A DNA stretch of 47,030 bases from Sulfurimonas sp. (GTDB lineage Bacteria > Campylobacterota > Campylobacteria > Campylobacterales > Sulfurimonadaceae), in the NCBI GenBank assembly GCA_027448805.1, contig DAIDMU010000017.1:1-47030 (forward strand), given 5' to 3'. The notes beneath the pieces are model-generated. The model made no database searches. It was given only the letters and a program-made list of their open reading frames with translations, and was not told the origin of the DNA. This document shows, one piece after another, positions 1 through 47,030 of the stretch. How positions within the stretch are numbered: position 1 is the stretch's first letter; every line of letters begins with the position of its first letter. The translations under genes and the position numbers were made by a program.

Positions 1-623
1 ATGATACTCCCACGTTTGTTATCGGTGTAAATGAGCATCTTTACGCTGGGCAGAGCATAGTTTCAAATGCTTCATGTACGACAAACTGCCTTGGACCTAT
101 CGCAAAAGTGCTTGATGATGCTTTTGGAATCGAAAAAGGTCTTATGACTACTATCCACTCATATACAAATGATCAAAATATTTTGGATGTAAAACACTCA
201 AAAGATAAGCGCCGTGCGCGTGCCGGAGCTATAAATATGATTCCGACTACAACAGGTGCCGCAAAAGCTATCGGCTTGGTTCTTCCTCAGCTAAAAGGAA
301 AGCTCCACGGACAGAGCGTTCGTGTTCCTACGCCAAACGTATCAATGGTTGACTTAAATGTAATTGTTAAAAGAAAAACTACAAAAGAGGAAGTGACTGC
401 GGTATTTAATAAAGCAGCAGAGAGTAGCCTAAAGGGAATCATCTTGATGGATAAAGAGATGAGAGTTTCTCAGGATTTCGTAGGGTGTGAGTACAGCTCT
501 GTTGTCGCGGAGGATTTAACTCAGGTTATTGACGGCGATATGGTTAAAATTATGGCTTGGTATGACAACGAGTGGGGCTACTCCACCAGGCTTATAGACA
601 TGGCGTTACATATTAGCAAATAG
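1..623 (+). CDS. gap: Glyceraldehyde-3-phosphate dehydrogenase, type I (5'-partial)
   Basis: Catalyses NAD(P)-dependent interconversion of glyceraldehyde-3-phosphate and 1,3-bisphosphoglycerate in the cytoplasm. The gene enters from the left edge: the frame is open from base 3 and reads [14 protein letters not shown], so the track start at 108 (a GTG) is internal. The active-site stretch SNASCTTNC with its catalytic cysteine is encoded just before base 108. The family motifs [30 protein letters not shown] and [11 protein letters not shown] follow, and the C-terminus is complete. About 205 codons are present, roughly the last 60% of a usual ~330-residue enzyme. It sits 8 bases before pgk, so the two are probably co-transcribed. 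Confidence 0.97.
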
Positions 624-631
624 GACAAAAA

Positions 632-1831
632 TTGGAACTTTTAAATATAAAAAATTTAGATTTAGCTGGTAAAAAAGTTTTTATCAGATGTGATTTTAAT
701 GTGCCGATGGACGAGTTTGGAAACATATCGGATGACCGTCGCATCCGTTCAGCGCTCTCTACTATTAACTACTGCCTAGATCAGGATTGTGCAGTTATTT
801 TGGCTTCTCATCTTGGTCGTCCGGATGGTCAAGTTGTTGCTAAATACTCTTTGGTTCCTGTTGCAAGAAGACTTCAGCATCTGCTAAAGAGAGAAGTACT
901 CCTTGCAAAAGATGTTATCGGAGAGGATGCAATATTTAATGCCTCTGAATTAAAGCCGGGCGGAGTTTTGATTTTGGAAAATCTTCGTTATGAAGAGGGC
1001 GAGACAGAAAATGATAAAGAGTTGTCAGAAAAATTGGCTTCGATGGCTGATTTTTACATAAATGATGCGTTTGGCGTAAGTCATCGTGCTCACTCTTCGG
1101 TTGAGGGAATTACACATTTTTTCGATGAAAAACATAAGGCTGCCGGCTTTTTGCTTCAAAAAGAGATAGAGTTTTTAGGCAAAATTATACAAAAACCTGT
1201 TCGCCCATTTGCAGCTATTATCGGCGGTTCAAAAGTGTCGGGCAAGCTGGAGGCATTGATTAATCTTCTTCCTAGGGTTGATAAGGTTCTAATCGGCGGA
1301 GGAATGGCGTTTACATTTTTAAAAAAACTCGGCTATAACATAGGTGCTTCGCTTGTAGAGGACGATTTGCTTGATGAGGCCGGGCGAATTATGGATGAAG
1401 CCAAGAAATTAGGCGTTAAATTTTATCTTCCTGTGGATCTTGTAGTAGCTGAAAAGTTTAGCGAAGATTCTATAAGCAAGTTGGTCTCAGCTCAAGAGAT
1501 GCCAGATGGATGGATGGGTTTAGATATCGGACCTGCGACAGTAAGACTTTACAGAGAAGTGTTAAATGATGTTCAAACAGTTCTTTGGAATGGACCCATG
1601 GGCGTCTATGAGATGGATAAATTTGCGCGCGGTTCAAACAAGATAGCCCACTTTGTGGCTGACAGCTATGCAACAACCATTGTCGGCGGCGGAGATACTG
1701 CAGATTTGGTTCAACGCATAGGTGTGGATGATGAGATGACATTCATTTCAACCGGAGGAGGGGCTTCATTGGAACTGCTTGAGGGTAAAATTTTACCAGG
1801 TGTAGCATCTTTGATGGCTAAAGGGAGCTGA
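632..1831 (+). CDS. pgk: Phosphoglycerate kinase
   Basis: Transfers phosphate between 1,3-bisphosphoglycerate and ADP. At 399 residues it has normal family length. The N-terminal substrate-binding motif RCDFNVP lies at residues 19-25, ASHLGRP follows, and the nucleotide site GGGDTADL and glycine-rich [13 protein letters not shown] are near the C-terminus. The start is TTG, preceded by an AGGA-type ribosome binding site overlapping the gap stop. It sits between gap and tpiA with 3- to 8-base gaps, the order known from Campylobacter. Confidence 0.98.
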
Positions 1832-1834
1832 TTT

Positions 1835-2542
1835 ATGATAATTGCGGCAAATCTAAAAACAAATCTTACAAGAGAAAAAACTACAAAATACATAAAAGAA
1901 GTAGAGAACTTTTTGAGTAAAAATAGTATTTCGCAAGAAGTTTTAGTTTTTCCTGCAATCTCTAATATAAATCTGCATGTAGGAGATGTTATCATCGGAG
2001 CTCAAAATGCATATCCGACCGTAAACGGAGCATTTACTGGCGAGATAGGATATGAGCAGTTAGAAGAGTTTAATATAAAAACCATTCTAATCGGTCATAG
2101 CGAGCGAAGACATATAATAGGCGAAACACAAGATGTGTTGGTTAAAAAGTTTAACTTTTATAAAAATCTTGGTTTTAAGATAGTTTATTGTGTAGGCGAA
2201 CCTTTGGAAGTAAGAGAAGCAGGACACGACAAGATGATGGAGTATATTTCAAAGCAGTATGAAGGCATAGACACCTCATATGAGAATCTTATTATTGCTT
2301 ATGAACCGGTTTGGGCAATAGGAACGGGACTTACTCCAACATCTGGAGACATTGTGGCAATACATAAAGAGCTAAAGGAGAAGTCAACCGCGCCGCTTCT
2401 TTATGGAGGCAGCGTAAAGGTTACAAATGCGAAAGAGGTTTTGGCGCTTGATGGCGTTGATGGGATTTTGGTTGGAAGTGCAGCGCTTTATGTTGAGCAC
2501 TTTTGTACAATGTGCGAGTATGCACAAGCATTAGAAAAATAA
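1835..2542 (+). CDS. tpiA: Triosephosphate isomerase (short epsilonproteobacterial form)
   Basis: Interconverts glyceraldehyde-3-phosphate and dihydroxyacetone phosphate. Catalytic residues are visible as Lys8 (AANLKTN), His88 (IGHSERR) and Glu157 (AYEPVWAIGTG), and the phosphate-binding YGGSV and GILVGSAAL segments are near the C-terminus. With 235 residues it is somewhat shorter than the ~250 of E. coli, which fits the compact versions in this phylum. It starts 3 bases after the pgk stop and is followed 28 bases later by fabI. Confidence 0.96.
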   Translation: MIIAANLKTNLTREKTTKYIKEVENFLSKNSISQEVLVFPAISNINLHVGDVIIGAQNAYPTVNGAFTGEIGYEQLEEFNIKTILIGHSERRHIIGETQDVLVKKFNFYKNLGFKIVYCVGEPLEVREAGHDKMMEYISKQYEGIDTSYENLIIAYEPVWAIGTGLTPTSGDIVAIHKELKEKSTAPLLYGGSVKVTNAKEVLALDGVDGILVGSAALYVEHFCTMCEYAQALEK

Positions 2543-2549
2543 AATTTAA

Positions 2550-3392
<843 letters not shown>

Positions 3393-3396
3393 ACAT

Positions 3397-3430
3397 GCTT
3401 GCCTCGAATTTTTGAAGGCAAGCGCTTTTT
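3397..3430 (+). terminator. Rho-independent terminator after fabI
   Basis: A perfect 8-bp stem, GCTTGCCT (3397-3404) with AGGCAAGC (3416-3423), encloses an 11-base loop and is followed by GCTTTTTA. It closes the gap-pgk-tpiA-fabI unit and lies just before the convergent lipoprotein gene. Confidence 0.8.
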
Positions 3431-3440
3431 ATCTCTTGTT

Positions 3441-3914
3441 TTATCTCTTGCCGATAACCGGCATTGAGTTCACTTTTTGAGTGTGAGACTCCTCTTCGTC
3501 TGAAACATGGGTGCTGTTATAGACTGCCATTTTGTCAACATACTCCTGCAAAGTAAAGTTTCTATCTTCCTCAGCATACTTCTCTTTAACCTCTTTTTGT
3601 TTCTTTACTTCCTCTTTGGTCATCTCTTTTAGAAGTGTGCCTGTTTTGGCCTCGACAAGTTTTGCGGTACCGTTTTCGTTTTCAATGATTTTTACCGCAG
3701 TATCTCCTGTTGGCGGTTTTGTACCGGCGACAATTGGTGACCACTCTTCACTTAGCCACTTGTCTAGTTTTTGCTGCATAAAGCCACTCTGTTCTTTTTC
3801 TTTTTTACCAGAAACACTGTTTAACGCTTTGTTTTGAGAAGGATTTGCTCCATCCACCTTGCTGCAAGATGTTAAAACTATTATTGCTGATATTGCGAGT
3901 ATTATATTTTTCAT
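3441..3914 (-). CDS. Small charged lipoprotein of unknown function
   Basis: I do not recognise a family. The protein begins MKNIILAISAIIVLTSC, a lipoprotein signal peptide with a lipobox (LTSC, Cys17), so it should be lipid-anchored. The ORF track starts 10 codons upstream at 3944, but the signal peptide places the start at the internal ATG. The mature part is hydrophilic, with a lysine/glutamate-rich middle (MTKEEVKKQKEVKEKYAEED) likely to be helical. It ends in PVIGKR and has no catalytic signature. It stands alone on the minus strand between fabI and the porin. Confidence 0.75.
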   Translation of the reverse strand: MKNIILAISAIIVLTSCSKVDGANPSQNKALNSVSGKKEKEQSGFMQQKLDKWLSEEWSPIVAGTKPPTGDTAVKIIENENGTAKLVEAKTGTLLKEMTKEEVKKQKEVKEKYAEEDRNFTLQEYVDKMAVYNSTHVSDEEESHTQKVNSMPVIGKR

Positions 3915-3965
3915 ACCGGAAGTATACATAAATAATTTCAACATATTATAAAAAAATTAATAATT

Positions 3966-3971
3966 TATAAT
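3966..3971 (+). promoter_or_regulatory. -10 box TATAAT upstream of the porin
   Basis: A perfect TATAAT sits about 100 bases upstream of the porin ATG in very AT-rich sequence. It would start transcription near 3978, placing the 11-bp repeat array inside the 5' leader. AT-richness makes chance matches possible. Confidence 0.45.
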
Positions 3972-3998
3972 AAGTTAATATTAATTTAAAGATAGATA

Positions 3999-4042
3999 TG
4001 ACATTATGTTGACAATATATTGACATTATGTTGACAATATGT
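3999..4042 (+). repeat. Four tandem 11-bp repeats (TGACAWTATRT) upstream of the porin
   Basis: Four contiguous units read TGACATTATGT, TGACAATATAT, TGACATTATGT and TGACAATATGT. Units 1 and 3 are identical, and units 2 and 4 differ by one base. The 11-bp period is about one helical turn, so each unit presents the same DNA face. The array ends 30 bases before the porin start. It could be a multimeric regulator site or a variable-length leader; no function is known to me. Confidence 0.9.
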
Positions 4043-4072
4043 GAGCAACTTTTTAAATTTGGGAGAATTAAA

Positions 4073-5407
4073 ATGAGATTAACAAAATTAAGTTTAATAG
4101 CAGCAATGCTAATAGGTTCAACTGCATTCGCAATTGAAAATACGAAAGTTTCTGGTGACGTAAAACTATTTTACGGAACAATGGATAGTGATGTTGGTAC
4201 TTATAAAAGTGTTCTTGGTGGAACTAAGCCATCATTTTTTGATGCTGAAGGTGCATATGGAAATGCAGCAGCAAATCTTGAATTAACTACTGATTTAACC
4301 AAAGGTGTATCTGCTGGTGTAAAAGGTACTTATATAACTACTTTAGGGCTAGAGAATAATCTAGTAGATAATACTTGGTCAAATGCTCACACAATATCGC
4401 CTGCTACTGGTGCTAGTTTTGCTAGTGAGCTTGGTGGTAAACAGCTTGATGATGCGTTCTTTATGGGAGAGCTATGGGTGGCAGGTTCTGCATTTGACAC
4501 TACTATAAAAGTTGGTCGTCAAGCGGTTGATACTCCTTTAGCATTTACTGAGACTTGGGGAATCGATCAAAATACTTTCGAAGGTGCTGTTTTAATCAAT
4601 CAAAGTATTCCTGATACTACATTGGTTGCTACATACCTTGGTAAGCATAACGGTTCAAGCTGGGATCCAAAAAGCACTGATCTTCCACTTGCTCCTGGAA
4701 CATTAAATGATATTAATTTAGGTGGTGTTCAAGGTGGTGCAGCACAGGCTGGAATCACTTCTCAAAATGGTGCATTTAACACTTTTGGAACAAACGGTGT
4801 TTATGTTGCAGGTCTTGTAAATAACACAATTAAACCTTTAACTGTTCAAGCTTGGTACTATAGTCTACAACAACTTGCAGATGCAACATGGTTTCAAGCA
4901 GACTTAAATGTTGGCGGTATCTTAGCTGGTGCTCAATACACTTCAGTTGATGTAAATAATGCAACAGATAAAGATGAAGCATTTGCTGTTATGTTGGGTT
5001 ATGAAGCTAAAGATGTTGTTACTATTAAAGTTGCATACTCTGATGTAGATGATAAAGGTGCTCTAGGTGGTGTTGCAAACGTTGCTACAACTACAGGTCA
5101 ATCTAAGTTATATACTGAAATGTGGTGGGCATACGGCAATGTATCTGATACTGGTGCAGAGTCTTTCTCGTTAACTGCTGAGGCAACTGTTGCGGGAATT
5201 GGCTTACTTGCTGGTTACTATGTAGCTGATATTAACCCAACTCCAGCTGTTGATACTGAAGTAACTGAGATTGCTTTTGTTGCTTCAAAATCTTTTGGTC
5301 CGTTAGATACTTCTGTAGCAATCATTCTTGATAATGAAGAAGATAATGTTGCTAATACAGACAATGATACAAACCACTTACAAGTATATTTAACATATAA
5401 CTTCTAA
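4073..5407 (+). CDS. Outer-membrane porin (Campylobacterota Opr/OprD-like family)
   Basis: Predicted beta-barrel channel. Starting at the internal ATG, which has a GGGAG ribosome binding site, it begins MRLTKLSLIAAMLIGSTAFA, a signal peptide cleaved near residue 20. The 15 extra codons in the track are not needed. The mature protein has alternating amphipathic strands, many Gly/Thr/Asp residues and almost no Cys. It ends in the aromatic outer-membrane signature YLTYNF. At 444 residues it fits a monomeric or trimeric porin. VKVGRQAVDTPLAF-type segments are typical of porins in this phylum. The substrate cannot be inferred. Confidence 0.85.
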   Translation: MRLTKLSLIAAMLIGSTAFAIENTKVSGDVKLFYGTMDSDVGTYKSVLGGTKPSFFDAEGAYGNAAANLELTTDLTKGVSAGVKGTYITTLGLENNLVDNTWSNAHTISPATGASFASELGGKQLDDAFFMGELWVAGSAFDTTIKVGRQAVDTPLAFTETWGIDQNTFEGAVLINQSIPDTTLVATYLGKHNGSSWDPKSTDLPLAPGTLNDINLGGVQGGAAQAGITSQNGAFNTFGTNGVYVAGLVNNTIKPLTVQAWYYSLQQLADATWFQADLNVGGILAGAQYTSVDVNNATDKDEAFAVMLGYEAKDVVTIKVAYSDVDDKGALGGVANVATTTGQSKLYTEMWWAYGNVSDTGAESFSLTAEATVAGIGLLAGYYVADINPTPAVDTEVTEIAFVASKSFGPLDTSVAIILDNEEDNVANTDNDTNHLQVYLTYNF

Positions 5408-5434
5408 GAGTCACACTAAGCCCCTTCTATAACT

Positions 5435-5476
5435 CCATTTCCCCAAGCCCACACATATTGTGGGGGAAATGGGTTT
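5435..5476 (+). terminator. Strong terminator after the porin
   Basis: CCATTTCCCC (5435-5444) pairs perfectly with GGGGAAATGG (5463-5472). An inner CCCACA/TGTGGG stem extends the hairpin, and GTTTTATT follows. A weaker imperfect hairpin (about 5481-5513) lies downstream. Confidence 0.85.
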
Positions 5477-5539
5477 TATTCATCCTCCCCTTTCCTGTTT
5501 TGTGGGAAGATGAGTAGAGCTCATTTTAATTTTTTAAGA

Positions 5540-5545
5540 TATAAT
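5540..5545 (+). promoter_or_regulatory. -10 box TATAAT abutting the permease start
   Basis: TATAATTTCCGTAATG: the -10 box ends 7 bases before the ATG at 5553, so transcription should begin within about 0-2 bases of the start codon. No Shine-Dalgarno sequence is present, suggesting a leaderless mRNA. Confidence 0.6.
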
Positions 5546-5552
5546 TTCCGTA

Positions 5553-6512
5553 ATGAACAAACTAATCAAAAAACTATTTTACATACTTTTTATGTTGATT
5601 TTAATCTCCGTTATCTCTTTCTTGGCGATTCACGCGGCACCGAACAGCTTCTTTGGAGCAGGTGAGTTAAACCCAAATATGACAGAGGAGTCTATAGCAG
5701 CTCTAAAAGCCGTATATGGGCTTGATAAACCGCTCTCTCAGCAATATGTTGAATGGGTTATAAACATCTTTAGCCTAAATTTCGGCATCTCTTTTGTAAC
5801 GGGTCAAGATGTGAGCTCGGAAATTTTAAAGCGATTGCCTGTAACGCTTGTCATGAATATTACAGCACTTGTAGCGGTATTTATAATCTCTCTCTATTTA
5901 GGGGTAAAAGCAGCACTTAATTATGAGAAAAAGAGCGATTATATTATCCGTCAAATATCCCTTGTCTCGTTTTCAATGCCGTCGTTTTATCTCTCACTGC
6001 TTTTTATTATTCTCTTCTCTTTAACGCTGGATATATTTCCAATAGCAGGTCTGCACTCCATTGAGCCAAAAGAGGGAGTTGCGTACTACCTTGATATGGC
6101 ATGGCACCTTGTTTTGCCGGTCGGAGTTATGATATTTGTAGGGCTTGGAAGCATGATTATTTACATCCGCTCTTTAACTCTAGAGATATTAAAGAGCGAC
6201 TATTACTACTTTGCACTCTCACGTGGACTAAATAAAAAAGAGCTTCTTCGCTACTACATACTTCCAAATCTTTTTCCGCCAATTATCACTCTTTTGGGGC
6301 TTTCTTTGCCGGGGCTTATAGGCGGAAGCGTGATTTTGGAGTCTATCTTTGGGATAGAGGGGATGGGGCAGCTCTTTTATATGAGTGCCATGAGCCGTGA
6401 CTATCCGATAATTATGGGAACGTTGATGATAACGGCATTTTTAACGCTGATCGGAAATATGATTGCGGATTTAATTCTTTTGAAATTAAATCCGTATATG
6501 ACGAGAGAGTAA
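5553..6512 (+). CDS. ABC transporter permease, dipeptide/oligopeptide/nickel (DppB) type
   Basis: Inner-membrane permease of the binding-protein-dependent transport superfamily. The N-terminal helix (ILFMLILISVISFLAIHAAP) is followed by a periplasmic stretch with the DppB-like GLDKPLSQQYVEWV segment, then about five more hydrophobic helices. The cytoplasmic EAA-type loop that contacts the ATPase is YFALSRGLNKKELLRYYILPN. At 319 residues it has normal length. No binding protein, DppC-type partner or ATPase is in the window, so it is orphaned here. It converges on nusA with a 2-base gap. Confidence 0.85.
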   Translation: MNKLIKKLFYILFMLILISVISFLAIHAAPNSFFGAGELNPNMTEESIAALKAVYGLDKPLSQQYVEWVINIFSLNFGISFVTGQDVSSEILKRLPVTLVMNITALVAVFIISLYLGVKAALNYEKKSDYIIRQISLVSFSMPSFYLSLLFIILFSLTLDIFPIAGLHSIEPKEGVAYYLDMAWHLVLPVGVMIFVGLGSMIIYIRSLTLEILKSDYYYFALSRGLNKKELLRYYILPNLFPPIITLLGLSLPGLIGGSVILESIFGIEGMGQLFYMSAMSRDYPIIMGTLMITAFLTLIGNMIADLILLKLNPYMTRE

Positions 6513-6514
6513 AA

Positions 6515-7657
6515 TTAATTAAACAATGCTTTTAGTGCGTCAACACTGTCTTTTTGCTCTTTTGGTTCCGCAGTTTCACCGTTTTGGCTACTTTTGCTAT
6601 CGTTTTCAACAAGTTCAATATTGAGTCCGCTAAGCATTGAAGCAAGGCGGATATTGATGCCGTTTTTACCGATAGCTTTTGATTTTTGATCAGACGGAAG
6701 TGTGATAATTGCTTTTTGCGCTTCACCGTTCTCATCCCGTACAATTTCAACAGCGGAAATTATTGCGGGACTCATTATTCTTGAGATAAAAAGTTCGGGA
6801 ATGGTCGTATACTCAATACAGTCAATGTTCTCCCCGATTAGCTCTTGGCTAACCGCATTTATACGAACGCCTTTTACTCCGACCGTTGCACCTACGGCGT
6901 CAACTTGCGGGTGTGTGCTAAAAAGTGCTATTTTGGCTCTCTCTCCAGGTATGCGCGCACTTTTTTCTACAATTACGGTTCCATCTGCAATCTCAGGAAC
7001 CTCAAGCGCTAAAAGCTCTTCTAAAAATTTTGGAGATGTGCGTGATAGCTCAATCTGGATGCCGTTTTCTTTATTCATATCAACACGGCGCACAACAGCT
7101 TTAAGGTGATCGCCAACTTTAAAAACCTCACCTTTGATACGGCTTTTCATAGGTAAAACTGCGCGAATCTCGTCAATCTCTATGTACGTGGCATTTTGAG
7201 GGTCAACTCTTGTAACTCTGCCTGTTACCAATGTGCCAATTTTTGATTTGTATTTGTTAAAAATTTCGTCTTCTACCAATCTTTGAATGTGGTACTCTAT
7301 TTCGCGGTGGAGCTGAGATGCGGCGGTTCTGCCATACTCTTCCAAATCATGCGGAATCTGAAGCTGATCATCAAGATCTACCTGATCATCATACTCTTTA
7401 GCCTCTGTTATAGAGATGTAAGCCGGAGCAACTTCTTCATCTTGGAGCCTCTTGTCATCATCTGCTACGACGGTAATTATTTGAATAACATCAATAGTTT
7501 TTGTCTGGTTGTTTACAACTGCATCAAAAGCAAATTTCTGGTTGATTACTCTTTTAGCAGTTTGAATAAATGCTGTTTTTAGAGCTTCTGTTACTTTTTC
7601 AGGTTTAAGACCCTTTTCGTGCGCAATTGCTTCAACTATGTCTAGAATTTTTTCCAT
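6515..7657 (-). CDS. nusA: Transcription termination/antitermination factor NusA
   Basis: Binds RNA polymerase and modulates pausing, termination and antitermination. It has an N-terminal polymerase-binding domain (about residues 1-125), an S1 RNA-binding domain (GTLVTGRVTRVDPQNATYIEI), and two KH domains, the second containing SDQKSKAIGKNGINIRLAS. At 380 residues it lacks the C-terminal acidic repeats of E. coli NusA, as is common outside the gammaproteobacteria. The start has a good AAGGA ribosome binding site. It is divergent from the HP0268-like/miaB run. Confidence 0.96.
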   Translation of the reverse strand: MEKILDIVEAIAHEKGLKPEKVTEALKTAFIQTAKRVINQKFAFDAVVNNQTKTIDVIQIITVVADDDKRLQDEEVAPAYISITEAKEYDDQVDLDDQLQIPHDLEEYGRTAASQLHREIEYHIQRLVEDEIFNKYKSKIGTLVTGRVTRVDPQNATYIEIDEIRAVLPMKSRIKGEVFKVGDHLKAVVRRVDMNKENGIQIELSRTSPKFLEELLALEVPEIADGTVIVEKSARIPGERAKIALFSTHPQVDAVGATVGVKGVRINAVSQELIGENIDCIEYTTIPELFISRIMSPAIISAVEIVRDENGEAQKAIITLPSDQKSKAIGKNGINIRLASMLSGLNIELVENDSKSSQNGETAEPKEQKDSVDALKALFN

Positions 7658-7786
7658 TATTGTATCCTTATTAGGGTGGTCTCATAAAAAACAGTGTTAA
7701 AAAATATAAGGGATTTCTTATGAAGAGTGACATTATACCAAAATAGCATAAAATCATCTTTAATACGATTTTTAGTAGAGTTTTAC

Positions 7787-7792
7787 TATAAT
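7787..7792 (+). promoter_or_regulatory. -10 box for the HP0268-like/miaB transcript
   Basis: TATAAT in the 283-base divergent spacer between nusA and the HP0268-like gene predicts a start near 7799 and a leader of about 140 bases containing hairpins. Confidence 0.6.
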
Positions 7793-7922
7793 GCAAAAAA
7801 ATATATGCAAACTTCTTATGCAAAGTTGTGTAAGAAGTTTTTTGACGCTTAAGGCGTTAATCTTTAGTGCCATAGCGGCTAGTGTAGGTGGCGGAATTAC
7901 TTCCGATACCGTTTCAAATTAA
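7791..7922 (+). other. Structured leader or 43-codon small ORF before the HP0268-like gene
   Basis: An open frame from the ATG at 7791 encodes 43 residues (MQKNICKLLMQSC... to SVGGGITSDTVSN) and stops 18 bases before the next gene. Its ATG overlaps the -10 box and has no ribosome binding site, so translation from there is doubtful; the in-frame ATG at 7818 is another possibility. The same DNA forms a perfect 10-bp hairpin, AAACTTCTTA (7809-7818) with TAAGAAGTTT (7831-7840), followed by TTT, and smaller GC hairpins after it. It may be an attenuator-like leader, a small RNA or a degenerate repeat. Confidence 0.4.
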
Positions 7923-7940
7923 AATAATAAGGAATAGATT

Positions 7941-8186
7941 ATGGATTTAAAGTTTGCAAGAACAGATATTACTGCAAAACCAAAAAAAGCAGAATTGGCA
8001 AAAATGGAAGCTAGTTTAGAGAAAGAAGAGAGCGTAATTTTTTACTTTGACAGAGAAAATTCACATAAAGATTTGTTAGAGCTTCAAGACTATTTCGAAG
8101 CAAAAGGCAAAAGTTTTTATATGAACGAAGTTAAGTATGGACTTTCAGATAACGAGTACATGTACCAAGTGCACATCATAAACTAA
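7941..8186 (+). CDS. HP0268-family small protein (putative nuclease)
   Basis: An 81-residue hypothetical assigned to the HP0268 family mainly by size and position directly before miaB, as recalled from Helicobacter pylori and Campylobacter jejuni. HP0268 has been described as a small nicking nuclease. The sequence shows beta strands (VIFYFDRE, KSFYMNEVKYGL) around an amphipathic helix (HKDLLELQDYFEAKG) and ends in MYQVHIIN. An AAGGAA ribosome binding site precedes the ATG. Nuclease activity is family knowledge only and was not tested by residue comparison. Confidence 0.7.
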   Translation: MDLKFARTDITAKPKKAELAKMEASLEKEESVIFYFDRENSHKDLLELQDYFEAKGKSFYMNEVKYGLSDNEYMYQVHIIN

Positions 8187-8195
8187 AGCGAAATT

Positions 8196-9497
8196 GTGAG
8201 TAAAAAACTTTTTATTGAAACCCTTGGCTGTGCAATGAACTCTCGCGACAGCGAGCATATGATTGCACAGCTGCACGAAAAAGAGGGTTACGAGACTACC
8301 GATGATTTAAAAAGCGCTGATCTGATTATAATAAATACATGTTCGGTCAGAGAAAAACCGGTAGCAAAACTCTTCTCAGAACTGGGAGTCTTTAACAAAA
8401 ACAAGAAAGAGGGAGCCAAGATAGGTGTTTGCGGCTGTACGGCCTCACATCTGGGTGACGAAATTATTAGAAGAGCTCCCTATGTCAGTTTTGTCCTTGG
8501 TGCTAGAAATGTTTCTAAAATAACGGAAGTTTTGCACAGAGACAAAGCTGTAGAAGTTGACATAAACTACGACGAGAGCGAATTTGCTTTCAATGATTTT
8601 AGAACCTCTCCGTATAAAGCTTATATAAACATCTCGATAGGGTGTGATAAATCATGTACATACTGCATCGTTCCAAAAACGCGCGGAGATGAGATATCTA
8701 TTCCTGCAGAACTGATTTTACGCGAAGCCCAGAGGGCGGTTGAGCGGGGTGCAAAAGAAGTTTTTCTTCTGGGCCAAAATGTGAACAATTATGGCCGCCG
8801 CTTCTCAGGGGATCATGAAAAGGTAAACTTCACCGAACTTCTTCGCCGTCTAAGCTCCATAGAAGGATTGAAGAGAATCCGTTTTACCTCTCCGCATCCT
8901 TTTCACATGGATGATGAGTTTATTGAAGAGTTTGCAAAAAATCCAAAGATATGCAAATCAATGCATATGCCGCTGCAGAGTGGTTCAAGTAAAGTGCTTC
9001 GTGATATGAAGAGGGGCTACTCGAAAGAGTGGTTTTTGGATCGAGTAGAGAAGCTAAGAAGTGTCTGCCCAGAGGTTAGCATATCAACAGACATAATCGT
9101 AGCTTTTCCTGGTGAGAGTGATGAAGATTTCGAAGATACTCTCGACGTTATGAGACGTGTCAGATTTGAGCAGATTTTCTCGTTTAAGTACTCTGCGCGC
9201 CCAGAGACTGAAGCAGAGCATTTTACCAACGTTATAGATGATGATGTGGCCTCACACAGACTTACAACGCTTCAAAATCTAAATACTGATATTTTGGATG
9301 AAAATAACCAAACCCATCTTGGCAAAATATATAGTGTCTATTTTGAAGATTTAAACAAAGATTATTATGTAAGCGGTAGAAGCGACAACAATCTTGTAAT
9401 AAAAGTTAAAGGCTCGGATGAGCTTTTGGGTCAATTTAGAGATGTTAAGATTACCCAAATAGGGCGAACAATTTTAACCGGTGAAGTTGTTGGCTAA
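8196..9497 (+). CDS. miaB: tRNA-2-methylthio-N6-dimethylallyladenosine synthase
   Basis: Radical SAM methylthiotransferase that modifies i6A37 in tRNAs reading UNN codons. The N-terminal UPF0004 domain carries the auxiliary cluster cysteines Cys12 (ETLGCAMN), Cys49 (NTCSVREK) and one near residue 80 (GVCGCTAS). The radical SAM CxxxCxxC is Cys150, Cys154 and Cys157 ([16 protein letters not shown]). A C-terminal TRAM domain follows. The GCAMN and CSVRE forms point to MiaB rather than RimO. Start codon is GTG. It overlaps the acyltransferase gene by 17 bases. Confidence 0.96.
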
Positions 9498-10113
9498 GAA
9501 GCTGTTTCGTGCGCTGGCACTATTTCTTGTGCCGTTTGTTGCGTCAATATTTATTAGACTTATCTATTTTACAAACAAAAAAAATTTCCACGTTCCCAAG
9601 ATTGTGGGAGACGAGCCCGCAATCTTTGCCTGCTGGCATGGAGAGCTTCTTATGCTTCCGTACCTCTACTTCTACTATAGAAAAACCCCGCATGCAAAAG
9701 TTTTAATCTCAAGCCATTTCGATGGAATGTTAATCTCTAAAACCATAAAGTATTTCGGGCTAGATACAATATCAGGCTCTACAAATAGAAATGCAACCAG
9801 AGTTTTAATGCAGGGAATCAGAACCTTAAAGGATGGTTACGATATAGGAATCACACCTGACGGTCCAAAAGGCCCAAGACATGAGGTAGCTGATGGCGTG
9901 GTTGTTATGGCTCAAAAAACAGGTGCCAAAGTAGTTCTGGTTAGAATAATACCGACAAAATATTGGCAATTGCGCAGCTGGGATAAATTTATCATTCCAA
10001 AGCCTTTTGGAACCCTAAATTACTACACGACAGCTCCGCTTGAGCTTGCTTCTTTGGAGATGCAAGAGGCTAGAGATTTAATAAAAAATGAGTTACAAAA
10101 ACATGAGCTCTAA
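9481..10113 (+). CDS. DUF374 / lysophospholipid acyltransferase family protein
   Basis: Membrane-associated acyltransferase-like protein of 210 residues. It has one N-terminal hydrophobic segment ([22 protein letters not shown]), then [26 protein letters not shown] and the conserved [19 protein letters not shown], the hallmark of DUF374. Related epsilonproteobacterial proteins follow miaB. The acyl acceptor is unknown. The GTG at 9481 lies inside the miaB end; TTG codons at 9487 and 9490 are alternatives. Confidence 0.85.
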
Positions 10114-10151
10114 ACTTATTATTTTATCCAACAGCAGACCTGAGAGCCATT

Positions 10152-10988
10152 TTGAAAAAGTTAATAGAAGCTAAGCAAAAAGAGTTTCTCATATACCTAG
10201 AAGATATTAGGGGATACTCTGATTTGACTGTTAAAAGCTATGATGAATCTCTAAAAGAGGCATTTTTGCATATAGAAGTTGTTCAAGAGAATAAGCATCT
10301 GCTTCTAAATCTTATGCCATATCGCATAAAAATCTCCTCGCTTAATCCAAAAACAATCAGTAAAAAACTTAGTGCAATCCGCTCTTTTGCAGAGTATATG
10401 AATGATAACGGCGTGGCGGTAGTGCTAAAGGCTGATGACAGTATCAAGGTTGCTAAAACATTGCCTAAACCAATATCGCATGAGCACATAATTGAGGCTT
10501 TGTCACATGGCGAGACACAAGAGAGACTGGTTGTCACGCTCCTCTATACTCTTGGTCTTAGAATATCTGAATTGGCTTGGCTGGAGGTAGGTAATATCTC
10601 AAGTGAGTGGGTCAGAGTTATAGGAAAAGGCAACAAGCAGAGAGATATTCCGCTTTTGCCAAACTCAAAAAAACTCCTAGATGAATATTTGAGCGAATCA
10701 TCGCGAAAAAAGTTTGTTTTTGAGAAAAATGGCGAAAAATTAAGCGAAAACAGTCTAAGATATATTGTTATAAAAGTCTTTAGAAGAGTTGGACTAAAAG
10801 TCTCTCCTCATCAGCTTCGCCACTCTTTTGCATCGCAGCTGCTTAACGGCAGTGCGCCGATTGCCGATGTAAGTGAGTTGCTTGGGCACTCGTCTATGGC
10901 TACAACACAAATATACACGAAATTGGGCAGTGCATTGAAACAACAAAATTATAATATGGCTCACCCTCTGTGCGGAGTTAAAGAGTAA
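10152..10988 (+). CDS. Tyrosine recombinase, Xer family
   Basis: Site-specific recombinase, probably for chromosome dimer resolution. The N-terminal core-binding SAM-like domain spans about residues 1-95. The catalytic domain shows Arg in TLGLRISELAWL, the beta-hairpin Lys in GKGNKQRDIPL, HQLRHSFA (His-x-x-Arg), the second His in LLGHSSMATT and the nucleophile Tyr in QIYTKLG. At 278 residues it is shorter than the ~350-residue XerH of Campylobacter and Helicobacter, so I do not assign XerH. Start codon is TTG. It overlaps the next gene by one base (TAATG). Confidence 0.88.
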   Translation: MKKLIEAKQKEFLIYLEDIRGYSDLTVKSYDESLKEAFLHIEVVQENKHLLLNLMPYRIKISSLNPKTISKKLSAIRSFAEYMNDNGVAVVLKADDSIKVAKTLPKPISHEHIIEALSHGETQERLVVTLLYTLGLRISELAWLEVGNISSEWVRVIGKGNKQRDIPLLPNSKKLLDEYLSESSRKKFVFEKNGEKLSENSLRYIVIKVFRRVGLKVSPHQLRHSFASQLLNGSAPIADVSELLGHSSMATTQIYTKLGSALKQQNYNMAHPLCGVKE

Positions 10989-11995
10989 TGATCAGCAAAC
11001 TTTTTGAATCTTTATATACAAAAGTTTTTATAAATATTATTGTTGAAAATTTGCAGACGGTCGTCTATGTTGAGGTGTGCTCAAAAAATGAAGTATTGCA
11101 GAGCATGCATAAATATTTTGATACAACTGCAATGAATTCCAGAATGTATGAGTTTATACATGCCTACAACAAAGAGTCCCCTTTTTGCTATATTTCAATT
11201 TTAGACAAATCACCTCTTCAAGGCGCAGCACCGACATGTGATGCTAAAGAGATGAGCAAGTATTGTGATATTAATTCATCTGAATATAGATGCTTTTCAA
11301 AAGATTGGGCTTTTTACACGTCAGAATATGATTTAGAAGCGATTAAGCATGAGTACAGAAGCATAGGTGTCGATTTTATCTTTTCTCCATTTGCAATAAT
11401 GGCTAATTTTTTTAAAGATAAGATAGATACGACACTTGCAATGTTTGTTTTAGTAGAAGACAACTATATATCTTTTAGTGTTTTTGACAACTCAAAGCTT
11501 TTGTATGCGGAGTATTTAAATATGGAGCATCATAAAGAGAGTGACGACCTTTCAATGGAGTCACCTCTGGATGACGATGAAGAAATTTCACTTGGGATTG
11601 ATGAGGGCATAGATTTAGAGGAGATAGATATAGATGATGATTCTGCCGGATTTGATGATTTTACAAATATTGAAGATTTGGACAACGGCGAAGCAATAGA
11701 TGAATTTTCTGAAGAGCAGGAGATAAAAGAGATAGTTATCAAAGACGAGTATGTTCCTGCTGATGGATTTAATGAGGACTACCAGAGGTTTTCGTTGATA
11801 CAAGGCGCGCTAAACACTTTTTATAAAGATCCAAAATATAATAGTAAATTTATTGAAAATATATATATTGCAGACGGTGTAGGAGTGACCGGAGATCTTA
11901 AAAACTACCTTGAAGAAGAGATATTTTTAAACGTATATGTAAGAAAAATAGACCTTAGTGTGGCACTCTGCGATATGGCAAAGGCGGAGATATAA
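10988..11995 (+). CDS. PilM/GspL-like cytoplasmic protein with acidic linker (tentative)
   Basis: I do not recognise this 335-residue protein directly. The first ~190 residues have alternating beta and alpha segments with DTTLAMFVLVEDNYISFSVFDNSKLLYAEYL, reminiscent of the actin-like fold of PilM/GspL. A strongly acidic linker (about residues 190-255, e.g. DDDEEISLGIDEGIDLEEID) separates it from a C-terminal segment containing IENIYIADGVGVTGDLKNYLEEE, which looks like the second actin-like lobe. It has no signal peptide. It is one-base coupled to the Xer gene before it and to a bitopic membrane protein after it, matching pilM-pilN-pilO order. Confidence 0.5.
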   Translation: MISKLFESLYTKVFINIIVENLQTVVYVEVCSKNEVLQSMHKYFDTTAMNSRMYEFIHAYNKESPFCYISILDKSPLQGAAPTCDAKEMSKYCDINSSEYRCFSKDWAFYTSEYDLEAIKHEYRSIGVDFIFSPFAIMANFFKDKIDTTLAMFVLVEDNYISFSVFDNSKLLYAEYLNMEHHKESDDLSMESPLDDDEEISLGIDEGIDLEEIDIDDDSAGFDDFTNIEDLDNGEAIDEFSEEQEIKEIVIKDEYVPADGFNEDYQRFSLIQGALNTFYKDPKYNSKFIENIYIADGVGVTGDLKNYLEEEIFLNVYVRKIDLSVALCDMAKAEI

Positions 11996-12525
11996 TGAGA
12001 TACAGCTATATAAAACCTAGACGTAAAACGATTTTTACAAAAGATGTACAGCTTCTTCTTACTTTTTTTAGCGTTACTCTGATTATGCTCTTTAGCACCT
12101 ACTCTTTTTTGGTTTTCCGTGATTACAGATTTACGCAGGATATGGCTGATATCAATGAGCAAAAAAGTGAACTTCGCGCAAATATACTAAAAATGAGTAA
12201 TGAAATTGCAACTATAGAGAAGCAGGCTCTTTTATCGGAAAAGGTATTTACAAAGAACAGCGTGTTAAAAGAGAGTATCAGCAATCTTTTTGATTTGGTT
12301 CCAAGCAGAATAACTCTCTCAGAGGCGCAAATAATGCATAATGGACTTGTTCTTTATGGTATTACGCCTAACAAAGATATATATAATTTTATGTTACAAG
12401 CACCTCTTCGCTCTATATTTCATAGAACATATAGCAGTTTTTACCCAGATAAAAACGGTTGGTTGAGATTTGTCTCTACAAATTATATTGATGAAGACAG
12501 TGAGGAGCTAGGCAGTGAAAATTAA
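11995..12525 (+). CDS. PilN-like bitopic inner-membrane protein (tentative)
   Basis: A 176-residue protein with a short basic cytoplasmic N-terminus (MRYSYIKPRRKTIFTKD), one transmembrane helix (about residues 20-42, LLLTFFSVTLIMLFSTYSFLVF), a coiled-coil stretch (DINEQKSELRANILKMSNEIATIEKQALL) and a small C-terminal domain starting LFDLVPSRITLSEAQI. LVPSRITLSEAQI is close in character to the PilN segment after its coiled coil. ATG overlaps the previous stop (TAATG). Homology to PilN is inferred from topology and order only. Confidence 0.55.
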   Translation: MRYSYIKPRRKTIFTKDVQLLLTFFSVTLIMLFSTYSFLVFRDYRFTQDMADINEQKSELRANILKMSNEIATIEKQALLSEKVFTKNSVLKESISNLFDLVPSRITLSEAQIMHNGLVLYGITPNKDIYNFMLQAPLRSIFHRTYSSFYPDKNGWLRFVSTNYIDEDSEELGSEN

Positions 12526-13054
12526 TATCTCTAGACAAAATATCTACCTATTAGCCGTATCTCTCTTTTTGCTAATATTTGTTCTTGTCTTCTCATTTGC
12601 CGTGATGATTCCAGAGGGTAAGAGTTACAGAATCAAAAAAACAGAGCTAAGAAAAGAGAATCTCGAGTTGAAGCAGTTGTCGGATTTTGCAATTGAAAAA
12701 GAGGTTATTCTTCAAAAGCTTCAAGGGGATAATTCGCACGTGATTAAGGCATTTGATGCTGAATTTAATGCGGAAAAGTTCGAGAAGCAGCACAGAAACT
12801 TTTTCAGCTCTTTGAGCGTTTCTAAAAGAACTAAACTTGAAGATGAGGATGGTTTCAGCGTTTATGAAGTAAATACAACCTCTGAGATAAGCTCGCCAAA
12901 GAGTTTTTATAACTTTTTAGACTCTGTAAATAAGAGTGATTGGATTATAGGGATTAATTTCCCAATAAATTTTAAAAGAGACGGCGAGACTATTAGCTCA
13001 TCTTTTACAATGAGAGTCTACAGCAACAACAAAGAGTCAAATAGCAGCAAGTAA
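12515..13054 (+). CDS. PilO-like bitopic inner-membrane protein (tentative)
   Basis: A 179-residue protein with a single N-terminal transmembrane helix (about residues 11-32, YLLAVSLFLLIFVLVFSFAVMI), a charged helical stretch (KKTELRKENLELKQLSDFAIEKEVILQKLQ) and a C-terminal alpha/beta domain with SPKSFYNFLDSVNKSDWIIGINFPINF, resembling the PilO core where strands follow a Fxxxl helix. GTG start within the previous gene (11-base overlap). It converges on tilS with an 18-base overlap of 3' ends. Assignment is by analogy. Confidence 0.55.
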   Translation: MKINISRQNIYLLAVSLFLLIFVLVFSFAVMIPEGKSYRIKKTELRKENLELKQLSDFAIEKEVILQKLQGDNSHVIKAFDAEFNAEKFEKQHRNFFSSLSVSKRTKLEDEDGFSVYEVNTTSEISSPKSFYNFLDSVNKSDWIIGINFPINFKRDGETISSSFTMRVYSNNKESNSSK

Positions 13055-14044
13055 CTCTTTTACTTTTAAAAAAGCCTCTCTGTCTTTAAATAGATAGGGA
13101 CGAAGCTTTGGCTCTATTTTTAGCACTCTGCACTCATCTTTAAACTTATCATCCATTTTTGGAACCTCTTTTTCATACGGTGCAATAAATATGAAATTTT
13201 CATCATGATAGATTATAAATTTTCTTCCTGCCACCAAAACAGGGTCGTTTTTCAAGGCTTCTCGCTCGCTCGCACTCAGCATGTAAAGTTTTGATTTTAG
13301 GTATTTGTCGATTGCAAATATGTCCGCTCTTTGGTTTTTAGAACTTCTGAAATATGCAAATTCGTTTACATATTTTATCTCCGGCTCTTGAATCAAGGCA
13401 GCCCTGTCTTCATCAATATAGTCAAAACTTTTTTTAATTCCGCTCAAATATTTCTCCAAAAGAGGAAGAGAGTAACTGTGTCTAAAGGAGTTTCTCTTTA
13501 TATCCTCGTCCAAATTGCTCTCATCCTCAAAATAGATGGTTTTATCTGCATGAAGATATGCCAAAAGCTCCTGTTTATCCAGATGAAGAAGAGGGCGGAC
13601 AAGCGTGTAGAAATCTCTGTTTTGGATACTCTGCATTCCTGCAATCTCGGCACATCCAGCACCCTTGCAAAACTGCATGAGCATCCATTCAAACCTGTCT
13701 CCAAGGTGATGTGCCGTAAGAAGATTTTCGTACTTATATTTTAAAATCAGCTCTTCGAAAAATTTATATCTAATCTCTCTGGCTTTTGATTCAAAGTTTC
13801 GGTTGATTTTTGGAGCGTTAAAGATGTGGCATGTAAGATTGTGTGTCTTTGCCAGCTTCTGCGCATACGCAACTTCTTCTTTGCTCTGTTCTCTTACACC
13901 GTAGTTTACGATTGCAATGTCAAATGGGATGTTATGTTTTAAGAGAAGAAAAAAGAGAGCAGTGGAGTCTGCTCCGCCGGAGAATGCTAATAGATTTTTT
14001 TTATCTTTAAGCTCTGAGAGAATTTTGTCTTCAAGCATTGTCAA
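13037..14044 (-). CDS. tilS: tRNA(Ile)-lysidine synthase
   Basis: ATP-dependent enzyme that converts C34 of tRNA-Ile2 to lysidine so that it reads AUA. The PP-loop SGGADS is at residues 22-27, followed by LLTAHHLGDRFEWMLMQFCKGAG and RPLL, all typical. At 335 residues it resembles the short epsilonproteobacterial TilS lacking the full C-terminal domains. The start overlaps the end of rimO by 14 bases, and the ATG at codon 3 is an alternative. Confidence 0.93.
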   Translation of the reverse strand: MTMLEDKILSELKDKKNLLAFSGGADSTALFFLLLKHNIPFDIAIVNYGVREQSKEEVAYAQKLAKTHNLTCHIFNAPKINRNFESKAREIRYKFFEELILKYKYENLLTAHHLGDRFEWMLMQFCKGAGCAEIAGMQSIQNRDFYTLVRPLLHLDKQELLAYLHADKTIYFEDESNLDEDIKRNSFRHSYSLPLLEKYLSGIKKSFDYIDEDRAALIQEPEIKYVNEFAYFRSSKNQRADIFAIDKYLKSKLYMLSASEREALKNDPVLVAGRKFIIYHDENFIFIAPYEKEVPKMDDKFKDECRVLKIEPKLRPYLFKDREAFLKVKELLAAI

Positions 14045-15344
14045 CTGTTGCAGTTAAGATATTTCCGACTATATCGGTGATTTTGGCTTTGTAAATTTTG
14101 CCAAATTCAAGCTCCTCTTCGCCACTCTGGTCGTTTACGTAAATCTCGCCGTCAATCTCAGGCGCCCAGATGAGCTCTTTTGCGCTTAAAAGATACTCAT
14201 GCTCATCGCTCTCGCCGTCAATTACGATTTGAACTTCTTTGCCTATCTCATTTTTAAGAGATTTTCCCATAACTTCTGAGGCTATTTTGCCTAAAATTTC
14301 GGCTCTCTTGTTAATGATTTTAGACGGAATTTTTTCTTTCATATCGTGAGCAGAGGTCGTCTCTTCATCAGAGTATGCAAAAACATTTATGCGGTCAAAT
14401 CCAAAATTCGCGGCAAACTCGCACATCTCATCAAACATTGCTTCGCTCTCCCCAGGGTGCCCGACAATAAAGCTTGTTCGCAAAAAGGAGTCTGGAAGCG
14501 ACTTCATAAACTCTAAAAGCTCTAAAGTCTCTTTTTTGCCGAAACCTCTCTTCATTATACGAAGCATATCGTCGTTTATGTGCTGAATCGGCATATCGAA
14601 GTAGTTGTGAAAAATCTTGCTTTTTGCTATGTTTTTCAGCAGGGCAATAGTTGTAGTTGATGGGTAAAGATAGAGGATTCTCGCACTTTTTACTCCCTCA
14701 ATAAGCTCAATTCTTTGGATAAGCAGACTTAGCCCGTCTTTTACATTTTGGTCTCGCAAATATGAACTGCTGTCTTGTGAAACAAATGAAAAGTCCCAGT
14801 AACCTTTTGCAACAAGCCCTTCAACTTCCTTGGCAATCGAGTCAAGAGTTCTTGAGTTTAGTTTGCCTTTAAAAGAGGGAATTGCGCAGAAGCTGCATGT
14901 CTGGTTACACCCTTCCGAGAGTTTTATGTAGGCGTGATAAGTTGAGCCTGTTACTACACGCTCTGCACCGTCAATTAGATACACAGCTTCGGAAAAACGG
15001 CTCTTTTTTTCAACCAAAAGCTCATCAATTTTGTCATAGTCGCCGACTCCCGTGAAGATGTCAACTTCTGGCATATCTTTAGAGAGCTCCTCTTTGTATC
15101 TCTCGCTCAAGCATCCAGCCATTACTAAAACAGAGTCCTCTTTCCTAGCTTCATGGAGATTTAAGACAGTGTTTATCGACTCCTGTTTTGCCGCGTCAAT
15201 GAACCCGCATGTGTTCACGATGATTACATCCGCTTCTTCTTGATTGTCGGTTAGGGTGAAGTTCTGAAGCTTGCCCATCATAACTTCGGTGTCGACTAGA
15301 TTTTTTGTGCATCCAAGAGATACGATATGAAGTTTATTGCCCAT
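14031..15344 (-). CDS. rimO: Ribosomal protein uS12 methylthiotransferase
   Basis: Radical SAM enzyme adding a methylthio group to the conserved aspartate of ribosomal protein S12. Auxiliary-cluster cysteines are Cys12 (VSLGCTKNLVDTE, the RimO form), Cys46 (NTCGFID) and Cys78 (AGCLSERY). The radical SAM motif is Cys146, Cys150 and Cys153 (GCNQTCSFCAIPSFKG). The motif MPIQHINDDMLRIMKRG and a C-terminal TRAM domain follow. A GGAAA ribosome binding site precedes the ATG. Together with miaB, the window holds both methylthiotransferases. Confidence 0.95.
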   Translation of the reverse strand: MGNKLHIVSLGCTKNLVDTEVMMGKLQNFTLTDNQEEADVIIVNTCGFIDAAKQESINTVLNLHEARKEDSVLVMAGCLSERYKEELSKDMPEVDIFTGVGDYDKIDELLVEKKSRFSEAVYLIDGAERVVTGSTYHAYIKLSEGCNQTCSFCAIPSFKGKLNSRTLDSIAKEVEGLVAKGYWDFSFVSQDSSSYLRDQNVKDGLSLLIQRIELIEGVKSARILYLYPSTTTIALLKNIAKSKIFHNYFDMPIQHINDDMLRIMKRGFGKKETLELLEFMKSLPDSFLRTSFIVGHPGESEAMFDEMCEFAANFGFDRINVFAYSDEETTSAHDMKEKIPSKIINKRAEILGKIASEVMGKSLKNEIGKEVQIVIDGESDEHEYLLSAKELIWAPEIDGEIYVNDQSGEEELEFGKIYKAKITDIVGNILTATVDNA

Positions 15345-15369
15345 TTGTTTCCATTCTTGATAAACTTTT

Positions 15370-15375
15370 TATAAT
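15370..15375 (+). promoter_or_regulatory. -10 box upstream of the REP-like hairpin
   Basis: TATAAT on the plus strand just outside rimO; it would start transcription near 15382 and read through the hairpin at about 15402-15445 towards the flavoprotein gene. Confidence 0.4.
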
Positions 15376-15401
15376 CATACGAAGTGAATGTTTCTGCAAC
15401 G

Positions 15402-15442
15402 GAGGGGTCAAATCTTCTTATGCAAGATTTTGGGTACCCACC
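15402..15442 (+). repeat. REP-like imperfect palindrome
   Basis: GGGGTCAAATCTT-CTTATGC-AAGATTTTGGGTACCC folds as CAAATCTT paired with AAGATTT(T)G, one bulged base, extended outward by G/C pairs to CGG...CCG. The 12-mer CTTCTTATGCAA (15414-15425) also occurs at 7812-7823 in another hairpin. It looks like an extragenic palindromic element. Copy number elsewhere is unknown. Confidence 0.45.
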
Positions 15443-15511
15443 GTGAAGCCTTAATGAACGAGTATGAGTTATAAAATATATTTTCGTATTATAGCTAAAG
15501 GTGCCATAAAG

Positions 15512-15517
15512 TATAAT
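15512..15517 (+). promoter_or_regulatory. -10 box placing the start site at the ATG of the flavoprotein
   Basis: TATAATTTCATCATG: six bases separate the -10 box from the ATG at 15524, so the predicted first transcribed base is the A of ATG. No ribosome binding site is visible, as expected for a leaderless mRNA. Confidence 0.6.
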
Positions 15518-15523
15518 TTCATC

Positions 15524-16672
15524 ATGAAAATATATGATGTTTTAATACTCGGTGCCGGTGCAAGTGGACTTATGTGCGCTTCAAATTTGGATAAAAAATT
15601 GAGTATTGCAGCAGTGGATATAAACAGTAAAATTGCTCAGAAACTTAAAATCTCGGGCGGCTCAAAGTGCAACATTACAAATGTGCATGTCAGCCAAAAC
15701 AACTACTGTGGAGATAGTGAGTTTATAGCCAATATTTTAGACAATTTTTCAAAAGATGACCTGCTAAATTATCTACATGTAAACGGTGTTGAGCCGGTAA
15801 TCCGCAAAGAGCGCTACTACTTCTGCAAAGACTCCTCGGATGAGATTATAAATATATTTAAAAATAACACCCGACATGTTGAGATACTTCTGTGCAGAGA
15901 CATTTTAGAGGTAAAAAAAAGCGATGACATTTTTGAAGTAAAAACTTCAAAGGGCGTTTTGATGGCGAGAAATGTTGTAGTCGCAACCGGCGGCAAAAGC
16001 TATAAAGAGTTGGGTGCAAGCGATATAGGTCTTGAAATAGCAAAGAGTTTCGGCATAAAAGCAAAAGAGTTTACACCCGCACTTGTAGGACTGACTGTTC
16101 AAAAAGAGCAGTTTTGGATGAAAGAGCTCAGCGGACTTAGCTGTCCTGTTACTATAAAAGTGGACGGCAGAATCCTAAAAGAGGAGCTTCTTTTCGCGCA
16201 TAAAGGGATAAGCGGCCCTGCGGTTCTCTCTGCATCGCTCTACTGGCAAAAGGGAAATATAACGATAGATTTTTTGCCTGAGAGCAATATTTTAGAGCTT
16301 ATCAAGGGTAGCAAAAAACAATTGAGTTCTGTAATTCCACTTCCAAAAAGACTCTCAAAAGCTATTTTAGAAGCACTACATGTAGAAGATGTGGAGTGCA
16401 AAAAAGTTACAGGCGAGATTAGAGAAAAGCTGCAGAAGATACACAGCTACGAGTTTGCGCCTGCCGGAAACTTCGGTTTTTCTAAGGCGGAAGTGTGCCG
16501 CGGCGGTGTTTTGACCGAGGAGTTGAACCAATATACGTTGGAAGCGTTGGATGTGAAAAATTTATATTTTATAGGCGAAGTCGTTGATGTGACGGGTGAG
16601 CTTGGCGGATACAATTTTCAGTGGGCATTTAGCAGCGGATATGTATGCGCAAAAGCCATAAATAATCAATAA
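15524..16672 (+). CDS. NAD(P)/FAD-dependent oxidoreductase, HI0933 (BaiN-like) family
   Basis: Flavoprotein of the HI0933/aminoacetone-oxidase-like family; the physiological substrate is uncertain. From the internal ATG it begins MKIYDVLILGAGASGLMCA, the FAD-binding Rossmann motif GxGxSG at residues 10-15. KISGGSKCNITN, VVATGGKSYKELGASDIG and the C-terminal GELGGYNFQWAFSSGYVCA are family hallmarks. The track start at 15464 adds 20 residues before the Rossmann strand and is unlikely. At 382 residues the length is normal. Confidence 0.88.
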   Translation: MKIYDVLILGAGASGLMCASNLDKKLSIAAVDINSKIAQKLKISGGSKCNITNVHVSQNNYCGDSEFIANILDNFSKDDLLNYLHVNGVEPVIRKERYYFCKDSSDEIINIFKNNTRHVEILLCRDILEVKKSDDIFEVKTSKGVLMARNVVVATGGKSYKELGASDIGLEIAKSFGIKAKEFTPALVGLTVQKEQFWMKELSGLSCPVTIKVDGRILKEELLFAHKGISGPAVLSASLYWQKGNITIDFLPESNILELIKGSKKQLSSVIPLPKRLSKAILEALHVEDVECKKVTGEIREKLQKIHSYEFAPAGNFGFSKAEVCRGGVLTEELNQYTLEALDVKNLYFIGEVVDVTGELGGYNFQWAFSSGYVCAKAINNQ

Positions 16673-16723
16673 TTATTTTAGGTAAATAGAGCGGTGTGAT
16701 TTTTGGATGCGTTAGTGCGTAAA

Positions 16724-16799
16724 TGGTGCTCACAACTGGACTCGAACCAGTGACTTTTACCTTGTCGAGGTAACACTCTACCAACTGAGTTATGCGAGC
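16724..16799 (-). tRNA. tRNA-Val (GAC)
   Basis: Read on the minus strand, the 7-bp acceptor stem pairs GCTCGCA with TGTGAGC (one G-T pair). The anticodon stem TTACC/GGTAA encloses loop TCGACAA with anticodon GAC. The T arm is CTGG-TTCGAGT-CCAG. The CCA end is encoded. Total length is 76 bases. It stands alone between the flavoprotein gene and pckA. Confidence 0.96.
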
Positions 16800-16919
16800 A
16801 AGAGTGAAATTTTAGCAAAAAATACTTAAACTAAATTTTCCATGTTTACGGTTATAAAAAAGTTGTTAAAAATTATAATACAGGGAAGATATTTACTTTT
16901 AATTTAGGTATATTAAGTG

Positions 16920-16925
16920 TATAAT
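16920..16925 (+). promoter_or_regulatory. -10 box for pckA
   Basis: TATAAT 35 bases before the pckA ATG gives a predicted leader of about 29 bases that contains an AAGG ribosome binding site. Confidence 0.6.
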
Positions 16926-16960
16926 TTCATCCATAATTAAAAAGTAGCATAAGGCAAGTT

Positions 16961-18547
16961 ATGAACTTAACCGAGTTAGAAGAAATAGGTTTAAAGAATG
17001 TTGGTAAGGTTTATCATAATCTTAGTTATGATGAGTTGATTCGACATGAGATTGAAAATCAAGAGTGTACTCTCACCAAAAACGGGGCAACTGCTGTAGA
17101 CACCGGTATATTTACGGGGCGCAGTCCAAAAGATAAATATTTTGTAGATAGAGATCCTTCAAACAAACATATTGCATGGGGTCATATAAATCAAAAAATC
17201 AGTGAAGAAATTTTCACGGAACTTTTAGATGTTTCGAGAGAGCAGCTCTCAGGCAAGGATCTGTACGTTACTGACGTTTACAGCGGGGCAAGCGTTGATT
17301 CCAAGCGCTCAATCCGTTTCATCACAGAGATAGCTTGGCAGGCACACTTTGTAAAAAATATGTTCATCCGCCCGACCGAATCTGAACTTAAAAGTTTCAA
17401 ACCCCAGTTTACTGTCCTAAATGCCTGCAAAGCCGTAAATGATAAATGGAAAGAGCACGGTCTTAATTCTGAAGTATTTGTTCTCTTTGATATAGAGAAT
17501 AACCTCTCGATAATTGGCGGTACTTGGTATGGAGGAGAGTTGAAAAAAGGAATTTTTTCAATGATGAACTACTGGCTGCCGTTGGAAAACAAACTTTCTA
17601 TGCACTGCTCTGCAAATGTTGGTGAAAGAGGCGATACTGCACTTTTCTTCGGGCTTAGCGGAACTGGAAAAACAACACTCTCTACTGATCCTCATAGAAA
17701 ACTTATCGGTGATGATGAGCACGGATGGGATGATTATGGAGTGTTTAACTTTGAGGGCGGATGTTACGCCAAGGTTATAAATCTAAACGGTGAAAACGAG
17801 CCTGAGATTTACAACGCAATCAGACATAGTGCTTTGCTTGAAAATGTGGTGTTGAATGATGACGGCGAAGTTAATTACGATGATGGAAGCAAGACGGAAA
17901 ATACGCGCGTCTCTTACCCGATAGAGCATATAAAAAATCATGAAGTTTCTCTAAATGCAGGTCATCCTGAAAATATAATCTTCCTGAGCGCGGACGCTTT
18001 TGGTGTCCTTCCTCCGGTATCAAAACTTACACGCGAACAGGCAATGTACTACTTCCTAAGCGGCTATACTGCTAAAGTTGCAGGAACCGAGCGCGGTATA
18101 ACCAAGCCTGTCGCAACATTCAGCGCATGTTTCGGGGAGGCCTTTTTGCCCCTTCATCCGACGGTGTATGCCAAGCTTCTTGGCGAGAAAATCGACAAGC
18201 ACGGCGTAAATGTTTACCTTGTTAACACAGGATGGACTGGCGGAGCTTATGGAGTAGGCAAAAGAATGAGCATTAAAGATACGCGCGCTTGTATAAATGC
18301 TATCCTAGACGGAAGCATAAAAAAGAGCGAGTTTGACGTAACCAGAACATTTAAGCTTCACGTTCCAAAAACTCTGGGCAACATTAATCCAGAGATACTA
18401 AATCCTCGCAATGCGTGGAGCGATAAAGATGCGTTTGATAAAACAAGAGATATGCTAGCCGGTATGTTTAATGAGAATTTTAAAAAGTATCAAGTAGAAA
18501 ATAGCGAGTTTGACTATTCTGCTGCCGGACCGCAAATAGAGAGTTGA
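16961..18547 (+). CDS. pckA: Phosphoenolpyruvate carboxykinase (ATP)
   Basis: Converts oxaloacetate and ATP to phosphoenolpyruvate, CO2 and ADP; a link between TCA-cycle intermediates and the gap-pgk-tpiA genes. At 528 residues it is family length. The N-terminal substrate motif is [15 protein letters not shown], the kinase P-loop [11 protein letters not shown], and the metal-binding [10 protein letters not shown] follows; [15 protein letters not shown] and IKDTRA are near the C-terminus. It is monocistronic, with its own promoter and a strong terminator that begins within the last codons. Confidence 0.98.
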
Positions 18548-18569
18548 TTTCTCTCTATTTAACTTTTTT
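18534..18569 (+). terminator. Rho-independent terminator of pckA
   Basis: AAATAGAGAG (18534-18543) pairs perfectly with CTCTCTATTT (18551-18560) over a 7-base loop, followed by AACTTTTTT. The stem includes the last codons, and the loop contains the TGA stop. Confidence 0.88.
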
Positions 18570-18663
18570 CTTTCTAAAGAAACTCAGTTCCTTCGTTTTC
18601 TAAAGAAGCTAAGCCTTTGGCTTATGGCTTACGCTTTCTAAAGAAACTCAGTTCCTTCGTTTT
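18570..18663 (+). repeat. Pair of 30-bp direct repeats with hairpin spacer
   Basis: CTTTCTAAAGAAACTCAGTTCCTTCGTTTT occurs identically at 18570-18599 and 18634-18663. The 34-base spacer begins with CTAAAGAAGC, a partial third copy of the repeat's start, and contains TAAGCC-TTT-GGCTTA, a 6-bp hairpin. Within each repeat AAGAAAC-TCA-GTTCCTT forms a small stem-loop with one mismatch. The second copy runs into the 3' end of the DedA gene and supplies its last codons. Confidence 0.9.
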
Positions 18664-19211
18664 GTTGCGTAACTCATATATAGCCACAAAGTCCCGCCAA
18701 ACACTATTAAGATTATAGGCGCCATCCAAGGTTTTTGACTAATTGACTCTGCCAATTTTACTAAGAACCCGCCTGAATAGTAGCTTCCAAGTCCAAAAAC
18801 AAGTGCCCAAACCCCCGCTCCAAAAACATTAAAAATAGCAAATTTTCTAAAATCATACTTTGTAAGTCCAATCGTAACAGGAATTATAGTTTTGATGCCG
18901 TAGATAAATTTTTGAACGACTATAATCCATGAGTCATTTTTCTTGAGCAAAATATGCGCAAGTGCGAGTTTTCTTCTATGTTTGCGAAGCCCTTCCATCA
19001 TCATGCTTTTTTGATACCTTGCCATATAAAAAAGTAAAAAACTCCCCATCGCATTTGCAACAAAAGCTATAAAAATTGATAACCCCAAATCCATTTTGCC
19101 CATATAGGAGAGAACGCCTGCGGCAACAATCGCTACAAATCCGCCCCCGAGCGAGTAGAGAAAAAGTCCTATATATCCGTAAGTTGCCAAATTGCTAAAT
19201 GTATCTTCCAT
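18648..19211 (-). CDS. DedA family membrane protein
   Basis: Inner-membrane protein of the DedA/SNARE-associated superfamily; members act in membrane homeostasis and some as undecaprenyl-phosphate or lipid flippases. At 187 residues it is near family size. It shows FLYSLGGGFVAIVAAGVLSYMGKMDLG, a basic cytosolic loop (KHRRKLALAHILLKK), and the family signature FIYGIKTIIPVTIGLTKYDFRKFAIFNVFGAGVWALVFGLGSYYSG. It lies 15 bases after uvrB with an AAGGA ribosome binding site, so it is probably co-transcribed. The last residues KRRN come from a repeat copy. Confidence 0.85.
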   Translation of the reverse strand: MEDTFSNLATYGYIGLFLYSLGGGFVAIVAAGVLSYMGKMDLGLSIFIAFVANAMGSFLLFYMARYQKSMMMEGLRKHRRKLALAHILLKKNDSWIIVVQKFIYGIKTIIPVTIGLTKYDFRKFAIFNVFGAGVWALVFGLGSYYSGGFLVKLAESISQKPWMAPIILIVFGGTLWLYMSYATKRRN

Positions 19212-19226
19212 TGGTAGTATTTTTCC

Positions 19227-21200
19227 TTATAGTTTTTTATATTTTGCTATTTCATCACGAAGGCGGGCTGCCTCTTCAAAGTTTAGTTCACGAGCCGCAT
19301 CTTTCATTTTTATGGAGAGCTGCGTTATTATCGCTTTTCTCTCTGAAGCCGGTATTTTATCCATTTTTTTATGCTTTTGGTAAATGTTGCCGTAATCCTC
19401 TACTTTGAGATTTTCATCCAGTTTGCGGATTGTAGTAGTCGGGGTGATGTTATGCTCTTTATTGTATCTCTCCTGCATCTCTCTTCTTGCGTTGGTTATG
19501 TCAATCGCCCTTTGCATTGAGCCTGTAATCTTATTTGCGTACAAAATTACTCTACCGCTTGAGTTTCTGGCCCCTCTGCCTATTGTCTGGATAAGAGCTG
19601 TTTCGCTTCTTAAAAATCCCTCTTTGTCGGCATCTAAAATAGCCACAAGGCTCACTTCTGGCAAATCAAGCCCTTCACGTAGGAGGTTTATCCCGATTAA
19701 GACATCAAACTCGCCTTGGCGGAGCGAGCGGATAATCTGATTTCTCTCTATGGTGTCTATGTCAGAGTGCATGTACTCTACTTTTATCCCCAAATCGGCC
19801 AGATATTTTGTGAGTGCTTCTGCCATTTTTTTTGTTAGAACGGTTATGAGAACTCGCTCATTTTTGGCTGTTACTCTTTTTATCTCATCGTGAATATCTT
19901 CGACTTGATTTGTAGATGGTTTTACTTCTAAAATCGGGTCAAGAAGTCCGGTAGGTCGGATAATCTGTTTTGCTATGACGCTTGAGAGTTCAAGTTCGTA
20001 AATAGATGGCGTTGCAGAGACAAAAAGGTAGTGAGGAGCCTTGTGTATGTACTCATCTAGCATCAGCGGTCTGTTGTCCAAAGCACTCGGCAGACGAAAA
20101 CCGTACTCCACCAAGACCTCTTTTCTAGCTCGATCACCTGCGTACATCCCGCGGTATTGAGGAAGTGAAACGTGTGATTCGTCAACAATAACCAGATACT
20201 CTTTATGGTGTAGTTCAAAGTAGTCAAGCAGAGTATATGGAGCTTCTCCCGGTTTTTTGTTTGTGAGAAGCCTTGAATAGTTCTCTACACCTTTGCACAT
20301 TCCCGTCGTTTGAAGCATTTCAAGGTCGAACTCTACCCTCTGTTTAAGACGCTGATACTCGACAAGTTTGCCCTCTTTTTGGAAGTATGCAAGTCTCTCG
20401 TCAAGCTCCTCCTCTATGCGTTTTATGGCAACAGCCATCTTCTCCTGGCTTACGCTAAACTGCGAGGTTGCGTAGATGGTAAACTTTTTATGCTCTTCAA
20501 GCTTCTTGTTGTCTATGATATCGAAGGTGTAGATGGCCTCAATCTCGTCACCGAAAAACTCTATGCGGATGGCTTCTTGCTCAAAGTAGGGCGGATAGAT
20601 ATCCAAACTCTCGCCGTTTACACGAATATGGCCGCTGTCGAAGTAGGTATCGTTGCGGCTGTAACCCATCTCTACAAGACGAAGCAGAAGTTTTTTTTGC
20701 GCTATCGTATCTCCGAGAGCAACTGATTGCACCATGTTTTCATACTCCTGCGGGTCACCCAAGCCGTAGTTTGCAGAGACCGAAGCCACGACGATAACAT
20801 CATCGTATGAGAGCAGATTTGCGGTAGAGGAGAGGCGAAGACGCTCTAATTCGTCGTTGATGGCGCTGTCTTTTTCAATAAAGAGGTCTTGTCTTGGGAT
20901 GTACGCTTCAGGCTGATAGTAGTCATAATAGCTCACAAAATACTCTACATGGTTATTTGGAAAAAATTGGCGAAACTCGCTGTAGAGCTGAGCCGCAAGA
21001 GTTTTGTTGTGCGTCATGATGATTGTGGGCATCTGCACTTTTTCTATTACGCTTGCCATCGTGTAGGTTTTGCCGCTTCCAGTCACACCCTCTAGGGCTT
21101 GGTAACGGTTCCCTTTTAGGATGGAATCGCTTATAGTTTCAATGGCTGTTGGCTGGTCGCCGGCCGGAGAATAATCTGATTTTACTTTAAATTTTGACAT
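19227..21200 (-). CDS. uvrB: Excinuclease ABC subunit B
   Basis: DNA-damage-loading helicase-like subunit of nucleotide excision repair. It shows Walker A in [13 protein letters not shown], the beta-hairpin [15 protein letters not shown], the DEAD-like [19 protein letters not shown], helicase motif [11 protein letters not shown], and a C-terminal UVR domain ([24 protein letters not shown]) for UvrA/UvrC contact. It has 657 residues from the ATG at 21200; the track start two codons upstream is a TTG. The ATG sits 5 bases after a TATAAT, implying a leaderless message. Confidence 0.97.
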
Positions 21201-21205
21201 GCGCA

Positions 21206-21211
21206 ATTATA
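21206..21211 (-). promoter_or_regulatory. -10 box immediately upstream of uvrB
   Basis: On the minus strand TATAATTGCGCATG: five bases separate the -10 box from the ATG, which therefore coincides with the expected transcription start. Confidence 0.6.
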
Positions 21212-21416
21212 ACTGATTTGGCGTTGTTATTGGAAAATACCGTTTTGCAAAGACGATGGAGACATATGTATGTTTTTTGTTAAAGTGGGTTTGTTTTGGT
21301 GTTTTTTAAGAAAAAATATTGTTTTTTATACCAAATTTGCTACAATTGTGACAGTTTTAAAAAAGATTTTTTTACAATCTAAATCCAGTTAAGATATTAA
21401 TCCATGGGAATCACAT

Positions 21417-22853
21417 ATGAAAACACTTTTCAAATTTATACTAGCTCCACTTACAGCTTTGCTCTTAACGGCGTGTGCAGGTCCGCTTCATACGGCTGCA
21501 CATAATAATGATTTAAATGAAATAAGTAAATTGTTGAATCAAGGTGCAGATGTAAATGGTATTAGCCTTGGCGCGACTCCGTTATGGAATGCAGCTTGGA
21601 GAGGAAATATAGAGGCGGCTAAATTACTTATAGAGCGTGGAGCACGTGTAGAAAGCATGCATTTATGGGGAGCGGCAGTTGGGACAGATAATGAAGAGAT
21701 GGCTAGACTCTTGATTAAGAACGGTGCCGACCTTACTTTTGTATATGATGGAAAGAATGCGCTGGACTATGCAAAAGAGAGAAATCACATGAAGATTTAT
21801 CATGGAATCATCAAAGCCTTGCAAGATAAGGAACAGGCCAAACGAGATGCTCAAGCTGCTGCACTGGCAGAGCAAAAGAGACAAGCTCAATTGCGCGAAG
21901 CAGAAACAATCAACTCATTAATCGCCCAAAATGATATAGCGGGTTTAATAGCGTATGTAGAACTTCACCCAGAGTCTCTGGCTTCTATACAAAATTTACG
22001 GGTTCGTTTGCTCATTACAGGTCCGGCAGAACTGCGCATTGTCGATATTTTACAGCAGATACAAAACAAAAGAAATGAATCCATTATTATTGCTAGAATA
22101 AAAGGAACAACAGGAGCATATAAAAATTTCAATGACAATGAATTAAACGAACTAATTGCAATGGGAATCTCAGATGAAATCATAGCAGCCATGATAACGG
22201 TAACCAATGAATACCAAAAAGAGAAAAAACGCCTTGCACATCAGCAGGCTCTTTTAACAGAGCAACAAAAGGCGGCGGATGAAAAAGTACGCCAAGCTAA
22301 ACAGAGAGAAGAGGAGCAGAGGATTCGCCAGCAACAAGCAGCCGCTAAATCTAATGAGTTTCAGTGGGGAAAAGCGACTGCACTCTTAGGCGGCTCAATG
22401 ATTGGAGGACTAGGTAATCTCTCATCAGAGGCACAAACACAGGTTTTTACAGGAATATTGCAAGACAGCATGGGTGGACAAGAAGGGGTTAGCAATCTTG
22501 CAGCTGTAACAAATAGCCAAACGTCTACCAATGAGCCAGTCGGAGGTTATAATAATGTACAAACTCCAGTTTTAGCTACTCAAGCATCAAGAAGCGACGA
22601 GAGCTTGTGGCATGATGATTACTCAAATACTGTGACTAAAACAGGCGAGACAAAATCATATCCGAATCACGAAAGGAATATTCCCGGCAGTTATATTGTG
22701 AAAGTGAAAGACAGAGCCAGTGCGGAAGCTGTCTGGTCAAATCAGGGTGGCAAAGTCATAGATTATTACGGCAGTATTGATAGCGGCAAGATAACTGTAA
22801 TTGTAGATTTTGGATATATTAAGGATACTCACGTTTACTTAAGAGATAAGTAA
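21417..22853 (+). CDS. Ankyrin-repeat lipoprotein with coiled-coil region
   Basis: A 478-residue protein of unknown role. The signal peptide and lipobox (LLLTAC, Cys20) predict lipid anchoring. Residues about 25-140 form ankyrin repeats (HTAAHNNDLNEISKLLNQGADVN, TPLWNAAWRGNIEAAKLLIERGA, GAAVGTDNEEMARLLIKNGAD, then a degenerate YAKERNHMKIYHGIIKAL). Two Gln/Ala/Arg-rich coiled coils flank a middle domain (SLIAQNDIAGLIAYVELHPESL). A Gly/Ser-rich part leads to a C-terminal beta domain (GSYIVKVKDRASAEAVWSNQGGKVIDYYG). It precedes a second lipoprotein by 98 bases. Likely a periplasmic scaffold; inferred only. Confidence 0.8.
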   Translation: MKTLFKFILAPLTALLLTACAGPLHTAAHNNDLNEISKLLNQGADVNGISLGATPLWNAAWRGNIEAAKLLIERGARVESMHLWGAAVGTDNEEMARLLIKNGADLTFVYDGKNALDYAKERNHMKIYHGIIKALQDKEQAKRDAQAAALAEQKRQAQLREAETINSLIAQNDIAGLIAYVELHPESLASIQNLRVRLLITGPAELRIVDILQQIQNKRNESIIIARIKGTTGAYKNFNDNELNELIAMGISDEIIAAMITVTNEYQKEKKRLAHQQALLTEQQKAADEKVRQAKQREEEQRIRQQQAAAKSNEFQWGKATALLGGSMIGGLGNLSSEAQTQVFTGILQDSMGGQEGVSNLAAVTNSQTSTNEPVGGYNNVQTPVLATQASRSDESLWHDDYSNTVTKTGETKSYPNHERNIPGSYIVKVKDRASAEAVWSNQGGKVIDYYGSIDSGKITVIVDFGYIKDTHVYLRDK

Positions 22854-22951
22854 TCGGTTAGAATATTGTGGTATTAGAGGCTCCAAATTAACTGCCTCTA
22901 CGTTGCCCAATTAAAAAATATTATTGTGAGAGTTTTTAAAAAAGGATTTTA

Positions 22952-24226
22952 GTGAAAAAAATTTTATTGGTGGGCTCTATATCTAGATTTCAAAAAATTA
23001 AATCTGCTGTTGCTCTTGTGATGCTGCTTCTGATTATGCAGGGGTGTGGTGCAACAGTTTATAGAGGTGTTACGCCGGCAGAGGCTGACGTTATCGTTAC
23101 CAACATGGCAGGCACTGCTAAGCCGACAGATGTCACATTGGCAAAATATTACCAGGAGCAGCAAAAATATATCAGCTGGAGAGGTACTTGGAACTGCAAT
23201 AACCAATTGGTCAAAGTAATCTTAATAAATCAGGTTCTCACACCTGGCAATGGAAATTTTGTTTATGGCCAGCGCTCCTCGGTTGGAGATAGCAGATGCA
23301 CAGCTATTGAGACTTATGACATGGCGGGCCGATACGATAAAAACTATCTCTACCTTTATATTCGTGGTGTGGAGCAAACATTTATAGAAAAATATGCGAT
23401 TAACAAAAAAGCCTATTGGGCAGACGAAATGCAGGTGGTAGAGGGTGCGCTTGTTTTTCTTGGCCAATATAAATATATCGATGACGTTTGGAGTTTTCAT
23501 AAAGCTAAAGCCAACCCGCTGTATGGGGTAAGTGGTCAAAAAATCCCAGAGAGTGGAGGATGGGCAGATATGTGGGAATCCAGCGAATTTGCACCCAAGA
23601 GAGAGGATCCAAGAGTGAGTGCTGAGGAGCGCAGACTGGCAATTTTAGCCAAGGAAAGCAAAAAAGTTGGCGAACTTGCCGCTGAAATTGCCGCAAGAGA
23701 AGCTGAAGATGATGCGGATCAAAGAGCAGCCGATAAAGCTGCAAATGCTCAGGCTTTAAGTGCAGTAATGCAAAAACTTGCTGCAGATAATGCATATCTT
23801 CAGGCTGAGTCTGCAAAAGCAATGCAGCAAAATCTTTATAGATCAGAGACGAATGAGCGAAGCGGACAACAAAATAGCCAAATCACTCAATCAAATGCTA
23901 CTGCTAGGAGTTCTGCTACTACTCAGAGAATAACCACAGATCCAAATCCATACGAACGTGATCTTAAATGGTCACAGGCAGGTTTTAGCGTAAGCTATAA
24001 AACACGACAAGAGGCGTGCAAAGATGCCGAATCTCTGGCTGATTCTTTTGTTTCTAAGCTTCAACCTGTAGAACACCCGGGTATTCTTACAGGAGTATCT
24101 CCATGCGTATGTTTCGATAATTTTACAGTGTATAGAAAAATTGATGATGGAACAATAACATGCCGCGTATATATCAAGACGGAAAATCCTAAGCAATCAG
24201 GACCATCTAACAATATATCTAGATAA
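22952..24226 (+). CDS. Large lipoprotein of unknown function
   Basis: I do not recognise the family. The 424-residue product has a long n-region, a hydrophobic stretch and a lipobox ending in Cys32 (LIMQGC). The N-terminal domain (about 33-200) contains ISWRGTWNCNNQLVKVILINQV and repeated aromatic residues, suggesting a beta-rich fold. A coiled-coil, Ala/Glu/Asp-rich middle (EIAAREAEDDADQRAADKAANAQALSAVM) resembles that of the preceding lipoprotein. The C-terminal ~90 residues are rich in Cys (about four), with SVSYKTRQEACKDAESLADSF. GTG start with AAAGGA. Probably co-expressed with the ankyrin lipoprotein. Confidence 0.75.
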   Translation: MKKILLVGSISRFQKIKSAVALVMLLLIMQGCGATVYRGVTPAEADVIVTNMAGTAKPTDVTLAKYYQEQQKYISWRGTWNCNNQLVKVILINQVLTPGNGNFVYGQRSSVGDSRCTAIETYDMAGRYDKNYLYLYIRGVEQTFIEKYAINKKAYWADEMQVVEGALVFLGQYKYIDDVWSFHKAKANPLYGVSGQKIPESGGWADMWESSEFAPKREDPRVSAEERRLAILAKESKKVGELAAEIAAREAEDDADQRAADKAANAQALSAVMQKLAADNAYLQAESAKAMQQNLYRSETNERSGQQNSQITQSNATARSSATTQRITTDPNPYERDLKWSQAGFSVSYKTRQEACKDAESLADSFVSKLQPVEHPGILTGVSPCVCFDNFTVYRKIDDGTITCRVYIKTENPKQSGPSNNISR

Positions 24227-24230
24227 TTAA

Positions 24231-24953
24231 TCAGTCAATAATAGCATTATGCCATTGAACGAGAGTCAGTCTATATCCATTTTCTACATGTAAAACTTCA
24301 TGGCTGTATATCGGGTTGCTTGGAAAAACAATCATATCTCCAGCCTGAGGGTAGAGTTTGATCTGTTTGCCGTCTGCATCAAAGAGATAATTAAAAATTA
24401 GTTCTCCCCCGCTAAAGCTATGGGCATCAGAACTGCACTTCTCATGAGAAGTCGTAAAAAGTACGGTTGTAAGTTTGCGTCTAGGCGCTACTTGTATAAA
24501 ACCTACTGTTTTGCCCCCTGCATCCACCAGCTCATTTGAGTCATCGGAATGTTTAGTGTAGAATGAACCTTTTGTATACTCCAGTGCCTGCAGTGTTGTT
24601 GATGTAGTGAGTGCAACGCTAAAGAAGCACTCAATCTCTGCCTGAAAAGTTTTAAAATTCTCATCGTACATTCTTACATGTAGATTTGATAGTTTATGAA
24701 TAACGGTTTTTCTGATGCTCTCATTAACACTGGGGTCTACGATACTGCCAAGAAGCCTTGTTTTTACTTTAGCTTTTTCGCCCTCCGAGGTATTGTAGGC
24801 ATAGTTAGAAATATCATCACATGTAGATTTTGAGAAAAAATCCCTGATTATAAGATATGGATAGTCATAGTATGGGTTTGCCATAAGCCGTGTTTCAAGC
24901 TTGAGAGAGGCGATAAAATCATCGCAAAACACGTGGTTGCTTATCTGTTGCAT
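24231..24953 (-). CDS. 2-oxoglutarate/Fe(II)-dependent oxygenase (prolyl-4-hydroxylase-like)
   Basis: Predicted non-haem iron hydroxylase. From the ATG at 24953 (240 residues) it shows the facial triad His135-x-Asp137 (YTKHSDDS) and His218 (YSHEVLHVENGYR), plus Arg228 (GYRLTLVQW) for the 2-oxoglutarate carboxylate. FSGGELIFN and LYPQAGDMIVFPSN between them are typical of the P4H-type jelly roll. The 26 extra N-terminal residues in the track are out-of-frame radical SAM sequence. It is the last gene of the exporter operon, starting one base after the stop of the radical SAM gene. The substrate is unknown; a peptide or protein side chain is plausible. Confidence 0.85.
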   Translation of the reverse strand: MQQISNHVFCDDFIASLKLETRLMANPYYDYPYLIIRDFFSKSTCDDISNYAYNTSEGEKAKVKTRLLGSIVDPSVNESIRKTVIHKLSNLHVRMYDENFKTFQAEIECFFSVALTTSTTLQALEYTKGSFYTKHSDDSNELVDAGGKTVGFIQVAPRRKLTTVLFTTSHEKCSSDAHSFSGGELIFNYLFDADGKQIKLYPQAGDMIVFPSNPIYSHEVLHVENGYRLTLVQWHNAIID

Positions 24954-24954
24954 T

Positions 24955-25830
24955 TTAACCCTTTGTAAATTTATCTTTATAGCTGCATTTTTTGCAAAGC
25001 TCTTCAACAGCCTTGAAATTTTTAAAACCATCTATCATATCTTTGGCTCTTTTAGCATTCAGTATCTCTTCAAGCGAGCTTTTATGCAGATTGCCGAGGT
25101 TTATAACTCCCTCTCCGTCTAGGCAGCAAGGCACAACAACACCGTTAGCAAGTATGCCGATGTGAGATTTTAAACCGTAACATGTTCCCTCACTGTTGTG
25201 CGAAGAGGCTAGAGACGGCCACTCAAAGTAGCTATCAAAATTTAGCAGCACTTTTGAAGCCAAGCGTATTGATTTTATTTTTTCTCTATATATTTTATCT
25301 TCATCAAGAGCAGTGTTAAAAAATGAGTCCAATCTTTCGAAAAGAAGCCTATTATACCCAGCTTCACTGTATATGTCATCAAGATTCCAAAGACGGAGAT
25401 TTACAAAAGGTTTTTGATAGTGTTCCAGCTTTTGCGAACAGATATTTAAAACAGCGTCGATATACTCCTCAAAGCTCATATTCAGGCTGTTTTTGTTGAA
25501 GCTGTTTAGAGAGATGTTGAGCTGGCGGACTGCTCTGTGAAAGAGTATTTGGGCTTTAGTTTTACCAAGGTAGTAACCGCTTGTCGTAAGCTCGACTTCA
25601 AACCCGTATTTATCTGCAATATCAAGATACTCCTCAAGATTTGAGAGCGTTAGAGGATCGCCCATCACATGGAAAGCAAGAGTTTTTGTGTATGGCTGAA
25701 GTTGTATGAGCACCTCTTCAAAAAAAGTGAGTGACATGCTTTTTGAAGGATTTGTTTTTGGAGGGCAGAAGCTGCAGGCAAGACCGCAGATATTGGTTAC
25801 CTCGATGTGAACACGGTTAAACTGCACCAT
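24955..25830 (-). CDS. Radical SAM/SPASM domain protein
   Basis: Predicted radical SAM enzyme of 291 residues. The 4Fe-4S/SAM motif is Cys15, Cys19 and Cys22 (NICGLACSFCPP). A partial TIM barrel follows (LAFHVMGDPLTL, VELTTSGYYLG). The C-terminal SPASM-type region has Cys217, Cys235, Cys236, Cys279 and Cys282 (GVVVPCCLDGEG, LCKKCSYKDKF), enough for one or two auxiliary clusters. SPASM proteins commonly modify peptides, though some act on sugars or cofactors. Its ATG overlaps the stop of the MacB-type permease by one base (TAATG), implying translational coupling to the export system. Confidence 0.88.
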   Translation of the reverse strand: MVQFNRVHIEVTNICGLACSFCPPKTNPSKSMSLTFFEEVLIQLQPYTKTLAFHVMGDPLTLSNLEEYLDIADKYGFEVELTTSGYYLGKTKAQILFHRAVRQLNISLNSFNKNSLNMSFEEYIDAVLNICSQKLEHYQKPFVNLRLWNLDDIYSEAGYNRLLFERLDSFFNTALDEDKIYREKIKSIRLASKVLLNFDSYFEWPSLASSHNSEGTCYGLKSHIGILANGVVVPCCLDGEGVINLGNLHKSSLEEILNAKRAKDMIDGFKNFKAVEELCKKCSYKDKFTKG

Positions 25831-27038
25831 TATTCGTATCTTAGCGCATCTATGGGATTCATGTTAGCCGCTTTTCGTGCCGGAATAATTCCAAAAATAA
25901 TGCCGATTAGCATAGAAAATATTAGAGCGATTATGGTGATAAAAGGATCGATTATCATGATAATATCAAGCCCTTTAGTCACTCCGTAAGTGATTCCTAT
26001 GCCGGTAATTACACCTAATATTCCCCCGATTCCAGAGAGCACGGTGGCTTCGATAATAAATTGTATCAAAATGTCTTTTGGCATCGCTCCAATCGCCATT
26101 CTTATGCCAATCTCCCTTGTGCGCTCCGTGACGGAAACAAGCATGATGTTCATAATTCCTATCCCTCCAACGACCAGCGAGATAGCCGCTACCGCTCCGA
26201 GCATAACAGTAAGCATAGATGTGACCTCTTCAAGCGTGTCTAAAAGAGAGGTCATGCTGTGTATTCTAAAATTGTCCTCTTCATTTGCTTTTAGATGTCT
26301 TCGCTCTCTAAGAAGCTGCCCAATCTGTGATTTTGCCTGCTCAAGAGGAAAATTTTCTTTTACGGATGCTGCAATCATGGAGACATTTCTATTGCCTGCA
26401 ATACGACGTTGGAATGTTTTTATAGGCAAAATAACAACATCATCCTGATCTCTTCCAAAAGCATTTGCTCCTTTTTCTTCAAGTACTCCAATGATTTCAC
26501 ATGTAAAATTTTTTATCCTTATCTTATTACCCACGGCTGAGACATTTTTGCCAAAAAGATTTTCAACTGCAGTTTTTCCCAAAATACATACATTTTTTCC
26601 GGTTCTGATTTCATCTTTTTCAAAAAAACTCCCATCTTTAAGAGCCCAGTTTTGTACGGTAAAGTAGTCATTACTGGCTCCTGTGATGCTTGTTTGATAA
26701 TTTTTGTCTTTATATAGCACTGTCATAGTAGCACTCGCAATAGGGCTAACTGCTTCTAGCGTGAAGATAGCAGACTTAAGCACATCAACATCTCTAAGAG
26801 TAAATGGGACAGATACGTGAGCTTCTCCCGGTCCATGTCTTTGCCCTTGGAGTATATGAAGAGTGTTGCTTCCCAGACGGCTCACGCTCTGCGTAATTGA
26901 CTGGCTTGCCCCCTGACCGATATTAACCATCGCTATAACGGAAGCTATGCCTATAACTATGCCGATTGCTGTAAGTACTGAGCGCATCATATTTCTACGA
27001 ATCTCTCGCAGAGCCTGCAAAAAGGCGCTAAGCAACAT
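25830..27038 (-). CDS. MacB-type ABC transporter permease
   Basis: Inner-membrane mechanotransmission permease of the FtsX/MacB family, 402 residues. The N-terminal helix is MRSVLTAIGIVIGIASVIAMVNIGQGAS, a large periplasmic MacB_PCD domain follows (about 50-260), and three C-terminal helices include VAAISLVVGGIGIMNIMLVSVTERTREIGIRMAIGA. Unlike E. coli MacB, the ATPase is a separate gene directly upstream, with an 11-base overlap. With the adaptor and outer-membrane channel genes it forms a tripartite exporter that moves periplasmic substrates outward. Confidence 0.92.
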   Translation of the reverse strand: MLLSAFLQALREIRRNMMRSVLTAIGIVIGIASVIAMVNIGQGASQSITQSVSRLGSNTLHILQGQRHGPGEAHVSVPFTLRDVDVLKSAIFTLEAVSPIASATMTVLYKDKNYQTSITGASNDYFTVQNWALKDGSFFEKDEIRTGKNVCILGKTAVENLFGKNVSAVGNKIRIKNFTCEIIGVLEEKGANAFGRDQDDVVILPIKTFQRRIAGNRNVSMIAASVKENFPLEQAKSQIGQLLRERRHLKANEEDNFRIHSMTSLLDTLEEVTSMLTVMLGAVAAISLVVGGIGIMNIMLVSVTERTREIGIRMAIGAMPKDILIQFIIEATVLSGIGGILGVITGIGITYGVTKGLDIIMIIDPFITIIALIFSMLIGIIFGIIPARKAANMNPIDALRYE

Positions 27039-27708
27039 GATTAAAATCCTTTTCTATAACACCGTCGCGGATATAGATGGTTCTTGAGGCATAAGCTGCA
27101 ATATTCTCTTCATGCGTAACCATTATGATTGTAATCCCTTGGCGGTTAAAATCAGTAAGAAGTTCCATTATCTCTTCCCCGCGCTTGGTGTCAAGATTTC
27201 CTGTGGGCTCATCAGCGATTAAAATTTTCGGTGCTGTTACAATAGCTCTGGCAATGGCAACCCGCTGCTGTTGTCCGCCTGAGAGTTGGCTTGGCTCATA
27301 GTTTAGATGTGACTCAAGCCCGACGCTTTTAAGTGCTTTGCAGGCTCTCTCCCTTCGCTCTTTTGCCTTTACTCCCTGATAGATAAGAGGCATCTCTACA
27401 TTTTCTAAAGCAGATGTTTTCTTTGATAAATTAAACCCTTGAAAAACAAAGCCTAAAATATTGCGTCTAAATAGTGCACGCTGCTCTTTTGATAACAGTC
27501 TCATGTCGGTGCTAAAAAAGTCATAGCTGCCTTCGCTTGGAATATCAAGCGCTCCCAAAATATTTAACAGAGTGGATTTTCCGCTTCCGCTAGGTCCCAT
27601 TATGGCAACAAACTCGCCATCTTTTATCTCTAGGTTTACTCCTTTTAAAACACGGGTTTCAGCCTCTTTGCTCCCATATGTTTTAGAAATATTTTCTAGG
27701 CGAATCAC
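27028..27708 (-). CDS. MacB/LolD-type ABC transporter ATPase
   Basis: Cytoplasmic ATPase of the exporter, 226 residues. Walker A is GPSGSGKST (residues 38-46), the Q-loop FVFQGFNLSKK, the signature LSGGQQQRVAIARA, Walker B ILIADEPTGNLD, and the H-loop IIMVTHEE. These are characteristic of the MacB/LolD/FtsE clan. It overlaps the adaptor gene by 4 bases and the permease gene by 11. Confidence 0.94.
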   Translation of the reverse strand: MIRLENISKTYGSKEAETRVLKGVNLEIKDGEFVAIMGPSGSGKSTLLNILGALDIPSEGSYDFFSTDMRLLSKEQRALFRRNILGFVFQGFNLSKKTSALENVEMPLIYQGVKAKERRERACKALKSVGLESHLNYEPSQLSGGQQQRVAIARAIVTAPKILIADEPTGNLDTKRGEEIMELLTDFNRQGITIIMVTHEENIAAYASRTIYIRDGVIEKDFNHVA

Positions 27709-28916
27709 TGCTTCTTTTCCTGAGCAAGAATAATTAAATCATCAACTTTAAGCTCTTCGGAAGCAATAGCTACATCAGAGCCATTGCTTCCTACTATCTT
27801 GACATAGACCTTCTTTGCCGCTCCATTTTTTAAAATCCAAATATGCGGTTTTTGATCAATTATGCTCTGCTTCTTAGAGTCAAACAGCGCCAAACCTTTT
27901 TTCTCTTTGGTTTCGACAGGAGTATAGATAAGTGCGGCTCTTGAGATTATAAAACTATCTTTTATGGTATCCGTTGTGATATCGGCATCAATGCTCATTC
28001 CAGGTTTTAGCAACAAATCTTTATTGTCAACATCCATCATTGCGGTGTATGTTACCACTCCGTCTTGAATCTCAGAGTTAACGCGAACTTTTTTGATTGT
28101 AGCTTTAAAAATAGTTTCAGGATAAGCATCAACACTAAAAGTCGCACTTTGACCTGTTTTTATCCTTGCTATATCTGCTTCGTCAATACTTACCTGCAAC
28201 TCCATTTTGCTTAAATCTTTGGCAATGGTGAAGAGTACCGGAGTTTGAAATGAAGCGGCGACTGTTTGACCGGGGTCTATTTTGCGCACCAGAATAATCC
28301 CATCGATAGGCGAATATATAACAGTTTTTTCAAGATCATAGTTTGCTGACACAAGCGTATGTTTGGCTTGATTAACCTGCGCTATCGCACTTGATACCTG
28401 TGATTTTGCCGCTAGAAAATCTGCCCAATCGCTATCCCAATCTTTTTGCGACGGAAGAACGCCTTTGGTTGAATTTTTTAGTGTTTTATCCCTTTCAATA
28501 ATTGCTTCTGTCTTATAAAGCTGCGCTTTCGCATTTTCCAAAGATGCTTCTGCCGAGGTCAAAGAGGCACTTGCCTTATTAACAATACTTTGGTATTTTG
28601 TTTTGTCCAGTCTTGCAAGCGGCTGCCCTTTTTTTACCAAATCGTTATAATCAATATAGACCTCTTTGATTGTCCCTGAGACCTCTGTTCCGACATCAAC
28701 ACTCTCTAAAGGCTGAACATAGCCGGTAGAGAAAATCGTAAGAACAAGGTCCCCTTTTTTTAGAGGCAGTGTAATATATTGAAAATCGCCTTTTTTCTCT
28801 TGCCCAAGAAAAAATAGATAAGCCCCAGCTCCAAGCAACAGGATAAATAACGAGATACCGACTTTGTATTTCCAAGTATTGCTTTTATATGATGTGATTT
28901 TTTGCATCTCTTGCAT
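27705..28916 (-). CDS. MacA-like periplasmic adaptor (HlyD/RND-type membrane fusion protein)
   Basis: Bridges the inner-membrane transporter and the outer-membrane channel; 403 residues. One N-terminal membrane helix (about 19-38, VGISLFILLLGAGAYLFFLG), then a lipoyl half-motif (VDVGTEVSGTIKEVYIDYNDLVKKGQPLARLD), a helical hairpin (ASASLTSAEASLENAKAQLYKTEAII), the second lipoyl half (IYSPIDGIILVRKIDPGQTVAA), and beta-barrel and membrane-proximal domains. This is the canonical MacA/HlyD order. It starts 8 bases after the outer-membrane gene. Confidence 0.92.
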   Translation of the reverse strand: MQEMQKITSYKSNTWKYKVGISLFILLLGAGAYLFFLGQEKKGDFQYITLPLKKGDLVLTIFSTGYVQPLESVDVGTEVSGTIKEVYIDYNDLVKKGQPLARLDKTKYQSIVNKASASLTSAEASLENAKAQLYKTEAIIERDKTLKNSTKGVLPSQKDWDSDWADFLAAKSQVSSAIAQVNQAKHTLVSANYDLEKTVIYSPIDGIILVRKIDPGQTVAASFQTPVLFTIAKDLSKMELQVSIDEADIARIKTGQSATFSVDAYPETIFKATIKKVRVNSEIQDGVVTYTAMMDVDNKDLLLKPGMSIDADITTDTIKDSFIISRAALIYTPVETKEKKGLALFDSKKQSIIDQKPHIWILKNGAAKKVYVKIVGSNGSDVAIASEELKVDDLIILAQEKKQ

Positions 28917-28924
28917 CTGTTATC

Positions 28925-30100
28925 CTACTGTTTTGTATCGAAATGGAGTGAAATTTTCTCAATTAAAATGTTGTAAAACTGCATCTCTTTTTCTAGTTCT
29001 TGAATAGTAACCGAATTTTTTAGCGAATCAAGTTCATAAGAGGATTTCAAGCCGACATCTACCTGACTTTGGGTAAAAGTTTGAAGTTCGTTGTAAAGAC
29101 TGAGCATATCTTGAGCGACTACAATCTTCTCCTCATAATCTGAAATAGTAGCAAAACGCATCTCATACTCTTGCTCTAGCTCAAGTTTTCTATCTATCTG
29201 CGTTAATCTTGTCTCTAACAGCTGCAATCGCTCAGACTCTATTGCTGATTTTGCGTTTATATCAAGAGGCATGCTTATCATCGCACCGTAACGGTAGTTT
29301 TCTCCATCACGCTCAACTATATCGCCGCTGCTTTGCGTATAGCCATAAGACGCATTAAGAGCAAGTTTAGGCAAATATGAAGATTGTGTAACCTTGCATA
29401 GGGCACTCTGGCTCTTATCTTGGGCTTGATACTTTAAGAGTTCAAGGTGCTGTTTTAGATATTCAGATTTAGAAATTAGCGCAATATCAGGAAGTATAAT
29501 CGTTTCAATTTTTTTATATCCGGCCAATTTTTTAAGTTCATGCTGCTCATTGCGAAGAAGATTTTTTGCTGCAATAAGTTCAGTTTTGGCATGGTCTCTG
29601 TCGATTGTGGCACGATTTAACTCGCTGATATCCGTACTGCCTGCTTTGTATTTTGCCTTGATAATAAAGAGGTCTATATCTCTATTTTTGAGCACAAGCT
29701 CACTCTGTTCATATTTTAAAGTGTCGCGTTTTATCTGTGATGCTAAAGTGTAGATTTTTTTTAGATAATTTGCCTCTTGGATATCTATACTCAGCATATT
29801 TGCCTGACCAGAGGCCTCTGCTTTTTCTATAGTGTAAAATATTCCGCCGCTTCTAAAAACATCCTGATTCCAGTTAATGGCCGCATTTTTTGTCTGAATC
29901 TCACTATATTCTGCATTCTTGTTGTTGTTGAGTGAGGCTGAAAATATCAACGGCGAAATCCAGCTGTTTTTCTCAACATCAACATCCTCTGCATTTTTTT
30001 GCCGTTTTAGTTTTAAAATTTCGATTTTCTCTTCAGAGAGCGGCAGACTATCGCCAAATGCCAACACTAGAGAGATAAGTATGTAAAATATTTTTTTCAC
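28925..30100 (-). CDS. TolC-family outer-membrane efflux protein
   Basis: Forms the exit duct of the tripartite exporter; 391 residues. The short signal peptide is MKKIFYILISLVLAFG. The rest is mostly long amphipathic helices, with the family-like segment YLPKLALNASYGYTQSSGD about two-thirds through and paired repeats around RDIDLFIIKAKYKAGSTDISELNRA and FTQSQVDVGLKSSYELDSLKNS. The start is GTG at 30100 with a good AGGAG 8 bases upstream. First gene of the six-gene minus-strand operon. Confidence 0.88.
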   Translation of the reverse strand: MKKIFYILISLVLAFGDSLPLSEEKIEILKLKRQKNAEDVDVEKNSWISPLIFSASLNNNKNAEYSEIQTKNAAINWNQDVFRSGGIFYTIEKAEASGQANMLSIDIQEANYLKKIYTLASQIKRDTLKYEQSELVLKNRDIDLFIIKAKYKAGSTDISELNRATIDRDHAKTELIAAKNLLRNEQHELKKLAGYKKIETIILPDIALISKSEYLKQHLELLKYQAQDKSQSALCKVTQSSYLPKLALNASYGYTQSSGDIVERDGENYRYGAMISMPLDINAKSAIESERLQLLETRLTQIDRKLELEQEYEMRFATISDYEEKIVVAQDMLSLYNELQTFTQSQVDVGLKSSYELDSLKNSVTIQELEKEMQFYNILIEKISLHFDTKQ

Positions 30101-30234
30101 GAAGCGAACTCCTATCTATAGCAGTATACATTTATTTTGCTCAAAAATATTTTACAACAATTTACATGTAAGAAATAAATAAAGCCAAACTTAAAACAAT
30201 AACGTAATTAAAAAGTGATAAGAAAGATAAAAGT

Positions 30235-30261
30235 TAAATCGGATAAAATTACTCCGATTTA
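30235..30261 (+). promoter_or_regulatory. Hairpin/operator in the divergent spacer before the small secreted peptide
   Basis: TAAATCGGA (30235-30243) pairs perfectly with TCCGATTTA (30253-30261) around a 9-base AT loop. It lies 42 bases upstream of the small peptide gene and 134 bases upstream of the TolC-like gene, so it could be an RNA hairpin in a leader or an operator for either gene. Confidence 0.5.
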
Positions 30262-30302
30262 AAAATTTAGAGCGTAACGCGTTCTTACCAAAGGAAACCA
30301 AA

Positions 30303-30434
30303 ATGAAAAACATCATTTTATTAATCGCATTGACATTAGGTGCTCTCCAAGCCGACAATATAGTACATTATGATACTAAAGAGACACAAGCTCCAATAAG
30401 TAAGCCTAACCACCCTACTTCAGATATTTATTAA
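30303..30434 (+). CDS. 43-aa small secreted peptide
   Basis: Too short for the ORF track. ATG at 30303 follows AAAGGAAACC, a strong ribosome binding site at normal spacing. The product begins MKNIILLIALTLGALQA, a clear signal peptide, leaving a mature peptide of about 26 residues, DNIVHYDTKETQ... ending HPTSDIY, with no cysteine. A perfect hairpin follows the stop. It diverges from the TolC-MacAB-radical SAM-oxygenase operon and could be a substrate of it or an unrelated small periplasmic protein. Coding status rests on the ribosome binding site and signal peptide. Confidence 0.65.
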   Translation: MKNIILLIALTLGALQADNIVHYDTKETQAPISKPNHPTSDIY

Positions 30435-30457
30435 TATCTAAAATTTTATTTCTCCTT

Positions 30458-30484
30458 CTAAAATAGGTTTTTAACCTATTTTAG
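30458..30484 (+). terminator. Hairpin between the small peptide gene and corA-like gene
   Basis: CTAAAATAGG (30458-30467) pairs perfectly with CCTATTTTAG (30475-30484) over a TTTTTAA loop. It sits between convergent genes and may terminate both, although neither strand has a good T-tract after the stem. Confidence 0.5.
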
Positions 30485-30509
30485 TGACATACTCCAAAAT
30501 CCAAATTTG

Positions 30510-31295
30510 CTAAACCTTTTTCTTAACAAAATAAACAATTACAATAGATATGACAGATAAACATAACATTAAGAGTGCAACATCCGCTGTTCCCGCGGTG
30601 CCGTCTGCAAACGGCAGGCCGCTTGTATTCATACCGAAAAAACCTACAACCAAATTTAATGGTAGAAACACCGCAGAGATAATGGTAAGCGTATAGATTG
30701 AGTGGTTCATCTTCTCGTTTGTAAGGGCACTATAAAATTTGTAAATATAATCCAACTTAGAGAGTTGCAGCGTAGCTGATCTTAATGTTCTCTCCATATG
30801 CTCATGCAAATCTATATAGTGATTTATAGGAAAATTATTACTCTTTTCATAATATTCAATTGCTATGTTCATTGTAGAAGAGGCATGCATCAATATTCTT
30901 TCAATTCTCACAATATTATGTTTGAGTTTTAGCCACTGTTTCATAAAAGAACTTTTTGTTTTATTCGCATATAGAGCCTCCTCCATATCTACAATCAGGT
31001 CATGATACTCTTCAAATGATTTTATCAACTCATCAATCATGCCATCCAAAATGTTATAAGGAGTCTCAAAGCGGTTGCCTAGCTTCTTAAATTCATCCTT
31101 CTCTCTTTCGTATAGATAACTGTTATCAGATGTAATAATAAATCCGACGGAGTGCACTTCCAGCTCTTCATGAATTACAGGCAGCCTGATTATTAACATG
31201 TCATACTGCTCATTTTCATCAAATATTGACGGATGCGCTTCATTTCGTAAATCATCTAAGTGAAGGTTGTCAACTAGTTTATGAATATTAACCAT
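30510..31295 (-). CDS. CorA family divalent cation transporter (short form)
   Basis: Inner-membrane channel for Mg2+ and related ions. The pore signature GMN is present (VVGFFGMNTSGLPF) between two C-terminal helices (IYTLTIISAVFLPLNLVVGFFG and VALLMLCLSVISIVIVYFV). The long stalk helix with basic residues precedes them, and the C-terminus KKKV is basic as in CorA. At 261 residues it is shorter than the usual 310-350; the N-terminal cytoplasmic alpha/beta domain is reduced. AAGGAG ribosome binding site. It follows the M42 peptidase by 41 bases, apparently the last gene of the RimK operon. Confidence 0.88.
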   Translation of the reverse strand: MVNIHKLVDNLHLDDLRNEAHPSIFDENEQYDMLIIRLPVIHEELEVHSVGFIITSDNSYLYEREKDEFKKLGNRFETPYNILDGMIDELIKSFEEYHDLIVDMEEALYANKTKSSFMKQWLKLKHNIVRIERILMHASSTMNIAIEYYEKSNNFPINHYIDLHEHMERTLRSATLQLSKLDYIYKFYSALTNEKMNHSIYTLTIISAVFLPLNLVVGFFGMNTSGLPFADGTAGTADVALLMLCLSVISIVIVYFVKKKV

Positions 31296-31336
31296 CGCCT
31301 CTCTCCTTTTTAGATATCAAATTTGCTTTTTAAATG

Positions 31337-32374
31337 TCACTTTATATATATTTTTTTTAAAACAGTAATCATGCTTTCAACCGCTTTTTTAGTTGTTGTT
31401 TCATGCACTGTATGATACCCAATTGTCGGTATCTGCAGAGTAGTTCCCTGAATCTCGCCTTTTGATGCGTGGATAAGTCTTCCGAGCTCGGTTGTGCCGA
31501 GTGATACTCTATGACCGTTTCTGAGCATTTTATCTTTCAAATAAGTGTCTTTAAAATTGTATTTTATCTTCTCTTTTGCAGCTATTTTTTTTATTTTATC
31601 TTTTAGAGGTGATCTGAAGACGGCATTTGAATCCCTATGTCTAAGAACTATGTCAATGTTTCTAATCTCTTCAAGGCTTGGGTAAGGGCTTGTGTCAAGA
31701 ACAAGCAACTCGTCTGTTTTGATATTGAATCGTTTGAACCACTCCAGCAAAAATCTCCAGCTTCTTCCAGCCTCTTCAGAAGCGGTAAAAAAGGCTGTTC
31801 CTTGGTATCCTATGGCGTATATGTAGATAATAATCGCTATGCTGATTACATTATCGAGCTGTGCAGATATCAAATCATCTTTAATCTCAAGTTTGTCGGT
31901 AAAAGCTATCGGCATTCCGGGAAAGAGATAATCAAAACCGTCTATTTTAAAAATAATATTATTTCTTCTTTCGCATAAAAAGGCATCTTTGATTGAGCCA
32001 AGCCCCAGATATGTTCCGGACCACGGCTGATATGCTTGAACTTTTTCATCAACAAATCTGGCGGTAAAGTTGTGCAACAGCTGTTCCGAGCTTGAATCAC
32101 CGGTTAAGTCTGCCTTGTTTTTAGCAATAAACGCCGCATATTGAAATTCGTTGTGGCCCGTGCAGATAAGCCCGTGTCTATCGGCGTGTGCGGAGATATA
32201 GCCGTCCTCAGGGCTGTTTCCTTTTGCTACAAGCACACCGTCATAATATTCAACTGTTACGCCGAGCTCCTCAAGCTCTCTTTTGATAAACATGAAAAAC
32301 GGGTGCTCAGCACCGACTACGCTCGGTATTCGGATAAGTTGTTTTAATATATCGTAAAATAGCTCCATATTCAC
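31337..32374 (-). CDS. M42-family (glutamyl aminopeptidase-like) metallopeptidase
   Basis: Predicted cytoplasmic di-zinc aminopeptidase, 345 residues. Ligand motifs are visible in order: His63-x-Asp65 (SAHADRHGL), bridging Asp174 (SAQLDNVISI), catalytic Glu200-Glu201 (TASEEAGRS), Asp227 (VLDTSPYP) and a late His (GYHTVHETT). This matches M42/M20 clan enzymes, of which M42 members include glutamyl aminopeptidases. The GTG at 32374 has GGAGC about 8 bases upstream; ATG at codon 3 is an alternative. It begins 5 bases after rimK, suggesting a role in trimming glutamate-containing peptides. Confidence 0.83.
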   Translation of the reverse strand: MNMELFYDILKQLIRIPSVVGAEHPFFMFIKRELEELGVTVEYYDGVLVAKGNSPEDGYISAHADRHGLICTGHNEFQYAAFIAKNKADLTGDSSSEQLLHNFTARFVDEKVQAYQPWSGTYLGLGSIKDAFLCERRNNIIFKIDGFDYLFPGMPIAFTDKLEIKDDLISAQLDNVISIAIIIYIYAIGYQGTAFFTASEEAGRSWRFLLEWFKRFNIKTDELLVLDTSPYPSLEEIRNIDIVLRHRDSNAVFRSPLKDKIKKIAAKEKIKYNFKDTYLKDKMLRNGHRVSLGTTELGRLIHASKGEIQGTTLQIPTIGYHTVHETTTKKAVESMITVLKKIYIK

Positions 32375-32379
32375 TTTTT

Positions 32380-33312
32380 TTAAGCTCCAATACTATCTTT
32401 TTTTATTTTTCTTTTCTTTTGGTTTACTTCTGATTTTGGAGATACATTTTTTGCAATATAGTCCATTATTTTTCCGGCAATATCAATTTTTGTTGATTTT
32501 TCAATCCCTTCCAAGCCTGGTGAGGAGTTTACTTCCATTACCAGCGGTCCTCTGGCCGATTGAATCATATCAACCCCGCAAACTCCAAGACCCATCGCCT
32601 TTGCAGCGGCAAGTGCGGTTGCTTTCTCTTTTCTTGTAAGTTTATGAGCAGTGGCACTTCCGCCCTGATGCAGGTTAGATCTAAAATCACCCTCGGCACC
32701 CTGTCTCTTCATAGCACCTACTATCTCTCCACCAACAATCAAAACTCTAATATCGGCTCCGCCTGCTTCTTCAATGTACTCCTGAACAAGCAGGTTGACA
32801 TCCATTCCATAGAACGCGTCAAGCACAGATTTGGCAGCTTTTTCACTGTCAACCAAAACAACGCCGACACCTTGAGTTCCTTCAAGTATTTTAAGAACAA
32901 GAGGTGCGCCGCCGCTTAACTCTATGACATCTTTTGCGGTAGATTTATTTGAAGCAAAAACAGTTTTTGGCATATCAACGCCGTTTTTAGACAATATCTG
33001 GAGGCTTCTGAGCTTGTCTCTGCTTCTTGCAATTGCTAAGTTTCCTGATGTGGAAAAGGCAGACATCATTTCAAAATGTCTTACCATCGCGGTTCCGTAA
33101 AAGGTTCTGCTTGCCCCTATCCTTGGGATAATTGCATCCGGAGCAGGCAGCTCTTTGCCTAAATAGTTTACCTTAAGCTCGTTTTTCATTATCTCAATAC
33201 TGCATTTTAAATAATCAATTACTCTAACTTCCCAGCCCCTTTTTTCAGCCGCCTCGACTAGTCTTTTAGTAGAATACAACTCTTTATTTCTTGATAATAC
33301 GTAAACTCTCAT
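32380..33312 (-). CDS. rimK: RimK-type ATP-grasp glutamate ligase
   Basis: ATP-grasp enzyme that in E. coli adds glutamates to the C-terminus of ribosomal protein S6 and makes poly-alpha-glutamate. At 310 residues it has the N-terminal pre-ATP-grasp domain (PAPDAIIPRIGASRTFYGTAMVRHFE), then LKILEGTQGVGVVLVDS, LVQEYIEEAGGADIRVLIVGG, RSNLHQGGSA and the metal site MEVNSSPGLEGIE, all specific to RimK. An extra basic tail (VNQKKRKIKKD) ends it. It overlaps the retropepsin gene by 4 bases (ATGA). Confidence 0.93.
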   Translation of the reverse strand: MRVYVLSRNKELYSTKRLVEAAEKRGWEVRVIDYLKCSIEIMKNELKVNYLGKELPAPDAIIPRIGASRTFYGTAMVRHFEMMSAFSTSGNLAIARSRDKLRSLQILSKNGVDMPKTVFASNKSTAKDVIELSGGAPLVLKILEGTQGVGVVLVDSEKAAKSVLDAFYGMDVNLLVQEYIEEAGGADIRVLIVGGEIVGAMKRQGAEGDFRSNLHQGGSATAHKLTRKEKATALAAAKAMGLGVCGVDMIQSARGPLVMEVNSSPGLEGIEKSTKIDIAGKIMDYIAKNVSPKSEVNQKKRKIKKDSIGA

Positions 33313-33767
33313 GATATCTCTTCTTTGTAGATTTTTTTTGTCAAAATTTGCTCTTTTGTAAGATATTTTTGTGAAACATCAACTAAAAATTTTTTTGCTA
33401 AAAATTTTCTTCCTATTAACATTGGATATTTCATATCTGAACGGTTGGTTAAGGATATGACGGTCATATAGTTTTTTCCAAAAAAATTAACTTTCACCCT
33501 GATTGACGGTCTATCTTGAATCTCTCCGTTTGAGCTTTTGATTTTTTTCATTTGATAAAGAGGCACTGCCATTTTTTTCCCATGATAAGCCGTGTGAACT
33601 TCATCTAAGAGTTTAAAATGAACAATGTTGTTTTCATCTACAAAAATATCATCACAATGCAGAGCATTCGTGTCTGCGCCGGTATCTACTTTTGCTTCTA
33701 AATCATAAAGTTGCAAATCGGGAATGGAAATAATCTCAATCGCCCCGATAATCTTCTTTTTTAGCAT
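33309..33767 (-). CDS. RimB-like retropepsin family protease (COG4067 type)
   Basis: A 152-residue member of the family long annotated as ATP-dependent zinc protease, now regarded as retropepsin-like aspartyl proteases. The active-site motif is Asp28-Thr-Gly-Ala (AKVDTGADTNALHC), and the flap/second loop includes RPSIRVKVNFFGKNY and MKYPMLIGRKFLAKKFLVDVS. In Pseudomonas a homologue, RimB, is encoded with RimK and opposes S6 glutamation. First gene of the four-gene minus-strand operon, with rimK overlapping it. The ribosome binding site is weak. Confidence 0.85.
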   Translation of the reverse strand: MLKKKIIGAIEIISIPDLQLYDLEAKVDTGADTNALHCDDIFVDENNIVHFKLLDEVHTAYHGKKMAVPLYQMKKIKSSNGEIQDRPSIRVKVNFFGKNYMTVISLTNRSDMKYPMLIGRKFLAKKFLVDVSQKYLTKEQILTKKIYKEEIS

Positions 33768-33833
33768 TGCTTAATCCAATATTTTAGGCAGATTATAACA
33801 TATAAAATCAGTATAGAAATTTAAAAGAATATG

Positions 33834-33851
33834 AATAATCTTAAGATTATT
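33834..33851. promoter_or_regulatory. Perfect 18-bp palindrome in a divergent promoter region
   Basis: AATAATCTTAAGATTATT is a perfect inverted repeat, 66 bases upstream of the RimB-like gene and 145 bases upstream of the 82-aa gene. The AATAAT...ATTATT arms resemble AT-rich operators such as Fur-type boxes of this phylum. The rest of the 229-base spacer holds a small TCCAC-AGTAA-GTGGA hairpin (33961-33975) and no other gene I can see. Confidence 0.5.
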
Positions 33852-33996
33852 TTTAGCAAATTTTTTTTTATTTGTGAGTATAATTTTGTTGAAAATAATA
33901 CTTTAGATTTGGGTAATAGTTGCTTTTATGCCATGTGTAATTGCGTATATACGTGATTAATCCACAGTAAGTGGAGTATATTTGTAGAGGGCAAAT

Positions 33997-34245
33997 ATGA
34001 CGTTTAAAGATTTGGAATTTGTGTTAGAGTTAAATGGTATTATGAAAAGAGATATCGAACAGATCTTGGATTTTAGTAAAAAGAATGGCATTGACAAAGA
34101 ACAAATTGATGATGAACTTAACAAGTTAGGATATGAAAAAATTTTTGAAAATGGGCTTGATGACGCGCTGGATGACGATGACGATGACTATGATCACATA
34201 GAAAAATTTCGCCATAGACATAAGTTTAATGAGGATTATGATTAG
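33997..34245 (+). CDS. 82-aa acidic hypothetical protein
   Basis: No family recognised. The N-terminal ~55 residues look like a small helical domain (FKDLEFVLELNGIMKRDIEQILDFSKKNGIDKEQIDDELNKLGY). An aspartate run (ALDDDDDDYDH) and a short basic-acidic tail (KFRHRHKFNEDYD) follow. GAGGG ribosome binding site 8 bases before the ATG. It precedes two further small genes on the same strand by about 100 bases. The Asp run and His residues could bind metal; this is only a guess. Confidence 0.75.
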   Translation: MTFKDLEFVLELNGIMKRDIEQILDFSKKNGIDKEQIDDELNKLGYEKIFENGLDDALDDDDDDYDHIEKFRHRHKFNEDYD

Positions 34246-34346
34246 TGGTAAACAGAGCTCGCAAAGAGCATCTTTGGTCGAGAGAGTGTGTTTTCATGCT
34301 TCAATATGATAGAATAGTGTTTATATAAGACAAATAGGAATATTTT

Positions 34347-34574
34347 ATGCAAAATCAAACAAATTTAGCTAAATTAAATGATAAGGTCTCAGCTATTGTC
34401 GGGCAGTACAATTCATTTAAACAAGAGAACGAAGAGCTTAGGGCGGAGATAGTTAAGCTAAAAGTTGAGAGTGAAGTTAAAAATAAAGAGATAGAAAAAT
34501 TAATAGAGCAAAACGCAATCAAAGATTCTGAGATAGAAGCAATTGTAGACAAATTAGAAAGCATTATGGTTTAA
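34347..34574 (+). CDS. 75-aa coiled-coil protein (ZapB-like in character)
   Basis: A small protein that is almost wholly coiled coil: NSFKQENEELRAEIVKLKVESEVKNKEIEKLIEQNAIKDSEIEAIVDKLESIM has a regular heptad pattern. No signal peptide or membrane segment. It ends 4 bases before the ZapA-like gene, and the pairing of a short coiled coil with a ZapA-like protein suggests a divisome role. TAGGAA ribosome binding site before the ATG. Sequence homology to ZapB cannot be claimed from a coiled coil alone. Confidence 0.7.
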   Translation: MQNQTNLAKLNDKVSAIVGQYNSFKQENEELRAEIVKLKVESEVKNKEIEKLIEQNAIKDSEIEAIVDKLESIMV

Positions 34575-34578
34575 ATTT

Positions 34579-34797
34579 ATGAGCAAAAAGCTTGGATTAA
34601 ATATAGGCGGCCGCCGTTTTGATGTTGATGTCGAAGATAATTTTGCCTCTTTTTTAGAACAACAGATGAAAAAAGATTTTAACATCGACGGCAATAATGA
34701 TTTGAAGTTATTGCTTCAGGCCTACGTTCGTAAAAATCATGATTTGTATGTACAAGAACAGAGAATAGAAGAAATTACAAAAAAACTAGAAATTTAA
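34579..34797 (+). CDS. ZapA-like small protein (tentative)
   Basis: 72 residues. The N-terminus MSKKLGLNIGGRRFDVDVEDNFASFLEQQMKKDF fits the ZapA beta-hairpin followed by a short helix. The remainder (NDLKLLLQAYVRKNHDLYVQEQRIEEITKKLEI) is a long helix like the ZapA dimer/tetramer coiled coil. ZapA stabilises FtsZ protofilaments. The similarity is structural and by length; I am not certain of the family. Coupled to the coiled-coil gene, followed 65 bases later by tRNA-Arg. Confidence 0.55.
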   Translation: MSKKLGLNIGGRRFDVDVEDNFASFLEQQMKKDFNIDGNNDLKLLLQAYVRKNHDLYVQEQRIEEITKKLEI

Positions 34798-34830
34798 GAT
34801 AAAATTTATTATTATATAAGTTATAAGTGA

Positions 34831-34836
34831 TATAAT
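34831..34836 (+). promoter_or_regulatory. -10 box for tRNA-Arg
   Basis: TATAAT 26 bases before the mature 5' end of the tRNA predicts a start near 34843 and a short 5' leader for RNase P. Confidence 0.6.
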
Positions 34837-34862
34837 TTCGGTCTCTTAAATAGAGAAGATGT

Positions 34863-34939
34863 GCGTTCGTAGCTCAGCTGGATAGAGCACTGGTTTGCGG
34901 TACCAGCGGTCAGGGATTCGAATTCCTTCGGGCGCACCA
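34863..34939 (+). tRNA. tRNA-Arg (GCG)
   Basis: Acceptor stem GCGTTCG/CGGGCGC (two G-T pairs), D arm GCTC-AGCTGGATA-GAGC with the GGA typical of arginine tRNAs, anticodon stem CTGGT/ACCAG with loop TTGCGGT giving anticodon GCG, T arm AGGGA-TTCGAAT-TCCTT, encoded CCA. 77 bases. The anticodon starts with G rather than the A (to inosine) usual for bacterial CGN-reading tRNA-Arg. Confidence 0.93.
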
Positions 34940-35060
34940 TAAAAATTTATTTAACTCTTGATTTCTAACATTTTTCCCATAGACTCCCCATACTTTAAAC
35001 TTCAATTAGATATATTTAACAAAAAATAAAATTGTATTGCAAAATATTTCAAGGAAGCAG

Positions 35061-35930
35061 ATGAAAGGCATTATTTTAGCAGGCGGAAGCGGAACAAGAC
35101 TCTACCCGATTACAAAGAGTATCAGCAAGCAGCTCTTGCCAATATATGACAAACCGATGATTTACTATCCTCTCTCAGTTTTGATGCTTGCAGGCATAAA
35201 AGAGATACTTATAATCTCAACACCGCAAGATATCGGAAAGTTTGAAGAACTTTTGGGCAGCGGAAGCGACCTAGGCATTAAACTTCAATATAAAATACAG
35301 CCCTCTCCGGAAGGACTTGCTCAGGCGTTTATAATAGGCGAAGAGTTTATAGGCGATGACAATGTATGTTTAGTCCTTGGCGATAACATCTTCTACGGTC
35401 ACGGTTTTACACCGCTTCTTAAAAATGCGGCTTCACTAAAAGATGGTGCCGTAGTATTTGGTTATCAGGTAAAAGATCCACAGAGATTCGGCGTTGTAGA
35501 GTTTGATGAAAATCAAAAGGCCATAAGCATTGAAGAGAAGCCGCAGCATCCTAAATCAAACTTTGCTGTAACAGGACTCTACTTTTATGATAACAGTGTA
35601 GTCGGTATCGCTAAAAATGTAAAACCTTCACACAGAGGGGAGTTGGAGATTACATCGGTTAATGAAGAGTATTTAAAAAGAGGCAAATTAAAAGTGGAAG
35701 TTCTAGGTCGCGGTTTTGCATGGCTGGACACCGGAACATATGACAGTCTTATAGAAGCTGGACAATTTGTGCAAACCATAGAGCATAGACAGGGGTATAA
35801 AATAGCATGTTTGGAAGAGATTGCGTACAATAACAAATGGATAACCAAAGAGCAGGTTTTAGAGATAGCAAAGCCGCTCTCAAAAAATAATTACGGCAAA
35901 TATTTAGAAGATTTGGTAAAAGAAAAATGA
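35061..35930 (+). CDS. rfbA: Glucose-1-phosphate thymidylyltransferase
   Basis: Makes dTDP-glucose, the first step to dTDP-rhamnose and related surface sugars. The nucleotidyltransferase motif [37 protein letters not shown] is at the N-terminus, followed by [32 protein letters not shown] and [17 protein letters not shown]. The internal ATG at 35061 follows AAGGA at correct spacing and gives the normal start; the track start adds eight spurious residues. 289 residues. Overlaps rfbB by 4 bases. Confidence 0.95.
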
Positions 35931-36976
35931 CAACTATATTATTGACGGGAACAGCAGGTTTTATCGGCTCAAACTTTGTGCCGTACTTTTTGGAAAAATA
36001 CCAAAACTACAATCTTATAAACTTAGACTTGCTTACTTATGCAGGAAATTTGGAAAATCTAAAAGAGTGTGAAGCAAATCCGCGATACAAATTTATCAAA
36101 GGCGATATCTGCAATCGTGAGCTGGTAGAGTTTATATTTAATGAGTATGACATACAAGGTGTCATTCACTTTGCAGCGGAATCTCATGTAGATAACTCCA
36201 TTAAAAATCCGGCTGTATTTATAGAGACGAATGTAAACGGCACTTTTACGCTGATTGATGTCGCATATAAGTATTGGATGCAAAAGCCGTTTAACTACAA
36301 AGAAAAATATAATAACTGCAGATTTACTGAAGAAACTCCCGTTGGTCGTTTTCACCATATTTCAACTGATGAGGTTTACGGAACATTAGGCGAAACGGGA
36401 CTTTTCACGGAGAGTACGCCCTATGCGCCGAACTCTCCATATAGTGCAAGCAAAGCTTCAAGCGATATGATAGTAAGAAGTTATCAGGAAACTTATGGAT
36501 TAAACACGGTAATCACAAACTGCTCAAACAACTACGGTCCAAAACAGCATGATGAAAAACTGATTCCAACTATCATCAGAAATGCATTAAAAGGAGATCC
36601 TATCCCAATTTACGGAGACGGAAAAAATATAAGAGACTGGCTCTATGTGCTTGACCACTGCAAGGGAATTGACCTTGTTTACCATGCCGGAAAAACCGGC
36701 GAGGTTTATAACATAGGCGGAAGAAACGAGAGAACAAACCTTCAGATAGTTGATAAAATATGTACAATTCTTGATGAGAAAGTGCCGACAAAAAAGAGTT
36801 ACAAAGAGCTTATTACATTCGTAGAGGATAGAGCAGGGCACGATAGACGCTATGCCATAGATGCAACAAAACTGGAAAATGAGCTTCTCTGGAGAGCGGA
36901 TGAGAATTTTGATACGGGAATTGTAAAAACTATAGAGTGGTATTTAGAGAAATATAAAAAAAAGAGCGAAATATAG
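35927..36976 (+). CDS. rfbB: dTDP-glucose 4,6-dehydratase
   Basis: NAD-dependent SDR enzyme converting dTDP-glucose to dTDP-4-keto-6-deoxyglucose. NAD motif [12 protein letters not shown] near residue 7; [11 protein letters not shown]; the catalytic STDEVYG; and the Tyr-x3-Lys pair in [11 protein letters not shown]. 349 residues. There is no rfbC or rfbD next to it, so the final sugar (rhamnose, fucosamine-type or other) is not determined here. Its end forms half of a bidirectional terminator shared with trpA. Confidence 0.95.
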
Positions 36977-37001
36977 CTTTTAGCTGTTTATTTCACTCTT
37001 T
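36961..37001. terminator. Bidirectional terminator between rfbB and trpA
   Basis: AAAGAGCGAAATA (36961-36973) pairs with TATTTCACTCTTT (36989-37001) over 13 positions with one C-A mismatch (a G-U wobble on the other strand), and an inner AGC/GCT stem lies in the loop. T-rich sequence follows on both strands (TAATATTTTT on plus, a longer T run on minus). Both stop codons lie inside the structure. Confidence 0.8.
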
Positions 37002-37720
37002 AATATTTTTGCCAGTTCGCTGCACTCTTTAATCTTATTTTCATAACTTAGGCTCTCTTTTAACAATATATCAATAAAAGCACTTCCTACTATTACGCCA
37101 TCGGCACCTTTTACCTTGTCTTTTGCGGTATTTTTATTTACTCCAAAACCCACATAAACAGGAGTGGGAGTATATTTTTTTATTGAAGATAGAAAAGGCT
37201 GCAAATCTTCAGCGCTGCCTGAACCGGTAATCCCGGTATAAGCCACCATGTAGATGAATTTTTTAGAATCCTTAACTATCTTCTCAATTCTGGCTTCACT
37301 ATCGGTTGGAGCGACAAAACTTATGTTTGACATCTTGTTTGAATCAAAGAGGTTTTGATACGCCAAAGCCTCTTCATGAGGCAGGTCGGGAATTATAAAT
37401 CCGTTTATCCCCATCTCTTTTGCCAAAGGAATTAATTTATCCATTTTTTGTTGATAGAAACTGTTGAAATATCCCATCCACAGTGTATCAACCTTTGGAG
37501 CAACCGCCTTTGATATTTCTAAAAGATGTTTAAATTTAAACCCTAGCTCAAGTGCTTTATGGTTTGCCTCTTCTATCAAAGGACCGTCTGCTACAGGGTC
37601 AGAGAATGGAACTCCGAGCTCGAGTGTGTCAACTCCGCTCTCACTAAGCGCAATAGCCAAGTCAATGCTGAAAGATTTTTCCGGATAAGCGGATGTTATG
37701 TATGCTACTAGTTTTTTCAA
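36980..37720 (-). CDS. trpA: Tryptophan synthase alpha chain
   Basis: Cleaves indole-3-glycerol phosphate to indole and glyceraldehyde-3-phosphate, working with TrpB. Catalytic Glu and Asp are in LELGVPFSDPVADGPLIEEAN. The phosphate-site motifs GFGVNKNTA and GVIVGSAFID are present. At 246 residues it is slightly short of E. coli TrpA (268) but complete. No other trp gene is nearby. It overlaps the preceding Hpt gene by 4 bases, so the two are translationally coupled. Confidence 0.95.
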   Translation of the reverse strand: MKKLVAYITSAYPEKSFSIDLAIALSESGVDTLELGVPFSDPVADGPLIEEANHKALELGFKFKHLLEISKAVAPKVDTLWMGYFNSFYQQKMDKLIPLAKEMGINGFIIPDLPHEEALAYQNLFDSNKMSNISFVAPTDSEARIEKIVKDSKKFIYMVAYTGITGSGSAEDLQPFLSSIKKYTPTPVYVGFGVNKNTAKDKVKGADGVIVGSAFIDILLKESLSYENKIKECSELAKILKSEINS

Positions 37721-38121
37721 TTTTTTTCCAAGTCTGGTAATTTAAGCAGAGAATATTTTATACGAGTAAGCTCGTTGTCAAGTTTTAAATCGTCTTTCCA
37801 TGTGGCAAACATGTCGCTAATCTCGAGCAGCCAGCTTATGGTCTCTTCATTGACGCTGCTATGGTTAGTTCTTATCTGCTCAAGTGCATCTTCGACAAAA
37901 GCTGAAAGTCTTGACATCTGAACGATTTTCAAAAAGCCTGAGGCAGATTTAATATTATGAAAAACACGAAAAAGCTCGTTAATGCTCTGCTCATATTTGT
38001 TTGGTTTTTTCAGATCTAAAATCATAACCTCCATGTAATCAACCATCATAGAGTAGTGATCCAAAAATTCATCGACTATTTCATAATCAAAGTTAGAATC
38101 TAAATCACTTCTTATGCCCAT
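37717..38121 (-). CDS. Hpt (histidine phosphotransfer) domain protein
   Basis: A 134-residue helical protein carrying the Hpt motif FRVFHNIKSASGFLKI with the phospho-accepting His55. This is the CheA-P1-like form of Hpt. It has no kinase or receiver domain attached, so it is a free phosphotransfer module. The partners are unknown; a single-domain CheY is encoded about 6 kb away. Unusual in being coupled to trpA, probably without functional meaning. Confidence 0.85.
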   Translation of the reverse strand: MGIRSDLDSNFDYEIVDEFLDHYSMMVDYMEVMILDLKKPNKYEQSINELFRVFHNIKSASGFLKIVQMSRLSAFVEDALEQIRTNHSSVNEETISWLLEISDMFATWKDDLKLDNELTRIKYSLLKLPDLEKN

Positions 38122-38197
38122 AAAATATTTCTCCTATATAGCCAAAATTATAGCAATATTTAGTTAAAATACTTTTTATTAAATTAAAGAGTTTAAA

Positions 38198-38989
38198 ATG
38201 ACCAAAAAAATGACGATAACTTCTATCAAAAAGAGCAAAGGGGTAACACCTTTGGTTGTGATAACAGCTTACGATGCGCTTTTTGCAAAACTTCTAGAAC
38301 CTAGCTCCGATATGATTTTGGTCGGCGATAGTTTAAATATGAGTTTTGCCGGCAGGAGTGATACGTTAAGTGCAACTCTGGAGCAGATGATATATCATAC
38401 CAACGCTGTCGCGATGGGTGCAAAAGATAGTTTTTTGATTTGCGATATGCCGTTTGGAACATATGTAAACCCAGATGAAGCCCTTAGAAATGCAATTAAA
38501 GTTTTTCAAGAAACTCCGGCAGATGCCATTAAAATAGAGGGCGGGGAAGAGAAGGCTGATACAATAAAGTATCTTTGCTCAAACGGTATCGCAGTTTGCG
38601 GGCATATTGGACTTTTGCCGCAAGCTTTTCGCTCCGAGGGCGGCTATAAGGTAAAGGGTAAAAACGAGCAGGAGAGACTGCAGCTTATAAAGGATGCAAA
38701 AGCTGTTGAGGCGGCTGGGGCATTTTGTATGGTAATAGAGGGTGTTAAAGCAGAGGTTGCACGCGATGTTGCAAAAAGCGTAGACATACCTGTAATAGGC
38801 ATAGGAGCGGGCAGAGATGTGGATGGACAGGTTCTTGTTTTTTCCGACATGTTGGGCTTTTTTGAAGAGTTTACGCCAAAGTTTGTTAAGAAGTATATGG
38901 ATGGCGCATCATTGGTGAAAAATGCAATTAAGAACTACGCTGACGAGGTAAAATCTAAAGAGTTTCCTCAAGATATACACACATACTAA
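38198..38989 (+). CDS. panB: 3-methyl-2-oxobutanoate hydroxymethyltransferase
   Basis: First committed step of pantothenate (coenzyme A precursor) synthesis. Metal and substrate motifs [52 protein letters not shown], and [16 protein letters not shown] with the catalytic Glu in MVIEGV. 263 residues, normal length. It precedes ruvB by 8 bases, the order I recall from Helicobacter. Confidence 0.96.
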
Positions 38990-38997
38990 GAGAAGAT

Positions 38998-40008
38998 ATG
39001 GAAAGATTGGTTGAGATAGAGAGATTTGATGCGGAGGAGAGTTGTGAGATAACTCTGCGTCCGAGTGCCTGGAGCGAGTATATCGGGCAGGAGCAGATTA
39101 AAAAGAATCTCGGCGTCTTTATAGAGGCTAGCAAAAAAAGAGGAGAGGCTCTTGACCATGTTCTTTTCTTCGGGCCTCCGGGGCTTGGTAAAACAACTCT
39201 GGCGCTGATAATTGCAAATGAGATGAACGCAAACATCAAAGTAACAGCCGCTCCGATGATAGAAAAAAGCGGGGATTTGGCAGCAATTCTTACAAATTTG
39301 GAAGAGGGTGACATACTCTTTATTGATGAGATTCACCGCCTATCACCGGCCGTTGAAGAGATACTCTACTCATCGATGGAAGATTTTCGTATAGACATAA
39401 TCATAGGCAGCGGTCCTGCTGCGCAAACTGTAAAAATTGATTTGCCGCGTTTTACTTTGATAGGAGCTACAACAAGAGCCGGAATGCTCTCCAATCCGCT
39501 TCGAGACAGATTTGGCATGAACTTTAGAATGCAGTTTTACTCTCCAGAAGAGCTCTCTAAAATTATCTCTCAAGCTTCAAATAAATTAAACAAGACCATA
39601 GCTCATGAGGCGTGCGAGGAGATAGCAAAAAGAAGCCGCGGAACTCCTCGTATAGCGCTGAGACTTTTGCGTCGTGTAAGAGATTTTGCAGATGTGGCAA
39701 ATGAAAAAGATATACTTCACTCAAGAACGAAATATGCACTTGATGAACTGGGTATAAATTCTCATGGATTTGACGAGATGGACATTAGGCTTTTAAATCT
39801 TTTGGTTGGAGCAAACGGCAGAGCAATTGGGCTTAGTACGATAGCGGCAGCTCTCAGTGAGGATGAGGGAACAGTAGAAGATGTCTTAGAGCCTTACCTT
39901 ATCGCAAACGGTTATCTCGAGAGAACTGCCAAGGGCAGAAAAGCGACCAGAAACACATATGAGATTTTAAATATCAATATTCCACAACAAGAAGGAGCTC
40001 TATTTTGA
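38998..40008 (+). CDS. ruvB: Holliday junction branch migration ATPase RuvB
   Basis: AAA+ motor of the RuvAB complex. N-terminal [19 protein letters not shown], Walker [13 protein letters not shown], Walker [20 protein letters not shown], sensor 1 [20 protein letters not shown], arginine finger region [18 protein letters not shown], and a C-terminal winged helix ending [16 protein letters not shown]. 336 residues. Overlaps the next gene by 4 bases. Confidence 0.97.
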
Positions 40009-41054
40009 AGCCACAATATTTTGTAGCGATACTCTTTGCAACATCGCTTTATTGGATGTATCTTCTATACGCTCCATTTTTGTTAGGGATGATAATAGCG
40101 GCACTTCTTGCAATATCTACGGCGAATATTCAGAATTTTTTTGAAAAAGTTTTAAAGTCAAAATTTTTGGCAGCGCTGAGTTCTAGTCTTCTGCTAGCAG
40201 TTCTGTTTTTTGTACCGCTTGGCTATTTCTTGGTAACGCTAACCGTTAAACTAAATAGTGTGGACCCGATAGTCTTTAAAAATATTGAAACATTAATCAA
40301 AGATTTTCTAGTATCTCCTCCAGAGTATCTACTCTTTTTAAAGCCTTACATGGACAATGCTATTCATGATATGAATATGAGCTCTATAACATCTTATGTA
40401 TTGTCGTTTACAGGTGATATTGGCTCTCTTAGTGCCGGTTACCTTAAAAATTCATTCTTAGTGATAGTTTTTTACTTTTTTGCTCAATACAACGGCGGCT
40501 TTGTGGTTGATTTGCTAAAAAGGGTCGTTCAGATGTCAGTTGATGAGACGACACTTTTGGCAAAAGAGCTCTCGTCCGTTATGAGTGTTGTTTTTTACTC
40601 CATCATAGTAAATGCAATGTTTCAAGGCGTACTTTTTGGAGTAGCTATCTCTTTTATGGGGTATAACGGGCTTCTGTTTGGAATAATGTACGGATTTGCT
40701 TCATTGATTCCGGTTGTAGGCGGAGCTCTTATGTGGCTTCCGTTTATGCTTTATGAGTTCTCAATAGGAAACGGTTCAAATGCGTTGTTTATAGCACTAT
40801 ATTCAGTCCTTGTTATCTCTGTTATTGCGGATACTTTTGTAAAACCTTTAATTATTAAAGAGATAAATCTAAGGCTTTTAAAAGAGGATGATGCAAAGAT
40901 GAATGAGCTTATTATATTTTTTGCTATTATTGCAGGACTTACAACTTTTGGTTTTTGGGGTATGATTTTAGGACCGGCAATTACCGCATTTTTCCTGACT
41001 ATTTTAAAGCTTTTTGAGGCAAGAACAAAAGAGTGTGAATCTAACCAAAACTAA
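40005..41054 (+). CDS. AI-2E family (PerM/YdiK-like) transporter
   Basis: Polytopic inner-membrane protein of 349 residues with about eight hydrophobic segments. The family-typical C-terminal block includes [24 protein letters not shown] and [12 protein letters not shown]...[35 protein letters not shown]. Members have been linked to autoinducer-2 export or Na+/H+ antiport; the substrate here is unknown. It starts within the last codons of ruvB and converges on the acyltransferase gene with a 4-base overlap. Confidence 0.88.
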
Positions 41055-41066
41055 TTTTTGTAGATT
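41038..41066. terminator. Weak hairpin between convergent AI-2E and lpxL-like genes
   Basis: AATCTA-(AC)-CAAAA, loop CTAAT, TTTTG-TAGATT: 11 pairs with a 2-base bulge, spanning both stop codons. No clear T-tract, so function as a terminator is uncertain. Confidence 0.35.
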
Positions 41067-41935
41067 TGCGGATAGTCACTTTTGAATCTTCTGTGTACCC
41101 AAAACCAAAATTTTGGGTCATCAGTTATAATTTTTGTAAGCCAGTCTGCTTGAAGTTGAGTAGCTTTTTGAATATCTTCTTGTTCGTTGTCGGTTTTTTC
41201 TACATGTATCTCATCAAAAAATATTAAAGTATAGTTCTCTTCGTCATCCGTTTTCATGATAACCGGTATAATCGCCGCATCGTATTTTCTAGCCAAGTAG
41301 GCAGGAGTAGATGTTTGGCGAATGTTTTTGCCCATAAAACCTACATTTAAACCTTCTCTAGGGTTTATGCCGGTGTCTATTACAATTCCGCATGCTTCGC
41401 CATTTTTTATCAGTTTTATCAGAGGTTTTATTACATTTGATTTTTCTAAAGATTTATTGCCAAATTTCGCACGCGACGTAAGCATCCACTTCTGATATTG
41501 TTTGTTTTTCATTTTTTTAAATACTGCCGTAATCGGTTCTACAAAAGCTCCAACAGCTACGGCGCCGAGCTCCCAAGCACAGTAGTGAGGAGTAACGTAG
41601 ATAATGGCGCGCCCCTCTTTTTGAGCTTTTTGTACAGCCTCTATATTTTTTACGGTAACTTTTTTTGCCAAGTCTTCTTTGCTAATGCGTCTAATTTCCA
41701 TTAAGTGCATAAAATTAAGCAGCAGATTTTTAAAACTGTATCTTACAATCTCATCTTTTTCTTTTATATTTAGTTTTTTATCAAATACAAAATCAAGGTT
41801 TTTGTATGCTATGTTTCTATATCTGGATGAGATATGATAGGCAATGGTTGCCAGTGACATAAAGAAATATTTTCTAAATTTTTTAGGCAGTATCATTAAA
41901 AATTTTTCAAGTAGTAAAAATAGTTTAAAGCTCAT
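41051..41935 (-). CDS. Lipid A biosynthesis late acyltransferase (LpxL/HtrB-like)
   Basis: Adds a secondary acyl chain to lipid A at the inner membrane. N-terminal hydrophobic region (about 3-35), then the catalytic HX4E motif HYCAWELGAVAVG, followed by ITAVFKKMKNKQYQKWMLTSRAKFG, the glycine-containing CGIVIDTGINPREGLNVGFMGKNIRQTSTPAYLARKYDAAIIPV, and the C-terminal DDPKFWFWVHRRFK found in LpxL/LpxM proteins. 294 residues. Which acyl chain it uses cannot be read from sequence. Confidence 0.9.
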   Translation of the reverse strand: MSFKLFLLLEKFLMILPKKFRKYFFMSLATIAYHISSRYRNIAYKNLDFVFDKKLNIKEKDEIVRYSFKNLLLNFMHLMEIRRISKEDLAKKVTVKNIEAVQKAQKEGRAIIYVTPHYCAWELGAVAVGAFVEPITAVFKKMKNKQYQKWMLTSRAKFGNKSLEKSNVIKPLIKLIKNGEACGIVIDTGINPREGLNVGFMGKNIRQTSTPAYLARKYDAAIIPVIMKTDDEENYTLIFFDEIHVEKTDNEQEDIQKATQLQADWLTKIITDDPKFWFWVHRRFKSDYPQIYKN

Positions 41936-42029
41936 TTATCAAATAACTCCGATGTATTCTGAAAATGGATTATATCAAAGGATAGTGTATAAAAATAAAT
42001 AAGTAATAAAATTGTTATCAAGCCTTTGG

Positions 42030-42035
42030 TATAAT
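42030..42035 (+). promoter_or_regulatory. -10 box for the PDC-domain gene and hisH
   Basis: TATAAT 33 bases before the ATG at 42068 gives a leader of about 26 bases with an AAGG ribosome binding site. Confidence 0.5.
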
Positions 42036-42067
42036 CATGCTCATAAAATCAACAAGGCAAGTAAAAG

Positions 42068-42973
42068 ATGCATTTATCAGATATACAAAATTTTTCTGAA
42101 GGCCGTACCAAAGCAAGAGCGTATTTTTGTTATCTTTTCTCAAAAAACATCCAAAACAGGTTGCCGTCACTATCGGTAGAGATGATAATGCCGCGCCTTT
42201 TAAAAATAAAAGCTGATTTGGAGCATTGCGAGGGAGTTTATCTTCTTGACAGCCGCGGTGTTCAGATTTCACCTACATTCGCAGCAGCTAAGCAGATAGA
42301 CGAGGATGCCGGAAAAATCAGAGCCGACAGAGCGTACTATTATCGCGCTGTCAGGGAGGGCAGATGTACAATAACTGACCCTTACCCGTCTCTTATAACG
42401 GGAGAGTTGACCGTAACCGCATCTCAGCCTATTTATGATGAACACGGTGAATTAAAATATGTAGCCTGCTTAGATATGCCGCTTAATGAAGTTATTAAAA
42501 TTTCTCGCTCCACAGTTTTAGACAAATTTTTTATAAATCTTTTTAAGTACTCATATGCGATATTTGCATTTGCCCTTATTGCGGTTGCCATACTTCTGTT
42601 TTTTAAAGGTGTGCAGAGCTTTTTTGTATACGAGATAACACCTGATCATTTTGAGATAAAAGACGTATTTGAAGCAACAATTTTATTAACACTCTCATTG
42701 GCTATATTTGACTTGGCAAAAACTCTCATTGAAGAGGAGATTTTGGGCAGAAACAAGGAGCACAGCATCTCCGGACCGCATAAAACAATGGTTAGATTTT
42801 TGGGTTCAATCATTATAGCTTTGTCTATTGAGGCGCTGATGCTGGTGTTTAAATTTGCAATAACAGACCCGGAAAAATTGGTTTATGCTATGTATATAGT
42901 CGCCGGTGTTTCTATGCTGCTGATAACCTTGGCGGTGTATATTAAATTTACCAAATTAAAGATTGAAGAATGA
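42068..42973 (+). CDS. PDC (Cache) sensor domain membrane protein
   Basis: 301 residues. The first ~160 form a PDC-type sensor fold (CEGVYLLDSRGVQISP, DRAYYYRAVREGRCTITDPYPSLITGELTVTASQPIYDEHGELKYVACLDMPL), without an N-terminal transmembrane helix. Four helices follow (about 164-187, 208-226, 247-265 and 273-292). There is no kinase, GGDEF or chemoreceptor output domain. The ligand and mode of signalling are unknown. It overlaps hisH by 4 bases (ATGA). Confidence 0.8.
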   Translation: MHLSDIQNFSEGRTKARAYFCYLFSKNIQNRLPSLSVEMIMPRLLKIKADLEHCEGVYLLDSRGVQISPTFAAAKQIDEDAGKIRADRAYYYRAVREGRCTITDPYPSLITGELTVTASQPIYDEHGELKYVACLDMPLNEVIKISRSTVLDKFFINLFKYSYAIFAFALIAVAILLFFKGVQSFFVYEITPDHFEIKDVFEATILLTLSLAIFDLAKTLIEEEILGRNKEHSISGPHKTMVRFLGSIIIALSIEALMLVFKFAITDPEKLVYAMYIVAGVSMLLITLAVYIKFTKLKIEE

Positions 42974-43587
42974 TAGGAATCGTTGACTACAACATGGGAA
43001 ATTTGGCAAGCGTTCAAAACGCTTTTGCCAAATTGGGTGCCGATACGGTTGTTGAGAGCAATCCGGATAAATTTAAAGATTATGAGAAGCTTATACTTCC
43101 GGGAGTAGGCGCATTTCCGGATGCTATGGAGCATTTGCGAGAGCGAAATATGATTGAAGCTATAAAAGAGTATGCAGCAAGTTCAAAACCGATACTTGGA
43201 ATATGTCTTGGTATGCAGCTTCTCTTTGAGAGCAGTGAAGAGTTTGGAAATCATGAAGGATTAGGGCTTATAAAAGGGAAGGTAGTAGCTTTTGATATAT
43301 CTAAATTCAGTGAACCTTTAAAAGTTCCTCATATGGGCTGGAATAGAATGTTTACAAAAGAGCACCCGCTTTTTAAAGGCTTAGACAAAGAGCATTACCT
43401 CTATTTTGTACACTCCTATCACGCAGTTTGTGAAGATGAGAATGATGTTGTCGGCAAAACTATATATGGTTATGAGTTTGCATCGGCCGTAGCACACAAA
43501 AACGTTATGGGAATCCAGCCGCATCCTGAAAAAAGCCATACCAACGGGCTTAAAATTTTGGAAAATTTTATCAATATAAAACTGTAA
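42970..43587 (+). CDS. hisH: Imidazole glycerol phosphate synthase subunit HisH
   Basis: Glutaminase subunit that supplies ammonia to HisF in histidine synthesis. Class I amidotransferase triad: Cys79 (GICLGMQLLFE), His185 and Glu187 (IQPHPEKSH). N-terminal MIGIVDYNMGNLASVQNAF and the oxyanion PGVGAFPDAM are typical. 205 residues. HisF is not in the window; hisA follows after a 131-base structured spacer. Confidence 0.96.
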   Translation: MIGIVDYNMGNLASVQNAFAKLGADTVVESNPDKFKDYEKLILPGVGAFPDAMEHLRERNMIEAIKEYAASSKPILGICLGMQLLFESSEEFGNHEGLGLIKGKVVAFDISKFSEPLKVPHMGWNRMFTKEHPLFKGLDKEHYLYFVHSYHAVCEDENDVVGKTIYGYEFASAVAHKNVMGIQPHPEKSHTNGLKILENFINIKL

Positions 43588-43592
43588 ATTCT

Positions 43593-43666
43593 GGTTCAAA
43601 GAGCCAAGCTTTAGTCGCCTTAGCGGCGTAAGCGAAGATAAAGGTACTTTGTTCCTTTATCGAACC
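43593..43666 (+). repeat. Structured element between hisH and hisA (three-way-junction-like)
   Basis: Outer arms GGTTC (43593-43597) and GAACC (43662-43666) enclose two hairpins: GCTT...CGCC-TTAGC-GGCG.AAGC (43608-43633) and GATAAAGGTAC-TTT-GTTCCTTTATC (43637-43661, one T-T mismatch). The second hairpin resembles the AAGAAAC-TCA-GTTCCTT stem of the 18.6-kb repeats, and CTTTAGT(C)GCC-TAGCGGC resembles 7.87 kb. Probably a dispersed intergenic repeat transcribed within the his operon. Confidence 0.6.
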
Positions 43667-43718
43667 AATTAAATGGAGGTTTCCTTCATTTTATGAAATA
43701 AAATTAAGGAGAAAATGC

Positions 43719-44429
43719 ATGACTTTATACCCTGCAATTGATTTAAAAGACGGAAAAGCGGTAAGGCTGACGAAGGGCCTTATGGAGAGTGCTAAAATAT
43801 ACTCAGATGAGCCGTGGATGCTTGTAAAGAAGTTTGAAGAGATGGGTGCCGGGTGGGTGCATTTGGTTGATTTAAACGGTGCCTTTGCAGGTGAGCCGAA
43901 AAATTTAGAGCAGATTATAAAAATTAGGCAAAATTGTAATGTAAAACTTGAGCTTGGCGGCGGAATCAGAGATGAAGCTACGATTAAAAAGATGCTTGAA
44001 ATAGGGATAGACAGGGTGATTTTAGGCTCAATTGCCGTTAAAGATTCAAAGTTTGTTAAAGAGATGGCGGCAAAATATCCTATCGCAGTCGGAATAGACG
44101 CTATTAACGGATTTGTAGCCGTTGAGGGGTGGGGCGAAGTAAGCGAGATGAGAGCTACTGATTTGGCAAGAGAGTTTGCCAATGCAGGGGTTGAAGCAAT
44201 TATATGCACAGATGTTTCAAAGGATGGAACGCTCAGCGGAGTAAACGTAGATTTTACCGTAGAAATAGCAAGAGCAAGCGGAATTAGCACGATTGCTAGC
44301 GGCGGTGTTAAAGATGAGAGTGATATTGAAGCGCTAGTCTCTACAAATATAGTCGATGGTGTAATTATAGGCAAGGCATATTATGAGGGAACTCTCGACC
44401 TGCCAAAGATGTTCAGGCGATTTGGTTAA
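43719..44429 (+). CDS. hisA: Phosphoribosylformimino-5-aminoimidazole carboxamide ribotide isomerase
   Basis: Fourth step of histidine synthesis. TIM barrel with catalytic Asp8 ([17 protein letters not shown]), the phosphate site [27 protein letters not shown], second catalytic Asp in [13 protein letters not shown], and [16 protein letters not shown]. 236 residues. AAGGAG ribosome binding site. A 227-residue minus-strand ORF over the same DNA is a shadow. Confidence 0.96.
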
Positions 44430-44510
44430 GCTCTGCTTAATCGTAAAATAAATAAAATTTAGGTATCATTATTGATTAAATTTGCAAATATTTGAAGAAA
44501 AGGATTTCAT

Positions 44511-44885
44511 TTGAAATTACTTGTTGTTGATGATAGCTCCACTATGCGCCGTATTATAAAAAACACACTCTCAAGACTCGGTCATGAGGATATACTCGAG
44601 GGTGGTGACGGCGTTGAGGGGTGGAATGCTCTAGATAAAAATCCAAATGTTGATATGTTAATCACGGATTGGAATATGCCTGAAATGAATGGATTGGAGC
44701 TTGTTAAAAAAGTTCGTGCTGATGCCCGCTTTAAAGATTTGCCTATAATTATGGTAACTACCGAGGGCGGCAAAGCTGAAGTTATAACTGCTTTAAAGGC
44801 CGGTGTTAACAACTATATTGTTAAGCCATTTACTCCTCAAGTTTTAAAAGAAAAACTTGGTGCTGTTATGGGCATTGAGGTGTAA
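44511..44885 (+). CDS. cheY: Chemotaxis response regulator CheY
   Basis: Single receiver domain of 124 residues that, when phosphorylated by CheA, binds the flagellar switch. Acidic pair Asp7-Asp8 (VVDDSST), phospho-acceptor Asp53 (LITDWNMPEMNG), Thr83/84 (MVTTEGG) and Lys105 (YIVKPFTP). The DWNMP context is typical of CheY. TTG start with AAAGGA upstream. The cheY-prmA-ftsH order is the one I recall in Helicobacter and Campylobacter. Confidence 0.94.
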   Translation: MKLLVVDDSSTMRRIIKNTLSRLGHEDILEGGDGVEGWNALDKNPNVDMLITDWNMPEMNGLELVKKVRADARFKDLPIIMVTTEGGKAEVITALKAGVNNYIVKPFTPQVLKEKLGAVMGIEV

Positions 44886-45712
44886 TGCAAGAGCATTACT
44901 TTGAATTAGTTGTCAATGTATCTTCTCATCACGCACTCTTCTCAGATTTTTTAGCAGATACTTTACCGGTCGGTTTCGAAGAGACCGATAGCGGTTTTAT
45001 TATTAGAAGCGATGATGAACTTGACACTATCGTATGGGGATTAGAGCAGTTTAGAGAGGCTTTGCAAAAGGCAACCGGAGAAAACATAGAGCTTGAATGC
45101 AAACAGACAAAACTTAAAAGCAGCGATTGGGTAAAGATTTACCAAGATAGTGTTCAGCCGCTTAGTATCGATAAATTTTATATTCATCCAACATGGGATG
45201 AGCCAAGCAAAGATTTAATAAATATAGCAATAGACCCAGCCTTGGCATTTGGCACTGGACACCACCCGACGACCGCATCCGCACTAAGAGCTATTGCAAA
45301 GTATGTAAAAAAAGGCGACAGAGTTTTAGATGTGGGATGTGGAAGCGGAATACTTGGTGTTGCGGCAATAAAGCTCGGTGCTGTGGTTGATGCCTGCGAT
45401 ACGGATATTGCATGTATAGAGAACAGCACGCTCAATGCCGAGCTAAACTGTGTAAAGTTTAACAATCTTTGGGAAGGCTCTTGCAGTATGACCAAAGAGA
45501 GTTATGATATTGTAGTAGCAAATATAGTCGCAGATGTTTTAATTTTTATAGCAAACGATTTAAAGAGTGTTTTAAAAAAGAACGGAATTCTCGTATTATC
45601 TGGAATATTAGATAAATATGAATCAAAGGTTTTGAAATTTTATCAAGATTTTGAAATAAAAGAAAAAATAGCTCAGGACGAATGGGTTACACTAATACTA
45701 AAAGCAAGGTAA
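44885..45712 (+). CDS. prmA: Ribosomal protein L11 methyltransferase
   Basis: SAM-dependent methyltransferase that trimethylates L11. The N-terminal L11-recognition part spans about 1-110. The PrmA signature IDPALAFGTGHHPTTASALRAI and SAM motif I VLDVGCGSGILGVAAIKLGA follow, then the NIVADVLIFIA motif (usually NIxAxxL). 275 residues. ATG overlaps the cheY stop by one base. Confidence 0.95.
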   Translation: MQEHYFELVVNVSSHHALFSDFLADTLPVGFEETDSGFIIRSDDELDTIVWGLEQFREALQKATGENIELECKQTKLKSSDWVKIYQDSVQPLSIDKFYIHPTWDEPSKDLINIAIDPALAFGTGHHPTTASALRAIAKYVKKGDRVLDVGCGSGILGVAAIKLGAVVDACDTDIACIENSTLNAELNCVKFNNLWEGSCSMTKESYDIVVANIVADVLIFIANDLKSVLKKNGILVLSGILDKYESKVLKFYQDFEIKEKIAQDEWVTLILKAR

Positions 45713-45721
45713 AAGATAGAT

Positions 45722-46970
45722 ATGCAAAACAAAGATGACAACAATAATAAAGATAATAATTTTTTTAATAAAAATCCACTGATTACTTTTGCAATATTTT
45801 CAGTAGTAATTATTTTGCTTTTTAAAGCTTTAATAGGTGAAAACAGCGCCACCGATAGTGCGCCAGTCGGAACCAAAAGAGCTAAGCAAATAAGTTACTC
45901 CGAGTTAAAATCATTAATAGAAACAAAGGGTGTAAGCAAAGTTGATATTGGACAGAGTTATATCAAAGCTTACTCATCTGATAACTCCACCCTTTATACA
46001 ACAAGGATTGTGCCAAGCGATGTTAAATTGACAGAGCAGTTAGACAAGCAAGGCATAGAGTATAGCGGTTTTAGCGAAACAAACTGGTTTACAGAGATGT
46101 TTGGATGGCTGTTTCCATTTTTAATTATTATAGCTATATGGATGTTTTTTGCCGGACGTATGCAAAAAAGCATGGGCAGCGGAATTTTGGGAATGGGCAC
46201 TTCTAAAAAAATGATTAACTCAGAAAAACCAAAAACTAAGTTTGATGATGTAGCTGGTGTTGAAGAGGCAAAGGAAGAGGTGCAAGAGATAGTTGACTTC
46301 TTAAAATATCCTGGCCGCTACGTAGAGATTGGCGCAAAGATACCAAAGGGTGTTTTGTTGGTTGGCAGTCCCGGTACTGGTAAAACACTTTTGGCAAAAG
46401 CGGTTGCAGGCGAAGCGGATGTACCGTTTTTTTCTGTAACTGGCTCAAGCTTTATTGAGATGTTTGTAGGGGTCGGAGCAGCTCGTGTTCGCGACTTGTT
46501 TGAGCAGGCAAAAAAAGATGCGCCGAGTATAATCTTTATAGATGAGATAGACGCAATAGGCAAAAGCCGTGCAGCCGGTGCAAATATGGGCGGAAATGAT
46601 GAGAGGGAACAAACTCTAAATCAGCTTTTAGCAGAGATGGACGGATTTGGAACAGATACGCCCGTCATCATTTTGGCAGCAACAAATAGACCTGAAATAC
46701 TTGATCAGGCGCTTTTGCGTCCGGGACGCTTTGACAGACAAGTTCTAGTTGACAAACCTGACTATGAGGGGCGCATTAAAATTTTAACGGTCCACGTTAA
46801 AGGCGTAAAAATGGATGAGGATGTTGATCTTAAAGAGGTTGCTCGTCTCACTGCTGGTTTGGCAGGCGCAGACTTGGCAAATATAATCAACGAAGCAGCA
46901 CTTTTAGCAGGCAGAAAAAGCCAAAAAACAGTAACCCAAAAAGACCTTTACGAGTCGGTGGAGCGCGCTC
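45722..46970 (+). CDS. ftsH: ATP-dependent zinc metalloprotease FtsH (3' end broken)
   Basis: Membrane-anchored AAA+ protease. Asn/Asp/Lys-rich N-terminus, first membrane helix about 20-37 ([18 protein letters not shown]), periplasmic domain, second helix ([15 protein letters not shown]), then Walker [15 protein letters not shown], Walker [13 protein letters not shown], second region of homology [21 protein letters not shown]. The frame is true FtsH to VERA (about residue 416). The next bases are reverse-complement FtsH, so the protease domain with its HEXXH site is absent and the track tail ending RFHL is not real. Starts 9 bases after prmA. Confidence 0.95.
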
Positions 46971-47030
46971 CAAATCATTTCCGGCACCTGTTGAGATTTC
47001 ACCTATAAACACCTCTTCAGCCGCACGTCC
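46959..47030 (-). other. Inverted ftsH segment at the window end (foldback, inversion or misassembly)
   Basis: Read on the minus strand from 47030, the DNA encodes [23 protein letters not shown], a conserved part of the FtsH protease domain that should lie roughly 100 codons downstream of 46970 on the plus strand. The switch occurs in TGGAGCGCGCTCCA (46959-46972), a perfect 14-bp palindrome. Confidence 0.93.

Follow-up and report, generated by a model that had tools for sequence, protein, structure and literature searches.

What might be achieved by an 11-bp sequence repeated four times, without spacing, immediately ahead of a porin gene in Sulfurimonas? The array occupies 3999–4042 on the forward strand of the window, by which we mean the whole 47,030-nucleotide stretch of DNA analysed here. 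It comprises four abutting units, TGACATTATGT TGACAATATAT TGACATTATGT TGACAATATGT, all of which match TGACAWTATRT without mismatch. Two unit types, A and B, alternate along it, and 30 bases separate its end at 4042 from the porin start codon at 4073. The preliminary description of the locus had claimed exactly this arrangement, which is confirmed in every particular and lies far beyond chance. TRF reports the array as 11 bp x 4.0, and also as 22 bp x 1.9 at 100% match, and it is the highest-scoring TRF array in the window. Its self-match at a lag of 11 is 28 out of 33, compared with 22 at the best other place in the window; this value is not attained by shuffling, whether of dinucleotides within the intergenic region (2000 shuffles, best 24) or of the whole window (60 shuffles, best 22). 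Single TGACAWTATRT units are not enriched, with 73 matches at up to two mismatches against 62 ± 8 expected, so that it is the tandem arrangement only which calls for explanation. We consider it most likely, with a probability of roughly 60%, that the array is a tandem operator of the OmpR/PhoB type, lying over the -10 element, the transcription start and the leader, and that it represses the porin.

The gene downstream (4073–5407, forward strand) encodes a porin-like outer-membrane protein of 444 residues. It has no Pfam match and only weak, sub-cutoff matches to 'Opr family porin' models in NCBIfam (E 3e-7 and 3e-6), and a paralog in the related genome G021 matches Pfam Porin_4 and OprD. A Shine-Dalgarno sequence, GGGAG, is present at 4061–4065 on the same strand and is kept in the orthologs. 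An in-frame ATG at 4028, inside the array, would, if used, lengthen the porin by 15 residues (MLTICEQLFKFGRIK); the start at 4073 is favoured on account of the conserved Shine-Dalgarno sequence and signal peptide. Divergently oriented on the reverse strand (3441–3914) is a small lipoprotein-like gene (start MKNIILAISAIIVLTSC) without a Pfam match. Named relatives with an orthologous porin are in most cases metagenome-assembled genomes of Sulfurimonas; the isolate Kmv11 comes nearest, with 90% porin identity.

Comparison of these relatives reveals which parts of the array are retained. With one mismatch allowed in the later cores, 19 of the 22 orthologous porin promoters of the window's clade have two or more TGACA units, all strictly in the 11-bp register. 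Two units occur in eleven genomes, four in the window genome, G070, G005 and G083, and five in G133, G134, G144 and G147. Most of the array has been lost from the other three, one unit being retained in G052 and G064 and none in G006, which counts against an operator. Across units 2–4 of 18 distinct arrays, conservation is 99.6% in the TGACA core and 78% in the spacer; in unit 3, for example, TGACA is constant across species whilst the spacer begins TTAT, AACT, GCAA or TTTT. The outer boundaries of the array are fixed: unit 1 lies at a near-constant distance downstream of a conserved TTAAA(G) block, and the last unit is 15–18 nt from the ATG in most species. The distance of 30 nt in the window genome and in G083 is explained by decay of a fifth unit, which the promoter alignment places at 4043–4054 on the forward strand (GAGCAACTTTTT, corresponding to TGGCAATTTTT or TAACAATTTTT in G133/G144).

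The number of units thus varies between species, from two to four to five, and judged from these promoters the array is evolutionarily labile in unit number; the preliminary description had proposed that slippage might change this number and so tune porin expression. Two-unit species have the order A-B and four-unit species A-B-A-B, indicating that the alternation arises from duplication of a 22-bp pair of half-sites. Since this duplication is common to several species it is old rather than the product of fresh slippage, and the step in unit number looks like duplication of an ancient 22-bp module. Tuning of porin expression by unit number is plausible between species. The 11-bp steps in copy number could also be expected of neutral tandem duplication, and helical repeats might simply form intrinsically bent DNA. 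Either explanation is very improbable, however, since the spacers diverge while the cores stay conserved, the half-site pair recurs before unrelated genes, and the array is devoid of A-tracts; it contains no run of four or more A or T, which speaks against bending of that kind. The earlier proposal that phasing on one face of the helix reflects either cooperative binding of a regulator or bent DNA can therefore be divided. The former has good support, from the 11-bp register that the TGACA cores keep in different species and from the recurrence of the box before other genes; the latter finds none.

Two observations bear on the history of the gene and its promoter. The porins of G021 and G144 (L004 and L076) are near-identical proteins, yet their promoters have two and five units, respectively. 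Conversely, G083 (L086) combines a promoter and signal peptide of the window type with a porin of only 48% identity. Gene and promoter therefore differ in history, the mature porin having apparently been exchanged under a conserved promoter.

Porin control by tandem boxes for response regulator dimers, as proposed for the array, is familiar from the OmpR F and C boxes of E. coli ompF and ompC. Those boxes have a different core, and the main ones lie upstream of -35 and activate, with an additional distant repressing site. Direct repeats in an 11-bp register are a well-established mark of sites of the OmpR/PhoB type (PHO box, PMC4415409; HP1043, PMC5253667; RR2/PceP, PMC7755780). The half-sites of such operators measure 5–7 bp. 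The PHO box, bound by PhoB/PhoP in many bacteria, consists of tandem 11-nt direct repeat units with several per promoter (PMC4415409), and the array is built in the same way. Moreover, the E. coli PHO unit CTGTCAT is close to the reverse-strand unit of the array, TTGTCAA/ATGTCAT. This likeness informs on geometry and possibly on recognition, though not on phosphate. The PHO box lies at -35 whereas the array at the porin probably lies on -10/+1, and the genes that carry the box, among them the porin, the cbb3 oxidase and yceI, include no phosphate genes. Closer to Sulfurimonas, the HP1043/HsrA (CosR) sites of Campylobacterota (PMC5253667, PMC8345958) resemble the array in having two half-sites 11 bp apart for an OmpR-type protein, but the half-site is TTTAAG, located at -35 and activating, where the array has TGACA. 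The OmpR-type regulator PceP/RR2 of Sulfurospirillum, in the same phylum, recognises three repeats with 6-nt gaps at pceAB, giving the same 11-bp register (PMC7755780); these sites differ in their core, CTATW, in overlapping -35 and in serving halogen respiration genes. Taken together, the four TGACA cores at 11 bp centre to centre in a conserved register, the stronger constraint on cores than on spacers, and the sharing of the box by a set of promoters suggest that the array is a putative operator of an OmpR/PhoB-type response regulator. The operator type is known; the half-site, target set and regulator are undescribed as far as our literature searches reached, and these returned no account of TGACA boxes in this group or of Sulfurimonas porin promoters.

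The evidence for a wider set of targets comes from genome-wide pattern searches. A three-unit pattern with one mismatch gave many matches in the genus, but many in the reversed control as well, and isolated one-mismatch matches were discarded for this reason. Exact TGACA-N6-TGACA occurs at 60 sites in seven genomes, of which 19 are the porin arrays. The 41 non-porin sites are only mildly above the average for other spacings (about 30). Their placement is more distinctive: 17 of 33 inspected N6 sites are intergenic, compared with 3 of 40 at other spacings in a control from one genome (Fisher p = 4e-5), and intergenic N6 boxes, reading TGACA or TGTCA, recur at the same genes across genomes. Upstream of ccoN, which belongs to the cbb3 oxidase, the sequence runs TGTCA-N6-TGTCA-N3-TTTAAG-N5-TTAAAC-ATTTATACT at a nearly fixed position. 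The box is present at 22 of the 30 best-matching genus loci (11 exact, 11 with one mismatch); of the remainder, some have TGTTA-like repeats and one is truncated. At yceI the box comes immediately after TATACT or TATAAT in 11 of 18 cases, three of them read by eye where the automatic choice of start codon fell on an ATG within the box, and at ccoG it directly follows the -10 element in 7 of 26. It also lies upstream of a 7TMR-DISM hybrid kinase in three genomes, the window's included; a TolC-like gene and a TonB-receptor gene each have it in two genomes. Across this set of genes the box occurs on either strand.

Related arrangements were seen elsewhere in the genus. The ccoN promoters (L178–L207 and L339–L346) form a genus-wide composite in which the box adjoins an HsrA/CosR-like TTTAAG-N5-TTAAAC and TATACT. 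Several two-unit species (L005, L006, L071 and L072) carry a TGACA/TAACA pair at 11 bp on the opposite strand, near the -10 element of the divergent lipoprotein-like gene, so that both genes may be under the regulator in those species. Contig C50 of G021 (L174, 358–3466 and 3526–3555) has an array of three TGACA half-sites between the porin paralog and a divergent operon for cytochromes (DHC, cytochrome b561 and DUF1924), a small metal-resistance-like periplasmic protein and a CpxR-like response regulator.

How the array might act depends on the position of the porin promoter. TTGACA as a sigma-70 -35 element was discounted because no -10 element lies 17 bp downstream of any copy. More distant porin orthologs (about 45–53% identity) lack the array, and many have a clear promoter in which a box such as TTTAAG-CAAAT-TTCAAG is followed by TGnTATACT. 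This box agrees with the experimentally defined HP1043/HsrA consensus, TTTAAG-N5-TTTAAG, which substitutes for the -35 element and lies just above a -10 element, the latter often with an extended TG (PMC5253667, PMC8345958). Alignment, the published consensus and the presence of an ortholog of the regulator point to a degenerate HsrA/CosR-like box in the window, GTTAAT-ATTAA-TTTAAA, at 3974–3990 on the forward strand. Below it, the TGA-CATTAT of unit 1 falls within one or two bases of the position of TGn-TATACT in the distant orthologs. Besides TGACA, A8 and T9 of unit 1 are invariant, as expected for a -10 element, and an extended -10 (TG-A-CATTAT) is therefore placed at 3999–4007, forward strand, an assignment we regard as probable. 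Transcription of the porin would then start near 4013–4016, and units 2–4 (4010–4042, forward strand) are predicted to cover +1 and the 5' leader. Downstream of the array there is no room for a promoter, since in nearly every species the last unit abuts the Shine-Dalgarno region. An array spanning -10, +1 and leader occupies the position of a repressor site; the box likewise comes immediately after the -10 element before yceI and ccoG.

The sign of regulation at the porin is uncertain, as the same box lies upstream of -10 at ccoN and the TolC-like gene, where it could activate. It is accordingly conceivable that a regulator on the array recruits polymerase to a start within or beyond it, so that the porin is switched on. 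The candidate -10 element in unit 1, CATTAT, is weak, as in activator-dependent promoters, and a second -10-like sequence, TATATT, lies at 4016–4021. We nevertheless think activation unlikely. The 15–18 nt left between array and ATG in most species are too short for a -10 element, a start and a Shine-Dalgarno sequence, TATATT is missing from several two-unit species, and at yceI and ccoG the box comes after the -10 element. A further alternative is that the array acts in the transcript, where UGACA repeats in the leader would bind an RNA-binding protein or alter translation. Units 2–4 are indeed predicted to be transcribed and to end beside the Shine-Dalgarno sequence, but the leader has no predicted structure, folding no better than its shuffles (z = 0.2), and the occurrence of the box on either strand at various genes, as well as upstream of -10 elements, argues for recognition of DNA rather than RNA. 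We give an action in the transcript very little weight.

Under repression by an OmpR/PhoB-type protein, each TGACA (TGTCA on the other strand) would constitute one half-site, and one dimer would occupy two half-sites 11 bp apart. The window promoter would accordingly have two dimer boxes, A-B-A-B over 4 x 11 bp, with a decayed fifth half-site. As the half-sites lie on nearly the same face of the DNA, bound dimers could contact one another, and binding may be cooperative. Transcription would proceed from the HsrA/CosR-like box and the extended -10 in unit 1, occupation of units 1–4 would block RNA polymerase, and promoters with more boxes would be repressed more tightly.

Which protein might bind? 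The genome has 12 genes with an OmpR-type DNA-binding domain, 11 of them above the curated cut-off. One encodes a close ortholog of HP1043/CosR (PDB 2hqr, E 4e-86; 8uvx, E 4e-109), and this protein might itself bind the array besides its own upstream box: it is OmpR-type with half-sites spaced by 11 bp, and its boxes adjoin the TGTCA box at ccoN. It is nonetheless a most improbable occupant. Its half-site TTTAAG is unlike TGACA/TGTCA, and only the neighbouring block at 3974–3990, not the array, resembles TTTAAG-N5-TTTAAG. HsrA/CosR is known from Helicobacter and Campylobacter, yet the composite of TGTCA box and TTAAG in the ccoN spacing was found only within the genus: nine of 32 sampled genus genomes have it (judged by coordinates, near ccoN in eight and at yceI in one), and 365 genomes of other genera gave no case. 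Autoregulation provides no pointer to the regulator, as none of the genome's own OmpR-type regulator genes has an intergenic box; only the 7TMR hybrid kinase carries one. Next to the G021 array, the CpxR-like two-component system may sit in its own target locus. As a general regulator it was dismissed, there being no direct ortholog in the window genome, where the closest protein, L101, is 41% identical.

L101, which we take to be RacR-like, is itself the best candidate, though as such a guess, because presence throughout the genus does not single it out and the box was found at no regulator gene. Of 135 genus genomes, 129 encode it, with 90–99% identity in most; its recognition region is almost invariant in the loci inspected, and in several relatives it lies about 9–17 kb from the porin. 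RacR of C. jejuni is described as acting at low oxygen levels, with alternative electron acceptors (PMC4456614), a role that would suit a target set of ccoN, ccoG and porin. A RacR-like protein of about 90–99% identity through the genus could thus be the regulator of a TGTCA-N6-TGTCA regulon. More tentatively, and with less confidence than we attach to the operator, such a regulon may be specific to Sulfurimonas and tie the porin to ccoN/ccoG, yceI and envelope transporters, with the strength of porin control evolving by duplication of 22-bp dimer boxes in steps of two helical turns. The array offers a concrete cis-code for gene control in an environmentally important genus, and the ccoN promoter, with its box beside an HsrA/CosR-like box, a handle on a possible link between oxygen respiration and envelope permeability.

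Two minor observations were made during the searches. Contig C3 of G131 (L057, 1440–1530) has a longer TTGACA/TTTACA array in 11-bp register with one inverted copy; its neighbours, read from open reading frames, are relaxase-, antirepressor- and ParA-like, so these are perhaps plasmid iterons unrelated to the porin. The yceI neighbourhood is present twice in the window's own genome, on the separate short contigs G000:C92 and G000:C104 (L033 and L034); the two copies are 92% identical, so that either the assembly mixes strains or the region was duplicated recently.

Follow-up and report, generated by a model that had tools for sequence, protein, structure and literature searches.

A probable patchwork operon of an efflux pump, a Twitch-type radical-SAM enzyme and a 2OG-Fe(II) oxygenase in the variable corA-uvrB interval of Sulfurimonas

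We analysed six tightly packed minus-strand genes in a window of 47,030 nucleotides (the whole stretch of DNA under study, part of a 1.86-Mb Sulfurimonas draft genome labelled G000). With a probability of roughly 0.7, the genes represent a patchwork operon in which three separately inherited modules met in the corA-uvrB interval, a slot of variable content, and not a conserved pathway. The first module is a full tripartite pump of the MacAB-TolC type, in which separate ATPase and permease proteins stand for MacB, the second a lone Twitch-type radical-SAM enzyme that is widespread in Campylobacterales, and the third a patchy prolyl-hydroxylase-like 2OG oxygenase. A shared transcript would reflect the landing place of these modules and not one conserved pathway. 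The kinds of gene at the locus are already known, and a patchwork of known enzyme kinds is the best reading.

Gene content and catalytic residues

The six genes (Table 1) are joined, in transcription order, by junctions of +8, -4, -11, -1 and +1 bases, and all six were assigned by Pfam, so that the gene families and the short overlaps and gaps given by the first-pass annotation were both confirmed. Judging by the spacing, they are probably transcribed together. Against the patchwork reading, translationally coupled junctions would co-express the genes even if their meeting was accidental. Structured RNA was searched for in the locus with Rfam, with no match. The slot also contains two lipoprotein-like ORFs (21417-24226, plus strand), of which one has ankyrin-like repeats by eye; neither matched a counterpart in other slots. 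Upstream of corA there is a conserved block (31337-33767, minus strand) of a RimK-like ATP-grasp ligase, a small protease-like ORF and an M42-like peptidase, all named by eye.

Table 1. Genes of the operon and borders of the variable slot
Feature	Coordinates	Strand	Evidence
TolC-family outer-membrane efflux protein, 391 aa, GTG start	28925..30100	-	PF02321 (OEP) 8.2e-23
MacA-like periplasmic adaptor, 403 aa	27705..28916	-	HlyD/MacA by Pfam; RND_mfp 151.5 bits, above cut-off
ABC ATPase of split MacB, 226 aa, GTG start	27028..27708	-	PF00005 (ABC_tran) 1.1e-33
MacB-type permease, 402 aa	25830..27038	-	MacB_PCD PF12704 4e-49 + FtsX PF02687 7.5e-20
Radical-SAM enzyme, Twitch-type auxiliary-cluster domain, 291 aa	24955..25830	-	PF04055 3e-12 + PF13186 (SPASM) 1e-13
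Prolyl-hydroxylase-like 2OG-Fe(II) oxygenase, 240 aa from conserved ATG	24231..24953	-	PF13640 (2OG-FeII_Oxy_3) 1.3e-11
corA-like gene, upstream border of variable slot	30510..31295	-	Border common to other Sulfurimonas genomes, incl. G012
uvrB, downstream border of variable slot	19227..21206	-	Border common to other Sulfurimonas genomes

The first four genes are an ordinary TolC/MacA/ATPase/permease efflux set with split MacB. As in MacAB-TolC systems, the adaptor, the permease with its periplasmic core and FtsX domains, the ATPase and the TolC-type protein lie in one operon, and the RND_mfp and OEP models both scored above cut-off. The set differs in that ATPase and permease are two proteins and in that the scores fall under the equivalog cut-offs for MacA (PRK11578, 156 bits for the adaptor) and E. 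coli-type MacB (PRK10535, 280 bits vs a cut-off of 966). The best NCBIfam model for the ATPase was DarD (254 bits vs a cut-off of 375), followed by MacB with 245 bits. The pump would couple ATP use to export through MacA and TolC, with a small periplasmic amphiphile as cargo.

In the radical-SAM protein, the CxxxCxxC motif at residues 15-19-22 and the series C217-x12-G230-x4-C235...C279-x2-C282 are invariant in 16 orthologues, and the catalytic residues, as read from the sequence, are intact. The full SPASM motif is CX9-15GX4C-gap-CX2CX5CX3C-gap-C, with seven cysteines and two auxiliary clusters, and Twitch is its truncated form with one auxiliary cluster (PMC6231123). The seven-cysteine motif is incomplete here, with only the CX12GX4C...CX2C part present; the earlier name radical SAM/SPASM stands as far as the Pfam SPASM model was matched, but the cysteines fit the shorter Twitch motif, and the best fold match is the Twitch enzyme BtrN. 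In this 291-aa protein the Pfam Radical_SAM match sets in at residue 9, which leaves no N-terminal space for a peptide-recognition (RRE) domain, and no RRE model of Pfam was matched. None of the NCBIfam equivalogs scored above cut-off for this protein.

By profile search, the closest solved relative was BtrN (6e-12, N-terminal ~105 residues only). In a fold search with the predicted structure (mean pLDDT 73), BtrN again came out best (2.5e-8), with the epipeptide epimerase EpeE second (2.9e-7), so the predicted fold leaves small-molecule and peptide substrates undecided. BtrN, a radical-SAM dehydrogenase, shares the design with one auxiliary cluster, but the identity in the structural alignment is 14% and a butirosin-type pathway is absent here; EpeE is likewise a short radical-SAM enzyme, but with 17-20% identity, and no precursor was found here. 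The N-terminal cluster of the protein would generate the 5'-deoxyadenosyl radical. The single auxiliary cluster would serve a redox-linked reaction of a dehydrogenation-like or epimerisation-like kind, whose substrate this locus does not encode. Our literature search revealed no paper on this radical-SAM family or on the six-gene set in Campylobacterota, and no function for the Twitch family. Cj1618c of Campylobacter jejuni is a candidate orthologue, as a lead and not as a claim; in the literature searched it is mentioned in one paper only, in an antisense-RNA table, listed with chuABCD.

Although the reading frame of the oxygenase is open from 25031, its start is better placed at the conserved ATG at 24953, one base past the radical-SAM stop; in most relatives the oxygenase starts at the matching point or only a few codons away. 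Numbered from this ATG, H135, D137, H218 and R228 are invariant in 14 relatives, and by sequence the site composed of the Fe-binding HxD...H and the 2OG-binding Arg is intact. The 2OG-FeII_Oxy_3 domain with HxD...H...R resembles prolyl 4-hydroxylase and PKHD (YbiX-PiuC) proteins, but the scores with PKHD models are below cut-off and the PDB profile matches to P4H reach only 7e-4. The single-sequence fold of the oxygenase was discarded (pLDDT 35). The enzyme would hydroxylate a separate target.

Slot variation and distribution of the modules

The content of the corA-uvrB interval changes within one Sulfurimonas clade. In the window it holds pump, radical-SAM enzyme and oxygenase, and in the closest relative, L212 (radical-SAM 90%, oxygenase 94%), the two enzymes without the pump. 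Five genomes (G021, G039, G046, G024 and G040; in G039 corA was not found upstream) have the radical-SAM gene without pump or oxygenase. Pump and radical-SAM gene occur together in L216, a stretch where corA and uvrB were not found and which has the usual neighbours of corA, the peptidase and small secreted-peptide genes. L217 contains both enzymes, 1 kb apart; G004 a pump from a separate lineage, ~20 codons left of the 3' end of the radical-SAM gene, and the oxygenase; G005 the oxygenase only; and G012 none of the three. The slot of close relatives thus holds nearly every combination of the parts, a caution that a pathway is not readable from the operon of one genome.

The pumps themselves are of different descent. 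The window TolC shows 66% identity to those of L216/L227 and 30% to that of the G004 slot pump, and the window MacA only 39-47% to the pumps of most other relatives. In the MacB tree, the window permease falls outside the main Sulfurimonas pump clade and groups with G074, a genome of another family, and the G004 pump lies within the main clade, indicating that two pumps entered the same slot independently. Ten orthologues of the window pump (MacA 55-61%) were found outside the slot, alone among unrelated genes such as ruvX, aroC and thrC (by eye), and four of the twelve genomes with a pump of the window lineage have no radical-SAM match.

Across genomes, the three modules are distributed independently. 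Among 79 relatives, with the pump scored by MacA at E <= 1e-60, we found the radical-SAM gene in 29, the oxygenase in 13 and the pump in 21. In an order-wide sample of 259 Campylobacterales genomes, which overlaps the first in part, the numbers were 134 for the radical-SAM gene (39 of 74 genera) and 70 for the pump. A compact Twitch radical-SAM family, present in about half of the sampled Campylobacterales genomes without a constant neighbour, is a result of use in itself. In the first sample, 28 non-self radical-SAM loci were mapped; the pump adjoins none of them, and their immediate neighbours are unrelated (uvrA, mutY, moaC-like, lolC-like and deacetylase genes, named by eye). Further loci mapped in other lineages are likewise without an adjoining pump, with the exception of G220, which is the L216 genome. 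In two f9 genomes the radical-SAM gene is part of one shared operon, and it follows mutY directly in three f11 genomes.

The oxygenase is found in few genomes and almost always at other loci. Among the 79 relatives, only G000, G006, G048, G067 and G070 contain both enzymes, on different contigs except in G000. The functional coupling proposed by the first-pass annotation does not hold up well against these data: homologues of both enzymes mostly lie away from exporters, and the six-gene order was seen in the window genome only. The closest arrangements are one relative with five of the genes and a third genome, which has another pump lineage with a broken radical-SAM gene. A functional link of all six genes is unlikely.

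Co-occurrence and alternative readings

The pump was present in 14 of 29 genomes with the radical-SAM gene vs 7 of 50 without it (79 genomes, Fisher p = 0.0014). When independent evolution was simulated on the uvrB tree, the p value was 0.008, which is suggestive only, being one of four pairings tested with a single-gene tree and a simple model. The union of both enzymes vs the pump gave 0.0004, a pairing chosen after seeing the data. Order-wide, 51 genomes contained both radical-SAM gene and pump, 83 the radical-SAM gene only, 19 the pump only and 106 neither (p = 4e-5, uncorrected for phylogeny), and within the family, previously unused genomes gave p = 0.08. The oxygenase showed no significant association with the pump or the radical-SAM gene, by Fisher test or by simulation. 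The pump lies directly upstream of the radical-SAM gene three times (the window, L216/G220, and G004 with its 3' remnant), and two pump lineages are involved. A functional link between radical-SAM enzyme and pump is possible, and their weak co-occurrence is a testable lead.

The earlier proposal, in which a possibly ribosomal peptide is modified and exported, fails for the most part by its own criteria, with the enzymes usually away from exporters and the order seen in one genome only, and features of such a pathway are missing, but it is kept weakly alive by the three adjacencies and the co-occurrence. In a non-ribosomal form, a small molecule or envelope component would be tailored for the pump by the radical-SAM enzyme, at times together with the oxygenase, the partners being usually unlinked and united in the slot. 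The recurrent adjacency with two pump lineages, the co-occurrence by genome and the role of BtrN in aminoglycoside (butirosin) biosynthesis are consistent with this, but 15 of the 29 radical-SAM genomes lack the pump at the threshold used, 7 of the 21 pump genomes lack the radical-SAM gene, the oxygenase is not significantly associated with either, and small-molecule biosynthetic genes were not recognised in the slot; we consider it unlikely. It is rather doubtful that the lone Twitch enzyme makes or tailors the cargo of MacAB-TolC-type pumps throughout Campylobacterales, with the Sulfurimonas operon and its hydroxylase exposing a normally unlinked partnership. That the two enzymes are passengers of a mobile element targeting the corA-uvrB interval is hardly credible: the presence/absence polymorphism of the slot, including G012 with none of the genes, would suit it, but integrase or transposase genes were not recognised in the slots, and outside this clade the radical-SAM gene is found at many unrelated places. 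A viral origin of either enzyme was dropped, as IMG/VR contained no relatives.

In our estimation it is very improbable that the two enzymes modify a ribosomal peptide which is then exported, along the lines of darobactin or epipeptide clusters. The nearest described plan is darobactin darABCDE, where a radical-SAM enzyme is paired with the DarBCD exporter (PMC9055067), and the window locus is like it in the split MacB-like exporter, the radical-SAM enzyme and the DarD-like ATPase. It differs in having no DarA-like precursor and an extra oxygenase and TolC, and the scores are below cut-off not only for DarD but also for DarC (27 vs 450 bits); DarE is not among the 25 NCBIfam models listed for the radical-SAM protein. 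EpeE, next after BtrN in the structure search, is also in favour of a peptide substrate, and Twitch enzymes of ribosomal peptide pathways exist, e.g. SkfB (PMC6231123). However, with gaps of at most 8 bases the operon has no space for a precursor gene, which together with the missing N-terminal peptide-recognition domain and the Twitch motif argues against this pathway. No precursor candidate was found in the operon and its flanks (ORFs listed upstream), though an unlinked one is still conceivable. Four features speak against the only conserved small ORF nearby (30303-30434) as precursor: its opposite orientation, a secretion signal (by eye), its presence in several copies in a genome and its absence from radical-SAM loci outside the slot.

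A secreted-peptide gene family near the operon

The small ORF belongs to a 43-aa secreted-peptide gene at 30227-30434 on the plus strand MKNIILLIALTLGALQADNIVHYDTKETQAPISKPNHPTSDIY, with other copies at G000:C60:621-827 and G000:C115:18657-18860. Within the 79 genomes, this multicopy family was found in this genus only, in 24 genomes with up to 5 matches per genome. The gene has a leader of ~75 bases, without an Rfam match, that is conserved between copies, while the sequence upstream of the leader diverges. The leader contains the palindrome TAAATCGGAT...TCCGATTTA and a second hairpin, in which compensatory changes were found in 3 of 6 pairs. Strong-score copies of the leader in G000 were located only at the three copies of the 43-aa peptide gene.
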